Below, one piece after another: positions 1-64,000 of a stretch of DNA of 64,000 nucleotides (position 1 is its first letter; every line of letters starts with the position of its first letter). The position numbers and the translations under genes are program-made. The stretch comes from Thermoproteus sp. (lineage in GTDB: Archaea; Thermoproteota; Thermoprotei; Thermoproteales; Thermoproteaceae): NCBI GenBank assembly GCA_038893495.1, contig JAWARJ010000001.1, forward strand, positions 434,001-498,000, written 5' to 3'. Under the pieces are notes generated by a model. It was not told where the DNA came from and did no database searches. It was given only the letters and a program-made list of their open reading frames with translations.

Positions 1-106
1 CATTAGGCGTAGTAGATGAGTCGTAATTAGCGGCATTACATGCAGCGATGCAAGCGCCGCAGGATATACACCTAGACTGGTCCCAGAGGAAGGCCAGACG
101 GGTCAT
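1..106 (-). CDS. Ferredoxin-like 4Fe-4S subunit of a molybdoenzyme (N-terminal part)
   Basis: Only the first 35 residues lie in the window; the gene runs off its left edge. The ATG at 106-104 overlaps the stop codon of the catalytic-subunit gene in the ATGA manner, so the two are translationally coupled. After a short lead (MTRLAFLWDQSR) comes a Cys-x2-Cys-x2-Cys-x3-Cys motif (CISCGACIAAC), the first 4Fe-4S site of DmsB/PsrB/NrfC-type electron-transfer subunits. It should carry electrons between the Mo subunit and a membrane anchor encoded further left. The family call rests on this motif and the gene order; the partner clusters cannot be seen. Confidence 0.85.
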   Translation of the reverse strand, partial: MTRLAFLWDQSRCISCGACIAACNAANYDSSTTPN

Positions 107-2604
107 AGCCTAACTCTCACTACGGAGTTCGTCCCTGCTATTCCTATCACTGGAGCCACATATCCCTTGGTGAACCATTGAGGATTCACGCCGGAGCGCA
201 AGAAGTCGTAGTCGCTATTTATAAGCGCAGAGGTGTGACCTCCCGCAAACGCATATGCGAACAAGACCCCTGGCCTCACTCTATTTGTCACCTTTATGCA
301 GGTCTTCGTCGAGAAGCCGTTATCTACACCTTCTAGCACTACGACATCTCCGTCCTTGACGCCGAGGCGCTCTGCATCTATTGGATTCATCCAGACGCAC
401 CTCTCAGTTAAATACTTCGAGTTGTAGGTAAAGATGAAGTGGCCGGACACGTTCTGGTCTTTGCCTGTGATGAGATAGAATTCGTTGGGCGCCTTGGGCT
501 GGCTGTAGGCCGGCGGAGGGGTCCAGTCCGGTAGAGGGTCGAGGCCATAGTTCAGAGCAGTCAGTGAGTATATTTCCACAAGCCCTGTCGGCGTTGACAA
601 CTTGGACTTATAGGGCCTGGACTCATACGTCTTCTTCTTCAACAGATAGTAACCCTTAGTCTTCAGCGTAGCGTCTAATTCTTCTTTAGATATATTCCAT
701 GCCTTAGATAAATATGTCAAGATCCTATCATATAGTTGCTCTTCGAACTGCTCGAATTGGGTATAATCGGCATATTTATCGGTATAACCTATTAGGGCGG
801 CCTTATCGGGCCAAGCCCTCCTCACGAGTTCCAGCAATACCCAGAGGCCGCTACGGGCATCAACTCCAGGGGGCGGATCCAACACTTTACTGGAATAGAT
901 CACCGCAGCGTCTAGAGTCCAGGGAGCAGAGGTGACTTCGCTCCTCTCTAGGAACATAAGGTCGGGGAACACATAGTCGGACCAATCCACGTGGTCTTGC
1001 GGGAATATGTCGATAGTGATAACCAAGTCGAGCTTCTGGAGGGCTTCCTTCAGCTTCTGGGTGTTGACGTCCCTATGGAAGGGGGCAGTGCCCACTATTA
1101 TTAACGCCCTTATGGGGTATGGCTGGCCTGTCAGCACGGCGTCCAGCAATGCGTCGAACGAGCTGACCGCTAGCGGGTACTTAATTAGATCTACCCTCTT
1201 GGCGCTGAGCGGCGGCAACGATACGCCGAATATCGTGTCGACTCTATCCGCACCGATAGTACAAGAGTTGGGGAATTTTGCGGATTCTTGGAAACACAAG
1301 CCGCCGCGTTTATCTATATTACCCACCAACGCGTTTAAGATCAGTATGGCACGATAGAATTCGAAGTCGTTTCCGTTCCGGGCCGAATACCATCCATCTT
1401 CAACTACTCCCCGCCGGGTGGCGAACTCTTTCGCTATACGCGAGATCGTATCTGCAGGTACGCCAGTAATTTCAGCCGCCTTGTCGGGCGGATACTTCGC
1501 AACTCTCTCCGCTAGGAGCTTAAAAGCGGTCTTGACGTGTACGGTGCCTGCTGGCGTCTCGACATCCCCCTCGTAGTCCAGTACTGGGTCTGCCGCAGAG
1601 CCCAGGGGCTGTAGTCCGTTGGAAGCCGCGTCGAAGACCAGATATGCCGAGCCCGCCTGCCCTAAGTCTTTTTGGGTTAACGGCTTGCCGTCGGGCTTTA
1701 TCAACATAGGCGCATTTGTGTACTTCTTCAGGAACTGCCCGTCATAGAGACCCTCGTTAATTATGACATACATCAGAGATAATAGAAATGCGGCATCTGT
1801 ACCCGGGATTATAGGGACCCATTCGACGGACGAGAAGGCTATGTTCGGCGCCCTCGGGTCCACCACTACTATTTTGGCGCCCGCCGTCCTGGCTCCCGCC
1901 AAGGCACGAACGGAGCCCATGGCCGCGTCCATATTTCTGCCCACCAATATGAGGTAGCTTAGATTGGCGTAGTCCGGGTCCACCGTCGGCGGCCCTCCGG
2001 CACCTAGCACCAGCTGTCTAGCTGCTGTCGACGCGCCGTGGCAAGTCCCCTCTTGGCCTATGACGTTAGGAGTTCCTATGAGGGATGCTATTAGTGGTAA
2101 GTGCCAAGATAGATAGTCATGTCTCGTAAACGCTATAGCTTGAGGCCCGTACTTATCGGCTATTTCTTTCAGTTTAGCGGCGGCCTCGTTCAAGGCCGTA
2201 TCCCAATCCACCTCTTGGAACTTCCCCTCGCCCCTATTGCCTACCCTCTTGAGGGGCCTCTTCAGCCTCAAGGGGTGGCTCCACATCTGTAATGCCGAAG
2301 CAGGCCGGGCGCACATGCCCGGTTGCGGGTGGTCGGGATTAGGGACTATGTACATCGTGTCTCCATCTTTAACGAAATAGAGGCCGCAATGGGAGCCGCA
2401 GGCGCTACAGTATATCGGTATATAAGTGGCTGAGGGGGGACTGCTAGTAGTGCTAGTCGCGGTTGAGGTCTGTGAGATTGTTATTTTTATTATCGGTGTG
2501 CTTAATGCAGACAGTATGCCGATAGTAGCGCCGAGTTTTACCAGTTCTCTTCTGCTAATTTTTTGAGACAACACAGTATGGTGATTGTACAGAAATAAAT
2601 ACAA
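103..2604 (-). CDS. Molybdopterin (DMSO-reductase family) oxidoreductase catalytic subunit, Tat-exported
   Basis: This 833-residue protein is a bis-MGD oxidoreductase of the complex iron-sulfur molybdoenzyme family. The N-terminus has a Tat-like signal (SRRELVK at residues 17-23, then a hydrophobic stretch). Cys66, Cys69, Cys73 and Cys98 form the FS0 4Fe-4S site, and Cys188 in a GTPN...GTCHG context is the likely Mo ligand, as in polysulfide/thiosulfate reductase-like enzymes. The C-terminal domain (about 690-833) has the usual dinucleotide-binding fold features. The longest start is TTG; GTG at residue 11 or TTG at residue 12 would give a more typical Tat leader. It is coupled to the FeS subunit gene downstream. 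A sulfur-compound reductase is likely, but the exact substrate cannot be read. Confidence 0.9.
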   Translation of the reverse strand: MYLFLYNHHTVLSQKISRRELVKLGATIGILSALSTPIIKITISQTSTATSTTSSPPSATYIPIYCSACGSHCGLYFVKDGDTMYIVPNPDHPQPGMCARPASALQMWSHPLRLKRPLKRVGNRGEGKFQEVDWDTALNEAAAKLKEIADKYGPQAIAFTRHDYLSWHLPLIASLIGTPNVIGQEGTCHGASTAARQLVLGAGGPPTVDPDYANLSYLILVGRNMDAAMGSVRALAGARTAGAKIVVVDPRAPNIAFSSVEWVPIIPGTDAAFLLSLMYVIINEGLYDGQFLKKYTNAPMLIKPDGKPLTQKDLGQAGSAYLVFDAASNGLQPLGSAADPVLDYEGDVETPAGTVHVKTAFKLLAERVAKYPPDKAAEITGVPADTISRIAKEFATRRGVVEDGWYSARNGNDFEFYRAILILNALVGNIDKRGGLCFQESAKFPNSCTIGADRVDTIFGVSLPPLSAKRVDLIKYPLAVSSFDALLDAVLTGQPYPIRALIIVGTAPFHRDVNTQKLKEALQKLDLVITIDIFPQDHVDWSDYVFPDLMFLERSEVTSAPWTLDAAVIYSSKVLDPPPGVDARSGLWVLLELVRRAWPDKAALIGYTDKYADYTQFEQFEEQLYDRILTYLSKAWNISKEELDATLKTKGYYLLKKKTYESRPYKSKLSTPTGLVEIYSLTALNYGLDPLPDWTPPPAYSQPKAPNEFYLITGKDQNVSGHFIFTYNSKYLTERCVWMNPIDAERLGVKDGDVVVLEGVDNGFSTKTCIKVTNRVRPGVLFAYAFAGGHTSALINSDYDFLRSGVNPQWFTKGYVAPVIGIAGTNSVVRVRL

Positions 2605-2645
2605 CGCGGGACGTGCAATTTTTTCTTACACGGACGTGTGGAATA

Positions 2646-2662
2646 GGCAATTGTTAATTAAT
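2646..2662. promoter_or_regulatory. Shared divergent promoter (TATA-like)
   Basis: The A+T-rich TTGTTAATTAATC sits 24 bp upstream of the ATG at 2680, the spacing of leaderless crenarchaeal promoters. Read on the other strand it could also serve the molybdoenzyme gene starting at 2604, with a leader of about 25 nt. Confidence 0.5.
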
Positions 2663-2679
2663 CTGCGTTAGGTAGCGAT

Positions 2680-3810
2680 ATGCGCGATAAGCTGGTGCTC
2701 TTGGCGGTAGTCTTAGGGGCTGTAGTATACGTGTACTATACCTATACGCATTTCGCCCATCTACAGGGCTATATATCCGACGAGACGTGGTACCCACCAG
2801 CGGCCTACAACATCCTGAAGTACGTCTTCCACTACAACGCCACGATGTATGTACCCTACCCAAACGCCTCAGACATAGCGACTTATCTCAACTTGGAGCA
2901 CCCGCCCCTAGCCAAATACATAATGGCCCTCTCCATAGCGGCGCTAGGCTATAGGGAGCTGGCTTGGCGCCTGCCGGGCTGGATATTGGGGGGAGCCGCG
3001 GTAGTCCTGGCCTACCTGACGGGCAGGAAGCTCCTAGAGGGCAGAAGCTACGCCGGACTCGCCGGCATACTCTCGGCTGTGCTCCTAGCCATAGACCCCA
3101 ACTTCTGGGTTATGCACGGCATAGCCATGTTGGACGCCTACGCCGGCTTTTTCTCCCTATTGGCCCTATACCTGTTGGTCTCGGAGAGGAGGCTCGAGTC
3201 GTCTATAGCTTTAGGCCTGGCGTTTGCGACCAAGGAGTCTACCTTCTTTTTAGTGTTCCCCTACCTCTACTACATAGGCGAGCTCGAAGAGAAGCCCCTC
3301 AAGAGACTACTCTACGCCGTCTTGATACCACTTGTAATTTACGTTGTGCTCTCGGCGCCTTTAATTGCGTATTTAGGCATATACAATTGGCTCCAAAACG
3401 GGCCCCTCCACATGATGAGTTGGGACGTCACCTCGGGCCACATAGTGGGCGCGGGCGTGGAGAGCCAGATATCGACGCCTTGGGGCTGGTTCCTAAACAT
3501 ACATCCGTTCTACCTCGGCCAGAACCTCTACGCCAAGACCAACGCGGCGGTTATGATCTTATGGGCGGTCCTCACTGCGGCCCTCTGGAAGCTTAGAGAC
3601 AAAAGGCTGGCGATCGCCGCTGCCTTCCCCTGGTCCGTATGGGCGGGTTTCGTCGTGGTTTACGCCCTTGGCAACCACACCCTCTTTAGCTTCTATGTCT
3701 CCGACTTTAGTCCTATGGTCGACGTCTTCGTGGCGTCTGTGCTAGTCGCCGCGTTTGCAACGTGGGAAGAGGCAGGAGGGGCAAGGCGCCGCTTGAAGGC
3801 AACAACTTAG
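2680..3810 (+). CDS. GT-C fold membrane glycosyltransferase (PMT/GT39-like)
   Basis: This 376-residue multi-spanning protein resembles dolichyl-phosphate-mannose-protein mannosyltransferases. After the first membrane helix there is an extracytoplasmic SDETWY motif (acidic pair of the GT-C active site) and, about 50 residues later, the EHPPLAKY motif seen in GT39-type enzymes. About eight further hydrophobic segments follow. It likely transfers a sugar from a lipid-phosphate donor to protein or lipid on the outer face of the membrane. It is shorter than eukaryotic PMTs and lacks a MIR domain. It starts 24 bp after a TATA-like element, so it is probably leaderless. The acceptor is unknown. Confidence 0.75.
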   Translation: MRDKLVLLAVVLGAVVYVYYTYTHFAHLQGYISDETWYPPAAYNILKYVFHYNATMYVPYPNASDIATYLNLEHPPLAKYIMALSIAALGYRELAWRLPGWILGGAAVVLAYLTGRKLLEGRSYAGLAGILSAVLLAIDPNFWVMHGIAMLDAYAGFFSLLALYLLVSERRLESSIALGLAFATKESTFFLVFPYLYYIGELEEKPLKRLLYAVLIPLVIYVVLSAPLIAYLGIYNWLQNGPLHMMSWDVTSGHIVGAGVESQISTPWGWFLNIHPFYLGQNLYAKTNAAVMILWAVLTAALWKLRDKRLAIAAAFPWSVWAGFVVVYALGNHTLFSFYVSDFSPMVDVFVASVLVAAFATWEEAGGARRRLKATT

Positions 3811-3828
3811 TCGGATCTGTGGGTTTGG

Positions 3829-5241
3829 CTAACGAATGGCTCTTATGTACCTGTGCTCGCCGCTTACCGCCTCGAGGCTTATAGATTTGGGTTCAGGTAG
3901 CAGGAATACAGTGAAGGGTATGCCGAGGAGACTAACTGCCGCCAACATCTGGAGGAGATGCGGCAGGCCTATTGTGGCGAGTAGAGACGGGAAGAACAGG
4001 GTAGATATTGCTGCTCCGAGCTTCCCGGCGGCCGACGAAATGCCGTGGCCTGTCGCCCTGTAGCGAGTCGGATACACCTCAGCAGGCAGTACGAAGGTAG
4101 TGGTGTTGGGGCCGAAGTTTATGAAGAAGTAGCTGAGGGAATAAACTGCAAGCACTGCGGCGGCCGGCGCCGCGAAATTAGAGCCGGCGATCATGAGAGA
4201 TGCGGCTAGATATATGGCTGTCATGGCCGCAAAGCCTATATTCTGTATGGGCTTCCTGCCGAGTCTATCCAACAGGAAGGCCGCGGTGAAATAGCCCGGA
4301 AAGCCTACGAGGTAGGGGATCCCCTGATGCAACACCTCTTGGAATAAGCTCTTGGCGGGGCCCACTATGGAGGACACCACCATGCCGGAATAGACGCCGG
4401 TGCCGTAGAGGGCCACGTCCATGAGGAACCACGGCACTGTAGTCCCCAAGAGGACCCTCCAGTAGTGCGACAAGAAGTCGCGTAGGCCTATCTCCTCGGC
4501 CTTGACTTGAGTTCTTATATCTACGCCGAAGAGGCTCGCCGCCTTTCTGGCCTCCTCCACATCGCCTCTGACCAGCAAGGCGAAACGAGGAGTTTCCGGT
4601 ATCTTCCTCCTGAGGTATATCACAGTAGCCGCAGGTATCGCGCCTACGCCCAACATGACCCTCCAAGCCAGCTCTGGGGGCAGGAGGGCTATGGACGCGA
4701 GGGCGACGCCCACTGAGGCCAAAATGCCGAAGCCCTGGTTGGCGAAGACCAGAGCCACGAGCTTCCCCCTATCCCTCACGTTGGAGTACTCCGACATTAT
4801 GGTGGCAGATATGGGGTAGTCGCCCCCTATGCCGAAACCCAAAAAAGTCCTGGCGGCGATTAGCCACAAGAGGTTAGGCGCAAGGGCGCTAAGAATAGCG
4901 CCAAAGGTCAATATGGCCGCCTCCACGCCGTAGAGGTACTTCCTGCCGAGTCTATCGCCGAGAAGACCGAAGAGGATCTGCCCCACTATGGTGGCCCAAA
5001 GCGCAGCGGAGCCCAATAGGCCCTTCCAGAAGGCCGCCTCGGGGCTTGCGCCGTAGAGCTCCATAAAGCCCGGCACCGGGTAGGAGCTCAACACGACGAG
5101 GACAGCGCCTATTACGAACAAGTCGTACGCATCCGTGAAAAACCCGGCGCCGGAGAGGTACCAAATCTTTAAATGGGTCCATGTGAGCTTAAGCCTATCG
5201 AGAGGCTCAAAGGGCGCGGCGGCGCCTTGTTGAGAGCCCAT
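3829..5241 (-). CDS. MFS transporter, phosphate:H+ symporter type
   Basis: This 470-residue protein has twelve predicted membrane segments. The MFS loop 2-3 motif GDRLGRKYLYG and its repeat in the second half (LDRLGRKPIQN) are present. The GFGIGGDYPISATIMSE stretch around residue 135 is the signature of the PHS (Pho84-like) inorganic-phosphate symporters, and an acidic residue follows in the second half (LPAEVYPTRYRATGHG). Import of phosphate or a similar anion is therefore likely. The start is an ATG preceded by a TACTTAATTAC element about 26 bp upstream. It is transcribed convergently with the glycosyltransferase gene with an 18-bp gap. Confidence 0.8.
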   Translation of the reverse strand: MGSQQGAAAPFEPLDRLKLTWTHLKIWYLSGAGFFTDAYDLFVIGAVLVVLSSYPVPGFMELYGASPEAAFWKGLLGSAALWATIVGQILFGLLGDRLGRKYLYGVEAAILTFGAILSALAPNLLWLIAARTFLGFGIGGDYPISATIMSEYSNVRDRGKLVALVFANQGFGILASVGVALASIALLPPELAWRVMLGVGAIPAATVIYLRRKIPETPRFALLVRGDVEEARKAASLFGVDIRTQVKAEEIGLRDFLSHYWRVLLGTTVPWFLMDVALYGTGVYSGMVVSSIVGPAKSLFQEVLHQGIPYLVGFPGYFTAAFLLDRLGRKPIQNIGFAAMTAIYLAASLMIAGSNFAAPAAAVLAVYSLSYFFINFGPNTTTFVLPAEVYPTRYRATGHGISSAAGKLGAAISTLFFPSLLATIGLPHLLQMLAAVSLLGIPFTVFLLPEPKSISLEAVSGEHRYIRAIR

Positions 5242-5449
5242 ATGCCGATAGGCTCATATGTAATTAAGTACCATGCTAAAACATGCTTAAACATATAGCT
5301 CTAACGAGATATATTATCAAGAAATATTGTTATATATCATCTTCATAAATTTTAAATAAAGAATAATTTTAATGAAAAATAATAGAACATGAAAATAATG
5401 TTAGGTGAATAGGAGAGCAATATATTTATAGAGGAGATGAGGTCGATAC

Positions 5450-6049
5450 GTGTCTGTGGTACAGGAACTCAAAGAGTACATGTTGAAGCAGACCAAGCTC
5501 GATAGGATAATCCGTTGGGGCATAAAGTGGTCCATGTGGCCTGTCCACCTCGTCACCTCTTGTTGCGGCGTTGAGGTAGCCCATACCTCTGCGCCGGTTT
5601 TTGACGCCGAGCGCTGGGGCGTCCTGCCCTTCAACACCATGAGGCAGACCAATGTGATATTGGTAGAGGGGACCATAACGAGGAAGATGGCCAAAGTCCT
5701 CAAGTGGGTCTACGAACAGATGCCAGAGCCCAAGTTCGTGTTGGCCATGGGCGCCTGCGCCATCAGGGGAGGCCTCTTCTGGAATTCATACCACGTAGTG
5801 CAGGTCGATACGGTAGTGCCCGTCGACGCGTACATACCGGGCTGCCCGCCGACGCCCGAGGCCGTAATTAGGGCCTTCTTCATGGTCGGAAACAAGATAT
5901 TGGGCAAGCCCGGCCCCGAGGTCAAGCCTGTCAAAGTCGACTTGACGCCCTATCTGCCTCAGCCCAAGCCCGCCGCCAAGCCGGCCGCAAAGCCCGCCGC
6001 CCCGGCGCCCGCCCCCAAGCCCGCCGCAACGGCGCAGGCCCCTGCGTGA
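5450..6049 (+). CDS. nuoB: NADH-quinone oxidoreductase subunit B (NuoB-like)
   Basis: This 199-residue subunit binds the terminal 4Fe-4S cluster N2 of complex I-type enzymes. Cys38-Cys39, Cys103 and Cys132 are all present in the standard spacing (TSCCGVE, MGACAIRGG, IPGCPP). The last 40 residues are a low-complexity Pro/Ala/Lys tail (repeated AKPA) not found in ordinary NuoB. The GTG start lies 26 bp after an ATATATTTATAG box, so it is probably leaderless. The nuoC gene overlaps its stop by 4 bp. There is no nuoA before it and no nuoD, H or I after it here, so the remaining subunits must lie elsewhere, or the pair serves another complex. Confidence 0.92.
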   Translation: MSVVQELKEYMLKQTKLDRIIRWGIKWSMWPVHLVTSCCGVEVAHTSAPVFDAERWGVLPFNTMRQTNVILVEGTITRKMAKVLKWVYEQMPEPKFVLAMGACAIRGGLFWNSYHVVQVDTVVPVDAYIPGCPPTPEAVIRAFFMVGNKILGKPGPEVKPVKVDLTPYLPQPKPAAKPAAKPAAPAPAPKPAATAQAPA

Positions 6050-6585
6050 ATATGTCCGCCAAACTCCCGCCTAAATGCCCGCCGCAGGCCGACCATCCGC
6101 TTCTGCCTAAATTGAAGGAGGCTCTAGGCGGCTTGATTTTGACCTACGGCGTGTCTAAAGACGGCCACCTCTGCATCATGGTGCCCGCCGACAAGATAAG
6201 GGAGGTCGCCCAAAAGCTGAAGGAGTTGGGCTTCGACCAAGCGCTGTCGGTAAGCGCCATGGACTACATGGAGGAAAAGAAGTTCGTCATGCTCTACACC
6301 TTCCTCTCCTACCTAAACCCCGAGCTCAAGAGCTACCTCCTCAACGTGAGGGCCGAAGTGCCGAGAGACAACCCCCACATAGCCTCTATAGCCGACATAT
6401 TCCCGTCGGCCGACTACGACGAGAGGGAATGCCACGAGATGTTCGGCATATGGTTCGACGGAAATCCCAATATGGGCAAGCGGTTCCTGTTGGACCCCGA
6501 CTGTTGTATTGACGAGAAGACGGGGAAGCCGCTATATCCCCTAAGGCGCGACTTCAAGGTGCCTGACTGGGGCCTTTTCGGCTAG
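6046..6585 (+). CDS. nuoC: NADH-quinone oxidoreductase subunit C (NuoC-like)
   Basis: This 179-residue protein carries the 30-kDa subunit signature near its C-terminus (DYDERECHEMFGIWFDGNP, then RRDFKVPDW). It is the peripheral-arm partner of NuoB near the quinone site. The GTG at 6046 overlaps the nuoB stop (GTGA); an ATG at 6052 is an alternative start. The two genes form a coupled pair. The length is normal for unfused NuoC, and no NuoD domain follows. Confidence 0.92.
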   Translation: MNMSAKLPPKCPPQADHPLLPKLKEALGGLILTYGVSKDGHLCIMVPADKIREVAQKLKELGFDQALSVSAMDYMEEKKFVMLYTFLSYLNPELKSYLLNVRAEVPRDNPHIASIADIFPSADYDERECHEMFGIWFDGNPNMGKRFLLDPDCCIDEKTGKPLYPLRRDFKVPDWGLFG

Positions 6586-6933
6586 TCGCTCGGCAAAGTT
6601 GCAGTTAATCACATCGCGCCTCCTCAAGCTAGTCTCTCTAAATAAAGTATCATATGCCGTCTAGCGCCAACTAGGCCTCTTCCGACCTATAGCTTAGGCG
6701 ACGCGACAGGCCAGAAGTTCGTTGGGGGCGCTTCGACGCGGACCTCAGCGACTTTCCCCTCTGTACCAACTAGACGCGCCCTCCCCCACATACGGCCTCC
6801 TGCCTGTCGCCCCTCGACAACGCCGGCCTCCTATCGCTTACGTCCGCAGGCGAGATGTGGTATGCAATCAGAGCGAGCTCTACATTTGGCCAAGTCGAAA
6901 AGGTCTGTTAAATATACGATCCCGATAAAAGAC
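6586..6933. other. Intergenic stretch with a possible decayed coding remnant
   Basis: About 350 bp carry no intact gene. One plus-strand frame from 6813 to the TAA at 6911 reads as a protein-like C-terminus (LDNAGLLSLTSAGEMWYAIR and on). The same frame is broken by TAG just after 6770. This could be the tail of a lost gene after nuoC, but no family was recognised. No RNA gene is apparent. Confidence 0.3.
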
Positions 6934-6953
6934 CTTTAAACATGTGTACACAT
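6934..6953 (+). promoter_or_regulatory. TATA box followed by a perfect 12-bp palindrome (operator candidate)
   Basis: CTTTAAA at 6934-6940 is centred 25 bp before the GTG at 6961. It is followed directly by the perfect palindrome ATGTGTACACAT (6942-6953). A protein bound there would block the transcription start of the ATPase gene, so negative control of the ATPase/partner pair is a reasonable inference. Confidence 0.5.
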
Positions 6954-6960
6954 ACTATTA

Positions 6961-8313
6961 GTGATCCGCGATATCGTGCAAATATTAGATTCATTCACAG
7001 CGACGAGGGCAAGAAAGCCAGAGAGGACGACCCCTACGTTTAGAGCCGTCGGCCTTGGGCCCTTCGACGAGTTCGAAATAAGGCTGAGGCCCCTCACGGT
7101 ACTAATAGGAAAAAATTCGGTGGGAAAAAGCCTGGCGATGACGGCAATGTGGCTCTTAGCCTCTGCCAGACCAGAGGGCCCCCTAGCCGATGACAATTTT
7201 GTGAGGAAATTTGCCGAGAGGCGGGACGAAACGACTCTACGCGACTTGATCATCCATGCGGCTTATAACTACCTAAAAGCGATAGCCGAGGGCGTTTACA
7301 AGGCCTCGCGTGAAATCACGGCTCTAAGAGGCTCGCGGCTTGAAATAACCGGCGCTACGGGTAGAAAGCTCGAAATAGAAGTCGCCGAGAAGGAAGCCCT
7401 AATCCGCAGAGACGACATAACTCCAATTTTCGCCCAAGTAGAGGTAATTAAAGACGGCTCTAAATTTAGAGTAAGTTATGGCTACAGTATCGATATAACT
7501 ACGGAGTCTCTGGTTGACGTCGTCGCAGGCGTCACGTTGTTTGTCCACTTGGTGTACCATCTCGAACTATATCCCTGGCATGGACTATATCTGCCTCCCT
7601 TCACAGCGCCCCACTTCTTGGTCGACGGCCGGTCTGGATTAATTAGGGCGGCCAGGCCGTGGGCAAGGCTCGAGCTCGGCTTTGTAGACATCGAATATCT
7701 GAGGAGTTACTATATGCTATCTGAAGAAGCGCGCTCGTTAAAGCCGAGCGAAGTGTTTCAAGGCTTCCTCAAAGAGCTGGGCGTAGAGAAGGTAGAGGCT
7801 GTCGTCGAAAGCGGCTACGTCCGGCTATATGTAGAGCTGTGGAATGGAGTAAAGATGCCTATTGAAAGAGCGCCGTCTGGCATAAGGGAGGCCCTGTTGC
7901 CCGCCATCGCCCTAGAGGCGTGGCCCAACGTGCTGTTTATTGAAGAGCCGGAGGCGCACCTCCATCCGGCGGCCATCGTCAAATTCGCAGAGCTCCTCGC
8001 ACACTCGGTGAACAGAGGCGACAGATGGGTTGTCCTCTCCACACATAGCGACTTCCTGCTGTCTAAGCTCGATAATTTAGTAAAAGCCTCGATATTGGAC
8101 AAAGACAAGCTAAGAAAGTTGGGCCTCTCAGAGACGTCAGTCCTTCCGCGTGAGAAGATCGCCGTCTATTTGGTGAAAGCCGATAGAGAGCGCAAGAGGT
8201 CTACTGTCGAGGAGTTGCCGGTCGACGAAGAGGGGATCTCAGAATATGAATTTAGCAAAGTCTCTGAAGAGCTCCTAAACGAATCGAGCGACATCACTCT
8301 ATTAAGGACCTAA
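6961..8313 (+). CDS. OLD/AAA15-like P-loop ATPase
   Basis: This 450-residue ABC/SMC-class ATPase has Walker A GKNSVGKS at residues 50-57, the signature-like PSGIRE near 308, Walker B VLFIEEPEAHLHP near 324-336 and a switch His in LSTHSDFLL near 361. This is the layout of the AAA15/OLD family, whose members power nuclease or TOPRIM partners in defence and DNA repair. No TOPRIM domain follows in the same chain. The next gene starts 3 bp after the stop, so the two form a transcriptional and probably functional unit. The GTG start is leaderless (TATA 25 bp upstream). A defence role is an inference from family and pairing. Confidence 0.75.
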   Translation: MIRDIVQILDSFTATRARKPERTTPTFRAVGLGPFDEFEIRLRPLTVLIGKNSVGKSLAMTAMWLLASARPEGPLADDNFVRKFAERRDETTLRDLIIHAAYNYLKAIAEGVYKASREITALRGSRLEITGATGRKLEIEVAEKEALIRRDDITPIFAQVEVIKDGSKFRVSYGYSIDITTESLVDVVAGVTLFVHLVYHLELYPWHGLYLPPFTAPHFLVDGRSGLIRAARPWARLELGFVDIEYLRSYYMLSEEARSLKPSEVFQGFLKELGVEKVEAVVESGYVRLYVELWNGVKMPIERAPSGIREALLPAIALEAWPNVLFIEEPEAHLHPAAIVKFAELLAHSVNRGDRWVVLSTHSDFLLSKLDNLVKASILDKDKLRKLGLSETSVLPREKIAVYLVKADRERKRSTVEELPVDEEGISEYEFSKVSEELLNESSDITLLRT

Positions 8314-8316
8314 GTA

Positions 8317-8700
8317 ATGACATGTAAAGTCATCGATAGGAGCTGTGAAGAGTTTAGCCTAGACAAAATTGCTGAAGAAATGGGGTATACAGGCAAAAGA
8401 GCTGACGTGATGTGTATATGTGGACCCTTGGCTGTAATAATTGAAGAAACCAGCGGCAAGGCGAAGAGGGAAGACATAGATAAATTATTGGCGTTAATCG
8501 AGTTTTTAAGAAATGTAAGCATACTGCCGTCTCAAGTCGACCAAATTGTGTGTATATTACACCACAAAAGGGGAGCTGACAAAGGAGTGTATTACAACAT
8601 GGAGAAGGTCAGGAGAGGCGGCAAGTGCGTGCCGTACTCCGCCAATTGCAACAACAGCTTAGTTGCGATATTACAAAAAGTGCGGGAGTTGCTTAGATAA
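8317..8700 (+). CDS. Small partner protein of the OLD-like ATPase (possible nuclease fold)
   Basis: This 127-residue protein is encoded 3 bp after the ATPase stop. I do not recognise the family. Residues 28-48 read KRADVMCICGPLAVIIEETSG and then K, which resembles the beta-hairpin of restriction-endonuclease-like folds (Asp30, acidic pair 43-44, Lys48). The spacing differs from the standard E-x-K, so this is only a suggestion. There are seven cysteines, unusually many for its size. An effector or adaptor for the ATPase is the most economical role. Confidence 0.55.
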   Translation: MTCKVIDRSCEEFSLDKIAEEMGYTGKRADVMCICGPLAVIIEETSGKAKREDIDKLLALIEFLRNVSILPSQVDQIVCILHHKRGADKGVYYNMEKVRRGGKCVPYSANCNNSLVAILQKVRELLR

Positions 8701-8711
8701 CGATCGACGTA

Positions 8712-8837
8712 TCAGCCAGCGCTATCTCCCTCCCGCTTGTCGCCTTTAGTTGCGGCCATCGCTCCTCCCCTAAGCCGCGTCTTTTGTGCATCGACGTATA
8801 TGAACTCTACGGTCTCTTCTACAGACAGCCTCTCCAA
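8712..8837 (-). CDS. Small hypothetical protein (41 aa)
   Basis: A minus-strand frame from a TTG at 8837 to TGA at 8712 encodes a charged peptide beginning LERLSVEETVEFIYVDAQ. It is preceded by AAAGAGGAGG, a good ribosome binding site, and by an in-frame stop. It lies 61 bp downstream of the 8899-9342 gene and may be co-transcribed with it. No family is recognised, and it may be only the tail of a lost gene. Confidence 0.35.
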   Translation of the reverse strand: MERLSVEETVEFIYVDAQKTRLRGGAMAATKGDKREGDSAG

Positions 8838-8898
8838 GCGCGCCTGGGCGCCTCCTCTTTATGGGGGTCTGCGTGGTCTTGGAGGCTTTCCCGTGGGC

Positions 8899-9342
8899 CT
8901 ATGGTCTAGACTCGATCGAGATCAAGAGGGGCTTCCACACCTCTTTCACCTCTAGGTCCCACCACGCCGCTATATCTCTCGCCAGCTTCTCGACGATATA
9001 TCCCGGAGCCTCGATGTGGCCCACACGGCCCTCGCCCATAAACGAGAGGCGGGAATACACAGGAGAGCTCTCCACCAACAACGCCTTGACCTCGCCCCTC
9101 CGGGCCACGCTGGAGATCTTGCCGAGACACCTAGTCGAAATCCTCTCGTCGTCTATCTCGAAAATCCTCACGTAGCCGCAAGACCACTCGAAAAGCGCGA
9201 CGAGCGCCGAGACTCCGGCGGCGGACCCCAAAACGGCATAGAGGGGCTCCGGCCCGCTCGATAGGAACGAGGCGAGAGCCGCCAGGATGCCTAGAGATGC
9301 GGCTATCGAGTAGTAGTCCAGAAACCTATATCGCTTCTCCAC
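8899..9342 (-). CDS. Hypothetical two-helix membrane protein
   Basis: This 147-residue protein has two adjacent hydrophobic segments (about 10-28 and 32-50) followed by a roughly 95-residue cytoplasmic domain of alternating beta strands (YVRIFEIDDERIS...GEVKALLV). The arrangement resembles small PH-like bacterial and archaeal membrane proteins, but no diagnostic motif was found. It is transcribed away from the zinc-ribbon gene. The function is unknown. Confidence 0.6.
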   Translation of the reverse strand: MEKRYRFLDYYSIAASLGILAALASFLSSGPEPLYAVLGSAAGVSALVALFEWSCGYVRIFEIDDERISTRCLGKISSVARRGEVKALLVESSPVYSRLSFMGEGRVGHIEAPGYIVEKLARDIAAWWDLEVKEVWKPLLISIESRP

Positions 9343-9466
9343 ATACGAGCCCCGCTAGGTCGTTATATTATTTACGCCATGTGCCCCACAGAGCCGAAAC
9401 CTCTAGTTCAAAATGCAAAAAATGCACTATGCGCCTCGCATATAAATGCCGACGTCGTGAAGGCCG

Positions 9467-9622
9467 ATGTACAGATGCTATATATGCGGGAGGAGCGACA
9501 CGGCGCTGTTGGAGGGATATGTGAAGGGAGTAGGCGCGGTCCTCCTATGTCCCGACTGTTGGCGCAAGCTGGCTGAAGAGAACAAACTGCTGTCGGGGGC
9601 AAGCGGCGGTTGCAACTGTTAA
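9467..9622 (+). CDS. 51-residue zinc-ribbon protein
   Basis: The frame from ATG 9467 to TAA 9622 encodes 51 residues with CYIC (Cys4, Cys7) and CPDC (Cys28, Cys31), a two-knuckle zinc ribbon, plus a C-terminal CNC. A CATATAAAT box at 9440-9448 lies about 26 bp upstream, so the gene looks leaderless and genuine despite its size. It sits 38 bp before the PaREP1-like gene. The function is unknown; nucleic-acid binding is typical for such ribbons. Confidence 0.7.
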   Translation: MYRCYICGRSDTALLEGYVKGVGAVLLCPDCWRKLAEENKLLSGASGGCNC

Positions 9623-9661
9623 GGCCGGTTAAAGGTTTTTAGGCAAGGCCCCTCAGCACAT

Positions 9662-10139
9662 GTGGACGTCGTCTTGACCAAGCCGTGGCGCGACTTGAAG
9701 TCATACGTGGAGTTGAGGAGGGCTGAGGCCGAAGTCGAGCTGAGGCTCGCCTTGGTCCTCGTTAAAGAGGGTTATCTTAGAAATGGGGCGGGGAAGCTCT
9801 TCCAAGCGTTTAAGTCCTATTTGGCCGCGCTGGCGGGGGGAGAGGAGGGAGGAGCTAAAGGGGAGGTGGAAAGACGTGGACAGAATAATCGCCTATATGC
9901 CCACGAGGGCTGTGAGGGAGGTGGCGGCGGCGCTGGGGCTCGAGAAGGAGGGCTACGTGGCCCTGGCCCTACACCAGTATCAATACAACGGCCCCGACCC
10001 GGAGGGGGTCACGTCTCTATATCCCAATAGGGAGGCCGCCCTGAGGGACTTCTGCTGGCTGGCCCGGAGGATGTCGGAATTGCTCAAGTTAGAGGGGGCG
10101 GCGCCCATCGTGGAGGTGTGCGGCTCCTACGGGTTGTAG
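9662..10139 (+). pseudogene. PaREP1-family gene with a frameshift at a G6 run
   Basis: The first frame (GTG 9662) encodes KPWRDLKSYVELRRAEAEVE... as far as LAALAG. The family sequence then continues one frame over (WKDVDRIIAYMPTRAVREVA, later ALHQYQYNGPDPEG) to a TAG at 10139. Both parts match the PaREP1 (Pyrobaculum repeat family 1) helical proteins in order. The switch falls at the six-G run 9835-9840; removing one G restores a protein of about 158 residues. It is therefore a recent pseudogene, a sequencing error or a programmed shift. A GTTAAAGGTTTTTA box 26 bp upstream suggests it is still transcribed. The role of the family is unknown. Confidence 0.8.
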
Positions 10140-11188
10140 GGCACCGCGCCGAGGCCCGGCAGGCCCGATATGTAAATTCCGGCGGCCAGTAGCGCCAAGA
10201 GCAGAGCCACGCCGACGTAATCGACTGCGGTCATCTTCATCTCGCGGTAGTACGTCCTGCGCCGGCTGGCCCTAAAGCCCCTTATCTCAGCCGCTATGGC
10301 TATCTGCACTGCGTCCTTTATGGTGAGTATCACTATAGTCAGCAACGCCAACAGGACGTATTTTATGCTGTCGCCTAACGCCATTAACGCCGCTATGGGG
10401 TTCCTAGTCCTCGGCCTGAAGTCGACGCCTCTGGCCTTCAAGGCGTTAAGGGTAGTCATGGAGGCCTCGAGGACCTTGGGCACCGACGAGACCGCAAGGA
10501 GCAAGGCGAATCCGAGCTCTATGGGGAGCCCCGATTTCTCTAGAGAGGTCAATATGTCGGAGGGCTGTGTGGTAAATACGAGCAGTAGCCCCGACGCGAT
10601 TGCCGCCACAGACCTAAAAGTTATCTGTAGGCCGTAGATAAAGCCTTCCCAAGTCAGCCCTACTGGGTTCTTGACGTAGCCGAGATAGGGCACGTAGGCG
10701 GTGCCGTTGGCGGTGGTGATGCCCAAAGAGGAGAGGGCCGGAGGGAAGGCATATATGAAGTGGACCTCGCCGAAGTCGTAGACCAAATAGCTATAGGGCG
10801 CGATCATGCTTTGGACCCACGCCGTGCCTATAAACGAGGCCAAGACCAAGGGGACCACTATCTTCATCTTCTCGCGCACATTCGCCGTGAAGGCGTAAAG
10901 CGCCATCACGGCCGCGAACAGTATGGCCGATATCCACCAGACAGTCATCGCCGCGACGGTCGTGACGACTATCGAGAGCAGTATCTTGACCCTGGGGTCC
11001 AGCCTGTATAGGAAGGACTTGCCCCCCGCGTATCTGAAAAGCGACATGTAGCCCCTAAAGCCTATGAGCTTGAAAATTAGATAGATTACCAGAGCGGGCC
11101 CCCAGAGGAGGTACACTATCGCTATGGCCCAATTGACCGCAGGGTTGTACAATATAGAGCCCAGATCCATCGACATGTAATCCGCCAT
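10127..11188 (-). CDS. ecfT: ECF transporter transmembrane subunit EcfT
   Basis: This 353-residue membrane protein is the energy-coupling scaffold of an ECF importer. It has the two coupling motifs of the family, an ALKARGVDF helix near residue 240 and AAEIRGFRAS near 305, which contact the ATPases. A loop of about 50 residues in the middle (YSYLVYDFGEVHF...) is longer than usual. A TATA-like TTTAAAT lies directly upstream of the first ATG, so translation may instead begin at the internal ATG near 11170. The ATPase and S-component genes lie beyond a PEBP gene on the opposite strand. Confidence 0.85.
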   Translation of the reverse strand: MADYMSMDLGSILYNPAVNWAIAIVYLLWGPALVIYLIFKLIGFRGYMSLFRYAGGKSFLYRLDPRVKILLSIVVTTVAAMTVWWISAILFAAVMALYAFTANVREKMKIVVPLVLASFIGTAWVQSMIAPYSYLVYDFGEVHFIYAFPPALSSLGITTANGTAYVPYLGYVKNPVGLTWEGFIYGLQITFRSVAAIASGLLLVFTTQPSDILTSLEKSGLPIELGFALLLAVSSVPKVLEASMTTLNALKARGVDFRPRTRNPIAALMALGDSIKYVLLALLTIVILTIKDAVQIAIAAEIRGFRASRRRTYYREMKMTAVDYVGVALLLALLAAGIYISGLPGLGAVPYNP

Positions 11189-11213
11189 TTATTTAAATCA
11201 GTTTGATATTCCC

Positions 11214-11780
11214 ATGAGGCGCGTAGCCGTAATAATTTCGATCGTAGTGGTGGTAGCCGTTGTGGTGTTGTTGGCGCTCTACTATTCAGGCGGCCGCACG
11301 CCGGCGGCTGTACAGAGCGGCGCGAAGATATACGTAGCGTCGCCCGCCTTCGCCAACGGCTCGACCATCCCGGCCCAGTACACTTGCGACGGGCCCGACG
11401 TATCGCCACAACTCGAATGGAGTGGAGTGCCTAAAGGGGCCAAGTCGCTCCTAGTTGTGATGGTAGACCCAGACGCGCCGGGCGGCCAGTTCATCCACTG
11501 GGTCCTATACAACGTGCCTCCCAACGCCACGGGCCTTCCACAGGACGTGCCGAAGGCCCCGTCGACGCCATACGGGCTACAGGCCGTAAACGACTTCGGC
11601 CGGATCGGCTATGGGGGTCCCTGCCCCCCGCCGGGCCCGCCCCATAGGTACATAATAGCCGTTTACGCCCTAGACACGACGTTGAGCCTTCCCCCCGGCG
11701 CGCCCGCCCGGCAGGTGCTCGACGCCGCGGAGCCCCACATAATTGCGTCCGGCTATATCGTTGGTCTCTACGGGCGCTAG
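11214..11780 (+). CDS. PEBP-family (YbhB/YbcL-like) protein, membrane-anchored
   Basis: This 188-residue protein has an N-terminal hydrophobic signal anchor (residues 4-24), then the phosphatidylethanolamine-binding-protein fold. The marks are LLVVMVDPDAP and FIHWVLYNVP, the anion-site Asp and His, and GYGGPCPPPGPPHRY. It probably acts on the outer membrane face, binding a phospho-ligand or peptide. The gene lies between ecfT and the ECF ATPase gene but in the opposite direction. Its stop overlaps the end of the ATPase gene by 4 bp. Confidence 0.9.
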   Translation: MRRVAVIISIVVVVAVVVLLALYYSGGRTPAAVQSGAKIYVASPAFANGSTIPAQYTCDGPDVSPQLEWSGVPKGAKSLLVVMVDPDAPGGQFIHWVLYNVPPNATGLPQDVPKAPSTPYGLQAVNDFGRIGYGGPCPPPGPPHRYIIAVYALDTTLSLPPGAPARQVLDAAEPHIIASGYIVGLYGR

Positions 11781-13429
11781 AGGCGTACTCTCACCCGCTT
11801 GGCGCTGGCCGCCAGCTTGCCGAAGCTCTTGGCCACATAGTAGACTTGCGGCGGGTCTACGCCCCACTCCCTATGCCTTTCCGCCTCGGCGAAGACCTCC
11901 TCGGGCGTGCCCTTGAAGGCTATCCTCCCGTCGTACATGACGTAGACCAGCTGGCTGTAGTCGCCCACCTGCCTCATGTCGTGGCTCACGAGGACTATAG
12001 TCATATCGCGTTCCCGCCTCAAATCCATTAGGTACTTCATAGTCGTCTCCGCGGTCTCCCTATCGAGCCCCCTCGTGGGCTCATCCAAAATTAAGACCTT
12101 GGGCGAGGCGGCGAGGACCGCGGCCAGGCTGACTAGACGCCTCTGGCCCACAGAGAGCTTGTGGGGACTTCTATCCAGGAGCTTCTCTATGCCGAGGTCC
12201 TTCGCCACCTGTTGCGCCAATCTGCCCAACACCCTCCCCCTAATTCCCGCAAGCCTCAGAGTCATCTCTATCTCGGCCTTAACCGTGGTATTCATCAACA
12301 TCTGGTCGGGGTCTTGAAAGGCGTAGCCCACCAGCTTCACCCGCTCGGAGCCCGAGAGCTCCGCCGGGCTCTTGCCGGCTATCCTCACGGAGCCCTCGGT
12401 GGGCTTGTATATGCCCGCCAGGAGGTACATAAGGGTCGACTTGCCGGACCCATTGGGACCCACGATGCTCACCACGGCGCCTCTGGGCACTTCCAAGTCG
12501 ACTCCCTTCAGAGTGGGCGACTCGTTGCCCGGATACTTGAAGACGACGCCGCGCGCCTCGACTATGGCCTCGCCCGACAGAGGCTCCCGCTCCTCCAACA
12601 CCTCCAACTTCACGTCCCTATCGACCTCAAGAAACTCCTCTACTGTTATGGGCGCAACTACGTCCTCCGGCTTGACGGCCTTATGTAGATAGGCCACCTG
12701 CGGCTCCTCAACGCCGAATTTGCTCAGCCCTTTGGCCACAGCCCTATGCGGCTCCTCGTCCAGCGCCACGACGCCGTTGTCGAGAGCTATCACCCTATCG
12801 GCCATGGGGAGCACCTTCTCCACCTTATGTTCGGCCACAATGATGGTCATGCCCTCCTCGTTGAGCCTCCCCAACAGCTCGAACACCTCCTTAGTGCCCA
12901 CGGCGTCCAACATGGAGGTCGGCTCGTCTAAAATCAACACCTTGGGCCTCAAGGCCAATATGGCGGCTATCGCCAGCCTCTGCTTCTCGCCCCCACTCAG
13001 GAGGAAAGTCGGATGCGTCCTCTTCCTCCAGAGACCGACGAGCTCCAACGCCTCCCGCACCCTCTCTCTAATCTCGTCGGGCGGGATCGCCCTATTCTCG
13101 AGGCCGAAGGCCACGTCGTCCTCGACGACCAACGCGAAGATCTGGCTCTCGGGGACCTGGTAGACCGTGCCCACCTCTAGGGCCGTCTTGTAGACGGGCG
13201 AGGTCCGCGGGTCTTTGCCCAACACCGACACCTTCCCTCTGACCTCCGCCTTGACGATATTGGGTATCACCCCATTTATGGTGTTTATGAGCGTCGACTT
13301 GCCCGACCCCGTCCTGCCCACCAGCAACACGAACTCGCCCTCCTCTATGGAGAGCGTGACTTCCCTCAAGGCGAGCCTATAGGGCTCTACATACCTAACA
13401 AAAACATTATTGAGTTCGATTATCCGCAT
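11777..13429 (-). CDS. ecfA: ECF transporter ATPase, two fused nucleotide-binding domains (EcfA)
   Basis: This 550-residue protein holds two ABC ATPase domains. The first has Walker A GRTGSGKST, signature LSGGEKQR and Walker B VLILDEPTS. The second has GPNGSGKST, a divergent signature LSVGQRRL and VLILDEPTRG. ECF importers usually need two ATPases, and here one chain supplies both. The gene begins 7 bp after the S-component gene, so the two are an operon; EcfT is nearby. Substrates of such systems are vitamins or metal ions. Confidence 0.92.
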   Translation of the reverse strand: MRIIELNNVFVRYVEPYRLALREVTLSIEEGEFVLLVGRTGSGKSTLINTINGVIPNIVKAEVRGKVSVLGKDPRTSPVYKTALEVGTVYQVPESQIFALVVEDDVAFGLENRAIPPDEIRERVREALELVGLWRKRTHPTFLLSGGEKQRLAIAAILALRPKVLILDEPTSMLDAVGTKEVFELLGRLNEEGMTIIVAEHKVEKVLPMADRVIALDNGVVALDEEPHRAVAKGLSKFGVEEPQVAYLHKAVKPEDVVAPITVEEFLEVDRDVKLEVLEEREPLSGEAIVEARGVVFKYPGNESPTLKGVDLEVPRGAVVSIVGPNGSGKSTLMYLLAGIYKPTEGSVRIAGKSPAELSGSERVKLVGYAFQDPDQMLMNTTVKAEIEMTLRLAGIRGRVLGRLAQQVAKDLGIEKLLDRSPHKLSVGQRRLVSLAAVLAASPKVLILDEPTRGLDRETAETTMKYLMDLRRERDMTIVLVSHDMRQVGDYSQLVYVMYDGRIAFKGTPEEVFAEAERHREWGVDPPQVYYVAKSFGKLAASAKRVRVRL

Positions 13430-13436
13430 TAAGAGC

Positions 13437-14243
13437 TTAGGTGGCTACCCTTTTAATGTAATAAACTAAGGGGGCCAACACGACGCCCATGACTATGCCC
13501 GCGCCGAGAGCCGCGGCGCTTGTGACGGCCCAGAACTGGACCGTAGTTACGTAGCCAGTCACGAAGGTGCCCCAGAAGCCCCTCCACCAGAAGGGATAGG
13601 CGAGGCTGATCCAAGCGCCCGAGAGCGCCCCGTCGACGTATATAATCCAAGACCTCTTGGGCGGCCCCGCCTCCTCGCCCGCCGCCTCGGCCTCCCCGCC
13701 GTCTGTAAGCACGACCTTTGGGGGCCTCAAATACGGCGTGAAGATGGCCTCGCCCCTATAGATAAGCCAGAGGTCCAACAGGGCGCCGTAGGCCGTCATT
13801 TCGTATATAAACCAGAAGGGCTCCCCGCCGAAGCCGTAGTGGACTATGTCCGATAGGAGCGTGTAGATGAACATAGTCAGCCCCGCCACTCCCGGCCTCC
13901 CCGAGAGGGCTGCGACGAGCTGGAGCAGAAAGATCTCGCCTATCAGCGGGTAGTAGAAGTAGGTGGTGATCGAGCCTATTTTGGGTATCAGGGGGCTAAT
14001 GAAGAAGTTGTAGACTATCAGGAGGGCGGCCATAAGCGCCACGTAGACGAAGTCGATAGTCCTAAAACGGCCGAAGGCGCGTCCCTCCCTAGGCCTCCAG
14101 GCCCAAGCCAAAAGGCCGAAGTACAACAAGACGAAGATAAGCACGACTGGCCACGGAATTATGGTGTGGGTATTGAAATAGACGCCGTTCCACACGGGCT
14201 GCGGCTTCGTGGTCGTCGTGGTCGCAAACATTATTGAGCTCAT
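13437..14243 (-). CDS. Probable substrate-specificity (S) component of the ECF transporter
   Basis: This 268-residue membrane protein has about six hydrophobic segments and heads the ECF operon. The region FRTIDFVYVALMAALLIVYN resembles the first helix of S components, which carries small residues for contact with EcfT. The following helices include TTYFYYPLIGEI and LTMFIYTLLSDIVHYG. A charged loop of about 30 residues interrupts the bundle. Which vitamin or metal it binds cannot be read, and no riboswitch was recognised upstream. A TTTTTAAAG box on the minus strand about 25 bp upstream makes the gene leaderless. Confidence 0.65.
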   Translation of the reverse strand: MSSIMFATTTTTKPQPVWNGVYFNTHTIIPWPVVLIFVLLYFGLLAWAWRPREGRAFGRFRTIDFVYVALMAALLIVYNFFISPLIPKIGSITTYFYYPLIGEIFLLQLVAALSGRPGVAGLTMFIYTLLSDIVHYGFGGEPFWFIYEMTAYGALLDLWLIYRGEAIFTPYLRPPKVVLTDGGEAEAAGEEAGPPKRSWIIYVDGALSGAWISLAYPFWWRGFWGTFVTGYVTTVQFWAVTSAAALGAGIVMGVVLAPLVYYIKRVAT

Positions 14244-14457
14244 ATGTATAGCTTTGTACGCCCTTTAAAAATTTCGGTTTACGAGGACTTAGGTATTCTA
14301 TATATATTCTATTTATTTGATTCTATTATCTATCGGCAAATCGCGCCGATGCCTCAAGGCGTTGCCGGCCTCATACTCGGCCATACTGCGAGGCCCTTCC
14401 GATCTGGACAGACCCCTCCCATTTTTGGGATACGGGCCGGCGGCTAGAAAGGTAGAG

Positions 14458-15567
14458 CTATTTACGTTTAGGTATGTAGATACAAGCTGGGTCTTCGGCT
14501 AGGGGGTCCTTGAAGGCCGCGAAGGCCCTCGCCCTAGAGCCGCCGCATATATCTTTAAACTCGCAGATCCCGCACCTCCCGCCGAACTCTCCCCTCCTCA
14601 TCTTCAACAGGAGGGGATGTTCCCTATATATGCGGACTATGGACTCCTTCCTCACGTTGCCGAGAGGATACGGCAAGAAGCCGCTGGGGTAGACAGTGCC
14701 GTCGTACGCCACGAAGATTATGCCGTATCCATCGCGTGTGGGGACGACAGAGGGGTCCAAGGGCCTTTGTGGCTCCCCCATAAGCTCCTTCAGCCTTGCC
14801 ACCAGCCTGTCGTAGGCCGGAGAGCTGTAGGACAGCCCCTGGGCCCTCTGCCTCTTGGCCCTCCTGTAGAAGGGAGCCTCCACGGTCCTTATCTGCACGC
14901 CGTACCGCGAGGCGTCCACTAGGAACTGCACGGCGTCTTCATACTCCTGCGGCGATATGTCGAGACTCCTCACGGCGCGCCCGGTCTCGATGAGGAAGAA
15001 GACCTCCCAGACCCTCACCCCCAAGTCGTATATCAGCTTGAATACGTCGGGTAGCTGGGGGAAAGACTTACGCCAGACCACAGTGTTCACTTGGACCTTT
15101 ATGCCGGCGCCCATCAGCGCCTTTATGGCCTCAATCGTGGAGTCGAACACGCCTGGGACCTCTCTGAGCTCCTCGTGGACCTCCTTCAGCCCGTCCAGGC
15201 TTATAGACGCGCTTTTTATCCTCCCCCTGAGCTCCGGCAGGGCCTCGAAGAGGTTTTTAGACACGGCGGGCGCCAGAGACGCGGGGACCCCAAGCTCCTT
15301 GGCGTAGTCTAGAAGCTCCATGAGGTCGAGCCGCATTAGGGGATCGCCGCCGGTCACTATAAGCTCCGGCGGAGGCTCGCCGAACTCGGCCACTTGCTCC
15401 AAAAACGCCTTGGCCTCCCACGTGGAGAGCTCGCCGGGGAGAGGCTTCAAGATAGCGTCTGCCCTACAGTGTCTGCAGGCCAGGGGACAGGCCCTGGTGG
15501 TCTCCCAAAAGACTAAAAGCGGCCTCCTGTCGAACTCGGCCGCCAGCCTCCTCGGGTCCATAGACAT
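14458..15567 (-). CDS. Radical SAM/SPASM protein (heme-pathway AhbC/AhbD/NirJ-like group)
   Basis: Read from the ATG at 15567 the protein has 369 residues. Cys27, Cys31 and Cys34 (ACPLACRHC) bind the SAM 4Fe-4S cluster, and TGGDPLMR follows at the usual distance. A SPASM-like C-terminus (RCGICEFKDICGG, then a last Cys before IYIPKRK) offers ligands for an auxiliary cluster. The overall pattern is that of the alternative heme-synthesis and peptide-modifying enzymes; the exact reaction is not determined. An upstream GTG at 15591 is possible but lies between the TATA box and the expected transcript start. The promoter region is shared with the divergent ABC gene. Confidence 0.8.
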   Translation of the reverse strand: MSMDPRRLAAEFDRRPLLVFWETTRACPLACRHCRADAILKPLPGELSTWEAKAFLEQVAEFGEPPPELIVTGGDPLMRLDLMELLDYAKELGVPASLAPAVSKNLFEALPELRGRIKSASISLDGLKEVHEELREVPGVFDSTIEAIKALMGAGIKVQVNTVVWRKSFPQLPDVFKLIYDLGVRVWEVFFLIETGRAVRSLDISPQEYEDAVQFLVDASRYGVQIRTVEAPFYRRAKRQRAQGLSYSSPAYDRLVARLKELMGEPQRPLDPSVVPTRDGYGIIFVAYDGTVYPSGFLPYPLGNVRKESIVRIYREHPLLLKMRRGEFGGRCGICEFKDICGGSRARAFAAFKDPLAEDPACIYIPKRK

Positions 15568-15603
15568 ATCGAGTAGAGTTAAAAAATACACGACGCCTTT
15601 AAG

Positions 15604-15613
15604 TATATAAAGA
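15604..15613. promoter_or_regulatory. Bidirectional TATA element
   Basis: TATATAAAG is centred 24 bp before the ATG at 15631 on the plus strand. On the minus strand it gives a start about 15 nt before the ATG of the radical SAM gene. Confidence 0.45.
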
Positions 15614-15630
15614 GCTGATATATCGAACTC

Positions 15631-16503
15631 ATGGACGCCGTCTTTTTCGACTCCGTCGTCAAGACCTTCGGCAGAGTCGTGGCGGTGGACGGAGTCACCC
15701 TCTCGGTGCCCGAAGGGGCCGCCGTGGCTCTAGTGGGCCCCAACGGCGCGGGGAAGACGACCCTCTTGAAGCTGGCCGCCGGCGTCTTGGCGCCCGACAG
15801 AGGCGAGGTCTACATATACGGGACGCCCGCGAGGAGGCCTCAGTCCAAAAGGCGCGTGGGCCTCACCACCCCCATGGACAGAGGCATCTACTGGAGGCTC
15901 AACGCCGTAGACAACCTCCTCTTCTTCGGGGCGCTCTACGGCCTCTCCCTATCGGAGGCCAAGAGGAGGGCCTTGGAGCTACTGGACGAGCTGGGGCTTA
16001 GAGACAGGGCCTACGACCTAGTGGCCGGCTACAGCACCGGCATGATGAGGAGGCTCGAGCTGGCCCGGGCGTTGATACACGACCCCGACGTCCTCCTCCT
16101 CGACGAGCCCACCAGCGGCATGGACGTAGACGCCAAGAGGGCCGTCTTGGAGTACCTAAAGAGGCTCAAAGGCGAGAAGACGTTGATAGTGGCTTCGCAC
16201 GACCCCCAAGAGATCGCCCTGGCAGACTCCGTGGTCTACATAAACAAGAGGGTCCTGGCCGAGGCGCCCAGCCTCAAGGTCGTAAAGCTGTTGGTGAGGG
16301 GAGAGCCGCCTAGAGACGGCGCAGTCGTGGAGAAAATAGGCGATGACGAATATGTAGTCACGCTCGACGTGAGGCAGTTGGGCGAATACGTCGCGAGACT
16401 CAACGGCGCGAAGATTGTGGACGTCGAGGTGGAGGTTGCTGTAGCCGAGAGGAACGCGCGCAGGGCCGAGAGAGTCGCCAGGAGGGACCATGGGCCTCTT
16501 TGA
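15631..16503 (+). CDS. ABC-2 type exporter, ATP-binding subunit
   Basis: This 290-residue ATPase has Walker A GPNGAGKTT, a Q-loop region LTTPMDRGIYWRL without a clear Gln, signature YSTGMMRRLE and Walker B VLLLDEPTSGMD with the H-loop ASHD. It belongs to the DrrA/CcmA-like group that pairs with ABC-2 permeases to export drugs, lipids or polysaccharides. The permease gene overlaps its end by 14 bp. The start is leaderless. Confidence 0.9.
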   Translation: MDAVFFDSVVKTFGRVVAVDGVTLSVPEGAAVALVGPNGAGKTTLLKLAAGVLAPDRGEVYIYGTPARRPQSKRRVGLTTPMDRGIYWRLNAVDNLLFFGALYGLSLSEAKRRALELLDELGLRDRAYDLVAGYSTGMMRRLELARALIHDPDVLLLDEPTSGMDVDAKRAVLEYLKRLKGEKTLIVASHDPQEIALADSVVYINKRVLAEAPSLKVVKLLVRGEPPRDGAVVEKIGDDEYVVTLDVRQLGEYVARLNGAKIVDVEVEVAVAERNARRAERVARRDHGPL

Positions 16504-17287
16504 CAGGATATACGTATTTCTGGCAATTAGAGGCTTCAAGATGTGGGCCAGCTACAGGACCCAAGTGGCGCTCACAGCGGTGAACTGGGTCCTCCCAGTC
16601 TTCATATATTTCTTCATAGGGCTCACCCTAGGGCGGGGCTCCCTAGAGGCCGTCTCGAACTACACCGTGTTTATGGTCGTGGGGACGGCCTTCCAGGGCT
16701 ACTTCTCGGCCTCTGTGGTCACCCTCGCGGGCAGAATAAGAAACGAGGAGCTCATAGGGACTTTGGAGTACCTAATGGCCTCGCCGGTCGGCCCCACCGC
16801 CTTGATGCTTTACAACACCATATGGGGCCTCGCGATAAACTCCATAAGCGCCGCCTCGGTGCTGTTGATAGGGCTGGGCCTCGGCGTCAAGTACGCAGTA
16901 GACGTCCTCTCTACGTCGGCCCTACTCGCCCTATACCTCCTCTCCATAGTGGGCCTCAACCTAATCGCGGGGGCCGTGGTGTTGGTGGTAAAACAGGGGA
17001 ACCCCGTGGCCCTATTCACGTCAGTCGCCTCGAACCTATTGGGCGGCGTCGTGTTTCCAGTCTCCGTATTGCCGCAGTGGCTCAAATACGTCAGCTACGG
17101 CCTCTCCTTGACCTGGGCCCTAGACGGGCTCAGAGCCTCCATGCTGGAGGGGGCAGGGCTCGCCGCAGTGTGGCCGTACCTATGGCGCCTAGCCGCCACG
17201 TCGGCGGCCTACATGGCCCTAGGCGTCTTGTTGACGCAATACGCCTTCGAGAAGATATTGAGGGAGGGGTCCGTCCATATGTATTAG
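16490..17287 (+). CDS. ABC-2 type exporter, permease subunit
   Basis: This 265-residue protein has six hydrophobic segments and the ABC-2 family motif RNEELIGTLEYLMASPVGPTAL in its third segment region. It forms the membrane channel with the preceding ATPase, with which it is translationally coupled. Its last codons lie inside the first copy of a 23-bp direct repeat that also carries the stop of the convergent gene. Confidence 0.88.
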   Translation: MGLFDRIYVFLAIRGFKMWASYRTQVALTAVNWVLPVFIYFFIGLTLGRGSLEAVSNYTVFMVVGTAFQGYFSASVVTLAGRIRNEELIGTLEYLMASPVGPTALMLYNTIWGLAINSISAASVLLIGLGLGVKYAVDVLSTSALLALYLLSIVGLNLIAGAVVLVVKQGNPVALFTSVASNLLGGVVFPVSVLPQWLKYVSYGLSLTWALDGLRASMLEGAGLAAVWPYLWRLAATSAAYMALGVLLTQYAFEKILREGSVHMY

Positions 17288-17357
17288 GCGGCTGAGGGGC
17301 CTCTCGCCGAGCCTCTCCGCCAGCCTCCTCAGCCGGTCCGTCCATATGTATTAGGCG
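17268..17357. repeat. 23-bp perfect direct repeat, 67-bp period, separating two convergent gene ends
   Basis: The 23-bp sequence 17268-17290 recurs perfectly at 17335-17357. Each copy contains TATTAG, which supplies the plus-strand stop (TAG 17285-17287) in copy one and the minus-strand stop (TTA 17351-17353) in copy two. The spacer begins and ends with the inverted repeat GGCTGAGG / CCTCAGCC (17290-17297, 17327-17334), so it can form a hairpin. The simplest history is that two overlapping convergent genes were pushed apart by insertion or slippage duplication of 67 bp. Confidence 0.85.
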
Positions 17358-17668
17358 ACGGCGGCCGCCAGCAATACGAGCGAGGCCAGCTCGAAGGCCT
17401 CGAAGGCCGCATAGGCCTTGCCGTATTTGGAGTATCGGGACAGATAGCCCCTGAAGTAGAGGGGGACGCCGACTAGATGGACGGCCGCCAGAAATACGAC
17501 CAGGGCGACGTAGGCGCCGAGAGTTAAAGCCCACAGGTAAAACACGGCCTCATATATCGCGACGGCCCTCGCGGCGAGGCCCCCCGGGTACCTGCCCCTA
17601 GGGGAGTTGACCGCAGTCCATAAGTGCTTATAGAACATCGGGACGAACGGCAACAAATCAAGCAGCAT
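17351..17668 (-). CDS. Hypothetical membrane protein (105 aa)
   Basis: This small protein has two or three hydrophobic segments (roughly 48-70 and 90-105, with a weaker one near the N-terminus). Its ATG overlaps the end of the hemerythrin-like gene by 11 bp, so it is probably translated from the same mRNA. No family is recognised. A membrane partner for the hemerythrin protein is possible. Confidence 0.6.
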   Translation of the reverse strand: MLLDLLPFVPMFYKHLWTAVNSPRGRYPGGLAARAVAIYEAVFYLWALTLGAYVALVVFLAAVHLVGVPLYFRGYLSRYSKYGKAYAAFEAFELASLVLLAAAVA

Positions 17669-18197
17669 ACTTCGCCTTCAGCTCCTCAAGCACCTTCATC
17701 CAGCCCTCGTAGTCGTTCTCCCTCTCTATCTCCTCCACGGTCCTAGACGTCTGTATCTCCGGCACGGCCGACTCCAACATGGGGAAGAGCGCCACGTTCT
17801 CCTTATCTATATGTTGCGAGATATGCTCCATATAGAGCTTGGCGTAGTCGACCAAATCCCTATAGGCCTCACCATCGCCGCCGCGCCAGGCCTTATAGAG
17901 CTCCTCCAACACCCTAGCCAAATACCGGCCGACCCCATGCTCCGACACCATGACGTATATAGGGCCCCCCGCGAAGGGGAAGCCCGCCCTATTGGCGCCC
18001 GGGAACAAGACGTATTCCTCCACGGAGTGGTGACAAGCGTCGACGAACTTCTGGGCGAACTGTATCAGTTTATATATGTCGTCGGGATCCGGCGAGCTGG
18101 AGGACAAAGCCCTATCCAACACCTGCAGGGCCTCAAGTATCTTGTCGTGGTGCTCCCTCAAAGCCGCCGTCACGTATTTGACCCTCACCTTGGCCAT
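17658..18197 (-). CDS. Hemerythrin (HHE) domain protein
   Basis: From the ATG at 18197 the protein has 179 residues. The di-iron ligands are visible in order: EHHDK near residue 16, HHSVEEYVLFP near 56-66, EHGVGRY near 83 and HISQHIDKENVALFP near 123-137. Such four-helix proteins bind O2, NO or reactive species, or serve iron-sulfur repair. An upstream start at 18215 would add six residues. The next gene codes a small membrane protein and overlaps it. Confidence 0.88.
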   Translation of the reverse strand: MAKVRVKYVTAALREHHDKILEALQVLDRALSSSSPDPDDIYKLIQFAQKFVDACHHSVEEYVLFPGANRAGFPFAGGPIYVMVSEHGVGRYLARVLEELYKAWRGGDGEAYRDLVDYAKLYMEHISQHIDKENVALFPMLESAVPEIQTSRTVEEIERENDYEGWMKVLEELKAKYAA

Positions 18198-18236
18198 GGA
18201 GTTCCCGACTCCCAAATTAAAGCCCGAACAGGCGGC

Positions 18237-19118
18237 CTAGAGCTCTATAGTCCTCCCGCCCCTAATCACCTTAAGCCTAGGCGTCCTCCCCTCGGCGAAC
18301 GCCTCGGCCACCGCCAGCCTCAACTGAAACACGTTCTCCACAGCCCTCCCATCCACCTCGACGATTATATCGCCGCGGCGCATGCCGACCTCCTGGGCGT
18401 AAGAGCCCGGCTGCACCTCCACCACCAGAAGCCCCCTCTGGACGGGAAGCCTATATACGGCGGCCACGGCCTTATTCAACGCCGCCACATACACGCCGAG
18501 AGTAGGCCTTACGTACCTGCCATATTTAGTCAAGATTTCTACAGCCACCTTAACCAGGTCGATGGGGATGGCGAAACCTATGCCCTGAGCCCCCGCTATA
18601 ATCGCCGTGTTGACCCCCACCGCCCTCCCCTCCGAGTCTACGAGAGGCCCTCCCGAATTGCCCGGATTTATGGCCGCGTCAGTCTGTATCAGAAACTCGA
18701 AGACCCTACCCCCCAAGTTCAACGTCCTCCCCACCGCGCTCACGATGCCGAAAGTTGCGGTCGGCCTATCCAACATAGCCAGAGGATAGCCGAGCGCCAA
18801 CACCGGCTCGCCCACCTTCAAGGTCAAGGCGGAGCCCAACTCCAAAGGCGGGACCTGCAGGTCAGAAGCCAAGAGGGCCAAGTCGTCGTTCGGGTCGCCG
18901 GCCACCACCCGAGCCTCAGCCACATCCCCCTCAGGAGTCGCCAACACCACCCCCTCCCCACCGGCCACCACGTGGAACGCCGTCGCGAAAAGACCCCTCC
19001 CTATCGAGAACGCCGTACCGAAAGACCTGCCCTCCTCCAGCCCCCACAAATCCGACACCCTAGTCACGACCCCCACAACCGACCTAGCAGTCCTCTCCAC
19101 AAGCTTCGAGAAGTCCAT
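18237..19118 (-). CDS. HtrA/DegP-like serine protease with PDZ domain, no signal peptide
   Basis: From the ATG at 19118 this protein has 293 residues. The trypsin-like triad is His49 (ATAFHVVAGG), Asp79 (DPNDDLALL) and Ser154 (NPGNSGGPL). A single PDZ domain fills about 200-285 (RGLLVVEVQPGSYAQEVGMRRGDII). There is no N-terminal signal or membrane anchor, so it should act in the cytoplasm in protein quality control. An upstream ATG would add six residues. The ordinary length and intact triad suggest an active enzyme. Confidence 0.92.
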   Translation of the reverse strand: MDFSKLVERTARSVVGVVTRVSDLWGLEEGRSFGTAFSIGRGLFATAFHVVAGGEGVVLATPEGDVAEARVVAGDPNDDLALLASDLQVPPLELGSALTLKVGEPVLALGYPLAMLDRPTATFGIVSAVGRTLNLGGRVFEFLIQTDAAINPGNSGGPLVDSEGRAVGVNTAIIAGAQGIGFAIPIDLVKVAVEILTKYGRYVRPTLGVYVAALNKAVAAVYRLPVQRGLLVVEVQPGSYAQEVGMRRGDIIVEVDGRAVENVFQLRLAVAEAFAEGRTPRLKVIRGGRTIEL

Positions 19119-19242
19119 ATGTACAATAGGCCCCATATAGAAATCTGTTGCGGCCGATAGCTCGGCGAAAGGGTTGTCTCGTCTCTATGCTCGGGAGGCT
19201 GTGGCGTTCAAACATATAAACCAACGCGTTAGTTAGAGAAGA

Positions 19243-19330
19243 GCGGGGGTGCCCGAGCCAGGTCAAAGGGGCAGGGCTTAAGACCCTGTGGCGTAGGCCT
19301 GCGTGGGTTCGAATCCCACCCCCCGCACCA
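19243..19330 (+). tRNA. tRNA-Leu (anticodon TAA), CCA encoded
   Basis: A complete class II tRNA is present. The acceptor GCGGGGG (19243-19249) pairs with CCCCCGC (19320-19326). The anticodon stem-loop GGGCTTAAGACCC gives anticodon TAA. A long variable arm (GGCGTAGGCCTGC region) and the T arm GTGGG-TTCGAAT-CCCAC follow. The discriminator is A19327 and the CCA tail (19328-19330) is encoded. A CATATAAAC box lies 27 bp upstream. The gene is contiguous, unlike the three split tRNAs nearby. Confidence 0.96.
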
Positions 19331-19773
19331 CGCCTTCCTCCGAGCCTCCTCGTTCCGCACAGCCTCCCTATCGCTCCTGTAAGGCCGGAGCGCCAGGCCT
19401 TGCCGCGGTCATCTGCTCCATCTCTATTTTCCTGTCTGCAGAGGTACGGTTCTTGGCGGTGGCTACGGGCACGGTGGGGCAACAAGCATCCATACAGGCT
19501 CTATTGACGAGCTTAAGCTTAGATTTAGGGCAATGGAAATTGAGAGATGATGCGTTAAGGAACGTGATACTGAGATGGGGTCAAATAAGGTGACGGCGGT
19601 AAGTGAGTTCCTGGCATGGGGCCCATTTAATGCCAATAGGGGCTTGCGGAGTAGTTCCTCGACCTTAAGTAATTCTCTAGAGGACGTGGGGACCCTTTGA
19701 GGATGTGCCGCATACAGTGTCCTTTTGTTTTAGCTATCAGCCTTATTAATGATGTAAGTAAATCGCTGATTTA
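19331..19773 (+). other. Intergenic stretch after tRNA-Leu with a possible gene remnant
   Basis: These 440 bp hold no convincing gene. A plus-strand frame ending at TGA 19593 reads like a protein C-terminus (TVGQQASIQALLTSLSLDLG and on) but its upstream part runs into the tRNA. It could be debris of an insertion at the tRNA. No repeat of the tRNA 3' end was found downstream, so an attachment site is not demonstrated. Confidence 0.3.
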
Positions 19774-21243
19774 ATGGATGTTTTTGAGGTTGTTTACTCT
19801 ATGACGCTGTTGATGTTGGAGAAGCCTAGGTTGCGTAAGGTATTGCTTGCGCTCTTTATCCAGGTGTCGATTGCCTATATCGTTGCGTGGGGTCTCAATC
19901 ATATTCATCTGTTTTCGCCGCAGTACACGACTATGCCCTATGTCGTAGTAACGGCTATGCTCTATGCTGTAATATCTGGGTTGTTATTCTACGGTGTTTT
20001 TAGGATACATAGAGTGTTAAAGGAGCGTGCTAGGAGGGCTATAGAGAATTACAATGAGGTTAATGAACTATTTAGAGAGAGGAGAGCCGCGCTTGGTAGC
20101 CTTATTGAGGCCGCATTAAATAATGATGTGGACCGATTTAATAAAGAAATTAATAGTTTCATCGAAGACCTCACCAAACGTCTCATCGAGCAACTTAATA
20201 AGGAGGGTTTCATATCGACGGCGATAAGGGTGCTGTCAATGCCGTTGCTTGGCATATTGGCGATTTCGATGTTACTACTGGCGCTGAACTCTATGGCACC
20301 AATACTGGACCTTCCGAACGCCAGAGAGGTTGCCGTGTTTTGTATTTTGATAGGCTTGATCCTCGCACTGCCGGTTATGGCACATACAGTACTTAGAGAT
20401 GACCGTATCGAACCACTAGGGAATGTTGATATTGAGGGTCTGCTAAAGAACATAACTAAAGCCTTTGCTTATGAGTTCTCTCATAGGATTATTCATCCCC
20501 CTCCTGCAAAGCGGTTAGATGCAGAAACCTCAACCCACACCTCTAAGTCGAACACTATAGGTTCTCGAATTAGCTCGCCCGTCAACGCCTTTTTCAACAC
20601 AATGTACTACGTCATGCAGTACATCACACCATCCACCGTCATAAACGCGTTGGAGTCTGAGAATGAGGATAGGAAAGAGCCGCCTGTGCAGAGAATTCTG
20701 CTAGCCTGTATTGACTGCGAGTCTTCTAGCAGGCCGTATGATATGTGTTATGAGGAATTGGGTGAGTTCCTTAGGCTACAGTTCCCCGGATCCATGTACC
20801 TATTTGTTAACAAGGATGATGAGTGGAGGAGTTTAAGTGAGGCGCTTCTATGCTACTTAGGGTTTAATGAAGATGACATAAATGAAAAAATTAGATGTAT
20901 GAAGGAAAACAGCATATTTATTGGGAACCGCGTATATAAGCTTAAGTTCGCCACATGGTTCCACAAGCTCCTCGTAAATACAATCACAGATTGGCGCTTC
21001 ATAACATTCTGCGCTGGTTCACATGAAAGCTTTGGCGTCGCCTATATAGTACCCTTCTCGCTATTATTTGGGCCCAGAGAGCGGGTAGCCATTCAACAAG
21101 GTCGTGATTCCACTATAGGTTGTAAGAATTCAGCCGATGTAATATTCATTGAGGCATATGGCCACTGCGCAAACAGAGTCTTAATCGCACTAACCAAGGC
21201 CCTCAAGGAAGCTAAAATACATACTAGAGAAAAGGACCATTAG
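19774..21243 (+). CDS. Hypothetical membrane protein (489 aa), A+T-richer than its neighbours
   Basis: I do not recognise this protein. It has two N-terminal hydrophobic segments (about 25-45 and 52-75), a charged coiled-coil-like stretch (80-150) and two more hydrophobic segments (about 158-180 and 190-210). A soluble C-terminal domain of about 270 residues contains several Cys (ACIDCESS, YDMCYEE). Codons with A or T in the third position are far more common than in adjacent genes, which suggests recent acquisition. It sits between tRNA-Leu and a decayed gene, another sign of an accessory patch. Its stop overlaps the end of the minus-strand pseudogene. Confidence 0.7.
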   Translation: MDVFEVVYSMTLLMLEKPRLRKVLLALFIQVSIAYIVAWGLNHIHLFSPQYTTMPYVVVTAMLYAVISGLLFYGVFRIHRVLKERARRAIENYNEVNELFRERRAALGSLIEAALNNDVDRFNKEINSFIEDLTKRLIEQLNKEGFISTAIRVLSMPLLGILAISMLLLALNSMAPILDLPNAREVAVFCILIGLILALPVMAHTVLRDDRIEPLGNVDIEGLLKNITKAFAYEFSHRIIHPPPAKRLDAETSTHTSKSNTIGSRISSPVNAFFNTMYYVMQYITPSTVINALESENEDRKEPPVQRILLACIDCESSSRPYDMCYEELGEFLRLQFPGSMYLFVNKDDEWRSLSEALLCYLGFNEDDINEKIRCMKENSIFIGNRVYKLKFATWFHKLLVNTITDWRFITFCAGSHESFGVAYIVPFSLLFGPRERVAIQQGRDSTIGCKNSADVIFIEAYGHCANRVLIALTKALKEAKIHTREKDH

Positions 21244-21598
21244 GTAATCAACACGTCCTTGACATGCCTGAGGACGTCCCTGTCCTCGACCAATAGGCCC
21301 CTCAGCGGCTTGAACCTCGAGTCGCCGGCGCCGAGCCTCCTATAGAACTCCTCGTAGACCAGAAACTCGGCGTCCCTAAACCGCCGCGGCCGGCCAGCCT
21401 CTTGACGACTTCGCCCCTGGAGGAGCCAGGCGGCGTCAGTATCAGGACGAGGCCCCCGAGGCCGCGGGCGCTCTCTGAGATTTTATCAACGGCATAATCG
21501 ACGAAGTCATCAAGCGAAAACGACACATAGCCAGTCGGGAACCAACTTATAACCCTATCTCTCCAGCGCCCCGTATAGAGCCGGTACGGAACGACACG
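21240..21598 (-). pseudogene. Decayed gene fragment, start lost and frameshifted
   Basis: On the minus strand an open frame after TAG near 21599 reads RVVPYRLYTGRWRDRVISWF and on through VLILTPPGSSRGEVVKRLAG. It then needs a frame change in the GC-rich stretch around 21385-21395 to continue FRDAEFLVYEEFYRRLGAGD to TAA at 21240. No plausible start codon precedes the first part. The combined fragment of about 118 residues looks like the end of a once larger protein, of no recognised family. Confidence 0.55.
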
Positions 21599-21702
21599 CT
21601 AAACCGCACGACGTCCGGCCCTACCGCTGTTGGGCCGATGTCCGGCCGAGGCCCTATTCGGCAGGTCCTCAAGCCTGCGCCTTTGAGCCGGAAAGAAAGC
21701 CG

Positions 21703-21774
<72 letters not shown>

Positions 21775-22021
21775 TTTTGTGTTCCGAACGGCCTCTATTT
21801 AAGTCTTTCCGCCTTGACGAGAGGGCGCGCCGCGTCGAGACCTCGCGCGCCGGCCTCGCCGCCCTTCTACAGCCGCGGCGGAACGTATATAGCGCCCCCT
21901 CCCTGCGCCTTCTGCGCGCCGTCGGCCATCCGCCGTAGGCGCCGTCCCTCCCCACTGGCGCTTGCGGCGGGCTGGGGTCGGCTTTGGCGAAAAATTTATA
22001 AGGATCGTGTGATTCTCATAT

Positions 22022-22735
22022 GTGGAGCCCCTTATCGTCAAGCTCCTCGTGGAGAGGCACCACGAGTACGACACGACTTTGAGGGAGATCTCTAGAAGGC
22101 TCGGAGCGCCGTATTCCTCGGTGAGGAGGGCCGTGAGGAGGCTGAAGGACGAGGGCGTGGTGAGGGTGCTCAAGCTGAGCAGGGAGTACCTGGTCCGGAT
22201 TAAAGACGTCGAGAAGGCGTGGGGGCTTGGCTATCTGGACGAGGATTATCTCACGTATGGCGCTGGGTATCTGGCTCCCATTACGGCGTATAGGGGCCTG
22301 CACTACCTAAGCGACGAGGTCTACATCACACTGCCATTTAGGATAAAGCGCCATCCCTACCTGGACACGTTGATCGACTTGGAGCTGAAAAGCCGCATCG
22401 CCATGAGCAAAATAATGGTCAATATTGGGGAGTGGCCGAGGTTCACCGCCCTGTTCTACAGGACGGCCCTCCAGCCGGCCGACGACCACTTCGTTGAGTG
22501 GGCCCAGCGCCACGGGTTCATCCCCACCAAGTGGATCCCGCCTGTCTACGGCTTCTTTGCCTTCCTCCTGTACGTAGTGAGGGAGCTCACGGGGCTGGAG
22601 CCCAGGGAGGCCTACTGCAAGGTCCTAGAGCTCATGGGTAAGTGGATTCAGGAGACTAGGTCTGGCGACAGCCCCACCGAGAGGTTTGTCGACGAGGTTC
22701 TCCGCGAGATGTCGGCATGGCCCTGTACCCGCTGA
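22022..22735 (+). CDS. Winged-helix regulator-like protein (237 aa)
   Basis: The N-terminal 60 residues form a winged helix-turn-helix (TTLREISRRLGAPYSSVRRAVRRLKDEGVVRV). The rest is an uncharacterised helical domain of about 170 residues. The GTG start lies about 25 bp after AAATTTATAAGG. The next gene, another HTH protein, overlaps its end by 19 bp, so the two are co-translated. Both sit between the two halves of split tRNA-Val and upstream of an ABC exporter they may control. Confidence 0.65.
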   Translation: MEPLIVKLLVERHHEYDTTLREISRRLGAPYSSVRRAVRRLKDEGVVRVLKLSREYLVRIKDVEKAWGLGYLDEDYLTYGAGYLAPITAYRGLHYLSDEVYITLPFRIKRHPYLDTLIDLELKSRIAMSKIMVNIGEWPRFTALFYRTALQPADDHFVEWAQRHGFIPTKWIPPVYGFFAFLLYVVRELTGLEPREAYCKVLELMGKWIQETRSGDSPTERFVDEVLREMSAWPCTR

Positions 22736-23025
22736 TAAGGTCGCTTAGGAGGAGCAGGATAAGGCTGGAGATCTTGAAGGTGTTGTGCCGGACCGGGGAG
22801 CCCATGTACCCGGCGCTATTGGCGAGGGCGATTGGGGTGAGCTACGAGAACGTCGTGGGGGCCTTGAGGGGGCTGGGGAGGCGGTACAGGAAGGAGGACT
22901 CCCTAGTGGGCCTGGGGCTGGTCAAGGAGGTAAGGGTCGGGAGGCAGTACGTATATGTAGCGGACGAAGATATATGCGGCAAATTGGCGGAGTTGGAGGA
23001 GTTTTTGACATTTAGTAAGAAATAA
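22717..23025 (+). CDS. Small winged-helix DNA-binding protein (102 aa)
   Basis: This protein is an almost complete winged-helix domain. It has a basic N-terminus (RSLRRSRIRLEILKVLC), a helix-turn-helix (MYPALLARAIGVSYENVVGALRGLG) and a wing (GLVKEVRVGRQYVYVADED). This resembles archaeal ArsR/Lrs14-type regulators. It overlaps the preceding HTH gene and is followed by a region with a threefold 12-bp-spaced repeat that could be its operator. Confidence 0.75.
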   Translation: MALYPLIRSLRRSRIRLEILKVLCRTGEPMYPALLARAIGVSYENVVGALRGLGRRYRKEDSLVGLGLVKEVRVGRQYVYVADEDICGKLAELEEFLTFSKK

Positions 23026-23095
23026 TCTACGCGATAGACTTTTACCGCGCTCGCAACTGTCCCTATTTAGCTGTACATATAATCTCTATGCTATT

Positions 23096-23125
23096 ACAAT
23101 ATTGGATACAATACTACCTACAATA
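23096..23125 (+). repeat. Three ACAATA repeats with exact 12-bp spacing
   Basis: ACAATA occurs at 23096, 23108 and 23120, each followed by a different 6-bp spacer. It lies between the wHTH gene and the ABC exporter, just before an A+T-rich TAATATTTTGATTTAT promoter-like stretch. Such regular spacing suggests cooperative binding of a regulator. Confidence 0.5.
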
Positions 23126-23171
23126 GTACCTACGAGATAATATTTTGATTTATGTCTCTATGGGCTAGATC

Positions 23172-23291
23172 ATGCCCTATGTTCATCTCGACTGTCGGCT
23201 GTCGTATTTCGCGCGGGCGACATGGCATTCGCCTTCTTTCCTCGAGGCGCCCTTAGGGGCCGGCGGGAAAATGAAGAAAAGTAGGCTATGA
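23172..23291 (+). CDS. Possible 39-residue leader peptide coupled to the ABC exporter
   Basis: An ATG at 23172 opens a frame that ends at TGA 23289-23291, overlapping the ATG of the ABC gene in the ATGA manner. It starts about 21 bp after ATTTTGATTTAT. The peptide begins MPYVHLDCRLSY and ends KMKKSRL. It might be a leader, a secreted substrate of the exporter or chance. Confidence 0.3.
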   Translation: MPYVHLDCRLSYFARATWHSPSFLEAPLGAGGKMKKSRL

Positions 23292-24874
23292 AGACTAACT
23301 ATAGAAAATTATTCATCAAGCTGTTATCGATCGATATTTCTAACTTGAGAAAATACAAGAGTCTCGGCGTCTCCTTCTATGCGGCCTATGTGGGGTCTGT
23401 GGCATTACAGATTCTCATAAACGTCTTGTTGATGTTGGCAATAAACGCCGCGACTGCGCAGCTGTTCGGGACGGCTGTTTTCTATGCTGTGCTATTTCTT
23501 TCGGCTCTTCTTGTGGTTGGCATAATTAATTTCTTAGCGGAATTCGTGGCTGATCTCTATAAGCAACGTATCTACCTAGATCTTGCCCAGAGGATTTTGG
23601 AGAACAACTTGAGGTCCCCCAGAGACGCCGGGGAGGTCTTGGGGAGGATCAGCGCCGATTTGGAGAATGCCGTCTATGCGATCGCCACGCCGCTTTGGCT
23701 TTTCTTCGTCTTGGGCCGCCTCGCCGCGCTCTTCGCGGTGTCGTATTCCATCTCGCAGGCGGCCATTTACATAATCCCATTCGCCTTGGTCTACGGAGTG
23801 TTGCTCTGGCGCTACGGCCCCAGGCTTATGGTGGCTAGGTCTGAGGAGAGGAGCGCCTACTCTACCTGGTTCCAGAGGCTTAAGGAGGCGCTGGAGGGGG
23901 CTCTGTCTCTCCACAGGGTCGGCATGTTCAGAGTACCTGCGCCCTATTTACAAACTACGCAGATGTATTACTCGAAGTTCAAGGGCTATACCCTATATAA
24001 CAGGTTTATAACTCATCTGTTTGATATTCCCATGTGGGTGGGGCCCAACTTGATCTTCGTGCTGGCTCTTATTAGCGCCGTGCAGGGACACGGCGACATC
24101 GGCGGCGCGATCGCGTTGAGGGGCCTCTTGACTGCCTTCTTCGAGCCCACCGCCCATTTCGTAACTACGGTCAGCTCTTACTATACGCTTGTCGCTTCGT
24201 ACTTGAGGATAGAGCCCTACTTGACGGCCGAGGAGAGGCGTGTGCATAGGGCCCCCCTTGCGCGCCTTAAGGACGCCGTGTTTTCCTACAACGGGAGGCC
24301 CGTCCTGTACGTGAAGGAGCTGTCGGTGGCTCCTGGCGACTTCGTGTGGGTGAGGGGGCCCTCCGGCGCTGGGAAGTCCACGTTGGGGAAGGCCATATGC
24401 GGGCTTGTGGCGCCATCTTCGGGCGAGGTGGAGGCGGCTGAGGGCTGTATATATGTGGGTGTGGACGACTACGTCTTCGACGCCACGGTCTATGAGAATA
24501 TCGACTTGTGGGAGGGCCGGCCGAGGGGTGAGGTGGAGAGGGCCGCCTCCCTCGCTGAGATTGACTTCCCGCTCGACAAGAGGTGCGGCGAGAAGGGGTC
24601 GGAGCTTTCGGAGGGCCAGAGGCAGAGGGTCCTGGTGGCGAGGGCCCTGTTAAGGAGGCCCAGGGTGTTGGTTCTAGACGAAGTGACGTCGGGGGTGCCC
24701 GTCGAGGTTGAGGAGCGTATTCTGGGGAACGTGAGGGAGGTGGCGGAGGCTGTCGTCGTGATTTCGCATAGGAGCACGGCGGCCAAATACGCCAATAAGG
24801 TGGTGGAGGTCGCAGACGGGAAGGCCGTGGTGGCGTCGGCCGTCGGCGCGCCTCCCGCTCGCGGCGGGGACTAG
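23288..24874 (+). CDS. ABC exporter, fused membrane and ATPase domains
   Basis: This 528-residue half transporter has a type IV exporter membrane domain (about 1-310, six helices, GEVLGRISADLENAVYAI as the first coupling region). An ATPase domain follows (Walker A GPSGAGKST, signature LSEGQRQR, Walker B VLVLDEVTS, H-loop VISHRS). The usual Q-loop Gln is not visible: VGVDDYVFDATVYENI has Asp where VxQxxxLF is expected. It probably homodimerises to export a lipid, peptide or drug. It is enclosed, with the two wHTH genes, between the halves of split tRNA-Val. Confidence 0.88.
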   Translation: MKTNYRKLFIKLLSIDISNLRKYKSLGVSFYAAYVGSVALQILINVLLMLAINAATAQLFGTAVFYAVLFLSALLVVGIINFLAEFVADLYKQRIYLDLAQRILENNLRSPRDAGEVLGRISADLENAVYAIATPLWLFFVLGRLAALFAVSYSISQAAIYIIPFALVYGVLLWRYGPRLMVARSEERSAYSTWFQRLKEALEGALSLHRVGMFRVPAPYLQTTQMYYSKFKGYTLYNRFITHLFDIPMWVGPNLIFVLALISAVQGHGDIGGAIALRGLLTAFFEPTAHFVTTVSSYYTLVASYLRIEPYLTAEERRVHRAPLARLKDAVFSYNGRPVLYVKELSVAPGDFVWVRGPSGAGKSTLGKAICGLVAPSSGEVEAAEGCIYVGVDDYVFDATVYENIDLWEGRPRGEVERAASLAEIDFPLDKRCGEKGSELSEGQRQRVLVARALLRRPRVLVLDEVTSGVPVEVEERILGNVREVAEAVVVISHRSTAAKYANKVVEVADGKAVVASAVGAPPARGGD

Positions 24875-24913
24875 CAGATTTGTGGGGATAGGAGGGTCGA
24901 GGGAGGGATGGGC

Positions 24914-24955
24914 CCGGGGCGCCACGGCTTTCTATCCTACCGCTAGACTACGGGC
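24914..24955 (-). tRNA. Split tRNA-Val(CAC), 5' half with trailer
   Basis: On the minus strand from 24955 the sequence reads acceptor GGGCCCG, TA, D arm GTCT-AGCGGTA-GGAT and A26. The T arm and 3' acceptor are absent. The acceptor is exactly complementary to CGGGCCC of the Val 3' half at 21.7 kb. The trailer GCCGTGGCGCCCC (24926-24914) pairs perfectly with the leader of that half. CTTAATTTTAAG (24976-24987) is centred 26 bp upstream. The exon end at A26 (24931) is inferred from normal tRNA structure. The bulges at this joint (5 and 6 nt) are larger than the canonical 3 nt. Confidence 0.87.
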
Positions 24956-24982
24956 CCTGATAGGCTGATCCGCGACTTAATT

Positions 24983-26209
24983 TTAAGTTTTTCGCTTCCG
25001 GCTTCCCGCCAGAAGCGCCGCGGAGGCCGATGTGGAGGCCGCGGCGGCCGCGAGGCTCCACGCGAGCGGCGGCGATAGGGCCATGGCGTACGAGAAGGCG
25101 TAGCTCATATTGAGGCCGAGGGCCATGTCGACGAGATTTATGACTGCCAGCGCGGACGACGGGTCGCCTGAGGCGGACCCCTCGGCGTATATGGAGGTCA
25201 TGTAGACCGTATAGGCGGTCCCGTAGGCGAAGATTGCGGCTGGCGCCAGGGGCGTCGGGGCCCAGGGGATTACGGCCATGGAGGCCGCCGTGGCTAGGGC
25301 CGAAGAGGCCAAGACGAGCCGTTTGTCGCTCGTCCTGTCGTAGACCACGCCTAGGAGGCCGCCCAAGAGGCCGGATGCCATGGAGGCGGAGGACATGGCG
25401 CCTGCGGCCGACGGGGAGGCGCCTCTATAGAGCTCGAGCCACGAAGCGGCGAGGCTGTTGGCGGCATATGCGGCGCCCCAGATGGGGAAGGAGGCCAGGC
25501 CCAACGAGGCGGCGGATCTACTCAGCCTCAACTGGTGCTTAAAGCCGCCTTGAGCCAAAAGCGGGACGGACATCGCCGCAGCGACGGCGCCCGGCGCGAT
25601 GACGGCGTTCCTCCACCCGAGGGGTCCGGCCACGTAGCCCCAGTAGTACCCCGCCAGAGCCCCCAAGTTGAAAGAGGCGTTGTAGAGCCCGAGCGCGGAG
25701 CCCACGGCCCTCGGCCTCAGAGCCACTAGGGCGGCTCCCGCAGTGGAGAAGAAGAGGCCTGCCCCGACTCCGGCGACGGCCCTAAACGCGAGCGCCTCGG
25801 CCCAAGTCCCCGCTAGGCCCAGAGACGCGGAGCCGGCCCCCAGCAGGAGGAGCCCCAGGCCCGCCGTCCTCACGTCGCCTATCTTGGAGCCCAGCCAGCT
25901 GGCCGGTATCTGTGCGGCCGCCGCGCCCGCTATAAATGCGGCCGGCAGGAGCCCCAGCTCCGCCTGGGTGGCCGACAGCTCTTTGGCCATGATGGGCAGT
26001 ATCGGCGCTATGTAGAACCACAAGAGGGCGTAGACGGCGCGAGACGCGAGGACGTAGGGGAAGAGCCTCATCACGTCGGCACGTCTGAGGCCGTATATAT
26101 CGATCGCGCCGCCGCGGGCCTCTGTGGATATATCAAGGCCGAGCTTACGCAATAGCCTAGATTGGGTCCATTGCGGTGCCTTGTCGGTCAGTTTTTCGAC
26201 GTCCCTCAA
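24983..26209 (-). CDS. MFS transporter (408 aa)
   Basis: This is a twelve-helix major facilitator with about 45 hydrophilic residues before the first helix. The loop 2-3 motif is GSKIGDVRTAGLG and loop 8-9 reads GVVYDRTSDKRLV. The first start is TTG; the N-terminal extension may be shorter. The substrate is unknown. Its 3' end overlaps the promoter of the tRNA-Val 5' half. A second MFS gene follows upstream beyond the 5' half of tRNA-Met, and the two are only weakly alike by eye. Confidence 0.8.
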   Translation of the reverse strand: MRDVEKLTDKAPQWTQSRLLRKLGLDISTEARGGAIDIYGLRRADVMRLFPYVLASRAVYALLWFYIAPILPIMAKELSATQAELGLLPAAFIAGAAAAQIPASWLGSKIGDVRTAGLGLLLLGAGSASLGLAGTWAEALAFRAVAGVGAGLFFSTAGAALVALRPRAVGSALGLYNASFNLGALAGYYWGYVAGPLGWRNAVIAPGAVAAAMSVPLLAQGGFKHQLRLSRSAASLGLASFPIWGAAYAANSLAASWLELYRGASPSAAGAMSSASMASGLLGGLLGVVYDRTSDKRLVLASSALATAASMAVIPWAPTPLAPAAIFAYGTAYTVYMTSIYAEGSASGDPSSALAVINLVDMALGLNMSYAFSYAMALSPPLAWSLAAAAASTSASAALLAGSRKRKT

Positions 26210-26296
26210 GGCTCTAGGCGGTCGCGTTAGGCTCCCAGATAGTAGTGGCTACCCAAATAGGCGAAATTTTTTTAAGGCCCCGCGTATAGAGGTACT

Positions 26297-26354
26297 GCGG
26301 GGGTAGCTCAGCCTGGTTGGAGCGCCCAGGGGCGTGGCCCCGAGGCGCTGGGGG
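26297..26354 (+). tRNA. Split tRNA-Met(CAT), 5' half with trailer
   Basis: The exon 26297-26327 reads acceptor GCGGGGG, TA, D arm GCTC-AGCCTGGTTG-GAGC, G26 and CCC (27-29). The remaining parts are missing here and occur at 27.6 kb. The trailer contains GGCGCTGGGGG (26344-26354), perfectly complementary over 11 nt to the leader of the 3' half. AAATTTTTTTAAGG (26264-26277) is centred 26 bp upstream. The MFS gene on the other strand ends 5 bp after the trailer helix. Confidence 0.9.
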
Positions 26355-26358
26355 TCCT

Positions 26359-27489
26359 CTATATCTTCAACAGGCCTAAGTACATCAAGGCCGAGGCAAT
26401 TGCCAGCGCGCCCGAGAGGAGCCAAAGGCCTTCGTAGCCTCCGGCCGACAGCACATATGCCGCGACGATCGGCGCGACGACCCCCGAGGACTGCCAGAAC
26501 AGGTTGGCCATGCCGGCCGCAGAGCCGGCCTTGCCGCGCCCCGCCAGCGATACGGCGGTGGAGTTAGCCGGCGTTATGACGAACCTCACGAAGCCCATAA
26601 GGGCCGCGTTTAGGAACAGAAGGGCTCCCCTGGCGGCGCCCAGAAGGGCCGTCAAGAGGCCGTAGGCCGCCTCAAAGACGACGAGAGTCCTCTTCACGCC
26701 GATCTTCTTCATGAACGTCCCGGCTATTACCGTCGAGGGGATGCCGGCGAGGGCTAGAAGCGAATAGGCGAAGCCCGCCTCGTAGTCGCCGAGCCCCGCC
26801 TCCAAGAAGTACCTATAGGCGTATAGGGTGACGGCCCAATAGGAGAGGAAGAACAGAAAGCCGGCGGCGCTCACGGTGAGGACGTTTGGGTCCTTCAAGA
26901 CGCCTAGCTCAAGCCCGGCGGAGCCGCGGGGAGGGGCCTCCTTGGCCCTCCGTAGGGCGAGGTAGGAGGCCGACAGGGCCGCCGAGGCCGCCGCGATGAT
27001 GTAGTAGGGGGCGCGCCAGCCCAGACTCGCGCTCAGGGCTGGGAGCGCCGCGCCGGCGATTACAATCGAGAGAGGCCAGGCGAGGCTGTAGTAGCCCATG
27101 GCCGTGGGGAGCTCGTCCCGGCCGAATTCGGAGGCCATAAGCTTCACGGTGGCGGGATATATCCAGCCCGCGGAGAGGCCCATGAAGAGGCTCGCCGCGT
27201 ACTCCACGGCCATGTCGTCGGCCAGGCCGGAGGCCAGCGACGAGAGGGCGAGGCCCAATAGGGCCGGCGACAGGATCAGACGGGGGTCGACTCTATCTGA
27301 GAGTAGCCCCGAGGGTAGCTGGACGGCCACATAGCCCGCGAAGAAGGCAGAGAAGACTATGCTGTCTTGGACCACAGTGGGCCTCAGGGAGGAATAGGCC
27401 GAGACTACGCTCCAGGCGAGGCGCGAGAAAAAGCTCATGAAGAAAGAGGCCGAGGCGACGGCCACCACGAGCAACTTTCTCGCGTCCAT
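26359..27489 (-). CDS. MFS transporter (376 aa) lying between the halves of tRNA-Met
   Basis: This is a twelve-helix major facilitator starting at the ATG 27489 (MDARKLLVVAVASASF), about 22 bp after TTATAAG on the minus strand. The open frame extends upstream to 27642, but that part overlaps the tRNA-Met 3' half and reads unlike protein. The loop 2-3 motif is GLLSDRVDPRLIL and loop 8-9 has MKKIGVKRTLVVFE. It resembles the nitrate/sugar-phosphate-type MFS by general pattern only, and the substrate is unknown. It fills the whole space between the two tRNA-Met half genes, on the opposite strand. Confidence 0.82.
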   Translation of the reverse strand: MDARKLLVVAVASASFFMSFFSRLAWSVVSAYSSLRPTVVQDSIVFSAFFAGYVAVQLPSGLLSDRVDPRLILSPALLGLALSSLASGLADDMAVEYAASLFMGLSAGWIYPATVKLMASEFGRDELPTAMGYYSLAWPLSIVIAGAALPALSASLGWRAPYYIIAAASAALSASYLALRRAKEAPPRGSAGLELGVLKDPNVLTVSAAGFLFFLSYWAVTLYAYRYFLEAGLGDYEAGFAYSLLALAGIPSTVIAGTFMKKIGVKRTLVVFEAAYGLLTALLGAARGALLFLNAALMGFVRFVITPANSTAVSLAGRGKAGSAAGMANLFWQSSGVVAPIVAAYVLSAGGYEGLWLLSGALAIASALMYLGLLKI

Positions 27490-27566
27490 GCCCCCAGGCC
27501 CTCGGCCTCTTATAAGCTTTGGCCCTATGGAGGAAAGCTTATAAACTAGCGAGCAGACATATGACG

Positions 27567-27657
27567 CCCCCAGCGCCGCGGATCCCCGCGTAAGGCTCAT
27601 AAAGGGCTCCCGGCCCGAGTAGCCGGGAGGACCCGGGTTCAAATCCCGGCCCCCGCA
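27567..27657 (+). tRNA. Split tRNA-Met(CAT), 3' half with leader and a 20-nt canonical intron
   Basis: The leader begins CCCCCAGCGCC (27567-27577), pairing with the 5'-half trailer. The exon starts at 27594: GG (30-31), then CTCATA with anticodon CAT at 27598-27600. A 20-nt insertion at about 27602-27621 follows, a canonical 37/38 intron. Then come G, CCGGG, AGGAC, T arm CCGGG-TTCAAAT-CCCGG, acceptor CCCCCGC and A27657. The joint folds as a bulge-helix-bulge: 5' GCGC[CC/A]GGGG against 3' CCCCGCGT[AA/G]. GCTTATAAAC (27537-27546) is centred 26 bp before the leader. Elongator Met is likelier than Ile2 because of the intron. Confidence 0.9.
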
Positions 27658-27721
27658 TAGACCTTTCGGTGTTACACGTGAAAACCAAGGAAGTGCAGGT
27701 CGGGCGGCTGAGAACCTATGG

Positions 27722-29104
27722 TTATGTACAGCTAAAGAGCTGGCTATTCCAGCTTGTGTTCCATATGGCGCCGCCGTCGTAGAGAGTAGCTGTTGAGGGC
27801 AGGCTGGCGTTGTATTCGTATACTTGGTAGTGACGTGGCGGGTAGGGCCAGAATATGAGCCAGTAGATGTCGCTACCCCAAGTCTCGCAGGTGTATTTAA
27901 GAAAGTCGGTCTCGCCGTCGTATATATACGCCGAGGAGCCGACGGGCAGTATTATAGACTGCGGCGTCGACGTACCCCGCGGCACCGCCATGGGCATCAC
28001 GGCACTGGCGTTGAGGTAACTAGCCGTCTGACCGGCTACTCGCCCGTTGGGCGTAAAGGTCCAGGTGATGTCATAAGTTGGATATCCCAATGGCGGGGCC
28101 GCAACGCCACCGCCGGACCTGACCTTTACGGTTAAATTACCTAGATAGCTCCACCAATAGCCCGCGATCGTCAAATATCCGTAGGGCGGGGGGCCGCAGG
28201 AAGGTGCGTCTAGCGGATAGTAGTTTCCGTTTGTGGCGTAGCATTCGTAGGACGAGTAGGCGTCTTGGTGCGTCTGCATTTGTACAATATAGCCGCCGTA
28301 ATTAATCAAGGTTTGTGATGGGGCATAGCCGAGGTAGTTGTACGCCCATGCGGGAGTCCAGAGAACGCCGTTCATAGTGCCCGCCAAGTTGCCATTCACC
28401 TCAAAGCAGTAGTCGACGGTGAAGACGCCGTAGTCGTCACTTGCGCTCTGAGGGCCGAACCAGTACAGGTAGTAGCTCCTACTGGAGTTCTCCAACTGTT
28501 GCGCGGCGACGAGACACACGTCGTCGCTCCATTCCGCCGCGCCGAGCCACGCCGCAAGCCTCTGTAGTGCCCCCTCTTTGTTCGTCTGTGCTATCATTAA
28601 GATGTGTCCCATGGGGGCGACCACAACGTAGTGGAGGCCCCTATTGTTCGGCACTATTGGTATCGCCACGGGCTTCGCGCCGTTGGCCGTTGCCCATGTG
28701 TCTGCCAGTAGGAGTTCGAGCCTAAGGGCTTCGCTGGAGTTCTCCGTTGTGAATATGGCGAATATGTGTCTATCCATTAGAGGCCTTATGTGCTCTACAG
28801 CCAACGTGGCGTTGCTGTTGTTGAGCAGATAGTCCCAATCGATAAACACAATTGAGTTATTCTGTAGATACGGCAACGAGGAGGCCGACACAGGCCTGGC
28901 GTCTGGAAACAGTGCGGTCACGCTTTCCACAAAAGGCAGAGGACCGACCACCACAACAGACACGCCGATAGGCACGGAGGGAGGCGGCACGACGGGCGTT
29001 GAGGAACTCCCCATAGGCTGCACCGGCCTAGCCAAAAAGCGAAACGCAAGCGCCAAGACCACGACGGCGACCAAAACCACAACCACCACGTACCTCGAGC
29101 CCAT
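27722..29104 (-). CDS. Large secreted or surface-anchored hypothetical protein (460 aa)
   Basis: The N-terminus is a hydrophobic signal anchor (residues 5-24) followed by a Pro/Ser-rich linker. The rest is extracellular in composition: many Asn-x-Ser/Thr sites, Tyr, Trp and six or more Cys (DYCFEVNG, YECYATNG, APSCGPPPYG, KYTCETWG, LFSCT). It lacks recognisable enzymatic motifs. A similar protein is encoded just upstream on the same strand, and together they may build a surface structure or process polymers outside the cell. Confidence 0.7.
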   Translation of the reverse strand: MGSRYVVVVVLVAVVVLALAFRFLARPVQPMGSSSTPVVPPPSVPIGVSVVVVGPLPFVESVTALFPDARPVSASSLPYLQNNSIVFIDWDYLLNNSNATLAVEHIRPLMDRHIFAIFTTENSSEALRLELLLADTWATANGAKPVAIPIVPNNRGLHYVVVAPMGHILMIAQTNKEGALQRLAAWLGAAEWSDDVCLVAAQQLENSSRSYYLYWFGPQSASDDYGVFTVDYCFEVNGNLAGTMNGVLWTPAWAYNYLGYAPSQTLINYGGYIVQMQTHQDAYSSYECYATNGNYYPLDAPSCGPPPYGYLTIAGYWWSYLGNLTVKVRSGGGVAAPPLGYPTYDITWTFTPNGRVAGQTASYLNASAVMPMAVPRGTSTPQSIILPVGSSAYIYDGETDFLKYTCETWGSDIYWLIFWPYPPRHYQVYEYNASLPSTATLYDGGAIWNTSWNSQLFSCT

Positions 29105-29341
29105 TAAGAAGATGTCCCCCGCCCTTATTTAAACGAGTTTGCCGTCCGAGGCGAGATATCGCCGTCAGCTCCGCCGTCCACATAACTGGCGGGCTCGATG
29201 GGGCCCATGGCGGCAGTTCGAGCATATGCAAAACGGCTCTACGGGGCAATAGAACGTCTGGATAGCGCGAACTCGCTATTGATAGGAGGGATCGATATTT
29301 CAAAATATGTAAATTGCGCCTCGAAATGGCCTAGGAGCACT

Positions 29342-31177
29342 TTAGGGGAAGGGGTACGTGTTTAGGCTGGAGAGCTGTCCGTCTACGTATTGGCAGGATA
29401 TGGGGTAGACGTTTAGAAGGCCGCTGTTCTGCATCTGCGATATGGAGCCGACAGCCGCCAAGTAGTAGTTGGGCTGCAACGTGGCGCCGCTGGCGCCCCA
29501 GACGGTATTTGCTGGGGGCCACGAGGTGCCGACGCCTGAGGAGCCCCATATGTTGTAGCCTTGGGAGGCACAGTAGGCAGTGTTGTTGCTTATGGAGTAG
29601 TAGAGCGGCCAAGAGCCGGGATTAGAGGGGTTGGGCCCCATTTCGAACCCCACGGCGAAGTTCGTGTTGTAGTTGAAGAAGGAAGAAGACGTGTCGTCAG
29701 TCTCGAAGGCCATAGAGGGATAGAGGACTACGGGTAGGTTATAGCCGAGTGCCGCCGCGCCGACAGAACCCATCGTGTCGTTCACACCCGATAGAGGTAC
29801 ATATACCAGCACGTTGCTAGCCATATCGATCGCAATCACACCCCAGACAGGTTTTTGGGTGGACGTACCGAGGCCCACGTATACGCTCTGCGTGAAGCCG
29901 GCGCCGGGCGTTACTGTCATCTCGCTGCTGTTGCTGAGAGATTCGGCCACTGTAGCCATCTTGTAGTTAGCGCCGCCTATGTGGCCGTCTATATATATGT
30001 AGGAGTTGGGAGATGTCTGGCTTATCGATATGCAGAACTCGGCGCCTAAGCCGAGCCAGTCGGCGGGAGAGGCCAGAGGCGTATAGCCGCCCCAGAGCAC
30101 TACAGAGCCGGGGCCGAAAGGAGTAAGCCAGTATTGGTCGACAAACCACACGTTGTATATCAGCGCGGGCGGCCATATCTGGGCCGCGCCTTGTGCTAAT
30201 ACGGCTACTGGGCGCAAGCCGTAGTCGTAGCCTCCTTGCCATACCGACAGCGGCACTGCGGCGTAGTGGTTGTAGGGCACGGCTAAATTACTGCCGTTTA
30301 CGGGGTAGGCCCAGCCGCATATCTCGTCAGTGCTATTGACCTTCGCAAACGCTGACAGGGCCCACGTCTTGGCGGGAGGCCACTGAGAAAGGATAGGAGG
30401 ACTCCAGTAGTAATTAGAGCTCTTGGGGTAGGAGCCCAGTACCGGCCAGCTCATACAGGCATCGGGTATATACGTCTCGTTGGCTGACGTCAACGTGTTG
30501 TTATATATTAAGGGAGGACTGTGGAGGTAGTGTCCTAGTTCTATTAGGGCCGCGCCTATGTCTCTAATGAGCGAGTCGAAGTATTGGGCTACTTGTTCTG
30601 GCGTCTCGAAGAGGTGCCATTGGAGTAGCTCCGACACTGCGGTGCCCGTGGCGTTTAGCTCTCTCGTGTAGTTGCCTCTTATGAGGGCCGGCGGCACTTC
30701 GACCCAAGTGCCGTTGACCAACAGCTCGACGACTTGCGTCCTAGCCTCAATAGTCACGTTACAGAGGCCGGGAGGCCATATCGGAGTCTCGTTGCGGTAT
30801 GGGAAGTAGAGCATCCACACGTTCATAGAGGCCGACGTGCTGTCGTTCCCGAAGGACACAGTGAGGCTGGCGACATGCCAAGCCAGCCTCCTCGGCGCAG
30901 AGCGAGCCACCTCGCCAAGAGGCCCCACGACAGTGTAGTTCTTGGGCAACCTATAGGTATAGACGAGAGTCAAAGTCTTCGTACAGGGGATCTTGGGTAT
31001 CTGTATCACACCATGGACTGGAGGCGGGCCTAAGTAATTAAAGTCCCAGTTGACGTACTGGTTGACATTCTGTTGGGCTGTGTTTTGGGCTGTGGGGGCC
31101 GGCTTGTAGAGAAGGGCGGCGGCTATAGCCGCGGCGAGGACAGCCGCCACGAGGACGGGCCATTTGTTACTCCACAC
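29342..31177 (-). CDS. Large secreted hypothetical protein (611 aa)
   Basis: The start has a signal-anchor helix (VLVAAVLAAAIAAALLY, residues 8-24) and a short Gln/Asn linker. The mature part is rich in Trp, Tyr, Asn and Ser with many N-glycosylation sequons and several Cys. Repeated aromatic-Pro phrases (WPPAL, WPPAK, SWPPA) occur, as in beta-rich surface proteins. No peptidase or glycosidase motif was found. It lies 237 bp upstream of a protein of similar style. That gap holds a 55-codon plus-strand frame (29198-29365) of doubtful significance. Confidence 0.7.
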   Translation of the reverse strand: MWSNKWPVLVAAVLAAAIAAALLYKPAPTAQNTAQQNVNQYVNWDFNYLGPPPVHGVIQIPKIPCTKTLTLVYTYRLPKNYTVVGPLGEVARSAPRRLAWHVASLTVSFGNDSTSASMNVWMLYFPYRNETPIWPPGLCNVTIEARTQVVELLVNGTWVEVPPALIRGNYTRELNATGTAVSELLQWHLFETPEQVAQYFDSLIRDIGAALIELGHYLHSPPLIYNNTLTSANETYIPDACMSWPVLGSYPKSSNYYWSPPILSQWPPAKTWALSAFAKVNSTDEICGWAYPVNGSNLAVPYNHYAAVPLSVWQGGYDYGLRPVAVLAQGAAQIWPPALIYNVWFVDQYWLTPFGPGSVVLWGGYTPLASPADWLGLGAEFCISISQTSPNSYIYIDGHIGGANYKMATVAESLSNSSEMTVTPGAGFTQSVYVGLGTSTQKPVWGVIAIDMASNVLVYVPLSGVNDTMGSVGAAALGYNLPVVLYPSMAFETDDTSSSFFNYNTNFAVGFEMGPNPSNPGSWPLYYSISNNTAYCASQGYNIWGSSGVGTSWPPANTVWGASGATLQPNYYLAAVGSISQMQNSGLLNVYPISCQYVDGQLSSLNTYPFP

Positions 31178-31221
31178 ATATCGAAGAAAGGCCTATATAT
31201 TATGCCTTTTGCCGGCGTCCG

Positions 31222-32136
31222 TCAGGGCACGCGGGGGTAGCCGAACTTCCTTAGGGTATCGGGGACGTTTACGACTAGGGCCACGGCGCCTATGGCCACT
31301 TCGTCGTCGCCGAACTTCGCCTTCTCTATCGCCGGGGGAGTTAGCGGTGTGTATTTCCTCAATCTGTCCTCTACGGCCTTGAATACGTCCCAGTGGTTTA
31401 ACGCTATGGAGCCGCCGACCACTAGCACTTCGGGGTCGTAGGCGGCGATAAGAGTCGCTATGCCCGCCGCGTTGACTTCGACCCAATAGTCTATAAAGGC
31501 CTGTGCGGCCCTGTCGCCTTCCCTATATAGGCGGAAGACCTCCTCGGACGTCTTCACGTCGGGCGGCTTGAAGCCGGCCTTCTCGGCGAATATCTTGAAG
31601 TGTCTAGGTATGTTGGCCCCGCTGGCGAGGCCCTCCCAATGGCCTACGCCCCCGCATCCGCACCTCACGTCGCTCTTTATGTCGATCACCGCGTGGCCCA
31701 GCTCGTGGGCGTTGCCCTCCTTGCCCAAAAGCAGATGGCCGTTCACGACGGCGCCTACGCCCAAGCCGGTCGATAGGGTGAGGTAGGCTATATTGTCGAC
31801 GCCCCACCCCCCGAAGGTGTACTCGCCCCATACGGCCGCGACGCAGTCGTTGGCGACTGCTACGGGCTTCCCGAACCTCTTGAGGGGCTCGACCAGAGGG
31901 AACTGCCGCGAGGGGGAGTTGGGGGCGTTGGTGACCCAGCCCTTCCTGACGTCGAGAGGCCCTATGGAGCCCACGCCCACCGCCTCGAACTGCCAGTCGG
32001 CGACGGCCTCCGATATCTCGGCGACCGGGTTGGGCCCTGTCCTCACTTTGACTCTCTTGTGTACCTTCCCCGACTCGTCCACAAGGAGCGCTCTGGTCCA
32101 TGTCGCGCCTACATCGATGCCTAAATATAGCGCCAT
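31222..32136 (-). CDS. ROK-family sugar kinase (hexokinase/glucokinase)
   Basis: From the ATG at 32136 the protein has 304 residues. The phosphate-1 motif GIDVGATWT opens it. Then come VANDCVAAVWGE with the catalytic Asp, the ELGHAVID motif with the zinc His, and the zinc loop CGCGGVGHWEGLASG. The standard third Cys of that loop is His here. VLVVGGSIA is the adenosine motif. Thermoproteus is known to use a broad-specificity ATP hexokinase of this family for the first step of glycolysis. An upstream start at 32157 would add seven residues. Confidence 0.88.
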   Translation of the reverse strand: MALYLGIDVGATWTRALLVDESGKVHKRVKVRTGPNPVAEISEAVADWQFEAVGVGSIGPLDVRKGWVTNAPNSPSRQFPLVEPLKRFGKPVAVANDCVAAVWGEYTFGGWGVDNIAYLTLSTGLGVGAVVNGHLLLGKEGNAHELGHAVIDIKSDVRCGCGGVGHWEGLASGANIPRHFKIFAEKAGFKPPDVKTSEEVFRLYREGDRAAQAFIDYWVEVNAAGIATLIAAYDPEVLVVGGSIALNHWDVFKAVEDRLRKYTPLTPPAIEKAKFGDDEVAIGAVALVVNVPDTLRKFGYPRVP

Positions 32137-32254
32137 GGGCCTATCGCAACTGCCCAAATATAAAGAGTTCGCTGGGGGCTATATATATAGATCTATATGT
32201 TATCTATATATATTAAAATGAGTAAAACTTTAAAGATTGTGAGAAGAAAAGTAC

Positions 32255-33538
32255 ATGTCTAATATAAGCGGGGCCTATACTGCCAACGCTTTTCTTGAAA
32301 ACACTATGGCTGTAATCAAGCGGGCTATAGAGCTTGGAGGGCTTCCGCACGAACTCTACGTAGCGCTGTCGAGGCCGAAGCGCATCTTGATAGTCAACAT
32401 CCCCGTAAGGATGGACGACGGCACTATACAGTACTTCGAGGGCTATAGGGTTCAGCATAATGATGCTCTTGGTCCTTTTAAGGGTGGGATTCGTTTTCAT
32501 GGGGAGGTGTCTTTGGCTGACGATATTGCTCTTGCTACTCTTATGACGCTTAAGAATAGCCTTGCGGGGATTCCCTATGGCGGCGCTAAGGGGGCTGTTA
32601 GGGTCGACCCTAAGAGGCTTTCGGCTAGAGAGCTTGAGGAGCTGTCGAGGGGATATGTGAGGGCTGTGGCGCCGCTTATTGGAGATGAGTTGGACATACC
32701 GGCGCCAGATGTGGGGACAGACTCCAGGGTCATGGCCTGGATGGTAGATGAATACTCCAAAATAGCCGGCAGAAACGTCCCCGGAGTCTTCACAGCAAAA
32801 CCCCCAGAGCTATGGGGAAATCCGGTGAGGGAGTACGCGACGGGCTTTGGCGTGGCGGTCATGGCCAGGGAGATGGCCAAGAGGCTTTGGGGCGGGCTGG
32901 AGGGGAGGACTGTGGCTGTGCAGGGGGCGGGCAACACAGGCGCGTGGGCCGCCTATTGGCTTGAGAATATGGGCGCCAAGGTGATAGCCATCTCCGACAG
33001 CAAGGGCACTGTGATAAACAAGTCCGGGATCCCCGCCGACAGGATAATGAAGATATATTGGGGCAAGAAGGAGGGGAGGGGAAGCACGGTTTTGGAGCTA
33101 GAAGGCGAGAAGAACAAAGACGGAGCCGCCGCGCTCTACGTCGACGCCGATATCCTCGTCCCGGCCGCTCTTGAGAATGCTATTAATGAGGAAAATGTGG
33201 GGCTTGTTAGGGCTAAGCTTATAGTGGAGGGGGCTAATGGGCCCACTACGCCTGAGGCGGAGGCTGAGCTCTACAAGAGAGGCGTTGTGGTGGTGCCTGA
33301 CGTCCTCGCCAACGCCGGCGGCGTAGTGATGTCGTATTTAGAGTGGGTGGAGAACCTCCAGTGGTACTTCTGGGACGAAGAGGAGACCCGCACGAGACTC
33401 GAAAGGATAATGACAGAAAACTTCAAGAGAGTATACCAAAAGTGGATACAAGAAAAAGGATGGACCATGAGAGACGCGGCTGTAGTTGTGTCTCTAGAGA
33501 GGATCTATAAGGCCATGAAGGCGAGAGGCTGGATTTAA
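32255..33538 (+). CDS. gdhA: Glutamate dehydrogenase
   Basis: This 427-residue hexameric-type enzyme interconverts glutamate and 2-oxoglutarate plus ammonia with NAD(P). The substrate region [13 protein letters not shown], catalytic Lys112 in [22 protein letters not shown] and the Rossmann motif [12 protein letters not shown] are intact. The start is leaderless behind AAAACTTTAAAG. Codon use is patchy: about 32447-32700 and 33170-33260 favour T-ending codons, 32740-32815 favours A/C, and the remainder is G/C-ending. This hints at recombination between gene copies or foreign DNA. Confidence 0.95.
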
Positions 33539-33843
33539 GGCCTCCTCCCGGCGCGCGTCTCCAGCTCTTTTTTGAGGATTTGCGGGAGGTCCTCCAGCAA
33601 CCCCTCCAGCACGGCGTTCACGTCGTCGGGCATGCGCTCTAGCGCCACCCCCTTGCAGTCGACATAGGCCCACTTGACCTCTATCGAGGTCTCGTCGCCC
33701 TTATGTCTCCTCGATATGAAGCCTACGAGCCAGTCCTCGCCCAGTCTTATCGCCACGGCGTCCGGTCTCCGTAGGGAGCCGAAAAGGCCGAGGGCGGCCT
33801 TCTTGGCGGCCTTTATGGCGTCCTCGTCGTTCACGCAGGGCAT
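33535..33843 (-). CDS. Hypothetical protein (102 aa)
   Basis: The likely start is the ATG at 33843 ([10 protein letters not shown]). The longer upstream frame overlaps the glycosyltransferase gene and looks non-coding. The small alpha/beta protein has a charged Lys-rich first helix ([14 protein letters not shown]) and strands [16 protein letters not shown] and [11 protein letters not shown]. No family is recognised. It follows the glycosyltransferase gene by 20 bp, so co-transcription is likely. Confidence 0.6.
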
Positions 33844-33863
33844 ATATGTGCCTTCCCTCGGCT

Positions 33864-35012
33864 TTATATCGTTTTCAACCTCTCCACGTCGTCGCGGCAG
33901 TAGGTCCGCCCCCTCCACTTCACGCACCGCGCGAAGGCCGAGGCCCAGACGGCCAGCGGTATGACGAAATTGCCCAAGGCCCAAGTGGCGAGCACCTCCG
34001 CCGCTCCGGTCTTGATGCCCGCGCGCGCCTCCACGCCTCTGGCCCTGACGAAGTCCTTGGCCAGATTTATGAGGGGTATGGCGAAGCCCACCGCAAGGAG
34101 GGGCCGACCTGCGGCGAGTCCCGCGATCGGGGCTAAGAGGCCGAAGGCGAAGTTGAGGGTGTATATGGCGAGGCCTACGAGCCACCCTTCCCGCGCGTAC
34201 CATTTGACCATCAATATCTGCCTCACGGCCCATTTGAACATATCGCCCCATCTGCACTCAAGGTCGGGCGTCGGGGCCACTGAGGAGCGGGAGAACCATA
34301 TCCGGCCTCCTAGCCCCTTCACCGCGCTGTAGGTGGCGTAGTCGTCGCTTATATAACGCGGTAGCCGCTCGGCGACCCTCCCCCTCTCCACAACTTCCCT
34401 CCTTAAGGCCGTGGAGCCGCCCCAGAGGAAGCGGGACCGTGGGTCTTGCATTGCGGCGAAGGCGGTATTGCTCACTGCGGCTCTGGCCCTAGTGCAGAGG
34501 CTGGAGCCTAGATACCACCTATAGGTCGTGGCGGCTTCGTAGCGGGAGAGGGGGGCCGTGAGGCCCTCCAGCCACTTGGGGCCTGGCCTTATGTCGTCGT
34601 CGGCGAAGACTATACAGTCGCCTTTAGCTTCGGCCAGAGCTCTGGCTAGCGCCCAGCTCTTCCCGGGCACCGCCGGGTTGGGGCCGGCCACCAACACCTC
34701 TCCGTACTTAGCCGCTATGCCCGCAGCCGGATCGCTGGGCTCGTCAACCACGAAGATGTATCTGACCTTGGCGTCGACCTTCTGGCTGGTTATGGCGGCT
34801 AGGTTCTCCTCGAGCCCCGGCGGCGTCCCCCTAAGAGGCACGATTACGTCTATCTCCCTACATTTCTGTTGGAAATACTCACCGGCGGACCAAAATCTCG
34901 CCTCTCTGTAGAGGCCGGCGGCGGCGAGGCCGGCGAACACCAACGATATGGCGGCCACGACGAGCTCGACCAACACGCCGAGAGCTCGGCGCCTCTTTTT
35001 AAGCGTTGCCAT
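33864..35012 (-). CDS. Family 2 (GT-A) membrane glycosyltransferase
   Basis: From the ATG at 35012 the protein has 382 residues. One N-terminal helix is followed by a GT2 domain: IDVIVPLRG, the nucleotide Asp in VVDEPSD, the DxD-like FADDDIRPG, the acceptor Asp in RYISDDYATYSAV and a product motif RQILMVKW. Three to four C-terminal helices complete it. This is the pattern of ceramide-glucosyltransferase/HpnI-like enzymes that glycosylate membrane lipids. The acceptor here is unknown; archaeal lipids are plausible. Confidence 0.82.
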   Translation of the reverse strand: MATLKKRRRALGVLVELVVAAISLVFAGLAAAGLYREARFWSAGEYFQQKCREIDVIVPLRGTPPGLEENLAAITSQKVDAKVRYIFVVDEPSDPAAGIAAKYGEVLVAGPNPAVPGKSWALARALAEAKGDCIVFADDDIRPGPKWLEGLTAPLSRYEAATTYRWYLGSSLCTRARAAVSNTAFAAMQDPRSRFLWGGSTALRREVVERGRVAERLPRYISDDYATYSAVKGLGGRIWFSRSSVAPTPDLECRWGDMFKWAVRQILMVKWYAREGWLVGLAIYTLNFAFGLLAPIAGLAAGRPLLAVGFAIPLINLAKDFVRARGVEARAGIKTGAAEVLATWALGNFVIPLAVWASAFARCVKWRGRTYCRDDVERLKTI

Positions 35013-35178
35013 CCGCCACGCCCTGGGGCGCGAGATTCTCCGCACGATGGAGCGGCCGGCCCGCGCCGACTATTGGGGACATGCCTCCGATTTATATGGA
35101 CTATGTTTACTGTAGTTAAGACTGGGCACTATCCCTTTTTTGAGGAATGGGGGTTTATAACCCGGCGCGCCCCTCTTC

Positions 35179-35679
35179 ATGGAGGGCGTCAAGGAGTTCG
35201 ACCTGACCTACGAACAACTTTTCAGTGCCCCAGACAAGGAGGGCTCTATAGTCTCTGTGCGCGTCCACAAGAAGGTGAAGTCGGTCTTGGAGGAGCTCGC
35301 AAGGCGGGAGGGGCTAGACGGCGTGTCGGAGCTCGTGAGGTACTTAATAGCGGGCTACCTCATGGGCAAATACAACATAGTCAAGCCCGAGCGGCGCGTC
35401 GTGGTGGAGCCCATAGTCCTCAACATAAATGTGGCCAAGGGGGCCCCCCGCATGGACGACCTAGACGCGGAGTTGGCCATACAGGAGGTCGAGAGGATAG
35501 TGCAAGACGCGGAGGACTACTTGAAGAAGCTCTCCATGGGCCTAGTGATGAAGAACCCGGAGTATATCTCCAAGCTAAATAGGCAGTTGGTCAAAGCCGC
35601 CAAGACCGCCAGGAGGATGGGCCTCGACGAAGTCTACACGAAGATCTTGAAGTTGAAGTCGCAGTTGATGGTCCTGTAA
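35179..35679 (+). CDS. Ribbon-helix-helix-like protein (166 aa)
   Basis: Residues 23-62 fit a ribbon-helix-helix domain (IVSVRVHKKVKSVLEELARR, then GVSELVRYLIAGYLMGKY). A linker and a C-terminal helical pair (about 95-165) follow. It is probably a DNA-binding dimer. The start is leaderless behind GGGTTTATAACC. A small helical protein gene follows 30 bp downstream. Confidence 0.6.
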   Translation: MEGVKEFDLTYEQLFSAPDKEGSIVSVRVHKKVKSVLEELARREGLDGVSELVRYLIAGYLMGKYNIVKPERRVVVEPIVLNINVAKGAPRMDDLDAELAIQEVERIVQDAEDYLKKLSMGLVMKNPEYISKLNRQLVKAAKTARRMGLDEVYTKILKLKSQLMVL

Positions 35680-35709
35680 AATTTATTAGGACGGCCGTTC
35701 GCCGGGTCT

Positions 35710-35994
35710 ATGGCATGTGAGAAGTGGGAGAGGCTAATGCAACAAGCCGAGAAGCAAGGCAACACGGCGAAGGCCCTCGAATTTAAGGAGAAGCTAGTGG
35801 AATGTATCGTCTATGAGGTCCAGAGCCTAGTCGCCGAGAGGAGGCTCGACGAGGCAGAGGCCCTCATAAAGCAGGGGAGGGACCTCGCCAAGAAGTACGG
35901 CATAGAGGAGCTCTCCTTCCATTTGGACCTAAACGAGAGGAAGATAAAAGAGATCAGGGAGAGGAGGGCGAAGGCCGCCGCTCAGAGCTCGTAA
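35710..35994 (+). CDS. Small helical protein (94 aa), TPR-like
   Basis: The whole protein is predicted helical, with heptad-like charged helices (WERLMQQAEKQGNTAKALEF; RRLDEAEALIKQGRDLAKKY) in the two-helix rhythm of tetratricopeptide repeats. It lies 30 bp after the RHH-like gene, in the same direction, and its last 13 bp overlap the end of the convergent gene. The function is unknown. Confidence 0.6.
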   Translation: MACEKWERLMQQAEKQGNTAKALEFKEKLVECIVYEVQSLVAERRLDEAEALIKQGRDLAKKYGIEELSFHLDLNERKIKEIRERRAKAAAQSS

Positions 35995-36743
35995 ACGCCG
36001 TCTAGGAACTTAGAGAGCCTATTTATCTTCCTCCTGCTGGCCCCCACGACGGCCCCATATCTGCCGAGGCCTACCGCCAATACGTCCACTACGACTCCCG
36101 CCACCTCCCGCCCGGCCAGCACCAAATAGCCTTGAGACCTATATTTCTTCCAGAAGGAGTAGAGCCTGTAGGCCGGTTCGTCTCTAGGGGCCCTCAAGGC
36201 TCCGGCCCTCTCTACGGCCTGCCCCAGCCCCTCGGCTATTGCGTAGTAATAGGGCGGGCGTTGGGTCCTCTTGACCTCCAGCTTCAGTCCCGGCACGCCC
36301 TCTACGGCCGAGACGACCACATATGCGCCTGGATATCTGGCGAGCGCCGAGAGCCTATTGAGGATAGGCCTTTTGGCCTCCACGACTGGCACCACCGGCG
36401 TGTAGAGGCCGTTGCCCTTATAGGCGGCGGGAAAGACAGAGCCGAAGAGCCTCACGAAAGCCGGGCGGAGGCCTTTGGCCTCCAGTAGCTCGGCCACGAG
36501 GTAGGGGGCCGCCTTCCTGACGCTGGACCTGCCGGGCCTATAGAGCTGGAGGTTCCTCCGCAGTACTTCAAACAGCTTCGGCGAGTTCAACTCCACTAGG
36601 CGGCGGAGCGTATCTTCATCTACTTCGCTCCAGCCGGCGAGGTCGCCGAGCAGATCGGCGGCCAGCCAGTCAGGCGCGTCGTAGACTCCGACCACTTCGC
36701 CGACGGCCCTCCTCAAAGCCTCGAACAAGAAGCCCGACTGCAT
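35982..36743 (-). CDS. Hypothetical protein (253 aa)
   Basis: I do not recognise this family. The N-terminal 100 residues are helical (FLFEALRRAVGEVVGVYDAP; LFEVLRRNLQLYRPGR). The middle contains TPVVPVVEAKRPILNRLS, which could be an E-x-K element of a nuclease-like fold, and the C-terminal part is basic (GASRRKINRLSKFLDG). A TTTTTAAG element lies about 40 bp upstream of the ATG. It is convergent with the small helical-protein gene. Confidence 0.55.
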   Translation of the reverse strand: MQSGFLFEALRRAVGEVVGVYDAPDWLAADLLGDLAGWSEVDEDTLRRLVELNSPKLFEVLRRNLQLYRPGRSSVRKAAPYLVAELLEAKGLRPAFVRLFGSVFPAAYKGNGLYTPVVPVVEAKRPILNRLSALARYPGAYVVVSAVEGVPGLKLEVKRTQRPPYYYAIAEGLGQAVERAGALRAPRDEPAYRLYSFWKKYRSQGYLVLAGREVAGVVVDVLAVGLGRYGAVVGASRRKINRLSKFLDGVYEL

Positions 36744-36902
36744 GTCTACACTCCCGACTTTGTCGATTTGATAGCGCCGACTTAAAAAGTTATCGCGGAA
36801 TTAGGGCGCGGCCTCCATGTCGCCGGCTAGTTGCGGTATGTGGCTAAATAAACTTCTATATATGTCGAAGTCAGCGCTTTAAGGGGGAGAGGCGGCGGGG
36901 AC

Positions 36903-37625
36903 ATGAAGTGGGCCGAATTGACCTGGCCGGAATTCGAGAAGGCCGACAAGAAGGTCGCCGTACTGCCGGTGGGAGTGATAGAGGCCCACGGGCCCCATCT
37001 GCCGCTAGGCACCGACGCCCTAATGGCCCTCTACGTTGCGGAAAGGGCGGCCGAGGAGGCGGGGGCCCTCCTGCTCCCACCGGTTTGGTACGGAACCACC
37101 TACGTGTTGGATAGGTTCCCCGGAACCATCTCCATATCGGCAGAGACCCTCTACAGGCTGTATAGGGATATATTCCTCGAGGTGGCCCGCAACGGCGTGG
37201 AGTATTTAGTGGTCGTGAACGGCCACGGCGGCAATATAGACGCCTTGAGGGCCGCCGCCAAGGACGTCGCAAGGGCTACGGACTTGACGATAATAGTGGT
37301 CAACTGGTGGATAGATCTCGCCAAGGAGGCCAGGAGGAAGGTGTTGGAGACGCCCGAGGGACATGCGGCGGAGGACGAGACGAGCGAGGTCATGGCGGCA
37401 TATCCCCATTTGGTCAAATACGTGCCGAAGGACGCAGATGAGTGGCACGAGCTTAAGTATTCGGTGTACGGAAAGAAGGCTTATCGCCTCATATACAACA
37501 AGGCCGTCCAGGGGTATCCCTCCAAGGCCTCTAGGGAGAAGGGAGAGGTTATACTAAGGGCTGCGGTGGAAGAGCTAAAGGCCTTGATAGAGGGCCTCAA
37601 GAGGGACGAGCTACCGATCGTCTAG
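36903..37625 (+). CDS. Creatininase-family amidohydrolase (possible ArfB formamide hydrolase)
   Basis: The metal-binding motifs of the family are present: LPVGVIEAHGPHLPLGTDAL near residue 21-40, VVVNGHGGNID near 101-111 and GHAAEDETSEVMA near 149-161. In archaea members of this family deformylate the FAPy nucleotide in riboflavin/F420 synthesis (ArfB). Others are creatininases or mycofactocin-type peptidases. The length of 240 is typical for the archaeal members. No pathway neighbours help to decide. Confidence 0.78.
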   Translation: MKWAELTWPEFEKADKKVAVLPVGVIEAHGPHLPLGTDALMALYVAERAAEEAGALLLPPVWYGTTYVLDRFPGTISISAETLYRLYRDIFLEVARNGVEYLVVVNGHGGNIDALRAAAKDVARATDLTIIVVNWWIDLAKEARRKVLETPEGHAAEDETSEVMAAYPHLVKYVPKDADEWHELKYSVYGKKAYRLIYNKAVQGYPSKASREKGEVILRAAVEELKALIEGLKRDELPIV

Positions 37626-37684
37626 GCGCGAATAATTCGAGATGCTTAAGCTTATTGTTAAAAATTATAACTGTTATTACCTAT

Positions 37685-39172
37685 ATGGCGTCTACACGTA
37701 TAATAATTGCGGCGGTAGTGATAGTCGTAGTGGTGATAGCCATAGTGGCGGCCTTTTTGGCCCAAAGGCCTAGCTCAAGCCCGCAGATGACCGCCCCACA
37801 GACCACGACATCAACCCAACAGCTAAGCGGATCTCTAACCATCTTAGTGCCTACAGGCGACCCCACCCTCATGCCCTACATCCAGCTAGCCGCCAACGAG
37901 TTCATGAAGCAGTACCCCAACGTCAAAATAACCATAGAGCCGGTGCCCTTCGGCCAGATGGTCCAGACTGCCCTCACCGCGTTACAGAACAAAAACCCAG
38001 ACCCGGCCCTCATAATATTCTATCCGTCGCAAGCGTCCACGTTGGGCCCCTACCTCATGGATCTAACTCCCTACTTCAACAACGGACTCTTCAACAAGTC
38101 TGACATACCGGCCAGCGCCCTCATCTCCGTCATGATGGTGTCTAAAAACGGCACTGTGACCAAGATATTCGGCGTGCCGTTCCAAATGGTCTTCGGCTAC
38201 GTCTTGGTCTACCGCAAGTCTATATTCAACAACGCGACCCTACAGGCCGAGTTCAAAAAGGAGTACGGCTTCGACCTCAACCCGCTCACCTGGTCCTCTT
38301 GGGACCAGCTGATAGACGCCGCGCAGTTCCTCCAGTCGCAACATGTGGCTAAATACGCCCTGTTGTTCCCCGACGGCTTGCAACAAGCCATCTTCAACGG
38401 CTTCATTACGGTCTTCTACACCTACGCCCTAAACGACTCCTGCGTCGGCATCCCAGCCGATGTCGCCAAGGGCGCAGTGCCTACGCAGGGCTATTGGGCC
38501 TATTTCAGATATACCCCGAGCGGCACCGTCAACATAACGGTGGGGTGCCCCTCGTTCCTAGAGGCCTTGAGGACCTATAAGCGCCTAGTCCAATTCCAGC
38601 CGCCAATTACGGTACAGGCCATGGAGTACGACCAGTTGAGGGACCTCTTCCTCACAGGCGACTACGCCATGGTGGCCGCCTGGACGAGCTTCATACCGAT
38701 ATATAACAACGCCTCGGTCTCTAAGGTGGCCGGGGATATAGCCATAGCGCCTCTGCCCGGCGGCAAGTATCCCTACGGCACCGGCCTCGCCCCGACCTTC
38801 ATAGGCATAAACCCCTACGCCCAGAACCCAGATCTGGCGGCTAAATTCATAGCCTTCTTGATATCGCCGCAGATGTACAAACTGGGCGCCGAGCAGGTGG
38901 GCTTCGTGCCGGCCACCATAAGCGGGCTCGAAGTGGCGTCGCAAGTGCCCTCCATGAGCTGGCTGGCGCCCTTCGTGCCTCTGCTTAAAGCTGGCGCCAA
39001 TATAACCGACATACAGCGCTTGACGTTAGTAAATAGGGTCACCAACTTCTTCACCGATTTGAGGCCATATTTCATAAACCAAGTGGCTAACTACCTAGAG
39101 GGCAAACAAGACGCGGTGACCACCCAGATGAACATATACAACACCTGGCTGAACATAATGAAGCTTTCATGA
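37685..39172 (+). CDS. Sugar ABC transporter, substrate-binding protein
   Basis: From the ATG at 37685 the protein has 495 residues. An N-terminal signal anchor (IIIAAVVIVVVVIAIVAAFL) and a Ser/Thr/Pro/Gln linker are followed by an extracellular solute-binding domain of family 1. Typical marks are ANEFMKQYPNVKITIEPVPFGQ, PDPALIIFYPSQ, TYKRLVQFQPP and GDYAMVAAWTS. It delivers a sugar or oligosaccharide to the fused permease whose gene overlaps its stop by 4 bp. A GTTAAAAATTATAAC element lies upstream. Confidence 0.88.
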   Translation: MASTRIIIAAVVIVVVVIAIVAAFLAQRPSSSPQMTAPQTTTSTQQLSGSLTILVPTGDPTLMPYIQLAANEFMKQYPNVKITIEPVPFGQMVQTALTALQNKNPDPALIIFYPSQASTLGPYLMDLTPYFNNGLFNKSDIPASALISVMMVSKNGTVTKIFGVPFQMVFGYVLVYRKSIFNNATLQAEFKKEYGFDLNPLTWSSWDQLIDAAQFLQSQHVAKYALLFPDGLQQAIFNGFITVFYTYALNDSCVGIPADVAKGAVPTQGYWAYFRYTPSGTVNITVGCPSFLEALRTYKRLVQFQPPITVQAMEYDQLRDLFLTGDYAMVAAWTSFIPIYNNASVSKVAGDIAIAPLPGGKYPYGTGLAPTFIGINPYAQNPDLAAKFIAFLISPQMYKLGAEQVGFVPATISGLEVASQVPSMSWLAPFVPLLKAGANITDIQRLTLVNRVTNFFTDLRPYFINQVANYLEGKQDAVTTQMNIYNTWLNIMKLS

Positions 39173-40860
39173 GGGATAAACAAATCCTTTTTTTAGCGCT
39201 CCCCTCTCTAGTCTATCTACTTGTTTTGACTCTCTATCCCATAGCCAGCAATTTGGCCCTGAGCTTTTACGAGCGGACCTACGAGGGCACGTTGAAGTGG
39301 GTCGGCCTTGGCAACTACATATGGTTGTTCCAAAAGGACCCCTACGGCCCCCTCATAGTGGCCAACACCATCGTCTACTCCTTGGCGACGCCCGCCATAT
39401 CGATAGCCCTGGCCCTCCCGGTGGCCCTCGCCCTCAAGAGGCTCGGCGGCAAGTGGCTCCTCCCCATTATGGTCCCCGCCTTCATACCCCCGGTGACTGC
39501 CGCCATGGCTTGGTACCTACTCCTGAACCCCCTCTACGGCCTCGGCTACTACTTAATGAAATGGGGCTTGATACACGCCAACCCCATCTCCTCCATATGG
39601 GCCATAGTGTTGATAGACGTATGGAGGGCCTTCCCCACCGCCGTGCTTGTCATATATTCCGGCCTCAAGGCGATACCTAAAGCAGTCGAGGAGGCCGCCC
39701 TTGCGGACGGCCTGGCGGGCCCCAGGAAGTTTTTGGCAGTGGACCTCCCGTTGGTTTCGCCTCAAATATTGACCGCGTTTATCCTCACGGCCCTCACGGG
39801 CTTCTTCACCTTCGACCCCATATATATCGGCACGGCCCAAGTGGGCCCCAGGATATTGGACAACTTGGCCTATTATAGCTACGAGGCGTTTACGTCGGGC
39901 GAATTTGGCTATTCGGCTATGTTGATAGTCATCATGACGGCGATAGGCACCGCCTTGTCGCTGGCCTACATGAGGGCCCTGTCGGCCCGCACCTTCATAA
40001 AAATGCCGCTACCCTCTTGGATGCCCAGAAGGGAGGTGCCCAAGGCTGTACACGCGCTCGTATTGGCGTTAGTGTTGATATTCGTCGCGGTGCCTTTCGC
40101 CTGGCTCTTGTTGATTTCCGTAAAGCCGCCCAACGAGATAATACAAGTGCCGCCCACTATACTGCCCTCAAGGCTTGCTCTAGATAACTACCTACAGGTA
40201 TTCACAAACGGCCTCCCGTTCTTGTTGATGAGCCTCTACGTTTCGGCGATTAACTCCATCGTGACTATATTCCTCGCGGCCGCCACGGCGTACCAAATGA
40301 GGGTGCACAACTTCGGAGGGGATAAGCTAGTCGCCTATATATTATACCTCATGTCGACGCCCACTTTGATCTACATAGTGCCTCTATACCTTATGTTGAG
40401 AGATCTCGGCGTGTTGGACACTCTGTGGGCGCTGGTCTTGACTTACCCCATAATGACTCTCCCCTATGGGATATGGATACTCTACAACTACTACTCCAAT
40501 TTTAACAGACAGGTGGAGGAGGCGGCTCTGGCCGACGGCATGAATAGGCTAAAGGCCTTCGCCAGAGTCATACTGCCGTTGAGCAGAAACGGCATGAGCG
40601 TAGCGGGGCTCTACGCCTTCCTCTTCTCGTGGGGGGCGCTGGTATTTCCCCTAGCCTTCACGTCGACGCCCTACAACCTCAACAACCCTCTAGGCTTCAG
40701 CGGGGCTCAGACCTTCTCCATATATATAGGCATGTTGATGAGCCCAGTGACTATGAGCTACGGCGGGGTCGCAGCAGCCGGCATTGTGAGCATACTGCCG
40801 CCGCTGGTCTACCTAATAGCGGTAAGGCGCAACCTTGAAAAGATATGGGGGGCTGAATAG
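39169..40860 (+). CDS. Sugar ABC transporter, fused MalF-MalG-type permease
   Basis: This 563-residue protein joins two permeases normally made separately. Domain 1 (about 1-280) ends with an EAA loop EEAALADGLAGPRKFLAVDL. Domain 2 (about 290-563) has its own EAA loop EEAALADGMNRLKAFARVIL. Each has about six helices, and the linker passes through PLPSWMPRREVPKAVH. The fusion fixes the stoichiometry of the two halves. It is coupled to the binding-protein gene (ATGA overlap) and followed 2 bp later by the ATPase gene. Confidence 0.92.
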   Translation: MRDKQILFLALPSLVYLLVLTLYPIASNLALSFYERTYEGTLKWVGLGNYIWLFQKDPYGPLIVANTIVYSLATPAISIALALPVALALKRLGGKWLLPIMVPAFIPPVTAAMAWYLLLNPLYGLGYYLMKWGLIHANPISSIWAIVLIDVWRAFPTAVLVIYSGLKAIPKAVEEAALADGLAGPRKFLAVDLPLVSPQILTAFILTALTGFFTFDPIYIGTAQVGPRILDNLAYYSYEAFTSGEFGYSAMLIVIMTAIGTALSLAYMRALSARTFIKMPLPSWMPRREVPKAVHALVLALVLIFVAVPFAWLLLISVKPPNEIIQVPPTILPSRLALDNYLQVFTNGLPFLLMSLYVSAINSIVTIFLAAATAYQMRVHNFGGDKLVAYILYLMSTPTLIYIVPLYLMLRDLGVLDTLWALVLTYPIMTLPYGIWILYNYYSNFNRQVEEAALADGMNRLKAFARVILPLSRNGMSVAGLYAFLFSWGALVFPLAFTSTPYNLNNPLGFSGAQTFSIYIGMLMSPVTMSYGGVAAAGIVSILPPLVYLIAVRRNLEKIWGAE

Positions 40861-40862
40861 CC

Positions 40863-41822
40863 ATGTTGACCCTTAAGGGCGTCAAGAAGTCCTTTAGGGG
40901 CTTCACCCTATCCGTCGAGGAGCTCGTCATACCCGACAAGAGCTATGTCGTGATCCTCGGCCCCTCGGGCTCCGGCAAGACGACCCTCCTGCGCATTATA
41001 GCGGGGCTCGAGAGGCCCGACGAGGGGTCTATATATCTAGACGACAGAGAAATAACGCACCTCCCGGTCTGGGAGAGAGATATAGGTATTGTCTTCCAGA
41101 ACTACGCCCTCTATCCCCACCTGACCGTATTTGACAACATAGCTATGCCCCTAAAGAACAAAAAGATGCCGAAGGACGAGATAAAAAGGAGGGTGGAGCA
41201 TATAGCCGAAATTCTAAATATAAAGGACCAATTGAATAAATATCCACATCAACTTTCAGGCGGACAACAGCAAAGAGTGGCGATAGCCAGAGCTCTAGTT
41301 AAAGAGCCCAAGATATTGTTGTTAGACGAGCCTTTAAGTAACCTCGACGCTAGGTTGAGGCTAGACGTCAGGGGCTTCTTGAAGGAGCTACAAAAGAGGC
41401 TGGGCGCAACTGTAGTCCACGTGACTCACGACCAAGAGGAGGCCATGGCCCTCGGCGACATGTTGGTGGTGTTGAACAACGGCAGGGTGGAACAAGTGGG
41501 GCCTCCCTTCGAGCTCTACAGGAGGCCGAAAAGCCTATTCGTCTTCAACTTCTTGGGGCTTGGGAATTTACTGCCGGCGGAGGCGTTGGGGCTCGGCAAA
41601 GACGAGCTCATAGGCTTCAGGCCGGAAGACGTGGTCTTGGGCGAGGGCGACCGCTACGCCGTAGTGCTGAGAGAGGAGTTCCTCGGCCCCTACAAGCTGG
41701 TGGAGCTTGACTACAATGGAGTTAAGATAAAGGCGAGGGCGCCGCCCACGTGGGCCGCCGGAGAGGGAGAGCGGGTGAGGTTCAAGATAGATCTAGACAA
41801 GGCGGCGCGCTTCCCCAGATGA
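40863..41822 (+). CDS. Sugar ABC transporter, MalK-type ATPase
   Basis: This 319-residue ATPase has Walker A GPSGSGKTT, Q-loop FQNYALYPHLT, signature LSGGQQQR, Walker B ILLLDEPLSNLD and H-loop THDQEEAM. A shortened C-terminal MOP-like regulatory domain (IGFRPEDVVLGEG) completes it, about 50 residues shorter than E. coli MalK. It energises the fused permease. Its stop overlaps the start of the downstream metallo-hydrolase gene. Confidence 0.93.
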   Translation: MLTLKGVKKSFRGFTLSVEELVIPDKSYVVILGPSGSGKTTLLRIIAGLERPDEGSIYLDDREITHLPVWERDIGIVFQNYALYPHLTVFDNIAMPLKNKKMPKDEIKRRVEHIAEILNIKDQLNKYPHQLSGGQQQRVAIARALVKEPKILLLDEPLSNLDARLRLDVRGFLKELQKRLGATVVHVTHDQEEAMALGDMLVVLNNGRVEQVGPPFELYRRPKSLFVFNFLGLGNLLPAEALGLGKDELIGFRPEDVVLGEGDRYAVVLREEFLGPYKLVELDYNGVKIKARAPPTWAAGEGERVRFKIDLDKAARFPR

Positions 41823-42574
41823 ATATGTACCTCCACATAATAGGCTCGGGGGCCGGCGGAAGTCCCGGCTCGAAGAGGTGGCGCTCTGCTAACCTCGTAG
41901 AGGCCAACGGGCTCTTGGTGTTGGTGGACTGCGGCGTTGGTTGCCACTACCGACTATCCGATAGGGGGCTTCTGACCGATATAGACTACGTCTTGGTGAC
42001 CCACAGCCATATGGACCACTTCTTGGGGCTCCCCGAGGCTCTCTTCCAAGCCCACATAGAGGGGAGGAACAAAGCCATTACCATATTCGCGCCGAGGGTA
42101 GTAGAGGAGGTCATAAAGGTCGCCGCGCCTCAAGTCCTCAAGAATATACGCTATACCGTCAACATCAAACGGATAGAGCCGGGCCTCTTAATAGACTTAC
42201 AGGGCCTTAAAGTCAAGACCTCGACCGCCTGCCACAATACGGCCGAGGAGGCGTATGCCTTTAGGCTCGAAGCCGACGTGGATGTGTTGTTCACTGGCGA
42301 CACCTCGCCTAGATGTGAGCCCATAGAGCGGCTGGGCTCCGGCGTGGATGTGCTTGTACATGAAGCGACTTGCAACGAACAGTACGGCGATATATGCGCC
42401 AGATACGCCCATACAACTACCCTCCAAGCCATGGCCGAGGCCGACGTGATGATGGCCGAAACTCTCGTCTTGACTCACATAGACGAGAAGTTCAACCCTA
42501 CAGTATACGTCGACGTGAAGAAGTCGGGACGTCCGGCAATAATAGCGGAAGACAATATGATATTGAGGTTTTGA
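41819..42574 (+). CDS. Metallo-beta-lactamase-fold hydrolase (RNase Z-like)
   Basis: The ATG at 41819 overlaps the stop of the ATPase gene; a second ATG at 41825 is an alternative. The 251-residue protein has GSGAGGSPGSKRWRSAN, the metal motif THSHMDH, FTGDTSP, VHEATC and LTHIDEKF. This is the tRNase Z/phosphodiesterase branch of the fold. The exosite arm of a true tRNase Z is not clear. Its place at the end of a sugar-transport operon instead suggests action on a phosphodiester or sugar-derived ester, so both roles remain open. Confidence 0.75.
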   Translation: MNMYLHIIGSGAGGSPGSKRWRSANLVEANGLLVLVDCGVGCHYRLSDRGLLTDIDYVLVTHSHMDHFLGLPEALFQAHIEGRNKAITIFAPRVVEEVIKVAAPQVLKNIRYTVNIKRIEPGLLIDLQGLKVKTSTACHNTAEEAYAFRLEADVDVLFTGDTSPRCEPIERLGSGVDVLVHEATCNEQYGDICARYAHTTTLQAMAEADVMMAETLVLTHIDEKFNPTVYVDVKKSGRPAIIAEDNMILRF

Positions 42575-42792
42575 GTGAGGCCTATTTAAGTCGGCTAACG
42601 TACAGATACGTGGATCCGCGAAAAAACGTTTGGGTCAAAATAATTAGGGACAAAGCCCAGAAGCAGGTCTTCGTGATCGAAGAACTATAAACATTTTTAT
42701 AGTGTATCTACCTGGACTGCAAGAGGCCACCTCAATAGATATTATTTATATGATACGACTCCACTGTTATAAATCACTAAGGTTATTGTTAA

Positions 42793-42940
42793 CGTCCCAC
42801 AGCCTTCGCCGCCCCCGGCCTAAGCCTCCGCGGCCCCAACCGCGGAGGCCACGAGGGGATAAGCCGACGGCGCTAGACGGGGCAACCCGCCTAGCGCTGC
42901 CGGCAAAATCGGCGCCGACGGCGGGGGCTGTGGGACGCTT
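42793..42940 (+). ncRNA. Structured RNA, about 145 nt; candidate minimal (type T) RNase P RNA
   Basis: A GTTATAAATC box at 42767-42776 points to a start near 42795. The ends pair perfectly over 12 bp (42793-42804 with 42926-42937). Inside are a short helix 42807-42811/42919-42923 and a 10-bp hairpin 42824-42833/42840-42849. A 14-bp hairpin 42863-42876/42891-42904 (one mismatch, one wobble) is capped by CGGG-GCAA-CCCG, a GNRA loop. Unpaired GAGGGGATAA and AAAATCGG flank the last hairpin. This order (P1, P2, P3, core strand, P5, core strand, P2', P1') is that of a stripped-down RNase P RNA as known from Pyrobaculum. The universal core bases are not convincingly matched, so the family is a hypothesis; a stable RNA is well supported. 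Confidence 0.6.
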
Positions 42941-42989
42941 CTCTTGCTCCCATCAAGCGTATAAGGGAGAAGAAAGAAAAAGAGGGGAA

Positions 42990-44300
42990 TTACTTCTTCC
43001 CTAGGGCGGACTCCAGCATCTTCTTGGCGGTATAGTAGCGGCGGCAGTCGGGACAGAGGTAGAGCCACTCCGGGTCGCCTTTGATCCCCATTCTCTTTTT
43101 GACTGTCTGTATGTGTTTATAGGTGTCAAACGTCCTCCCGCAGGACTTACACCGCACGACGTAGTCGACGGCCTTCTCCTCGACTTCTGGCGGAAGGATG
43201 TCGTATTTGCCCACGGCTATGGCCTTCTCGGGACATACGTCCTCGCAGAAGCCGCAACCTACACATTTCAGCGGGTTTAAGGTCAGCCTTACGGCGTCGC
43301 CGTCTCTAGAGACGTCGAACGCCCTCTGGGGACATTTGGCGAAACATACGCCGCAGAGAGAACACTTATCGGCGTCCACGTCAACCCTATATATCTTAAG
43401 GGCGGCCGACTTCTTGCCGGTATATAGGTCTCTAAATTTGGCGAGTGTCTCCAAATAGTCCCTCCGTCTAGTGCCGGAATAGGCCAGGGGCCTTGGCGAG
43501 GTCCTCACCGAGATTTTATTTTCTCCGACTTCCTTCTCGAAGCCGAAGGCGTCTGCCACCTCTTCGACGGCCTTCAGCCCGGCCTTCGCGCCCCCCACTG
43601 GACATTTCGGATCTGGGCAGTAGGCCTCCACGTTGCCCGCGGCGGCGGCCTCTAGAGTCCACTCGGGCCCGAGGGCGCCTATACAGGGGAGTTTAAACAC
43701 GTACTCGCCCTCCCTCGCCACGACGTCGGCCTTATAGCAGGTGAAGACTATTTTGGAGACGCCGTGTAGTTTCGCCTTAGACAGCGCGACGGCGATCTCC
43801 ACGTCGTCTGCGCCCGGCGTCGTGAGGGCGCCTGTGGGGCAGGCAGATATACAGATGCCGCATTCGGTGCACTTCTGGGGGTCTATGGATACCGACTTCT
43901 CTTGTATCTTTATGGCGCCTGTCGGACATACATCTACACATTCGGAACAGCCAAATCTAGCCATACAGAGCTCCGGCAGGACTTGCGGCACAAGCCTCTT
44001 GACGAATATCTCTCCGCGTAGGAGCTCCCTCCTCGTCACGGCCTTGCTGGGCTCCAGATAGAACTGGGCCCTCCTGGCCCTCAACTGGGCCGCCGCGACC
44101 TCGACGGAGGCCGAAGGCTTCAGGAACTGGACGTCTATGGGGTGTACGTCCTTGGGGAGCCTCGGCGGGGCCTCCCGCTCTTTAAGCACAACTACGAATT
44201 TGGCGTCTGGACTCTCGCGGGCCAGCCTCTCTAACTCCTCCTCTGTCGGGTCCTCTACTACTACTACTTTCTCGTCCCTATTGAGAATCCTCATCTTCAT
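42990..44300 (-). CDS. Polyferredoxin-type iron-sulfur protein
   Basis: This 436-residue protein has two pairs of 4Fe-4S motifs. The first pair is near 117-160 (CSECVDVCPTGA, CTECGICISACPTGA), the second near 310-360 (CSLCGVCFAKCP, CVGCGFCEDVCPEKA). Between them is an MvhD-like segment (VFTCYKADVV, LPCIGALGPEWTL, CPDPKCPVGGAK). A C-terminal zinc ribbon (CKSCGRTF...CPDCRRYY) ends it. It probably wires the molybdoenzyme to a cytoplasmic electron donor. It is the last gene of the operon, overlapping the chaperone gene by 23 bp. Confidence 0.85.
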   Translation of the reverse strand: MKMRILNRDEKVVVVEDPTEEELERLARESPDAKFVVVLKEREAPPRLPKDVHPIDVQFLKPSASVEVAAAQLRARRAQFYLEPSKAVTRRELLRGEIFVKRLVPQVLPELCMARFGCSECVDVCPTGAIKIQEKSVSIDPQKCTECGICISACPTGALTTPGADDVEIAVALSKAKLHGVSKIVFTCYKADVVAREGEYVFKLPCIGALGPEWTLEAAAAGNVEAYCPDPKCPVGGAKAGLKAVEEVADAFGFEKEVGENKISVRTSPRPLAYSGTRRRDYLETLAKFRDLYTGKKSAALKIYRVDVDADKCSLCGVCFAKCPQRAFDVSRDGDAVRLTLNPLKCVGCGFCEDVCPEKAIAVGKYDILPPEVEEKAVDYVVRCKSCGRTFDTYKHIQTVKKRMGIKGDPEWLYLCPDCRRYYTAKKMLESALGKK

Positions 44301-44931
44301 TTAGCAAGACTTCAATTATATCTCTATCCTGCCTCAAAAAGTCTCTCGTGAATTGGAGCACCTGCCTCATGTAGTCCGTGGAGACCAACTTGAGACCCCT
44401 CCTCACGAATACGGGCACCCACGTGAGTAGGTGGTTCGTCAAAAAGCGGCTTTGGCCCTCTAAATACCTAAACGGGTCCTCCGACTCGTGTTCCTTATAG
44501 GCCAGGTACGACATGAAGGCGAGCTCCACGGCGATGTGGTCGGCCCTCAAGTCCCTAAACCCCTTTTCGAAGCCAGCGCCGTATTCGGCATAGAACTTCT
44601 TCACAGACTCCTCCACCGATAGGTCCAAATAGCCCGTGTGGAGATAGCCCTCGAAGGGAGGCACCCCGTAGTCCAGCCTGGTGAAGTCCACCTCTATGGG
44701 CGTCAGGTCGTCGTATCCGTCCACGCCTTCGGCCAGCTCTATTAGGGAGTCTAGGCGCTTCAGGTCGTAGATCCTCTCCAACGCCGACCTCGCCGCCTTG
44801 ACGGTCTCCAGTTTGGATTTCACCAGCTCTTCGAAGTCCGAAAGCCTATAGGGGTAGATATAAAGGGATGAGAGGAAGTCGTAGAGTACCGCGCGGAAAA
44901 AAGAGGTCTGTTTTGAGAGCGACAGGAGCAT
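44278..44931 (-). CDS. TorD/DmsD-like chaperone for molybdoenzyme assembly
   Basis: From the ATG at 44931 this all-helical protein has 217 residues. It shows the family marks EGYLHTGYLDLSVEESVKKFY, YGAGFEKGFRDLRADHIAVE and a helical C-terminus (FRYLEGQSRFLTNHLLTWVP). Such chaperones bind the Tat leader of the catalytic subunit and hold it until cofactor insertion. The gene lies directly after the FeS subunit gene, sharing one base with its stop, and before the polyferredoxin gene. Confidence 0.85.
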   Translation of the reverse strand: MLLSLSKQTSFFRAVLYDFLSSLYIYPYRLSDFEELVKSKLETVKAARSALERIYDLKRLDSLIELAEGVDGYDDLTPIEVDFTRLDYGVPPFEGYLHTGYLDLSVEESVKKFYAEYGAGFEKGFRDLRADHIAVELAFMSYLAYKEHESEDPFRYLEGQSRFLTNHLLTWVPVFVRRGLKLVSTDYMRQVLQFTRDFLRQDRDIIEVLLNEDEDSQ

Positions 44932-45731
44932 TACGTCCCCTGTCCGGTAGGCCCTCCAACTCCGCCTCCGCAGTGGCCGCCGGTTGGCTTGACTCCGCTT
45001 AGCTTCTTGGTCAAATTGGGCAGATCGGCCGCGCCGGTCCTCACTGCAAACTCCTCCTCCTTGGTCATGGAGGGCCATTGGTACTCGCGGCCAGCTACGT
45101 CCACAGGGGTGCCGGGCATTATGTAGAGGCTCGGCGGGTCTGTGCCGTATTCGGGGCCAAGCGGCACGGCGCCCCTCCTCTTGGCCTCTCTATAGATTAT
45201 GCTGTTGGGGTCGTCCATATCGCCGAATATCCTGGCGCCGGCGGGGCAGTTCCTGACGCACGGCGGCACCCTCTCGTATAGGGGCAGAGACTCGTCGTAT
45301 ACACGGTCTATGGCCATGACGCACTTCTTCGACACGCCCTCAACGGGGTCGAAGATTATGTTGCCGTAGGGGCAGGCGTTTTCGCAGTACCTACAGCCTA
45401 TACATACGTCGTAGTTTATCACCACCACGCCGTCCTCCTTCCTCTTGAATATAGCGCCGGTGGGGCAGACGGTGGTACATGCGGGGTTCCTGCAGTGGAA
45501 GCAACTTATGGGCACGCTGAAGGTCTTGGTGTTGGGGAACTCGCCGACCTCTACGTGTAGCACCCTCAAGAAGAAGACAGACCAAGGCGCCTTTCCCGGC
45601 TCGGGCCCCCACGGGTTCAAATCGGTCATGGGGCCGTAGCAGCCGCTGGAGTGCCACTCCTTACAGGCCAACATGCACGCAGAGCACCCGAAGCATTTGC
45701 TCAAGTCTGTGAGTATGGCCAGCTGGACCAT
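44931..45731 (-). CDS. Four-cluster ferredoxin subunit (DmsB/PsrB/TtrB type)
   Basis: This 266-residue electron-transfer subunit has four Cys groups: CFGCSACMLACKEW (13-26), CFHCRNPACTTVCP (near 77-90), CIGCRYCENACPYG (near 110-123) and a last set KKCVMAIDRV...PPCVRNCPAGA. It passes electrons between the membrane NrfD-like anchor and the Mo subunit. It starts 2 bp after the catalytic gene ends. The C-terminal 50 residues are a Gly/Thr-rich extension. Confidence 0.93.
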   Translation of the reverse strand: MVQLAILTDLSKCFGCSACMLACKEWHSSGCYGPMTDLNPWGPEPGKAPWSVFFLRVLHVEVGEFPNTKTFSVPISCFHCRNPACTTVCPTGAIFKRKEDGVVVINYDVCIGCRYCENACPYGNIIFDPVEGVSKKCVMAIDRVYDESLPLYERVPPCVRNCPAGARIFGDMDDPNSIIYREAKRRGAVPLGPEYGTDPPSLYIMPGTPVDVAGREYQWPSMTKEEEFAVRTGAADLPNLTKKLSGVKPTGGHCGGGVGGPTGQGT

Positions 45732-45733
45732 GG

Positions 45734-48700
45734 CTACTCCCCAGAGGGCTTTTGTTTCTTCATGGGTTTAAGCGCGTCTTGGAAGCTATAGCCCATGCCC
45801 CCCTCCACGGTCTGCTGGAATTGATACCAAGCCGAGTTCACTTGGTACCAGCTGATGCCCATCTGGCTGGGCTGTTGGTATGCATTGTAGTTGAAGACCG
45901 ATATGGACCAAGCCTCCGAGCCTACTATGAGCTTGGGCGGAGTCTTCACGTACTGGTCGGCGTTGCCCCAAGCCGATTCGGGCTTGTCGTTAGCTATCCT
46001 CACTATCTTGACCCTCAAGTCGCCCCAAGCGGTCTTGCCGCTGAACGGGTCTAGGTTGAGCGTGGGGTAGTTGCCCTGCTGAACCGCCGCTATCAGCCCG
46101 TCCACAGTGTAGTTCGAGTTGGCTACGCCTCCTTGGCTTTGCGCTCTGGTGTAGACATATATGTCGTTGAACATAAAGCCCTTGGTCACCTCCAGCGAGT
46201 TGGGCGGTATGCCGAAGGCGCCCGCTCTGGCGTTTCTCGACTTCCAGTAGCCGACGACGCCGGGCGCAATGGCCTCCGTCAGCTTTACCTGTCCCCTTGC
46301 GACCTCGCCTCCCCTGCTGGTGAACTCGACCCAGTCGCCGTCCTTTATGCCGTATTGAGCCGCGGTCTTGGGGTTCATCCACACCACAGAGTACGGTATC
46401 ATCTGCCTCAGCCACGGGTGGTGGTTCTCCCAAGTGTGGTAGAACCACGGCGTCGTCTTTCTGTTGATTGTAGCAATTGGATATTGGTCAGGCGGAGAGC
46501 CGTCGGGCGCAAGCCAATCCAGCGGCGGGTACCACGCAGGTATCGGGTTGTAGTACTGCTTTATGATCTGGGCCACGTGGCTTCCCCACCAGTCGTTGGG
46601 CGGCGACGCGTTCTTCTGGGCCAGTTGTAGGTATTTCTGGTCGCCAGTCTTCTTGTACATGTAGTAGTAGTAGGCGTTGTAGCCCTTCCACAAGCCGTAG
46701 GCCGCCAGTTTGTACTTCTGTATGATTTCAGAATACAGCTGTATTATTACGGGCTTGGCGTAGGGCATCATGCCGACGCTGACGGCCCACTGCAGATAGC
46801 CCTGATTGACGTGGCGGAAGTATCTAATCTCTAGGGGCAGTTCGTAGTAGCCGAAGGCGTGGCCTACGGTCTGGGTACCGGGGTTGACGCCTGGCGGGTA
46901 CTTGCCGTTGGTGACAGGTATCTTCTGAGGCGGCGGGTAGGTGTTCTGGCTGGAGTAGTTGGCGGCCGGTATGTAGCCAGGATATACGTACATCTTTATC
47001 TGGTCGGGGTTGGGGTCGCCCTTACAGCAGGAGGTGCCGCCTTTCCCTCTTGCCATGTACAACACGCCGATGCCCGGCGCGTATTGGAACTTCCAGAGCC
47101 AGTCGTACATCAGGTTGGGGTACATGGGGTTGCCGTTTTGGTCCACGAAGCCCGGCAAGCCGAGCTTCGTGCCCAATATTATCTCGCCGTCGCTCCACGG
47201 CCTTACCTCGTTGAAGAGAGGCGGCAATATGGGCCACTCTATGTTGTCGGCCGGGCCGTAGACTGCGCTGGTGGGCCTGTCGAGCAGGCTGTGCTCGCCG
47301 TAGCGCTCGAAGAAGGTGGTGTCGGGTATCACTAAGTCGACGCAGGGCACAGAGCCTCCGTAGAAGGTATCCACTATCGCCACGAAGGGTATTCTGTACC
47401 TCCCGTCGGAGTCCCTCTTGAGCAGGAGGCCTATGTCCTTGTCTATGTCGTAGGCGTTGTCCCAATAGGGGTTGGTGATGTGCCACAGCAGGAACTCCAG
47501 CCTGTAGGGCCACTCGAGGCCTGCATCGATATTGACGGCGGTCCATATCCTGTGTAGCGCGAATGGGAACTCCCAGCTGAAGGCCCTGTCTATCAGCAAG
47601 GGATGGCCGTTGTCGTCTACCACTACGTTGTCCGGCGTATAGTTGATCACCTTAGTGGTGACTTGTATCGCCTTGGGATACGGCACCTTGTGGACGTCCA
47701 GCACGACAACGGTGCCGTCGTTAAGCACCCTCTCGGAGATCATGGTCCCCCCTATGGCGCCCACGAGCTTCTCGCCGTTGGGGCCTGTGAACAACGATGG
47801 GTTTTCGCTGTAGTCTTCTTGGGTTACCCTCATCCTCGGGTCGGGCGGAGTTATATAGGGCGGCCAGTAGTCGCCGTCGGGTATAGGCCAAGGCGCGGGC
47901 GCTTTGTACATCCAGCCTCCCGGCGTGTCGACCGCGCCCACTAGCGACAACAGTAAGGCGAAGGCGCGGGACGTCTGGAAGCCGTTGGTGTGGGCCGATA
48001 TGCCCCTCATAATGTACACCGAGAACGGAGTCCCTATGAAGTAGTCGTGTTGTCTCCCCAAGTAGTCAGTCCATTTGGCGGGCACGACTACCCTCCCGTT
48101 GTTCAGGAGGTCTATTATCTTTTGGGCTAGTTCTCTTATCTTGTAGGCCGGCGGGGTGCCCCATTTGGCCTCTATGTTTTCGGGCGTGTAGTCGGACTTC
48201 ATGGCCTCCTCCTCTATGAGGGTGAAGACAGTCCTCACCCTGACGGTCACGGTCTCGGCCGTGTCGGGGCCTTTGGGCACTGTCGCAGGGCCGTTGTATT
48301 CCAGCATTGGGGACACGCCGTTCTGCCACGGCACGTCGGTGAAGGGATAGATATTGCCGTCGGAGCCCATCACCGCCGGTACCCAGTCGCCGTTCTTGTT
48401 CTTGATCCTCAAGAAGAGTCCAGTGTTAGGCGCCTGCGGCGGGTCTATAGAACCGTCGGGGTTGGTTATTACGAGCCACGGCGCGTTGGTGTACCACTTG
48501 AGGTAATCCTCGTCTATGGCCTTCACGCCGTTCTTCCACTGGGTCAACAATACCTGTATTACAGACCACACGACGGCTCCGTCGGTGCCGGGGACCACCG
48601 GTATCCACTCGTCGGAGACTTGGCCCAAGTTGCCTATCCTTTCGGGCGACATGTATATTATCTCGCCTCCTCTATCCTTTATCTTGGTGATTTCCCTCCT

Positions 48701-49456
48701 GAATATTGTGGGGAAGTGGTCTTGCGTTATGCCGGCCAGGATCAATAGCTTAGTGTATTTGGAGTCGAACCCTCCATATTCCCACCAAGTCCCTCCCAAT
48801 ATGTAGGACCCGCCGGCCGCGACATTGACGGCGCAGAACCCTCCGTGGCCTCCTTGATTCGGCGAGCCGAACATGGCGGCGAACCAAGTGTTTTCGGCTG
48901 GGTTATACTGGTCCCTGCCGGTGAAGTAGGCAAACTTCTCGGGGCAACATTGGTTTATTTGCTTCATGCCGAGGAAGCCGTACTTCCAGCCCCTCTCCTT
49001 CAAGATCGCGGCGTTGTCGCCGTTGATCAATATATCGAGCATGTCGTCGTAGGTTATCTCGATGAAGTCGCCGGTGCATCTCTCGCTTGTGGGCACCCTC
49101 AATAGGGGCGATCTGAGCCTCGCCGGGCTTAAGTAGTGCAACATGGTCGAGGCGCCTATGGCGCAAGTGGCGCCTTCATTGCGCGTATGGATTGAGCCTG
49201 TTATGAATCTCGGCAACTTGTTGGGGCTTATGGTCACTTGGACGTTGCACCTGCCCAAACAGCCGTAGCATGTGGTGAAGGCCACGACGTCCCCCGTGGT
49301 CGCCTCAAGCTTGGCGCCCTCCTTGAAGACCCTATTGAATAAGAACCGCTCCTTCCCTACAGTCGCGGCTATCGCTACGGCGGTGCCTGTGACGGCCGCC
49401 AGCTTTAGGAAGTCCCTCCTGGTGAGCTTAGCGCCTACGACCACCATGGCCCCCAC
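45734..49456 (-). CDS. Large molybdopterin oxidoreductase catalytic subunit (tetrathionate/sulfur/arsenate reductase type)
   Basis: This 1240-residue enzyme has a Tat leader (TRRDFLKLAAVTG, residues 12-24) and an FS0 cluster site Cys63, Cys66, Cys70 and Cys98. Cys208 in FGSPNQGGHGGFCAVN is the expected Mo ligand, the context seen in tetrathionate (TtrA) and arsenate (ArrA) reductases. It is several hundred residues longer than DMSO reductases, as archaeal TtrA-like proteins are. It acts outside the membrane with the FeS and NrfD subunits. Sulfur-compound reduction is favoured because a sulfur-compound permease gene shares its upstream palindrome. The gene overlaps the NrfD gene by 22 bp. Confidence 0.88.
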   Translation of the reverse strand: MGAMVVVGAKLTRRDFLKLAAVTGTAVAIAATVGKERFLFNRVFKEGAKLEATTGDVVAFTTCYGCLGRCNVQVTISPNKLPRFITGSIHTRNEGATCAIGASTMLHYLSPARLRSPLLRVPTSERCTGDFIEITYDDMLDILINGDNAAILKERGWKYGFLGMKQINQCCPEKFAYFTGRDQYNPAENTWFAAMFGSPNQGGHGGFCAVNVAAGGSYILGGTWWEYGGFDSKYTKLLILAGITQDHFPTIFRREITKIKDRGGEIIYMSPERIGNLGQVSDEWIPVVPGTDGAVVWSVIQVLLTQWKNGVKAIDEDYLKWYTNAPWLVITNPDGSIDPPQAPNTGLFLRIKNKNGDWVPAVMGSDGNIYPFTDVPWQNGVSPMLEYNGPATVPKGPDTAETVTVRVRTVFTLIEEEAMKSDYTPENIEAKWGTPPAYKIRELAQKIIDLLNNGRVVVPAKWTDYLGRQHDYFIGTPFSVYIMRGISAHTNGFQTSRAFALLLSLVGAVDTPGGWMYKAPAPWPIPDGDYWPPYITPPDPRMRVTQEDYSENPSLFTGPNGEKLVGAIGGTMISERVLNDGTVVVLDVHKVPYPKAIQVTTKVINYTPDNVVVDDNGHPLLIDRAFSWEFPFALHRIWTAVNIDAGLEWPYRLEFLLWHITNPYWDNAYDIDKDIGLLLKRDSDGRYRIPFVAIVDTFYGGSVPCVDLVIPDTTFFERYGEHSLLDRPTSAVYGPADNIEWPILPPLFNEVRPWSDGEIILGTKLGLPGFVDQNGNPMYPNLMYDWLWKFQYAPGIGVLYMARGKGGTSCCKGDPNPDQIKMYVYPGYIPAANYSSQNTYPPPQKIPVTNGKYPPGVNPGTQTVGHAFGYYELPLEIRYFRHVNQGYLQWAVSVGMMPYAKPVIIQLYSEIIQKYKLAAYGLWKGYNAYYYYMYKKTGDQKYLQLAQKNASPPNDWWGSHVAQIIKQYYNPIPAWYPPLDWLAPDGSPPDQYPIATINRKTTPWFYHTWENHHPWLRQMIPYSVVWMNPKTAAQYGIKDGDWVEFTSRGGEVARGQVKLTEAIAPGVVGYWKSRNARAGAFGIPPNSLEVTKGFMFNDIYVYTRAQSQGGVANSNYTVDGLIAAVQQGNYPTLNLDPFSGKTAWGDLRVKIVRIANDKPESAWGNADQYVKTPPKLIVGSEAWSISVFNYNAYQQPSQMGISWYQVNSAWYQFQQTVEGGMGYSFQDALKPMKKQKPSGE

Positions 49457-50439
49457 TCGCTAACTGCATTTGTTAAGGGGGTGAACGGGCTGTAGTAGTA
49501 TGCCGTGGCTATTACGATATACCTCAAAGTGTATCCGCCCACCATCACTGCTATGAATATGATAGGTATAGCAACAGCCGCAAATTTGCCCAGAGGGTCC
49601 GTCCTCATGAGGGCTATCTCTAAGAGTAGCGGTATGGCTATGCCCAACGTCACGACGAAGCCCCAGAAGTAGGGCGCGTATTCGACGAAGAGCAGTTGGG
49701 TCAGCGGTATGCTCGCCTCTACGTGGTTGGAGTAGGCGACCGTCAGGAATATAGCCCAGGCGAAGGCCTCGAAGACGACGGCCAGCAGATCGATCCAGCT
49801 GAGCTCGTGTATGAAGTGCCTCAATTTGGCCAGATCGGAGCCTCTCTCCAGCTTGACGAATCTAGCCAGCAAGAGCATGAAGGCCGCGCCATAGCCCAGC
49901 CCCGAGGAGAGCCATAGGAAGGGCAGGGAGCCGTTCCACCAATACGACTTCCCGCCGGCGGCTGAGAATAGAAATGCGGTATAAACAGTAGAGAGCACTG
50001 CAGTTATCATAATTAGGTAGTAGAGCACCGTCAGGAATATAGGCTTCTGGAGGGCCTTTACGAACTGGGCGCCTATGTAGAGGAGGCCCCATATGGTCAT
50101 CCCGCCTAGGAACATCACGCCCCAGTCCATCCAGGACTGGGCCAGCCTCCCGTTGGGCCAGCCTATGAATATTATGTTGCCGGCCCTGGAGGGCACGCCG
50201 AGGTCTATGACGAAGAAGGCCAACGCTATCAATATGAAAATCCACCCTGCGATCATGCCGTAGCGTGTGGCGATGCCTTTGACTCTCCTCAACTCGAAGA
50301 ACGACGACAATAACATGGACATCGCGCCGAGCGCAGTGAAGAAGACAGCGGCGGCGATCCTCCAGCCCCATATCATCTCGAAGCCCGGCGGCATGTAGGG
50401 ACCCCAGCCGCTCCAGCTTACAGGCCAGGGATTGGACAT
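49435..50439 (-). CDS. NrfD/PsrC-like membrane anchor and quinone-binding subunit
   Basis: This 334-residue protein has nine to ten hydrophobic segments and the NrfD-family loop LGVPSRAGNIIFIGWPNGRLAQSWMDWGVMF, in which the quinol site is usually found. It anchors the A and B subunits and oxidises quinol. Unusually it is the first gene of the operon, with the catalytic gene second. A minus-strand AGTTTTTTCC box lies 26 bp before the ATG. Confidence 0.9.
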   Translation of the reverse strand: MSNPWPVSWSGWGPYMPPGFEMIWGWRIAAAVFFTALGAMSMLLSSFFELRRVKGIATRYGMIAGWIFILIALAFFVIDLGVPSRAGNIIFIGWPNGRLAQSWMDWGVMFLGGMTIWGLLYIGAQFVKALQKPIFLTVLYYLIMITAVLSTVYTAFLFSAAGGKSYWWNGSLPFLWLSSGLGYGAAFMLLLARFVKLERGSDLAKLRHFIHELSWIDLLAVVFEAFAWAIFLTVAYSNHVEASIPLTQLLFVEYAPYFWGFVVTLGIAIPLLLEIALMRTDPLGKFAAVAIPIIFIAVMVGGYTLRYIVIATAYYYSPFTPLTNAVSEWGPWWS

Positions 50440-50506
50440 GACTATATACGTCCCGCCCTATGGAAAAAACTTGCTTTCAGGCCCTAAAAAGACCCGGCTT
50501 TAGGCG

Positions 50507-51250
50507 TTAGGCCGCGCCGTTGAATTTTTCATTATTTTGAAAAATTCGCCTCACGGCATCCGCCACGAGGGCCCTCCCAGTGGGGCAACGGAGACCTAGC
50601 ATATAGCCGTTGATACGGCAGTAGGAAGCGAGGACCGACAGCCGCGTGCCGTATTCGCCGAAGGGCATGGCCACGACCTTACATCCGTCGGGGAGCCTAA
50701 TCGAGGGGAAGAACTCGAGGATCGCTCTCGCCACAACTCTTTCTGCCTTCTTCACCATCTCTAGAGGCACCGAGAGGTGGCGGGCTATGACCTCCACGAT
50801 GTCCACCCCGCCGAATTTAGGCGGGAGGAGCACCTGTACGGTCCTCCCGAAGTCGTCGGCACAAAAACTGAGAGGAGATCTGCCCAGCCTCTCCAGCCCC
50901 GCTAAGACCAGCCTTATGTAGGTCTCTACCTCCTCGTCGGACATGTCGGCCAGCCCCCAATCGGCCTTCAGCCTCCTTACGGCTGCCTTGAGCATATAGT
51001 CGGGGCCGCCTTCTTTGATAGCCACCGCCGCGAGGTAGAAGGCGCCCTTGGGAGTCACTACGTAGGACCCGCGGCCCACTTTAAGCAGGAGACCCGTCCG
51101 GGCGAGCTCCAGAGCTCTCCTATATATTGTGGCTATGCTGATTCCCGTCTCCCTCGCCACGTTATATAACGACGGGCGCGCCCCCCGAGCCTGCATGAGC
51201 AACAATGTGATTAAAATCGAGATGCATTGATGCTCTAAATGTATGTGCAC
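50507..51250 (-). CDS. Winged-helix regulator (247 aa)
   Basis: Residues 10-70 form a helix-turn-helix with wing (SLYNVARETGISIATIYRRALELARTG, then VGRGSYVVTPKG). The remaining 170 residues contain a helical domain and an FCADDFGRTV region of unknown fold with several Cys that might sense redox or metals. The GTG start is covered by an 8-bp inverted repeat. The gene lies directly upstream of the molybdoenzyme operon in the same direction, and its last codons contain a palindrome also found before the YeeE gene. Control of both by this protein is an inference. Confidence 0.7.
   Translation of the reverse strand: MHIHLEHQCISILITLLLMQARGARPSLYNVARETGISIATIYRRALELARTGLLLKVGRGSYVVTPKGAFYLAAVAIKEGGPDYMLKAAVRRLKADWGLADMSDEEVETYIRLVLAGLERLGRSPLSFCADDFGRTVQVLLPPKFGGVDIVEVIARHLSVPLEMVKKAERVVARAILEFFPSIRLPDGCKVVAMPFGEYGTRLSVLASYCRINGYMLGLRCPTGRALVADAVRRIFQNNEKFNGAA
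50522..50547. promoter_or_regulatory. Palindrome upstream of the molybdoenzyme operon
   Basis: GAATTTTTCA (50522-50531) and its reverse complement TGAAAAATTC (50538-50547) flank 6 bp. The centre lies 68 bp upstream of the TATA-like box of the NrfD-A-B operon. It falls within the last codons of the regulator gene. The core of the same palindrome recurs at 53839. Confidence 0.6.
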
Positions 51251-51256
51251 ATTTAG
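51235..51256. promoter_or_regulatory. Inverted repeat over the start codon of the regulator gene
   Basis: CTAAATGT (51235-51242) and ACATTTAG (51249-51256) are perfect inverted copies separated by 6 bp and span the GTG start (51250-51248). On a leaderless gene this would overlap the transcription start, which suggests autoregulation. Confidence 0.45.
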
Positions 51257-51319
51257 GAATTATTGTACATTATTAATTTTATCTCGACGAAATATATAAT
51301 TACACAGCCCATATGGCCC

Positions 51320-52270
51320 ATGCGGCGGATTAAAGTGCCCCTCCCCGGCATGGAGCTGGGCCATGTCAACGTCTACGTGGTGGAGTGCGGCGACGGCTAC
51401 GGCCTAATAGACGTGGGTATAGCCACCTACGATGCGGCGGTCGGCCTCTTGAAGGGGCTGAGGGAGGCGGGCATAAGGCCTTGGGACGTGACGCACATAT
51501 TCTTGACTCACTTCCACGCCGACCATTCGACACTGCTGTCCTTGTTGTCGCAAATAGCGCCAGCTGAGTACTACATCGGTGAGGCCGAACTGAACGTCGG
51601 GTCCGATTTCGACGGGTTCCTAAATGAGCTGTTCTCGGAGTATATAAGGCAAGGCGCGCCCAGTGGGTTCGTCGAGGAGGCGAAGAGGGTGGCCCCCATG
51701 GTCAGGTTCAAGAAGGCCTTCGAGGACATATGGAGGCTCGACTGGAGGAAGGTGAGGGACGGCGAGGACCTCCCCTGCGGTCTGAAGGCCGTCTGGACTC
51801 CAGGCCATACGCCGGGCCATACGGTCTACGTTGAGGGTAGGCGGGTCTACACGGGCGACCACATCTTGCCGAAAATAACGCCCAACATCTCCTATTGGTA
51901 CAAAATAGAGGGCTACGACCCCCTGGGCGAATACATGCGGAGTCTCTTGAAGACGAAGGGGCTCGGCGTCGGCTATCCCGCCCATGGAGAAGTCATAGAG
52001 GACCTAGACAGCAGGATTGACGAGATTCTGAAACACCACGAGGAGAGGCTCGCCGAGGTGGAGTCCGCGCTTCGGGGCGGGCCCCTGACGGCCTACGAGG
52101 TGGCGAGGAGGATAAGGTGGGACATAGGGCCCTTCGACGGCCTCGACGTATATAACAAGTTCTTCGCCGTGGGGGAGGCGCTGGCCCATTTGGTCCATCT
52201 GGAGTCTGTCGGGCGGGTCGAGTCCTTCGAGAGAGACGGCGTCGTCTACTGGCGGGCCGCGAAAGCTTAA
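51320..52270 (+). CDS. Metallo-beta-lactamase-fold hydrolase (glyoxalase II/LACTB2-like)
   Basis: From the ATG at 51320 the protein has 316 residues. Metal ligands are in THFHADH, TPGHTPGHTVY, YTGDHILP and YPAHGE, the pattern of glyoxalase II/LACTB2-type hydrolases of thioesters or RNA. A winged-helix-like C-terminal domain follows (LTAYEVARRIRW...HLESVGRVESF), as in LACTB2. AATATATAATTAC lies about 27 bp upstream of the chosen start; the frame extends upstream to 51263. The substrate is unknown. Confidence 0.82.
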   Translation: MRRIKVPLPGMELGHVNVYVVECGDGYGLIDVGIATYDAAVGLLKGLREAGIRPWDVTHIFLTHFHADHSTLLSLLSQIAPAEYYIGEAELNVGSDFDGFLNELFSEYIRQGAPSGFVEEAKRVAPMVRFKKAFEDIWRLDWRKVRDGEDLPCGLKAVWTPGHTPGHTVYVEGRRVYTGDHILPKITPNISYWYKIEGYDPLGEYMRSLLKTKGLGVGYPAHGEVIEDLDSRIDEILKHHEERLAEVESALRGGPLTAYEVARRIRWDIGPFDGLDVYNKFFAVGEALAHLVHLESVGRVESFERDGVVYWRAAKA

Positions 52271-52293
52271 AAATAACGTCTCTATACGGTACT

Positions 52294-52339
52294 GGGCCCG
52301 TAGCTCAGCATGGAAGAGCGGCGGTGGGGCCCGGCGGCT
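52294..52339 (+). tRNA. Split tRNA-Arg(TCG), 5' half with trailer
   Basis: The exon 52294-52324 reads acceptor GGGCCCG, TA, D arm GCTC-AGCATGGAA-GAGC, G26 and GCGG (27-30), with no further tRNA sequence. The trailer GGGGCCCGGCGGCT (52326-52339) pairs with the leader of the 3' half with one mismatch and one bulged C. A T6 run (52341-52346) follows and could end the transcript. GCTTAAAAATAAC is centred about 25 bp upstream. The YeeE gene on the other strand ends 17 bp later. Confidence 0.92.
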
Positions 52340-52355
52340 ATTTTTTGAAAAGGGG

Positions 52356-53753
52356 TTATTTTACGTAGCCCCAAGAGTTTATTCTGAGTCCTATTACATA
52401 TCTCAAGGTGATTATGCTTCCGATAATAACCATGACGAAGAAGAGGGCACTAGATACGAGCATTTGGAGATCGCCGCTCAATATGTGGCCGCTGGCGCAG
52501 CCGTTAGCCATCCTGGCGCCGAAAAGGACTAGATAGGCCCCGAAGAAAGAGCCGAGGAACCTCTTGAGCTCGGAGTCTCCGAACCTATGAGCCCAAGCCC
52601 TCGGCACTTGCCTCCTAAAGCCCATAAACCGCCTCGAGATAAGTATGGAGGATATAAGGCCGCCTACGAACATGCCGAAATCCGTCATGGGCTCCCATCC
52701 GATGGCGGAAAAGGGCTGGTTGGTGGGCACTCCGCCCGTTATGCTCAAGCCGCCGAATAGCTGGAAGTAGGGATTGGAGGCGGCCCAGTAGGGGCTCACC
52801 AGATAGGCCAGTTGGGCGTCTATCCAGGCGTAGGTCGTTGACTGTCCGAAAATCTGACGGAGTAATATCACCGAGACGGCCTCTATCATTGCCGCAAAGC
52901 CCACTATCGCGAAGAACCTGGCGGCCTTTACGCTACTTTCGCTGGTGACCTCCAGCAGGAATCTATTCTGATTTGGATATTTCGCTAGGTTTTCGTCCAT
53001 GAATTCGGTAAACCTCACTGTGACGTCTCTGCCTGCGCCTGCCAGACGGGGGCCGCATGCGAGTCTGGCGGGCTGTTTGGGGTACCTCGGCAGGAATAAG
53101 AACAGAAGGAACAACAGGACCCCGAAGACCATCGCGCCGAGGAACATGCCCGCCTTGTCGTTGGGCGATATTCCGAATAGCTGTGGCCACCTCACCGCGC
53201 CGAAGTTGAGTGTGTTCCACAAGGGCCCTCTGGCCCATCCGAATATCAGGGACCAAGTGAGGGCTCCGAGGAGGCCGCCCACGAACGCGTATAGGGCGTC
53301 TCTTCTGCCTTGGCCTAACGCCACTAGGATGGTGCCCGGGAAGTATCCGGCGAGGCCCACGCCTATGCCGAACAGCAGGCCCCCAAGGGCTACGCCCCCC
53401 ACGAATAAGGCCTTAAGGCCGAAGTTGGGGCTTGTGAATAGGTTGAGCCCGTAGAGGAGGATGGAGCCCAGGCCGACAACTAGGCCGAAGCAGATGAACA
53501 TGAATCTGTCTTGAAGCGCCAAGAACCTAAATAGCGTGTCCGGATCGGAGAAGTTCAACATCTCGAGCGTTATGGCGAAGGGGAGGGCGGCAATTACGCC
53601 GAGCCATAACGGCGCCTTTACGTGTAGAACCGTCTGCACGTAGATGCCGCCCGACAGCATTAGTAACGATAATACGAGCAACGATATGGCGGTTATATAT
53701 GCTATTCTTCTATCCCTTTCATATTGTGTTTGCGCATAAAGTATTTGGGACAT
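52356..53753 (-). CDS. YeeE/YedE (TsuA-like) sulfur-compound permease, between the halves of tRNA-Arg
   Basis: This 465-residue protein has about twelve hydrophobic segments. GGVALGGLLFGIGVGLAGYFPGT in the first half and GARMANGCASGHILSG in the second are the repeated signatures of YeeE/YedE; the Cys in GCASGH carries thiosulfate in TsuA. The equivalent Cys in the first half is replaced. It probably moves thiosulfate or a related sulfur species, fitting the neighbouring molybdoenzyme. AAACTTTAT lies 28 bp upstream, and a palindrome shared with the molybdoenzyme operon lies 68 bp further up. Confidence 0.88.
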   Translation of the reverse strand: MSQILYAQTQYERDRRIAYITAISLLVLSLLMLSGGIYVQTVLHVKAPLWLGVIAALPFAITLEMLNFSDPDTLFRFLALQDRFMFICFGLVVGLGSILLYGLNLFTSPNFGLKALFVGGVALGGLLFGIGVGLAGYFPGTILVALGQGRRDALYAFVGGLLGALTWSLIFGWARGPLWNTLNFGAVRWPQLFGISPNDKAGMFLGAMVFGVLLFLLFLFLPRYPKQPARLACGPRLAGAGRDVTVRFTEFMDENLAKYPNQNRFLLEVTSESSVKAARFFAIVGFAAMIEAVSVILLRQIFGQSTTYAWIDAQLAYLVSPYWAASNPYFQLFGGLSITGGVPTNQPFSAIGWEPMTDFGMFVGGLISSILISRRFMGFRRQVPRAWAHRFGDSELKRFLGSFFGAYLVLFGARMANGCASGHILSGDLQMLVSSALFFVMVIIGSIITLRYVIGLRINSWGYVK

Positions 53754-53838
53754 ATCTTAGAATTTCAATATCAGGCATAAAGTTTACTTTCAAGTCCCTC
53801 TTAGCATTACAAGCCCCCTCTGGGGCGGGAATACCGCG

Positions 53839-53859
53839 ATTTTTCACCACCTGAAAAAT
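53839..53859. promoter_or_regulatory. Palindrome upstream of the YeeE gene, matching that of the molybdoenzyme operon
   Basis: ATTTTTCA (53839-53846) and TGAAAAAT (53852-53859) are perfect inverted copies around 5 bp. The centre lies 68 bp upstream of the TATA-like box at 53777-53785, the same distance as in the molybdoenzyme operon. Confidence 0.6.
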
Positions 53860-53918
53860 TAAACGGGACCAGCGCAGAGGGCCAAAAGCTTAAAAATAGG
53901 AGCGCCCGAGTTAATACA

Positions 53919-53980
53919 AGCCGCCGGCACCGCCGAGCCTTCGGAGCCGTAGGTCGCGGGTTCAAATCCCGCCGGGCCCG
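53919..53980 (+). tRNA. Split tRNA-Arg(TCG), 3' half with leader
   Basis: The leader starts AGCCGCCGG at 53919, about 26 bp after GCTTAAAAATAGG (53888-53900). The exon starts at C53938 (position 31): loop CTTCGGA with anticodon TCG (53941-53943), GCCGT, AGGTC, T arm GCGGG-TTCAAAT-CCCGC, acceptor CGGGCCC and G53980. The joint is a canonical bulge-helix-bulge: 5' CGGC[GG/T] against 3' GCCG[AG/C], four perfect central pairs with 3-nt bulges cut after the second base. Joining restores the stem GCGGC/GCCGT and a normal tRNA. Confidence 0.92.
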
Positions 53981-54253
53981 CCTGCGTCCGTTTTGTCGAC
54001 AAGCGGCTAGCCGAGTCTTTAGGGGGCGAATAGGGGGCGTCCAGCCCGCGCCTAGCTATCCCAAACCGCTCCCGTACGGCGAAAAGCGACGAGCCTTGCC
54101 GTCGGGCGCCCATTTGGCCTCTGCCTTCCTGCCGACAAGCGCCTTCCGTATGCGCCTTTACGGTCGGCGTGTTGAGCGCGACTTCCTGGCGTCTCTCCTT
54201 ATTTTGAGCTCTATAACGCTCTTTATAGAGGAACAGGCCGCCGTAAGGCTGGC

Positions 54254-54907
54254 CTACGGCTCCTCGCCGAGAGATTCGGGGTGGATGATCACGACGCCGA
54301 AGTTCTCGGCGACCTTCTTGAGCTTTTCGAGATCTCTCTCGCCTATGTAGTAAGTTAGTAGGTATTTGCCGTCTGCCTTCCTCCCGGTGACCTTTTCGTA
54401 GAGCTCCACCTTCTTGATAAAGGAGGCGAGGTCGCCTCTCGATATTGAGGACTTGATCTCTGCGACTATGACCTTGCCGTCCTTTATAATTATGTCTAGA
54501 TCGACCGCGCTGGGGAAGCCGAATACGTATCCGTCGGCGTCGAAGTGCTCCCATCTCTCCACCTTGTAGCCGGCCTGTTTCAGAAACTCGCCTACGCCTC
54601 GCCTAAAGGCCTCCTCGCTGAAAATACCCCACCTGGCGCCCAGGGCGTCCAGCTTTCTGCTTAACATCTGAACCTCTTTCTCAAGGCCCTGGACCTCGCT
54701 CCTCAAGCTCTGCACCTCATCGCCCAAGCCTTTGACCCCTCTCTCAACGCCCCCTAACCTGGCCTCGAGTTTTGCGACGTCGTCCCTTGTGGCGACGTTG
54801 AGGGGCACGGCTATGTAGCTGGCTATATGCGGCGCCAACACCTCAGCTAGCCTTCTCGCGAGCTCCGGCCTTCTCTCCAATTCTTTGATCAAGTCCTCGG
54901 CCAACAT
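54254..54907 (-). CDS. Coiled-coil plus PD-(D/E)XK nuclease-like protein (DUF3782 type)
   Basis: From the ATG at 54907 the protein has 217 residues. An N-terminal coiled coil (LEARLGGVERGVKGLGDEVQ and on, heptads to about 95) precedes a nuclease-like domain with AVDLDIIIKDGKVIVAEIKSS. Here Asp, Glu-Ile-Lys fit the PD-(D/E)XK core. This matches the crenarchaeal DUF3782-type proteins. The start was chosen because TTTATATT lies about 24 bp upstream of it; ATGs further up lie inside the promoter. DNA cleavage or repair is a family inference. Confidence 0.75.
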   Translation of the reverse strand: MLAEDLIKELERRPELARRLAEVLAPHIASYIAVPLNVATRDDVAKLEARLGGVERGVKGLGDEVQSLRSEVQGLEKEVQMLSRKLDALGARWGIFSEEAFRRGVGEFLKQAGYKVERWEHFDADGYVFGFPSAVDLDIIIKDGKVIVAEIKSSISRGDLASFIKKVELYEKVTGRKADGKYLLTYYIGERDLEKLKKVAENFGVVIIHPESLGEEP

Positions 54908-55275
54908 TTTTTGTCTATACATGTCAATATAAACTATTCCATGTCCTCCACGACCGCCAGCGTCGCGAGGGCGCCATGCGCAAGACCTAAAGACAGCGCG
55001 ATATATAGGGGACCCGCGGCTCGGCCTGTGGATGAGGGGTCGAGGCGCCCGGCTTCCGTCCAAAGCGGCGGCCCGTTGCATCTAGATGGGCGCAGAGAGC
55101 CGCAAGTCGCGGATCTGGGCGCCCACCTATATGTCCCAACGGACCCGCCGCATCACAACAAGGGGGCCGTCTCGCCTGCATCTCCCCAAGGCGTGGCCCA
55201 CGCAGAGGATGTGCTCGACGCACATCGCTTTGCCGCTTAAGGGCGTCACCTAGTAGGTCCGTATCGACGACGTAG
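54908..55275 (-). other. Intergenic stretch with a possible PIN-domain remnant
   Basis: No complete gene was found in these 368 bp. A minus-strand ATG at 55298, inside the end of the upstream gene, opens a frame with DYVVDTDLLGDALKRQS, which resembles the first strand and Asp of PIN-domain toxins. About 25 codons later the sense reading continues only in another frame (CVEHILCVGHALGRCRRDG). It is probably the wreck of a toxin gene; confidence is low. Confidence 0.25.
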
Positions 55276-55885
55276 TCACAGGCCGACCCCGAGTCCATAG
55301 AGCGAGATGGCTAGCCTACATAGGCCCAACACGCGCCTAAGTCCCTCCTCTGCGGCTAGGTTGCGTCTCGCCAGCAACCTCATGGCCTCGCTCCTCTTGC
55401 CCGATAGGAGCAACAGGGAGGCGGCTAGATAGGTCAGGGAGTCACCTACGGAGCTTCTGATGGTGCCGTCCCAAAATTTTCCCAATAGGTAGATGGCCAT
55501 GACCGCCTCTTCGCGAAGTCCCCTATCGTATGCCGTACACGCCGCATTCCTGAAGAGGGCTGGCGTGAGGGACAGCACTTCGATGACTCTCTCTTCGGGG
55601 GTCCTTCGCGCCGTCGGGGTCCAATCTGTCTATATATTTCGGCAGATCGCCTACGACGAGCCCCGCATCGACGGCGGCTCTGAACAGCTTGTAGAGAGAC
55701 CTGCCGATGTCTAACAGGGCCTCGCGGGAGGCCTCTTCGACCGACAGCTTGTTCGCTATATCGCTGACATCGGCGCTTAGCGACTTCACGAACTCTTCGG
55801 CATATCCGATACATTCATCGCCGACACATTCGCTGAATTGGCCTATTGCCGTCGTTATATTCTTGCTAGTTACTTTATAAACCAT
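55276..55885 (-). pseudogene. Helical hypothetical protein gene with a frameshift at a C5 run
   Basis: The first frame from the ATG 55885 (MVYKVTSKNITTAIGQF) runs well to LDPDGAKDP. The protein-like sequence then continues one frame over (EERVIEVLSLTPALFRNAAC) to TGA at 55276. The switch falls on the run of five C (minus strand; plus-strand 55597-55601). Deleting one C restores a continuous helical protein of about 202 residues. No family is recognised. Sequencing error, recent inactivation or slippage are all possible. Confidence 0.65.
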
Positions 55886-55908
55886 CGCGAAAAAGTCGAT
55901 CAGGAGTT

Positions 55909-56058
55909 ATGTTAGTCTCCTCTCTCACCAACGTGATAGACTCCACGGACAGATTGGATGTCGTTAAATTCATATTAGCCGAGGGGAGTCTCCGTCCATT
56001 TTCGGCTAAGGGCGCTTATGTGTCTATATCACAACGTGAATATATAAAAAGGCCGTAG
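55909..56058 (+). CDS. Small hypothetical protein (49 aa)
   Basis: An ATG at 55909 follows AGGAG by a few bases and TTTATAAACC by about 30 bp. It opens a frame of 49 codons (MLVSSLTNVIDSTDRLDVVK and on) ending at TAG 56058. The composition is protein-like. It may be a complete small gene or the start of a longer one that was cut. Confidence 0.4.
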   Translation: MLVSSLTNVIDSTDRLDVVKFILAEGSLRPFSAKGAYVSISQREYIKRP

Positions 56059-56078
56059 AAAAAGGCTTTCGATTAGGC

Positions 56079-56162
56079 TTACCACTCCTCCTCTTCTTCC
56101 CACTCCTCTTCGAACTCTTCCCAAAGTTCTTCCTCCTCTTCCCATTCCTCTTCCCGCGGCAT
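56079..56162 (-). CDS. 27-residue highly acidic peptide with heptad-spaced tryptophans
   Basis: The minus-strand frame from ATG 56162 to TAA 56079 encodes 27 residues, of which 18 are Glu and four are Trp (positions 7, 14, 21 and 27). After MPR there are no positively charged residues. GTTTATATAC (56190-56181) lies about 24 bp upstream, so the gene has a normal leaderless promoter. Two T5 runs follow the stop (around 56066 and 56047), fitting termination. It cannot be a fragment of a longer frame. The regular Trp spacing suggests a defined helix binding a basic partner or metal ions. Confidence 0.65.
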   Translation of the reverse strand: MPREEEWEEEEELWEEFEEEWEEEEEW

Positions 56163-56216
56163 AGGTCTGGCTGTGAGGGGGTATATAAACATGTATTTCT
56201 ACTACAGTTATAACTC

Positions 56217-56786
56217 GTGGCCAAACTCCTAACGGTCAAAAAGGCGTACGTCGAGGGCGTGACGCAGAGGAGGATCCGCTATACGTTTGTCTACGACGAG
56301 CTGGCGCCGCTTAGCGATTTAATACGAGATGTGAGGAGCCGAGCGGGCGAGATTGCGGCTGAGTGGGGCGCCGAGCTCTGCGAGGCCGAACTTCCAAGCG
56401 TCGCGGTCTTGGCGATAAGATGGATGGGAGGCTCCCTTCTGGCCGACCTCTCAATCTGCTTCCCCATATCGCGTCCCCTCCCGCGGAATCTCGACATAAT
56501 TTTGGGCGCCAAGTTCGACAGAATTTCGCTCTGCCTAGAGCCCATGGCGCCTATAGGCGGGGAGAGGGGGACCGCCGAAATAAAGACTGCGACGGTCAAG
56601 AGGCTGGGGAGGATCGCACTTAGGGGCGGCGTGGCCGTAGTGAAGTTGAGGGGCCTCTACTTTTTGGCGAGGGCTTCGGCGAGGCCCCACCCGGCGGGGG
56701 GCGTGGTGGTAGAGATAGCCGACGTGGACTGTAGGGCAGATCCCTATGAGGGCTTGATGGCCGCCAGGAGGATGCTCGGCCGTTAG
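56217..56786 (+). CDS. Hypothetical protein (189 aa)
   Basis: I do not recognise this protein. It is a compact alpha/beta protein with strands such as RRIRYTFVYDEL, SVAVLAIRWMGGSLLADLSI and GGVAVVKLRGLYFLARAS, and three Cys. The GTG start overlaps no other gene, but the 3' end overlaps the convergent ATPase gene by 4 bp. The position next to a DUF234 ATPase and small accessory genes suggests an accessory function. Confidence 0.55.
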   Translation: MAKLLTVKKAYVEGVTQRRIRYTFVYDELAPLSDLIRDVRSRAGEIAAEWGAELCEAELPSVAVLAIRWMGGSLLADLSICFPISRPLPRNLDIILGAKFDRISLCLEPMAPIGGERGTAEIKTATVKRLGRIALRGGVAVVKLRGLYFLARASARPHPAGGVVVEIADVDCRADPYEGLMAARRMLGR

Positions 56787-58126
56787 GACTTAAGTCTCTT
56801 CAACACGTCGTCGAGGTCGTAGGCGTCTACGCCTGGGGCCCTCCTCATAAGTCTCTTGGCGAAGACCGCATATCTGACGTCCCACCCCCTAGGCGCGAGG
56901 ACCTCTGCGGCGGCTCTGAGACGCGCGGCCTCTTCTAGGGGATCTGCCTCTCCCCATTTTGCCTCCGCCAGCACCGCCGTCTTGGACCCCTCGTCGATTG
57001 CAAATATGTCTACGTCTATAGGCCTCCTGGAGCTCCCCTCCCGTAGATATACGACTTCCCTCGTCACTTTCGATACAGGATAGAACAAATGGATTAACTC
57101 CCGCATGGCCGCCTCGAAGGCCCAGGGATAGAAGGCGTCCAGCTCCCGTAGGGCGTAGTCGGCCAGTCTCTCTTCGGGCGCTACGTCCCGCCATCTGTAC
57201 ACAGCGCGGAGCCAAAAGGCGTAGAACCTATCCCTAATTTGGTAGTAGGGCCGCCTACCTCTATATTTGACCAGAAGGCCTAGCCCCTCGGCCAGATCTC
57301 TAATGTAGGGAGGGAGAGAGGTGGCCTTGACCCCCGCGTAGGAGGCTATCTCCTCCAGCTTTGTCCTCCCTCTAGCCACCGCGTCCAATATGGCCAGATG
57401 AGTTCTGTACTCTCCGCCCAGCGACTCGGCCAGCACCGCCTCGGGCTCGGACTTCAAGGGACCTCCCTCCCCCGCCACGAGGGTCCTCACCGCCTCTTCG
57501 ACTGTGCGGATGCCCCAGTTCTGGCAGAGCCTATAGTAATATGGGACTCCGCCGAAGAGGAGGTAGAACTTAAAGGCCTCCTCCCCCTCTATCCCCATAT
57601 CGGCCAGCCATCTGAATACAGCCCGGGGCTCCAGCTCCTTGAGTTCCAACACCAAGTCGGCCCTTCCGAATAGCGGCGCGCCTGCCTCTACGACTAGCCG
57701 CCGCATCATGCCCATCACAGACCCCGCCACTATTATGCTGGGCTTCTCCCTAGAGAGGTCCCACCGTTTTTGGAGTATAAAGGGGACCTCCGGCGCCACT
57801 TCTAGAAACCACTGAAACTCGTCGAAGGCCACAACGCCTCTATATCTAAATAGGAGGTCGAAAAATTCCTCCCAGTTGCCCACCTTTACGTAGGAGGGGA
57901 GGCCCAAGGCCGCCCTCAAGGCCTCTCCGTACTCCTCCAGAAGCGCCTTGGATGGCTTCTTGGGGTTAACGAAGAAGTAGAGGTACTCCCTCCCCTCTAG
58001 GAATTTCAGAATCAGCGCCGTCTTTCCGATTCGCCTCCTGCCGTAAATCACGGCGAGGAAGGGCTCCTTCAGCCTGGAGAGGAGGGCCAGCTCCTTCTCC
58101 CGCCCATAGAATTTTATTATGGACAT
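56783..58126 (-). CDS. Archaeal ATPase with C-terminal DUF234 nuclease-like domain
   Basis: From the ATG at 58126 the protein has 447 residues. The STAND-like archaeal ATPase part starts FYGREKELALL and has Walker A GRRRIGKT (residues 30-37) and Walker B GVVAFDEFQWF near 95. A winged-helix region (LEEIASYAGVKATSLPPYI) leads to DUF234. There PIDVDIFAIDEGSKTAVLAEAKW fits a PD-(D/E)XK core. The family is common in crenarchaea, and mobile-element or defence roles have been proposed. TTTTTAATTTTTATTA upstream makes the second ATG the better start; the frame extends to 58141. Confidence 0.85.
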   Translation of the reverse strand: MSIIKFYGREKELALLSRLKEPFLAVIYGRRRIGKTALILKFLEGREYLYFFVNPKKPSKALLEEYGEALRAALGLPSYVKVGNWEEFFDLLFRYRGVVAFDEFQWFLEVAPEVPFILQKRWDLSREKPSIIVAGSVMGMMRRLVVEAGAPLFGRADLVLELKELEPRAVFRWLADMGIEGEEAFKFYLLFGGVPYYYRLCQNWGIRTVEEAVRTLVAGEGGPLKSEPEAVLAESLGGEYRTHLAILDAVARGRTKLEEIASYAGVKATSLPPYIRDLAEGLGLLVKYRGRRPYYQIRDRFYAFWLRAVYRWRDVAPEERLADYALRELDAFYPWAFEAAMRELIHLFYPVSKVTREVVYLREGSSRRPIDVDIFAIDEGSKTAVLAEAKWGEADPLEEAARLRAAAEVLAPRGWDVRYAVFAKRLMRRAPGVDAYDLDDVLKRLKS

Positions 58127-58190
58127 AATAATTACATCCATAATAAAAATTAAAAATCGGCGCGCTGGTTAGAGCGCGGCGGAGGCCCGC

Positions 58191-58403
58191 CTAGAGCATG
58201 CCTTTCCTCAACACGCCGCCCTTGCCCGCATCTTGATTTCTAGTCCACTTCGCTATAAACTGTTTATAGCACTCCCTGCTACAGAAGACCCACGGCTTGT
58301 TGACACAACAGGTCTTAGCCACGATGGGCACGCCAGTTATGATACGGCCGCAGTTGGAGCACCTAAGCTCTGTGGTCCTAGCTACCTTGAGCTCGAATGG
58401 CAT
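58191..58403 (-). CDS. Small zinc-binding protein, TRASH-like (70 aa)
   Basis: Cys ligands occur as CSNCG (15-18), TCC (31-33) and [10 protein letters not shown] (41-46), the treble-clef pattern of TRASH-type metal sensors. A basic C-terminus follows. The ATG lies 26 bp inside the end of the thiazole synthase gene, so the two are coupled. A role in delivering or sensing metal for Thi4, which needs Fe and sulfide, is possible but unproven. Confidence 0.7.
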
Positions 58404-59169
58404 AGGCCTCCACGAGGTCTTTGGCCACTATCTCGGCGACTTTCTTGCCCGAAAGCAACATGCCGCCGAATATCGGGCCCATGCGCGGCAGGCCATGGAC
58501 GGCGCAGACGGCCATCCCGGCGGCGTAGAGGCCCGGCGCCACCCTGCCGGTATGTTCCACCACCAACTTCTCCGATACTTCAGACCACGCAGACTTCTCT
58601 CCCTGCACCTGTATGCCGAGCTCTGGCACTTTCCTCGCGGCGACCGATATGACCTCTGCGTCGTGGCCCGTCGCGTCTATTACGGCCTTCGCTTGGGTGT
58701 AGAGCGGATCTACATGCATGCCCGACATTTGTATGGGAGTCCAGACCCACAACAGGCCGACTACCCTCGGGGGATCTCCTCTGAATATCACGTCGTCTAC
58801 ATGTACGCCGAGAATTATCTTCGCGCCGGCGTCAATAGCTCCGGCGGCCAGCTTCGCTATCATCTCTGCGGGGTCTACCGCATAGAGGTTGTCCCCGGCC
58901 GGGGAGAAGCGTATCTTGAAGTCCTTTAAGACCGGCAGGGCCTCCTCCTGGACTATTATCTTGGGGAACATGTTGCCGCCTGGGCCTATCCCTCCGCCGA
59001 AGGAATAACGCCGCTCATATACGACGACCTTAAAGCCCTTTTCGGCAAGATACTTAGCTGCGGTGAGGCCTGAGGGGCCAGCGCCGACAATTGCGACGTC
59101 GACATCGCTGTACTCGTAGAGGGCCTCCGCCCCGTATTTGATTATCGCCCTCCCTATCTTCAACTCCAT
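58378..59169 (-). CDS. thi4: Thiazole synthase Thi4, sulfide-dependent type
   Basis: From the ATG at 59169 the protein has 263 residues. The dinucleotide motif GAGPSG is at 29-34, followed by [18 protein letters not shown] and the C-terminal [11 protein letters not shown]. The position of the sacrificial Cys of yeast Thi4 is His152 (SGMHVDPL). Archaeal enzymes with His are true catalysts that use free sulfide and iron to make the thiazole of thiamine. An upstream ATG would add six residues. It is followed by a coupled TRASH-like gene. Confidence 0.93.
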
Positions 59170-59214
59170 GGCCTCGCCTCGACTCAAATATAAAAATTAT
59201 GCTATACCAATAAG

Positions 59215-59733
59215 CTACTTATCTTCGAGGACCAGCTCCTTCCTGCTCATGAAATAAGCGAGCGCCACCAGCTTAACCGCGTCGGCGGCCGCCGGGACGG
59301 CCCACAGCCCCGCCAGAACTAACGGAAGCGTGTAGGCGTAGAGGGCCGCCGACGCCAAAAAGACCGCAGCCCAGGCCCTATGGGTCCACCTGAGCTTTTT
59401 ATATATGAAGTAGCCCATGACCGGCTCGCCCCAATAAGCTACTACAACCAACAGGGGGCCTATCTGAGAGCCCGCCCACATCAACGCCACGCCCACAGCG
59501 GCTAAGCCTATCACGGGAGGGCCCAACCTCGTGAACCACTTCTCGCCGAGCGCCGTCTTGAAGTTTCCATAGACATAGCCTGCCACGACCACAAGCGCGG
59601 TCATCACGGTCAGGTTTATCGGGTTGAAGAGCCCGGCCACTTGCATGAAGGCCAGTACGAAGAGTATAAGCGAGCCGGCGAGGAGACTGCCCGCCATCCC
59701 GGCTCTGAGCTTAGCCTCCCTCAACGATCCCAT
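59215..59733 (-). CDS. Hypothetical membrane protein (172 aa)
   Basis: Six hydrophobic segments follow a short basic N-terminus (REAKLRAG). Ala/Gly/Leu-rich helices and few charged residues make it a small integral membrane protein. No family motif is recognised. It lies between the Thi4 gene (45 bp) and the TnpB-like gene on the same strand. Confidence 0.6.
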   Translation of the reverse strand: MGSLREAKLRAGMAGSLLAGSLILFVLAFMQVAGLFNPINLTVMTALVVVAGYVYGNFKTALGEKWFTRLGPPVIGLAAVGVALMWAGSQIGPLLVVVAYWGEPVMGYFIYKKLRWTHRAWAAVFLASAALYAYTLPLVLAGLWAVPAAADAVKLVALAYFMSRKELVLEDK

Positions 59734-59771
59734 GCGCCTTTTTCAATTTCCATATAAAAACCGCTCGCCGT

Positions 59772-60503
59772 CTACACGTCGGGGTAGTACAACATGAAGA
59801 CTTCTCTGAGCTCGGCCAGCTGTTCCGTCCTGCCGAGCCTCCTAATTATGTTCCTGGCTAGAGTCCACGCGGCGTTGACGTCTCTATTCAGCTGGACCTT
59901 ACAGCGGGGGCAGTAGACTAGTCTCCCCCTTTTGATCATACGCCCGCCGCATATGGGACATACGTCGGACAACATCGTCGTGTGTAGCTCTACGTAGTGC
60001 TCTCTGCTTATCGCTAAGAGCTCCTTCAGAGCCCTCTCGTATTGGGGCATCATCGGGAGGTCTACAACCAGTATGTTGACCCCCTTCTTGGGCGTAAAGG
60101 CCTCGGCGATGCTGGACGCCACGCCTTTAGCCACGAGCTCCGTATAGCCGCCGAGCCTGAAGACCCTATAGGCTATTCCCCCCTCGTTTACGTCCATGGC
60201 GTGTACGACCAGCGGCCTCCCCTCTACGAGCTCCTTGAGGCCGATCTTCTCGTCGCCCCTTACGAGCCTCACGACAGTCCTCTCGGCCCCCACGTAGACT
60301 TCAGCCTTGGAGAGGCCAAGCTGGGCGAAGTCTGTGTACGTCAGTCTCCACGACTTATACATACATACAGGCATGTCGCCCGAATAGAGCGAGACAACAG
60401 CCTCTACTACCCTCACGGGGCCTCCTAGCTCCACCACGGCGTAGTCGCCGCCGACGGCCTCTCTAGCCTTCTTCGCATCGCAGCGCAGGCTGTAGGTGAG
60501 CAT
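59772..60503 (-). CDS. TnpB/OrfB-derived protein with altered RuvC-like centre (243 aa)
   Basis: The C-terminal half matches the RuvC/zinc-ribbon part of transposon protein TnpB. A first RuvC Asp is visible as Asp104 (VVHAMDVNEGG). The zinc ribbon is Cys182, Cys185, Cys198 and Cys201. RDVNAAWTLARNI carries the last RuvC Asp (208). The central catalytic Glu (usual VVEDL) reads VVDLP at 146-150, so Glu appears replaced by Val. The N-terminal nucleic-acid-binding half is much shorter than in TnpB (about 400 aa). No insertion-sequence ends were seen. A domesticated, possibly nuclease-dead protein is inferred. Confidence 0.7.
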   Translation of the reverse strand: MLTYSLRCDAKKAREAVGGDYAVVELGGPVRVVEAVVSLYSGDMPVCMYKSWRLTYTDFAQLGLSKAEVYVGAERTVVRLVRGDEKIGLKELVEGRPLVVHAMDVNEGGIAYRVFRLGGYTELVAKGVASSIAEAFTPKKGVNILVVDLPMMPQYERALKELLAISREHYVELHTTMLSDVCPICGGRMIKRGRLVYCPRCKVQLNRDVNAAWTLARNIIRRLGRTEQLAELREVFMLYYPDV

Positions 60504-60528
60504 GAAGATAGAAAGCCCCTATAAAAAT

Positions 60529-61278
60529 TTAGGTTCTAATGCCCAACTCGGCCATCCTCCTGTTTATGTCGCGTAGTAGCGACTTCACGTCTATCTCTAC
60601 GACCTTCCCACCAACTATATCTACGTGGATCCACTCGTGAGGCACCTGGACGCCTTTAGCCCTCGCCACTCTCATCCTCCTTATGAAGAGGCCCATCTGC
60701 TCTAGGTCTGGGTCCACTTCGGCCTGTATGATAAAGTCGGCTAGATGTTCCGCCAGAGCCAATGTGTTCCTGACGTCCTCCACATCTGTATGTACCACGC
60801 CGACCACTACGGAGTTTGTGTACCTCGCAAATATCTTCAATCCCCTAAACAGCTCGAATATGTTGGAGGTCCTCAATATAATTTCGTTGAGCGAATCGAT
60901 TATCACCACGCCGTTCTTCACCTCGTCGGCCAGCTCAGCCAGTTTGTCTAAAACCGCCTTTGTGTCCAACACGTCGAGCTTCGATTTGCTCCACCCCTTC
61001 ATTTTGTTCAATTTGTCGGTGGGGGCGTAGAAGCCGTCCACAATGATTACAGAGCTGGGATCTACGCCCCTCCTCTTTAGGGTCTCGACAACGTCTTCAG
61101 GCAGAGCGTCCACGGCGAATATGGCGACAGGCGCCCTGGCCCTGACGGCCTCCGCCGCGAAGCAATAGGCGAAGAAAGTCTTCCCGACGCCGAGGGGGCC
61201 CTCGAGTAGCGCCAAATAGCCCGGCGGAAGGCCTTCGGGAGGCAACATCTCGTCTATAGGCCCTATTCCTGTCCTCAT
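60529..61278 (-). CDS. KaiC-like RecA-superfamily ATPase
   Basis: From the ATG at 61278 the protein has 249 residues. It has Walker A GPLGVGKT near residue 27, Walker B VVIIDSLNEIIL near 118-129 and a single ATPase domain. Archaeal KaiC-like proteins of this size take part in signalling or control of motility and other processes. It lies 25 bp upstream of the TnpB-like gene in the same direction, so co-transcription is likely. An upstream start would add six residues. Confidence 0.85.
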   Translation of the reverse strand: MRTGIGPIDEMLPPEGLPPGYLALLEGPLGVGKTFFAYCFAAEAVRARAPVAIFAVDALPEDVVETLKRRGVDPSSVIIVDGFYAPTDKLNKMKGWSKSKLDVLDTKAVLDKLAELADEVKNGVVIIDSLNEIILRTSNIFELFRGLKIFARYTNSVVVGVVHTDVEDVRNTLALAEHLADFIIQAEVDPDLEQMGLFIRRMRVARAKGVQVPHEWIHVDIVGGKVVEIDVKSLLRDINRRMAELGIRT

Positions 61279-61324
61279 AGAGTCGAGGCGACGCAAATTT
61301 ATATCTTATATGTAGACCGGGTGC

Positions 61325-62200
61325 GTGTCCGTAATCGCCAAGTTCGACCCTTGGCGTAACCCCCTCTGCCCATGTCCCCCTAAATATGGGCTCAACCCAT
61401 ATACTGGTTGCGGCCATTCCTGTACCTATTGCTATATCTCCAGCTACATACCCAAGGCCTTCCAGCCCAGGCCCAAGGAGGAGTTAATAGAACGGATAAA
61501 GAGGGACTTGAGGAAATTGCCGAGGGGCTCTGTGATATCGCTGTCCAACTCCTCCGACCCCTACACCCCGCCCGAGGCCGAGCTGGAGCTTACCCGCAAG
61601 GCTCTGTCGTTGATATTAGAGGCGGGCCACAAGGTCCTAATTGTGACGAAGTCGCCGCTAGTCCTCAGAGACTTGGACCTGTTGGCGAGATATAGGGGGA
61701 GGGTCGTAGTCCAGATCACGATAACTACCCTCGACGAGAAGCTAGCCGAGAGGCTCGAGCCGCAAGCTCCGAGGCCCCGCGCCAGGCTCGAGGCTGTGAG
61801 GCGTATAGCGGAGGCGGGGATTCCCGTCGGCGTGAGGCTAGACCCCATCGTGCCGTATATAAACGACGACTTAAAGGCCCTCGAGGCCGTGGTGGTGGCG
61901 GCCGCCGAGGCCGGCGCGAGGCAACTGGTGGCCAGCACCTACAAGGCGAAGCCGGACAATTTCGCCAGGCTGGTCAAGGCGTTTCCGGAAGTCGCCGATA
62001 GGCTCAAAGAACTCTATTGGGCGCGGGGGACCTATATGCATGGACAACGTTACGCCCCCGCCGAATATAGGCGGAGGGTACTCGAGGCCGTCAAGGCCAT
62101 GGCAGAGGGCAAGGGACTCCAATTCGATATATGTAGAGAGGAATTTTTCGATTTAAACACGCCGGGTACCTACTGCGACGGGAGCCACCTACTTCAATAG
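61325..62200 (+). CDS. Radical SAM protein of the SPL-like group
   Basis: This 291-residue protein has the cluster motif GCGHSCTYCYISSYIP, in which Cys-x3-Cys-x2-Cys binds the 4Fe-4S cluster. LSNSSDPYTPPEAELELTRKAL and VTKSPLVLRD are typical of the spore-photoproduct-lyase-like/Rv2578c group. Similar archaeal proteins may act in DNA repair or modification; the substrate here is unknown. The GTG start is near TTTATATCTTATATG. Its end overlaps the SDR gene by 12 bp. Confidence 0.85.
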   Translation: MSVIAKFDPWRNPLCPCPPKYGLNPYTGCGHSCTYCYISSYIPKAFQPRPKEELIERIKRDLRKLPRGSVISLSNSSDPYTPPEAELELTRKALSLILEAGHKVLIVTKSPLVLRDLDLLARYRGRVVVQITITTLDEKLAERLEPQAPRPRARLEAVRRIAEAGIPVGVRLDPIVPYINDDLKALEAVVVAAAEAGARQLVASTYKAKPDNFARLVKAFPEVADRLKELYWARGTYMHGQRYAPAEYRRRVLEAVKAMAEGKGLQFDICREEFFDLNTPGTYCDGSHLLQ

Positions 62201-63085
62201 AGACCTCAAAGCCTCCTTGGCCTTCGGCCCCAGCTCGCCCCAGCGCGTTAAGACTTCCCGTAGGGCCTCGGCGAACTCCCCATCGGCCAGCAACGCCACG
62301 GCGTCAGAAATCACGAGGGGGTCTAGGTATATCATCTTGGCGGTCATCCCTCCATCTATGGTGATATTCACGCCCGTGATCCAAGAGGCCTCGTCCGACG
62401 CAAGGAAGGCGACTAGATTAGCCACATCCATCGGGTCGCCCACTCTGCCCGCCGGATGTTGTTGGTGGTCGAGTTTATTCAATTGAGGCTCGCGTGGAGG
62501 TATCTGCCAGGCGCTTGTATCTATCCAGCCCGGCGATACGGAGACCACCCTTATCCTGTATTTGGCCAGGGTGATCGCCAGGGAGTGCGTAAGGGCCACT
62601 AACCCGCCTTTTGACGCCGAATACGGCGCTGTGTTTGGTTCCGACTGGAACGCACGCGTCGACGCGATATTTATTATAACTCCCCCTCCGCCTTTAGCCA
62701 TGATTTTGGCCGCATATTTAGAGCAGAGATAGGGCCCAGTTAGGTTGGTATTTATGACTCTAGACCAGTCCTCTAACGTCTCCTCAAAGAAGTCTTTGAA
62801 ATTTCCTATCCCCGCGTTGTTCACCAAAACGTCGAGCCGCCCCCACTTCTTCTCGACTAAATCGAATAGGCGAGCCACATCTCCCTCTTTCGAGACGTCG
62901 GCCTCTACGAAAGACGCATCTATGCCTCTAGCTCTGAGCCACTCCTCCCTATACCTCCCCCCTTCTCTATCCACATCTGCAATTACGACCTTGGCGCCCT
63001 CCAGGCCGAACTTATAGGCTATAGCGGCGCCGATCCCCTTGGCGCCGCCCGTAATTACCGCAGTCTTTCCCTGAAGCCTACCCAT
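62189..63085 (-). CDS. Short-chain dehydrogenase/reductase with C-terminal extension
   Basis: This 298-residue classical SDR has the cofactor motif TGGAKGIGAAIA, Asp39 in VVIADVDRE (NAD preference), NNAGIG, catalytic Ser in NIASTRAF and YSASKGG. The final 45 residues (DPLVISDAVALLADGEFAEA) are an extra helical tail not usual in 250-residue SDRs. The substrate is an alcohol or ketone not identifiable from sequence. It is divergent from the membrane-protein gene at 63110. Confidence 0.9.
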   Translation of the reverse strand: MGRLQGKTAVITGGAKGIGAAIAYKFGLEGAKVVIADVDREGGRYREEWLRARGIDASFVEADVSKEGDVARLFDLVEKKWGRLDVLVNNAGIGNFKDFFEETLEDWSRVINTNLTGPYLCSKYAAKIMAKGGGGVIINIASTRAFQSEPNTAPYSASKGGLVALTHSLAITLAKYRIRVVSVSPGWIDTSAWQIPPREPQLNKLDHQQHPAGRVGDPMDVANLVAFLASDEASWITGVNITIDGGMTAKMIYLDPLVISDAVALLADGEFAEALREVLTRWGELGPKAKEALRSLLK

Positions 63086-63109
63086 AAAATATTAAGAGGA
63101 CGTAATTTT

Positions 63110-63784
63110 GTGTTTTGGTTGTTTTACGGGATTAGGGAGTTCCTACGGCTCGTAAGACACACACCTCTATGGCTGTTCTTCGTCACGTTTGCAATACAGA
63201 GCATTCCCTTTAACCCAGTACCCAACTACATACCCATAGCGGCGTATATAGCCTATACTGCTAGAGAGCCCTACCAGCTGACTCTCTCCGTGGTGCTCTC
63301 GGCGTTGGGGGCCGCGGTGGGGAAACTCGTCGTCCTTAAATTCGGCGACTGGCTGAAAGGCGTAATGCCGGCAAGGAGCAGAGAGTCCTTTAGGAGACTC
63401 TTGAGCCTAGTCCCCAAGGACAAATTGGACCTCGCGGTCTTCGCCATAGCCGCCTCGCCTCTCCCCGACGACGAAGTCTATTTGATCTTGAGGGCCGGCG
63501 ACTACGACGCCAAGAGGCTAGTCGCCGTCTTGATTCCGGCTAAGCTCCTCTGGGCCTCGATGCATGTGCTCTACGCCTTAGCGACCTACAGAGCCGTGAG
63601 GTATATAGCCGGCGACGTGGGGCTTTGGGCCTACATGGGCGCCATATCTGGCATCTCTCTGGCCCTCACCATAGCGGCATTGAGACTTGACTGGGGGGCC
63701 GTCCTCGACGCATATAGGGCCGGCGGCGTGAAGCTTGCAGTGAAGGCCGCCCTTAAGAGTCTCTCTCCCTTCAAGAGGCTGTAG
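63110..63784 (+). CDS. Membrane protein, VTT/DedA-like
   Basis: This 224-residue protein has about five hydrophobic segments with a central AASPLPDDEVYLILRAGDYD resembling the re-entrant loop of small VTT-type membrane proteins. The assignment is tentative. The GTG start follows CATAAAATATTAAG by about 22 bp. The Lys/Ser-rich C-terminus (AALKSLSPFKRL) is cytoplasmic. Confidence 0.6.
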   Translation: MFWLFYGIREFLRLVRHTPLWLFFVTFAIQSIPFNPVPNYIPIAAYIAYTAREPYQLTLSVVLSALGAAVGKLVVLKFGDWLKGVMPARSRESFRRLLSLVPKDKLDLAVFAIAASPLPDDEVYLILRAGDYDAKRLVAVLIPAKLLWASMHVLYALATYRAVRYIAGDVGLWAYMGAISGISLALTIAALRLDWGAVLDAYRAGGVKLAVKAALKSLSPFKRL

Positions 63785-63868
63785 GCCCTCTGGAGGAGGC
63801 CTCCTCATAGAGGCGGGCTCCGCCGCTCGAGGCCTCACGCCGAGGGCCTGTACATATACGGCGCATCT

Positions 63869-64000
63869 CTATAAATTATTGTCGTCCACCTCGAATATGT
63901 CTCCAGCCTGTATTGCATTGTTGCCTTCCGCCCTCCTCGCCGCTATTAGGTAGGTCCCCTCCCTATTTCCGAGCTTCCTCTTGAGCTCCCGCAACTCTTC
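63869..64000 (-). CDS. C-terminal end of a hypothetical protein (window edge)
   Basis: The last 43 residues of a minus-strand gene are visible, from the window edge to TAG at 63869. They are charged (EELRELKRKLG...) and end DIFEVDDNNL. The frame is open to the edge and its composition is protein-like. Nothing can be said of its function. Confidence 0.6.
   Translation of the reverse strand, partial: EELRELKRKLGNREGTYLIAARRAEGNNAIQAGDIFEVDDNNL

Follow-up and report, generated by a model that had tools for sequence, protein, structure and literature searches.

The host, Thermoproteus sp. GCA_038893495.1, belongs to the genus of T. tenax and T. uzoniensis, and its genome is assembled as one 1,995,394-bp contig that is 99.99% complete. 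The window is the whole stretch of DNA analysed here, 64,000 nt long (434001-498000 of the host contig). It contains a tRNA-Met(CAU) gene in two pieces, with an intact MFS transporter gene on the opposite strand between them. The features of the locus, numbered within the window, are:

26261-26275, plus strand: putative BRE/TATA promoter of the 5' half (GCGAAATTTTTTTAA; 13.4 bits), ending 21 nt before 26297
26297-26327, plus strand: 5' half of tRNA-Met(CAU), tRNA positions 1-29, GCGGGGGTAGCTCAGCCTGGTTGGAGCGCCC
26328-26342, plus strand: trailer, apparent remnant of an ancestral 29/30 intron, AGGGGCGTGGCCCCG
26344-26354, plus strand: trans-pairing arm of the trailer, GGCGCTGGGGG, a perfect complement of 27567-27577
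26359-27489, minus strand: MFS transporter gene, intact, 376 aa, filling the gap (PF07690, E 1e-40)
27510-27524, minus strand: promoter-like site of the MFS gene (7.1 bits, under the tRNA range), 20-21 nt before its ATG
27531-27545, plus strand: candidate internal BRE/TATA promoter of the 3' half (AGGAAAGCTTATAAA; 12.0 bits), ending 21 nt before 27567
27567-27577, plus strand: leader arm, CCCCCAGCGCC, predicted to lie at the transcription start; 11-bp complement of 26344-26354
27584-27593, plus strand: leader end, CCCCGCGTAA, apparent remnant of the 3' end of the 29/30 intron and intron side of the bulge-helix-bulge (BHB)
27594-27657, plus strand: 3' half of tRNA-Met(CAU), tRNA positions 30-73, consisting of GGCTCATAA, a 20-nt intron and CCGGGAGGACCCGGGTTCAAATCCCGGCCCCCGCA
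27598-27600, plus strand: anticodon CAT of the 3' half
27603-27622, plus strand: canonical 37/38 intron inside the 3' half, 20 nt, AGGGCTCCCGGCCCGAGTAG

The halves meet at tRNA position 29/30. Joined, and with the 37/38 intron removed, they give a 75-nt tRNA in which every stem is complete (GCGGGGGTAGCTCAGCCTGGTTGGAGCGCCCGGCTCATAACCGGGAGGACCCGGGTTCAAATCCCGGCCCCCGCA): a 7-bp acceptor stem, a 5-bp anticodon stem (CCCGG/CCGGG) and a 5-bp T stem, with the anticodon in the loop CTCATAA. The original prediction, made from the letters of the window, had given the coordinates of both halves exactly, and the 20-nt intron that it placed at the usual tRNA-Met site was found again at 37/38. This intron is closely similar to those of T. 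uzoniensis and Thermoproteus sp. CP80. The 31-nt 5' half is identical to the 5' end of tRNA-Met in T. tenax, T. uzoniensis and UBA157, where the gene is contiguous, and in CP80. ARAGORN and Rfam (gathering threshold) call a tRNA-Leu as the sole tRNA of the window and miss the split gene; at relaxed Rfam thresholds the 3' half gives just a weak match to the tRNA clan. Elsewhere in the window, 63780-63847 on the minus strand matches the Pyrobaculum H/ACA-box sRNA PyrR201 strongly (Rfam RF02801, 67.5 bits).

The two halves had been described as the only matches to each other's acceptor and anticodon stems, and the host genome was searched for further copies. The 5' half occurs once with up to three mismatches allowed. 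The pattern of a CAU 3' half, GGCTCATAA...GGGTTC(A/G)AATCCCGGC, has two matches, the split gene and a contiguous gene at 295,775. The latter has the acceptor stem GGGGCCG, and both its acceptor and its body are tRNA-Ile-like; its identity to tRNA-Ile(GAT) of G012, a genome of the same genus, is 89%, against 83% for the split gene. The 295,775 gene is taken as tRNA-Ile2. The initiator tRNA (AGCGGGG..., CAT) is a separate contiguous gene at 1,501,644. The split gene is not initiator-like: it lacks the A1-U72 pair and the GGG/CCC anticodon stem, and its acceptor stem is GCGGGGG/CCCCCGC. By these sequence features it is an elongator tRNA-Met and neither tRNA-Ile2 nor an initiator. The search for a contiguous tRNA-Met(CAT) that had been proposed as a check thus returned no contiguous elongator, which leaves the split gene as the sole elongator tRNA-Met identified in the host genome; it should be essential. 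Viral contigs searched for the 5' half contained none. In G012 (210 contigs), several 5' and 3' patterns for an elongator tRNA-Met matched only other tRNAs; its gene could sit in an assembly gap or be rearranged further. In the host tRNA-Ile2(CAU) at 295,775, which also has a 20-nt 37/38 intron, the 29/30 intron is unusually long and contains additional hairpin sequence; the 29/30 intron of its congeners' tRNA-Ile2(CAU) is long too. In Thermoproteaceae Bin S10 the 29/30 intron of tRNA-Met measures 56 nt, and the T loop seems to contain a further intron.

Promoters were scored with a 15-nt BRE/TATA motif trained on host tRNA genes (n=29), both halves being left out. The training genes range from 10.2 to 23.4 bits, and the motif ends 19-24 nt before the tRNA start. 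A separate promoter had been proposed for each half, and motif sites do end 21 nt before 26297 and 21 nt before 27567, within the spacing of the tRNA genes; for the 3' half, this figure takes the first base of the helix arm (27567) as the RNA start. The claim that the 3' leader opens with the helix agrees with this predicted start. The candidate internal site is the top motif match in the gap (26330-27600), and it ranks 33rd when both strands of the window (127,972 positions) are scored; its 12.0 bits fall at the low end of the tRNA range. The MFS site is so close to the ATG that a leaderless MFS mRNA is expected. The 77 bp at 27490-27566 look like a divergent promoter region that would serve both the MFS gene and the 3' half. 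Since each piece has its own putative start signal, two RNAs would be made and then, probably, stitched together. The 5' half runs towards the stop codon of the MFS gene, at a distance of 4 nt, and no clear terminator was found after it; 5' halves in Nanoarchaeum equitans are likewise without sharp 3' ends (PMC3491384).

The trailer and leader can form a GC-rich helix of 11 bp, all Watson-Crick, as originally proposed. Pairing of at least 11 bp arises by chance in 23 of 39,912 random pairs of 40-nt segments drawn from the window and in 20 of 20,000 composition shuffles of the same segments, giving p about 0.0006-0.001. A canonical BHB with 3-nt bulges had also been read at the joint. It can form as described: the 4-bp central helix is G24C25G26C27 with GCGT (27588-27591), the bulges are CC^A and AA^G, and GGGG pairs with CCCC. 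It is not the minimum free energy (MFE) fold, because self-hairpins compete in the trailer of the 5' half (GGGGCGTGGCCCC) and in the leader of the 3' half (GCGGATCCCCGC). The forced BHB lies above the MFE by 7.4 kcal/mol (37 C) or 1.8 kcal/mol (80 C). In four relatives whose pre-tRNA is contiguous (T. uzoniensis, T. tenax, UBA157 and P. calidifontis), the corresponding costs are 0.8-5.3 kcal/mol (37 C) and 1.1-2.7 kcal/mol (80 C); at 80 C, the host BHB costs no more than those of its contiguous relatives. The joint copies the intron BHB of these relatives, with the same 4-bp central helix and 3-nt bulges; their intron helix is GGGGC/GCCCC, or GGGAC/GTCCC in T. tenax. At the temperature where the genus is expected to grow, folding models make the joint plausible, and they stop short of proof. 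The enzyme for such a joint appears to be present. A 182-aa protein matches the catalytic endonuclease subunit (2ZYZ_B, E 7e-84) and a 116-aa protein the small structural subunit (2ZYZ_A, PAE0789, E 1.6e-37). By homology, then, the host tRNA-splicing endonuclease is of the heterotetrameric type, with both subunits encoded; Chan et al. linked this type to split tRNAs (PMC3218864).

Relatives of the host show what the gene may have looked like before it was split. A contiguous tRNA-Met with a 20-nt 29/30 intron is found in T. tenax (AGGGACGAAGTCCCGCGTAT), T. uzoniensis (AGGGGCGTAGCCCCGCGTAG), UBA157 (AGGGGCTAAGCCCCGCGTAG) and several Pyrobaculum. Apart from one base, the host trailer AGGGGCGTGGCCCCG is the same as nucleotides 1-15 of the intron in T. 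uzoniensis (AGGGGCGTAGCCCCG), and the leader end CCCCGCGTAA fits the relatives' intron end, CCCCGCGTA(A/G/T), or one-base variants of it. Trailer and leader thus look like the two ends of the relatives' intron, which suggests that the split grew out of it. The T. tenax gene lies between the same gene blocks as that of the host, the left block at -636/-2721 and the right from +161 in T. tenax, and at -10705/-12860 and +4925 in the host. This points to the ancestral locus, with the split as the derived state, and we infer that evolution ran from a contiguous gene with a 20-nt 29/30 intron to the present halves. The tRNA-Met neighbourhood has undergone repeated local inversions in the host, CP80, T. 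uzoniensis and T. tenax.

The gap between the halves had been said to hold a complete MFS gene on the other strand, and the gene is indeed intact. Its orthologues (63% identity) sit at other loci in T. uzoniensis and CP80, no second close copy was found in the host genome, and the gene probably moved into the 29/30 intron. An empty site at the ancestral MFS locus is not demonstrable: the T. uzoniensis neighbour, a permease, has just a 41% relative in the host. CCCCG occurs at 26338-26342 and at 27584-27588, on either side of the MFS insert and just beyond the inverted arms of 11 bp; the pair could be a short duplication from insertion, or chance. A transposon bounded by these arms and repeats was considered and rejected: the genome has 11 copies of GGCGCTGGGGG and, beyond this locus, no inverted pair of it at close spacing, so that an element with repeated termini is unsupported.

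A second interrupted copy of the gene, which like the derivation from the relatives' intron goes beyond the original prediction, is found in the draft genome of Thermoproteus sp. CP80:

NZ_LCWM02000003.1, extracted locus 1448-2275: interrupted elongator tRNA-Met with a gap of about 730 nt

After the 5' half (1448-1478) come an entire 20-nt intron (TGGGGCAACGCCCCGCGTAA), a G and then unrelated sequence; the 3' half resumes at 2212. A candidate internal promoter (2147-2161, 15.1 bits) ends 21 nt before GGGCTGGATTCGCCGACGG. Within the latter, GGATTCGCCGACGG pairs over 14 bp with CCGTCGGCGAATCC after the 5' half, and the pairing is prolonged by GGGGC/GCCCC past one bulged T. The gap contains frame-broken pieces of a PaREP1 gene (PF05942, E 2.7e-13). 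The most economical joint would be at 30/31 after removal of the 29/30 intron in cis, and cis-splicing would then precede trans-splicing. The canonical 30/31 BHB, when forced, lies 3.5 kcal/mol over the MFE at 80 C and 10.5 at 37 C. The CP80 case is held more loosely because this fold is not the MFE and the genome is a draft.

CP80 groups with T. uzoniensis on five shared neighbour proteins (100% of 200 bootstraps). Since this sister is unsplit, two independent splits are likely. Relative to glucokinase, the CP80 tRNA-Met is turned round with respect to T. uzoniensis, which makes a break point near the split tRNA likely. With different gap genes and break points, two splits are more parsimonious than one split followed by exact repair, and the gene was likely interrupted independently in the host and in CP80. 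A fuller account is favoured, if with less assurance: one tRNA gene would have been split at least twice in the genus, each time by a gene (MFS in the host, the PaREP1 relic in CP80) that landed in or beside the 29/30 intron, with a promoter gained 21 nt before a new trans helix and, in CP80, a split at 30/31 just past an intact cis intron. Mobile-element disruption of tRNAs was proposed by Sugahara et al. for Caldiarchaeum (PMC3293823); the gap genes of the host and CP80 fit insertion in general, and a transposon signature was not found.

The host locus is best read as a split elongator tRNA-Met(CAU), probably trans-spliced, whose halves are expressed from two promoters; a probability of about 0.86 is assigned to this reading. 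The 5' promoter would give a 5' half RNA from about 26297, and the internal promoter on the same strand a 3' half RNA from about 27567. Pairing of the GC-rich trailer and leader over 11 bp would bring the exons together and allow the BHB to form at 29/30. The (alpha-beta)2 endonuclease would then cleave the two bulges and cut out the 37/38 intron, after which the exons would be joined by a ligase. The ancestor would have been a contiguous gene whose 20-nt 29/30 intron took up an MFS gene that brought a promoter of its own. That the host makes two transcripts and splices them in trans is deduced here from the arrangement of the locus.

The main rival is a single 1.36-kb pre-tRNA from the 5' promoter, in which a 1,266-nt 29/30 intron carries the antisense MFS gene, is closed by the helix and is removed by cis-splicing. 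The halves share a strand and follow each other in the right order, 1.27 kb apart; the same BHB would work in cis, and the relatives' 20-nt intron at this site is presumably cis-spliced. Such a precursor would, however, need no internal promoter, whereas a candidate tRNA-type site (27531-27545) stands at the exact spacing before the helix; an internal promoter was the argument used by Chan et al. for Aeropyrum pernix (PMC3218864). The arrangement moreover recurs in CP80 with unrelated gap sequence, and transcription would have to proceed through 1.1 kb of an MFS gene that reads the other way. A cis-spliced long intron is accordingly rated unlikely. Far less credible still is a dead gene, destroyed by the MFS insertion, with decaying halves and its function supplied by another gene. 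tRNA genes are often integration sites, and partial tRNA fragments occur in some species (PMC3218864), but no other elongator Met gene was found in this nearly complete single-contig genome, every stem is unmutated in both halves, and a new candidate promoter and a helix are present. An assembly artefact that misplaced the MFS gene into a contiguous tRNA gene is equally improbable, as a simple misjoin would create neither the 11-bp match between the arms nor a candidate promoter at the correct spacing, the host is a single contig, and a second genome, CP80, has an analogous interruption.

Split tRNAs are known from N. equitans (initiator Met included), Caldivirga, Aeropyrum, Thermosphaera and Staphylothermus (PMC4390854, PMC3218864, PMC4033280). 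In the freely accessible literature searched, no report was found of a split tRNA in Thermoproteus or for elongator Met. The original prediction had regarded a split tRNA-Met as new for a Thermoproteus-like genome; this stands for Thermoproteus, of which no holder was found, but methionine itself is not new, since the split initiator tRNA-Met of N. equitans is known (PMC4390854). A split tRNA is a known kind of gene, and the new point is the elongator Met, together with Thermoproteus; both would join a short list of cases. It has long been debated whether split tRNAs are an ancestral condition or arose from genes with introns (PMC3218864). In this one genus the evidence for before and after is unusually clear: congeners keep the before-state, and the after-state appears in two lineages, by apparently separate events, so that the route from intron to split, and its requirements for a promoter and a trans helix, become directly testable.

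Among the closest known cases are the recent Desulfurococcales splits, tRNA-Asp of A. pernix and Thermosphaera aggregans and tRNA-Lys of Staphylothermus (Chan et al. 2011, PMC3218864). As in these, one split tRNA was identified, its halves are nearby and each has a tRNA-type promoter, putative in the host; in Staphylothermus, as in the host, protein genes lie between the halves. The Desulfurococcales have a BHB followed by a trans helix of 13-14 bp, the host a possible BHB and a helix of 11 bp. The host differs in that its tRNA is an elongator Met, in the split site (29/30 versus 37/38 and 30/31), and in that close relatives keep the contiguous intron-bearing gene, so that the before-state can be read directly. 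According to the accounts in PMC4090602 and PMC4390854, tRNA-Ala(CGC/UGC) of Caldivirga maquilingensis, also of the order Thermoproteales, is split at the same position, 29/30, with leaders resembling relatives' introns (Fujishima et al. 2009); in those accounts its 5' half is common to two tRNAs, whereas the host halves are neighbours and no sharing was seen. In N. equitans a methionine tRNA is likewise made from two half transcripts by trans-splicing, as predicted for the host (PMC4390854, PMC3491384), but that tRNA is the initiator, one of six split tRNAs in the reduced genome of a parasite, and the host's is an elongator, with a genome whose size is ordinary. T. tenax and T. uzoniensis have a permuted circular SRP RNA, and that of T. 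tenax was shown to be processed by the tRNA-splicing endonuclease (PMC4731332). This is again a rearranged RNA gene rescued by the endonuclease within the same genus, as is predicted for the host tRNA-Met, and its TATA box lies 26 nt before the start, as proposed for the host halves. It differs in being one permuted transcript rather than two, and in not being a tRNA.
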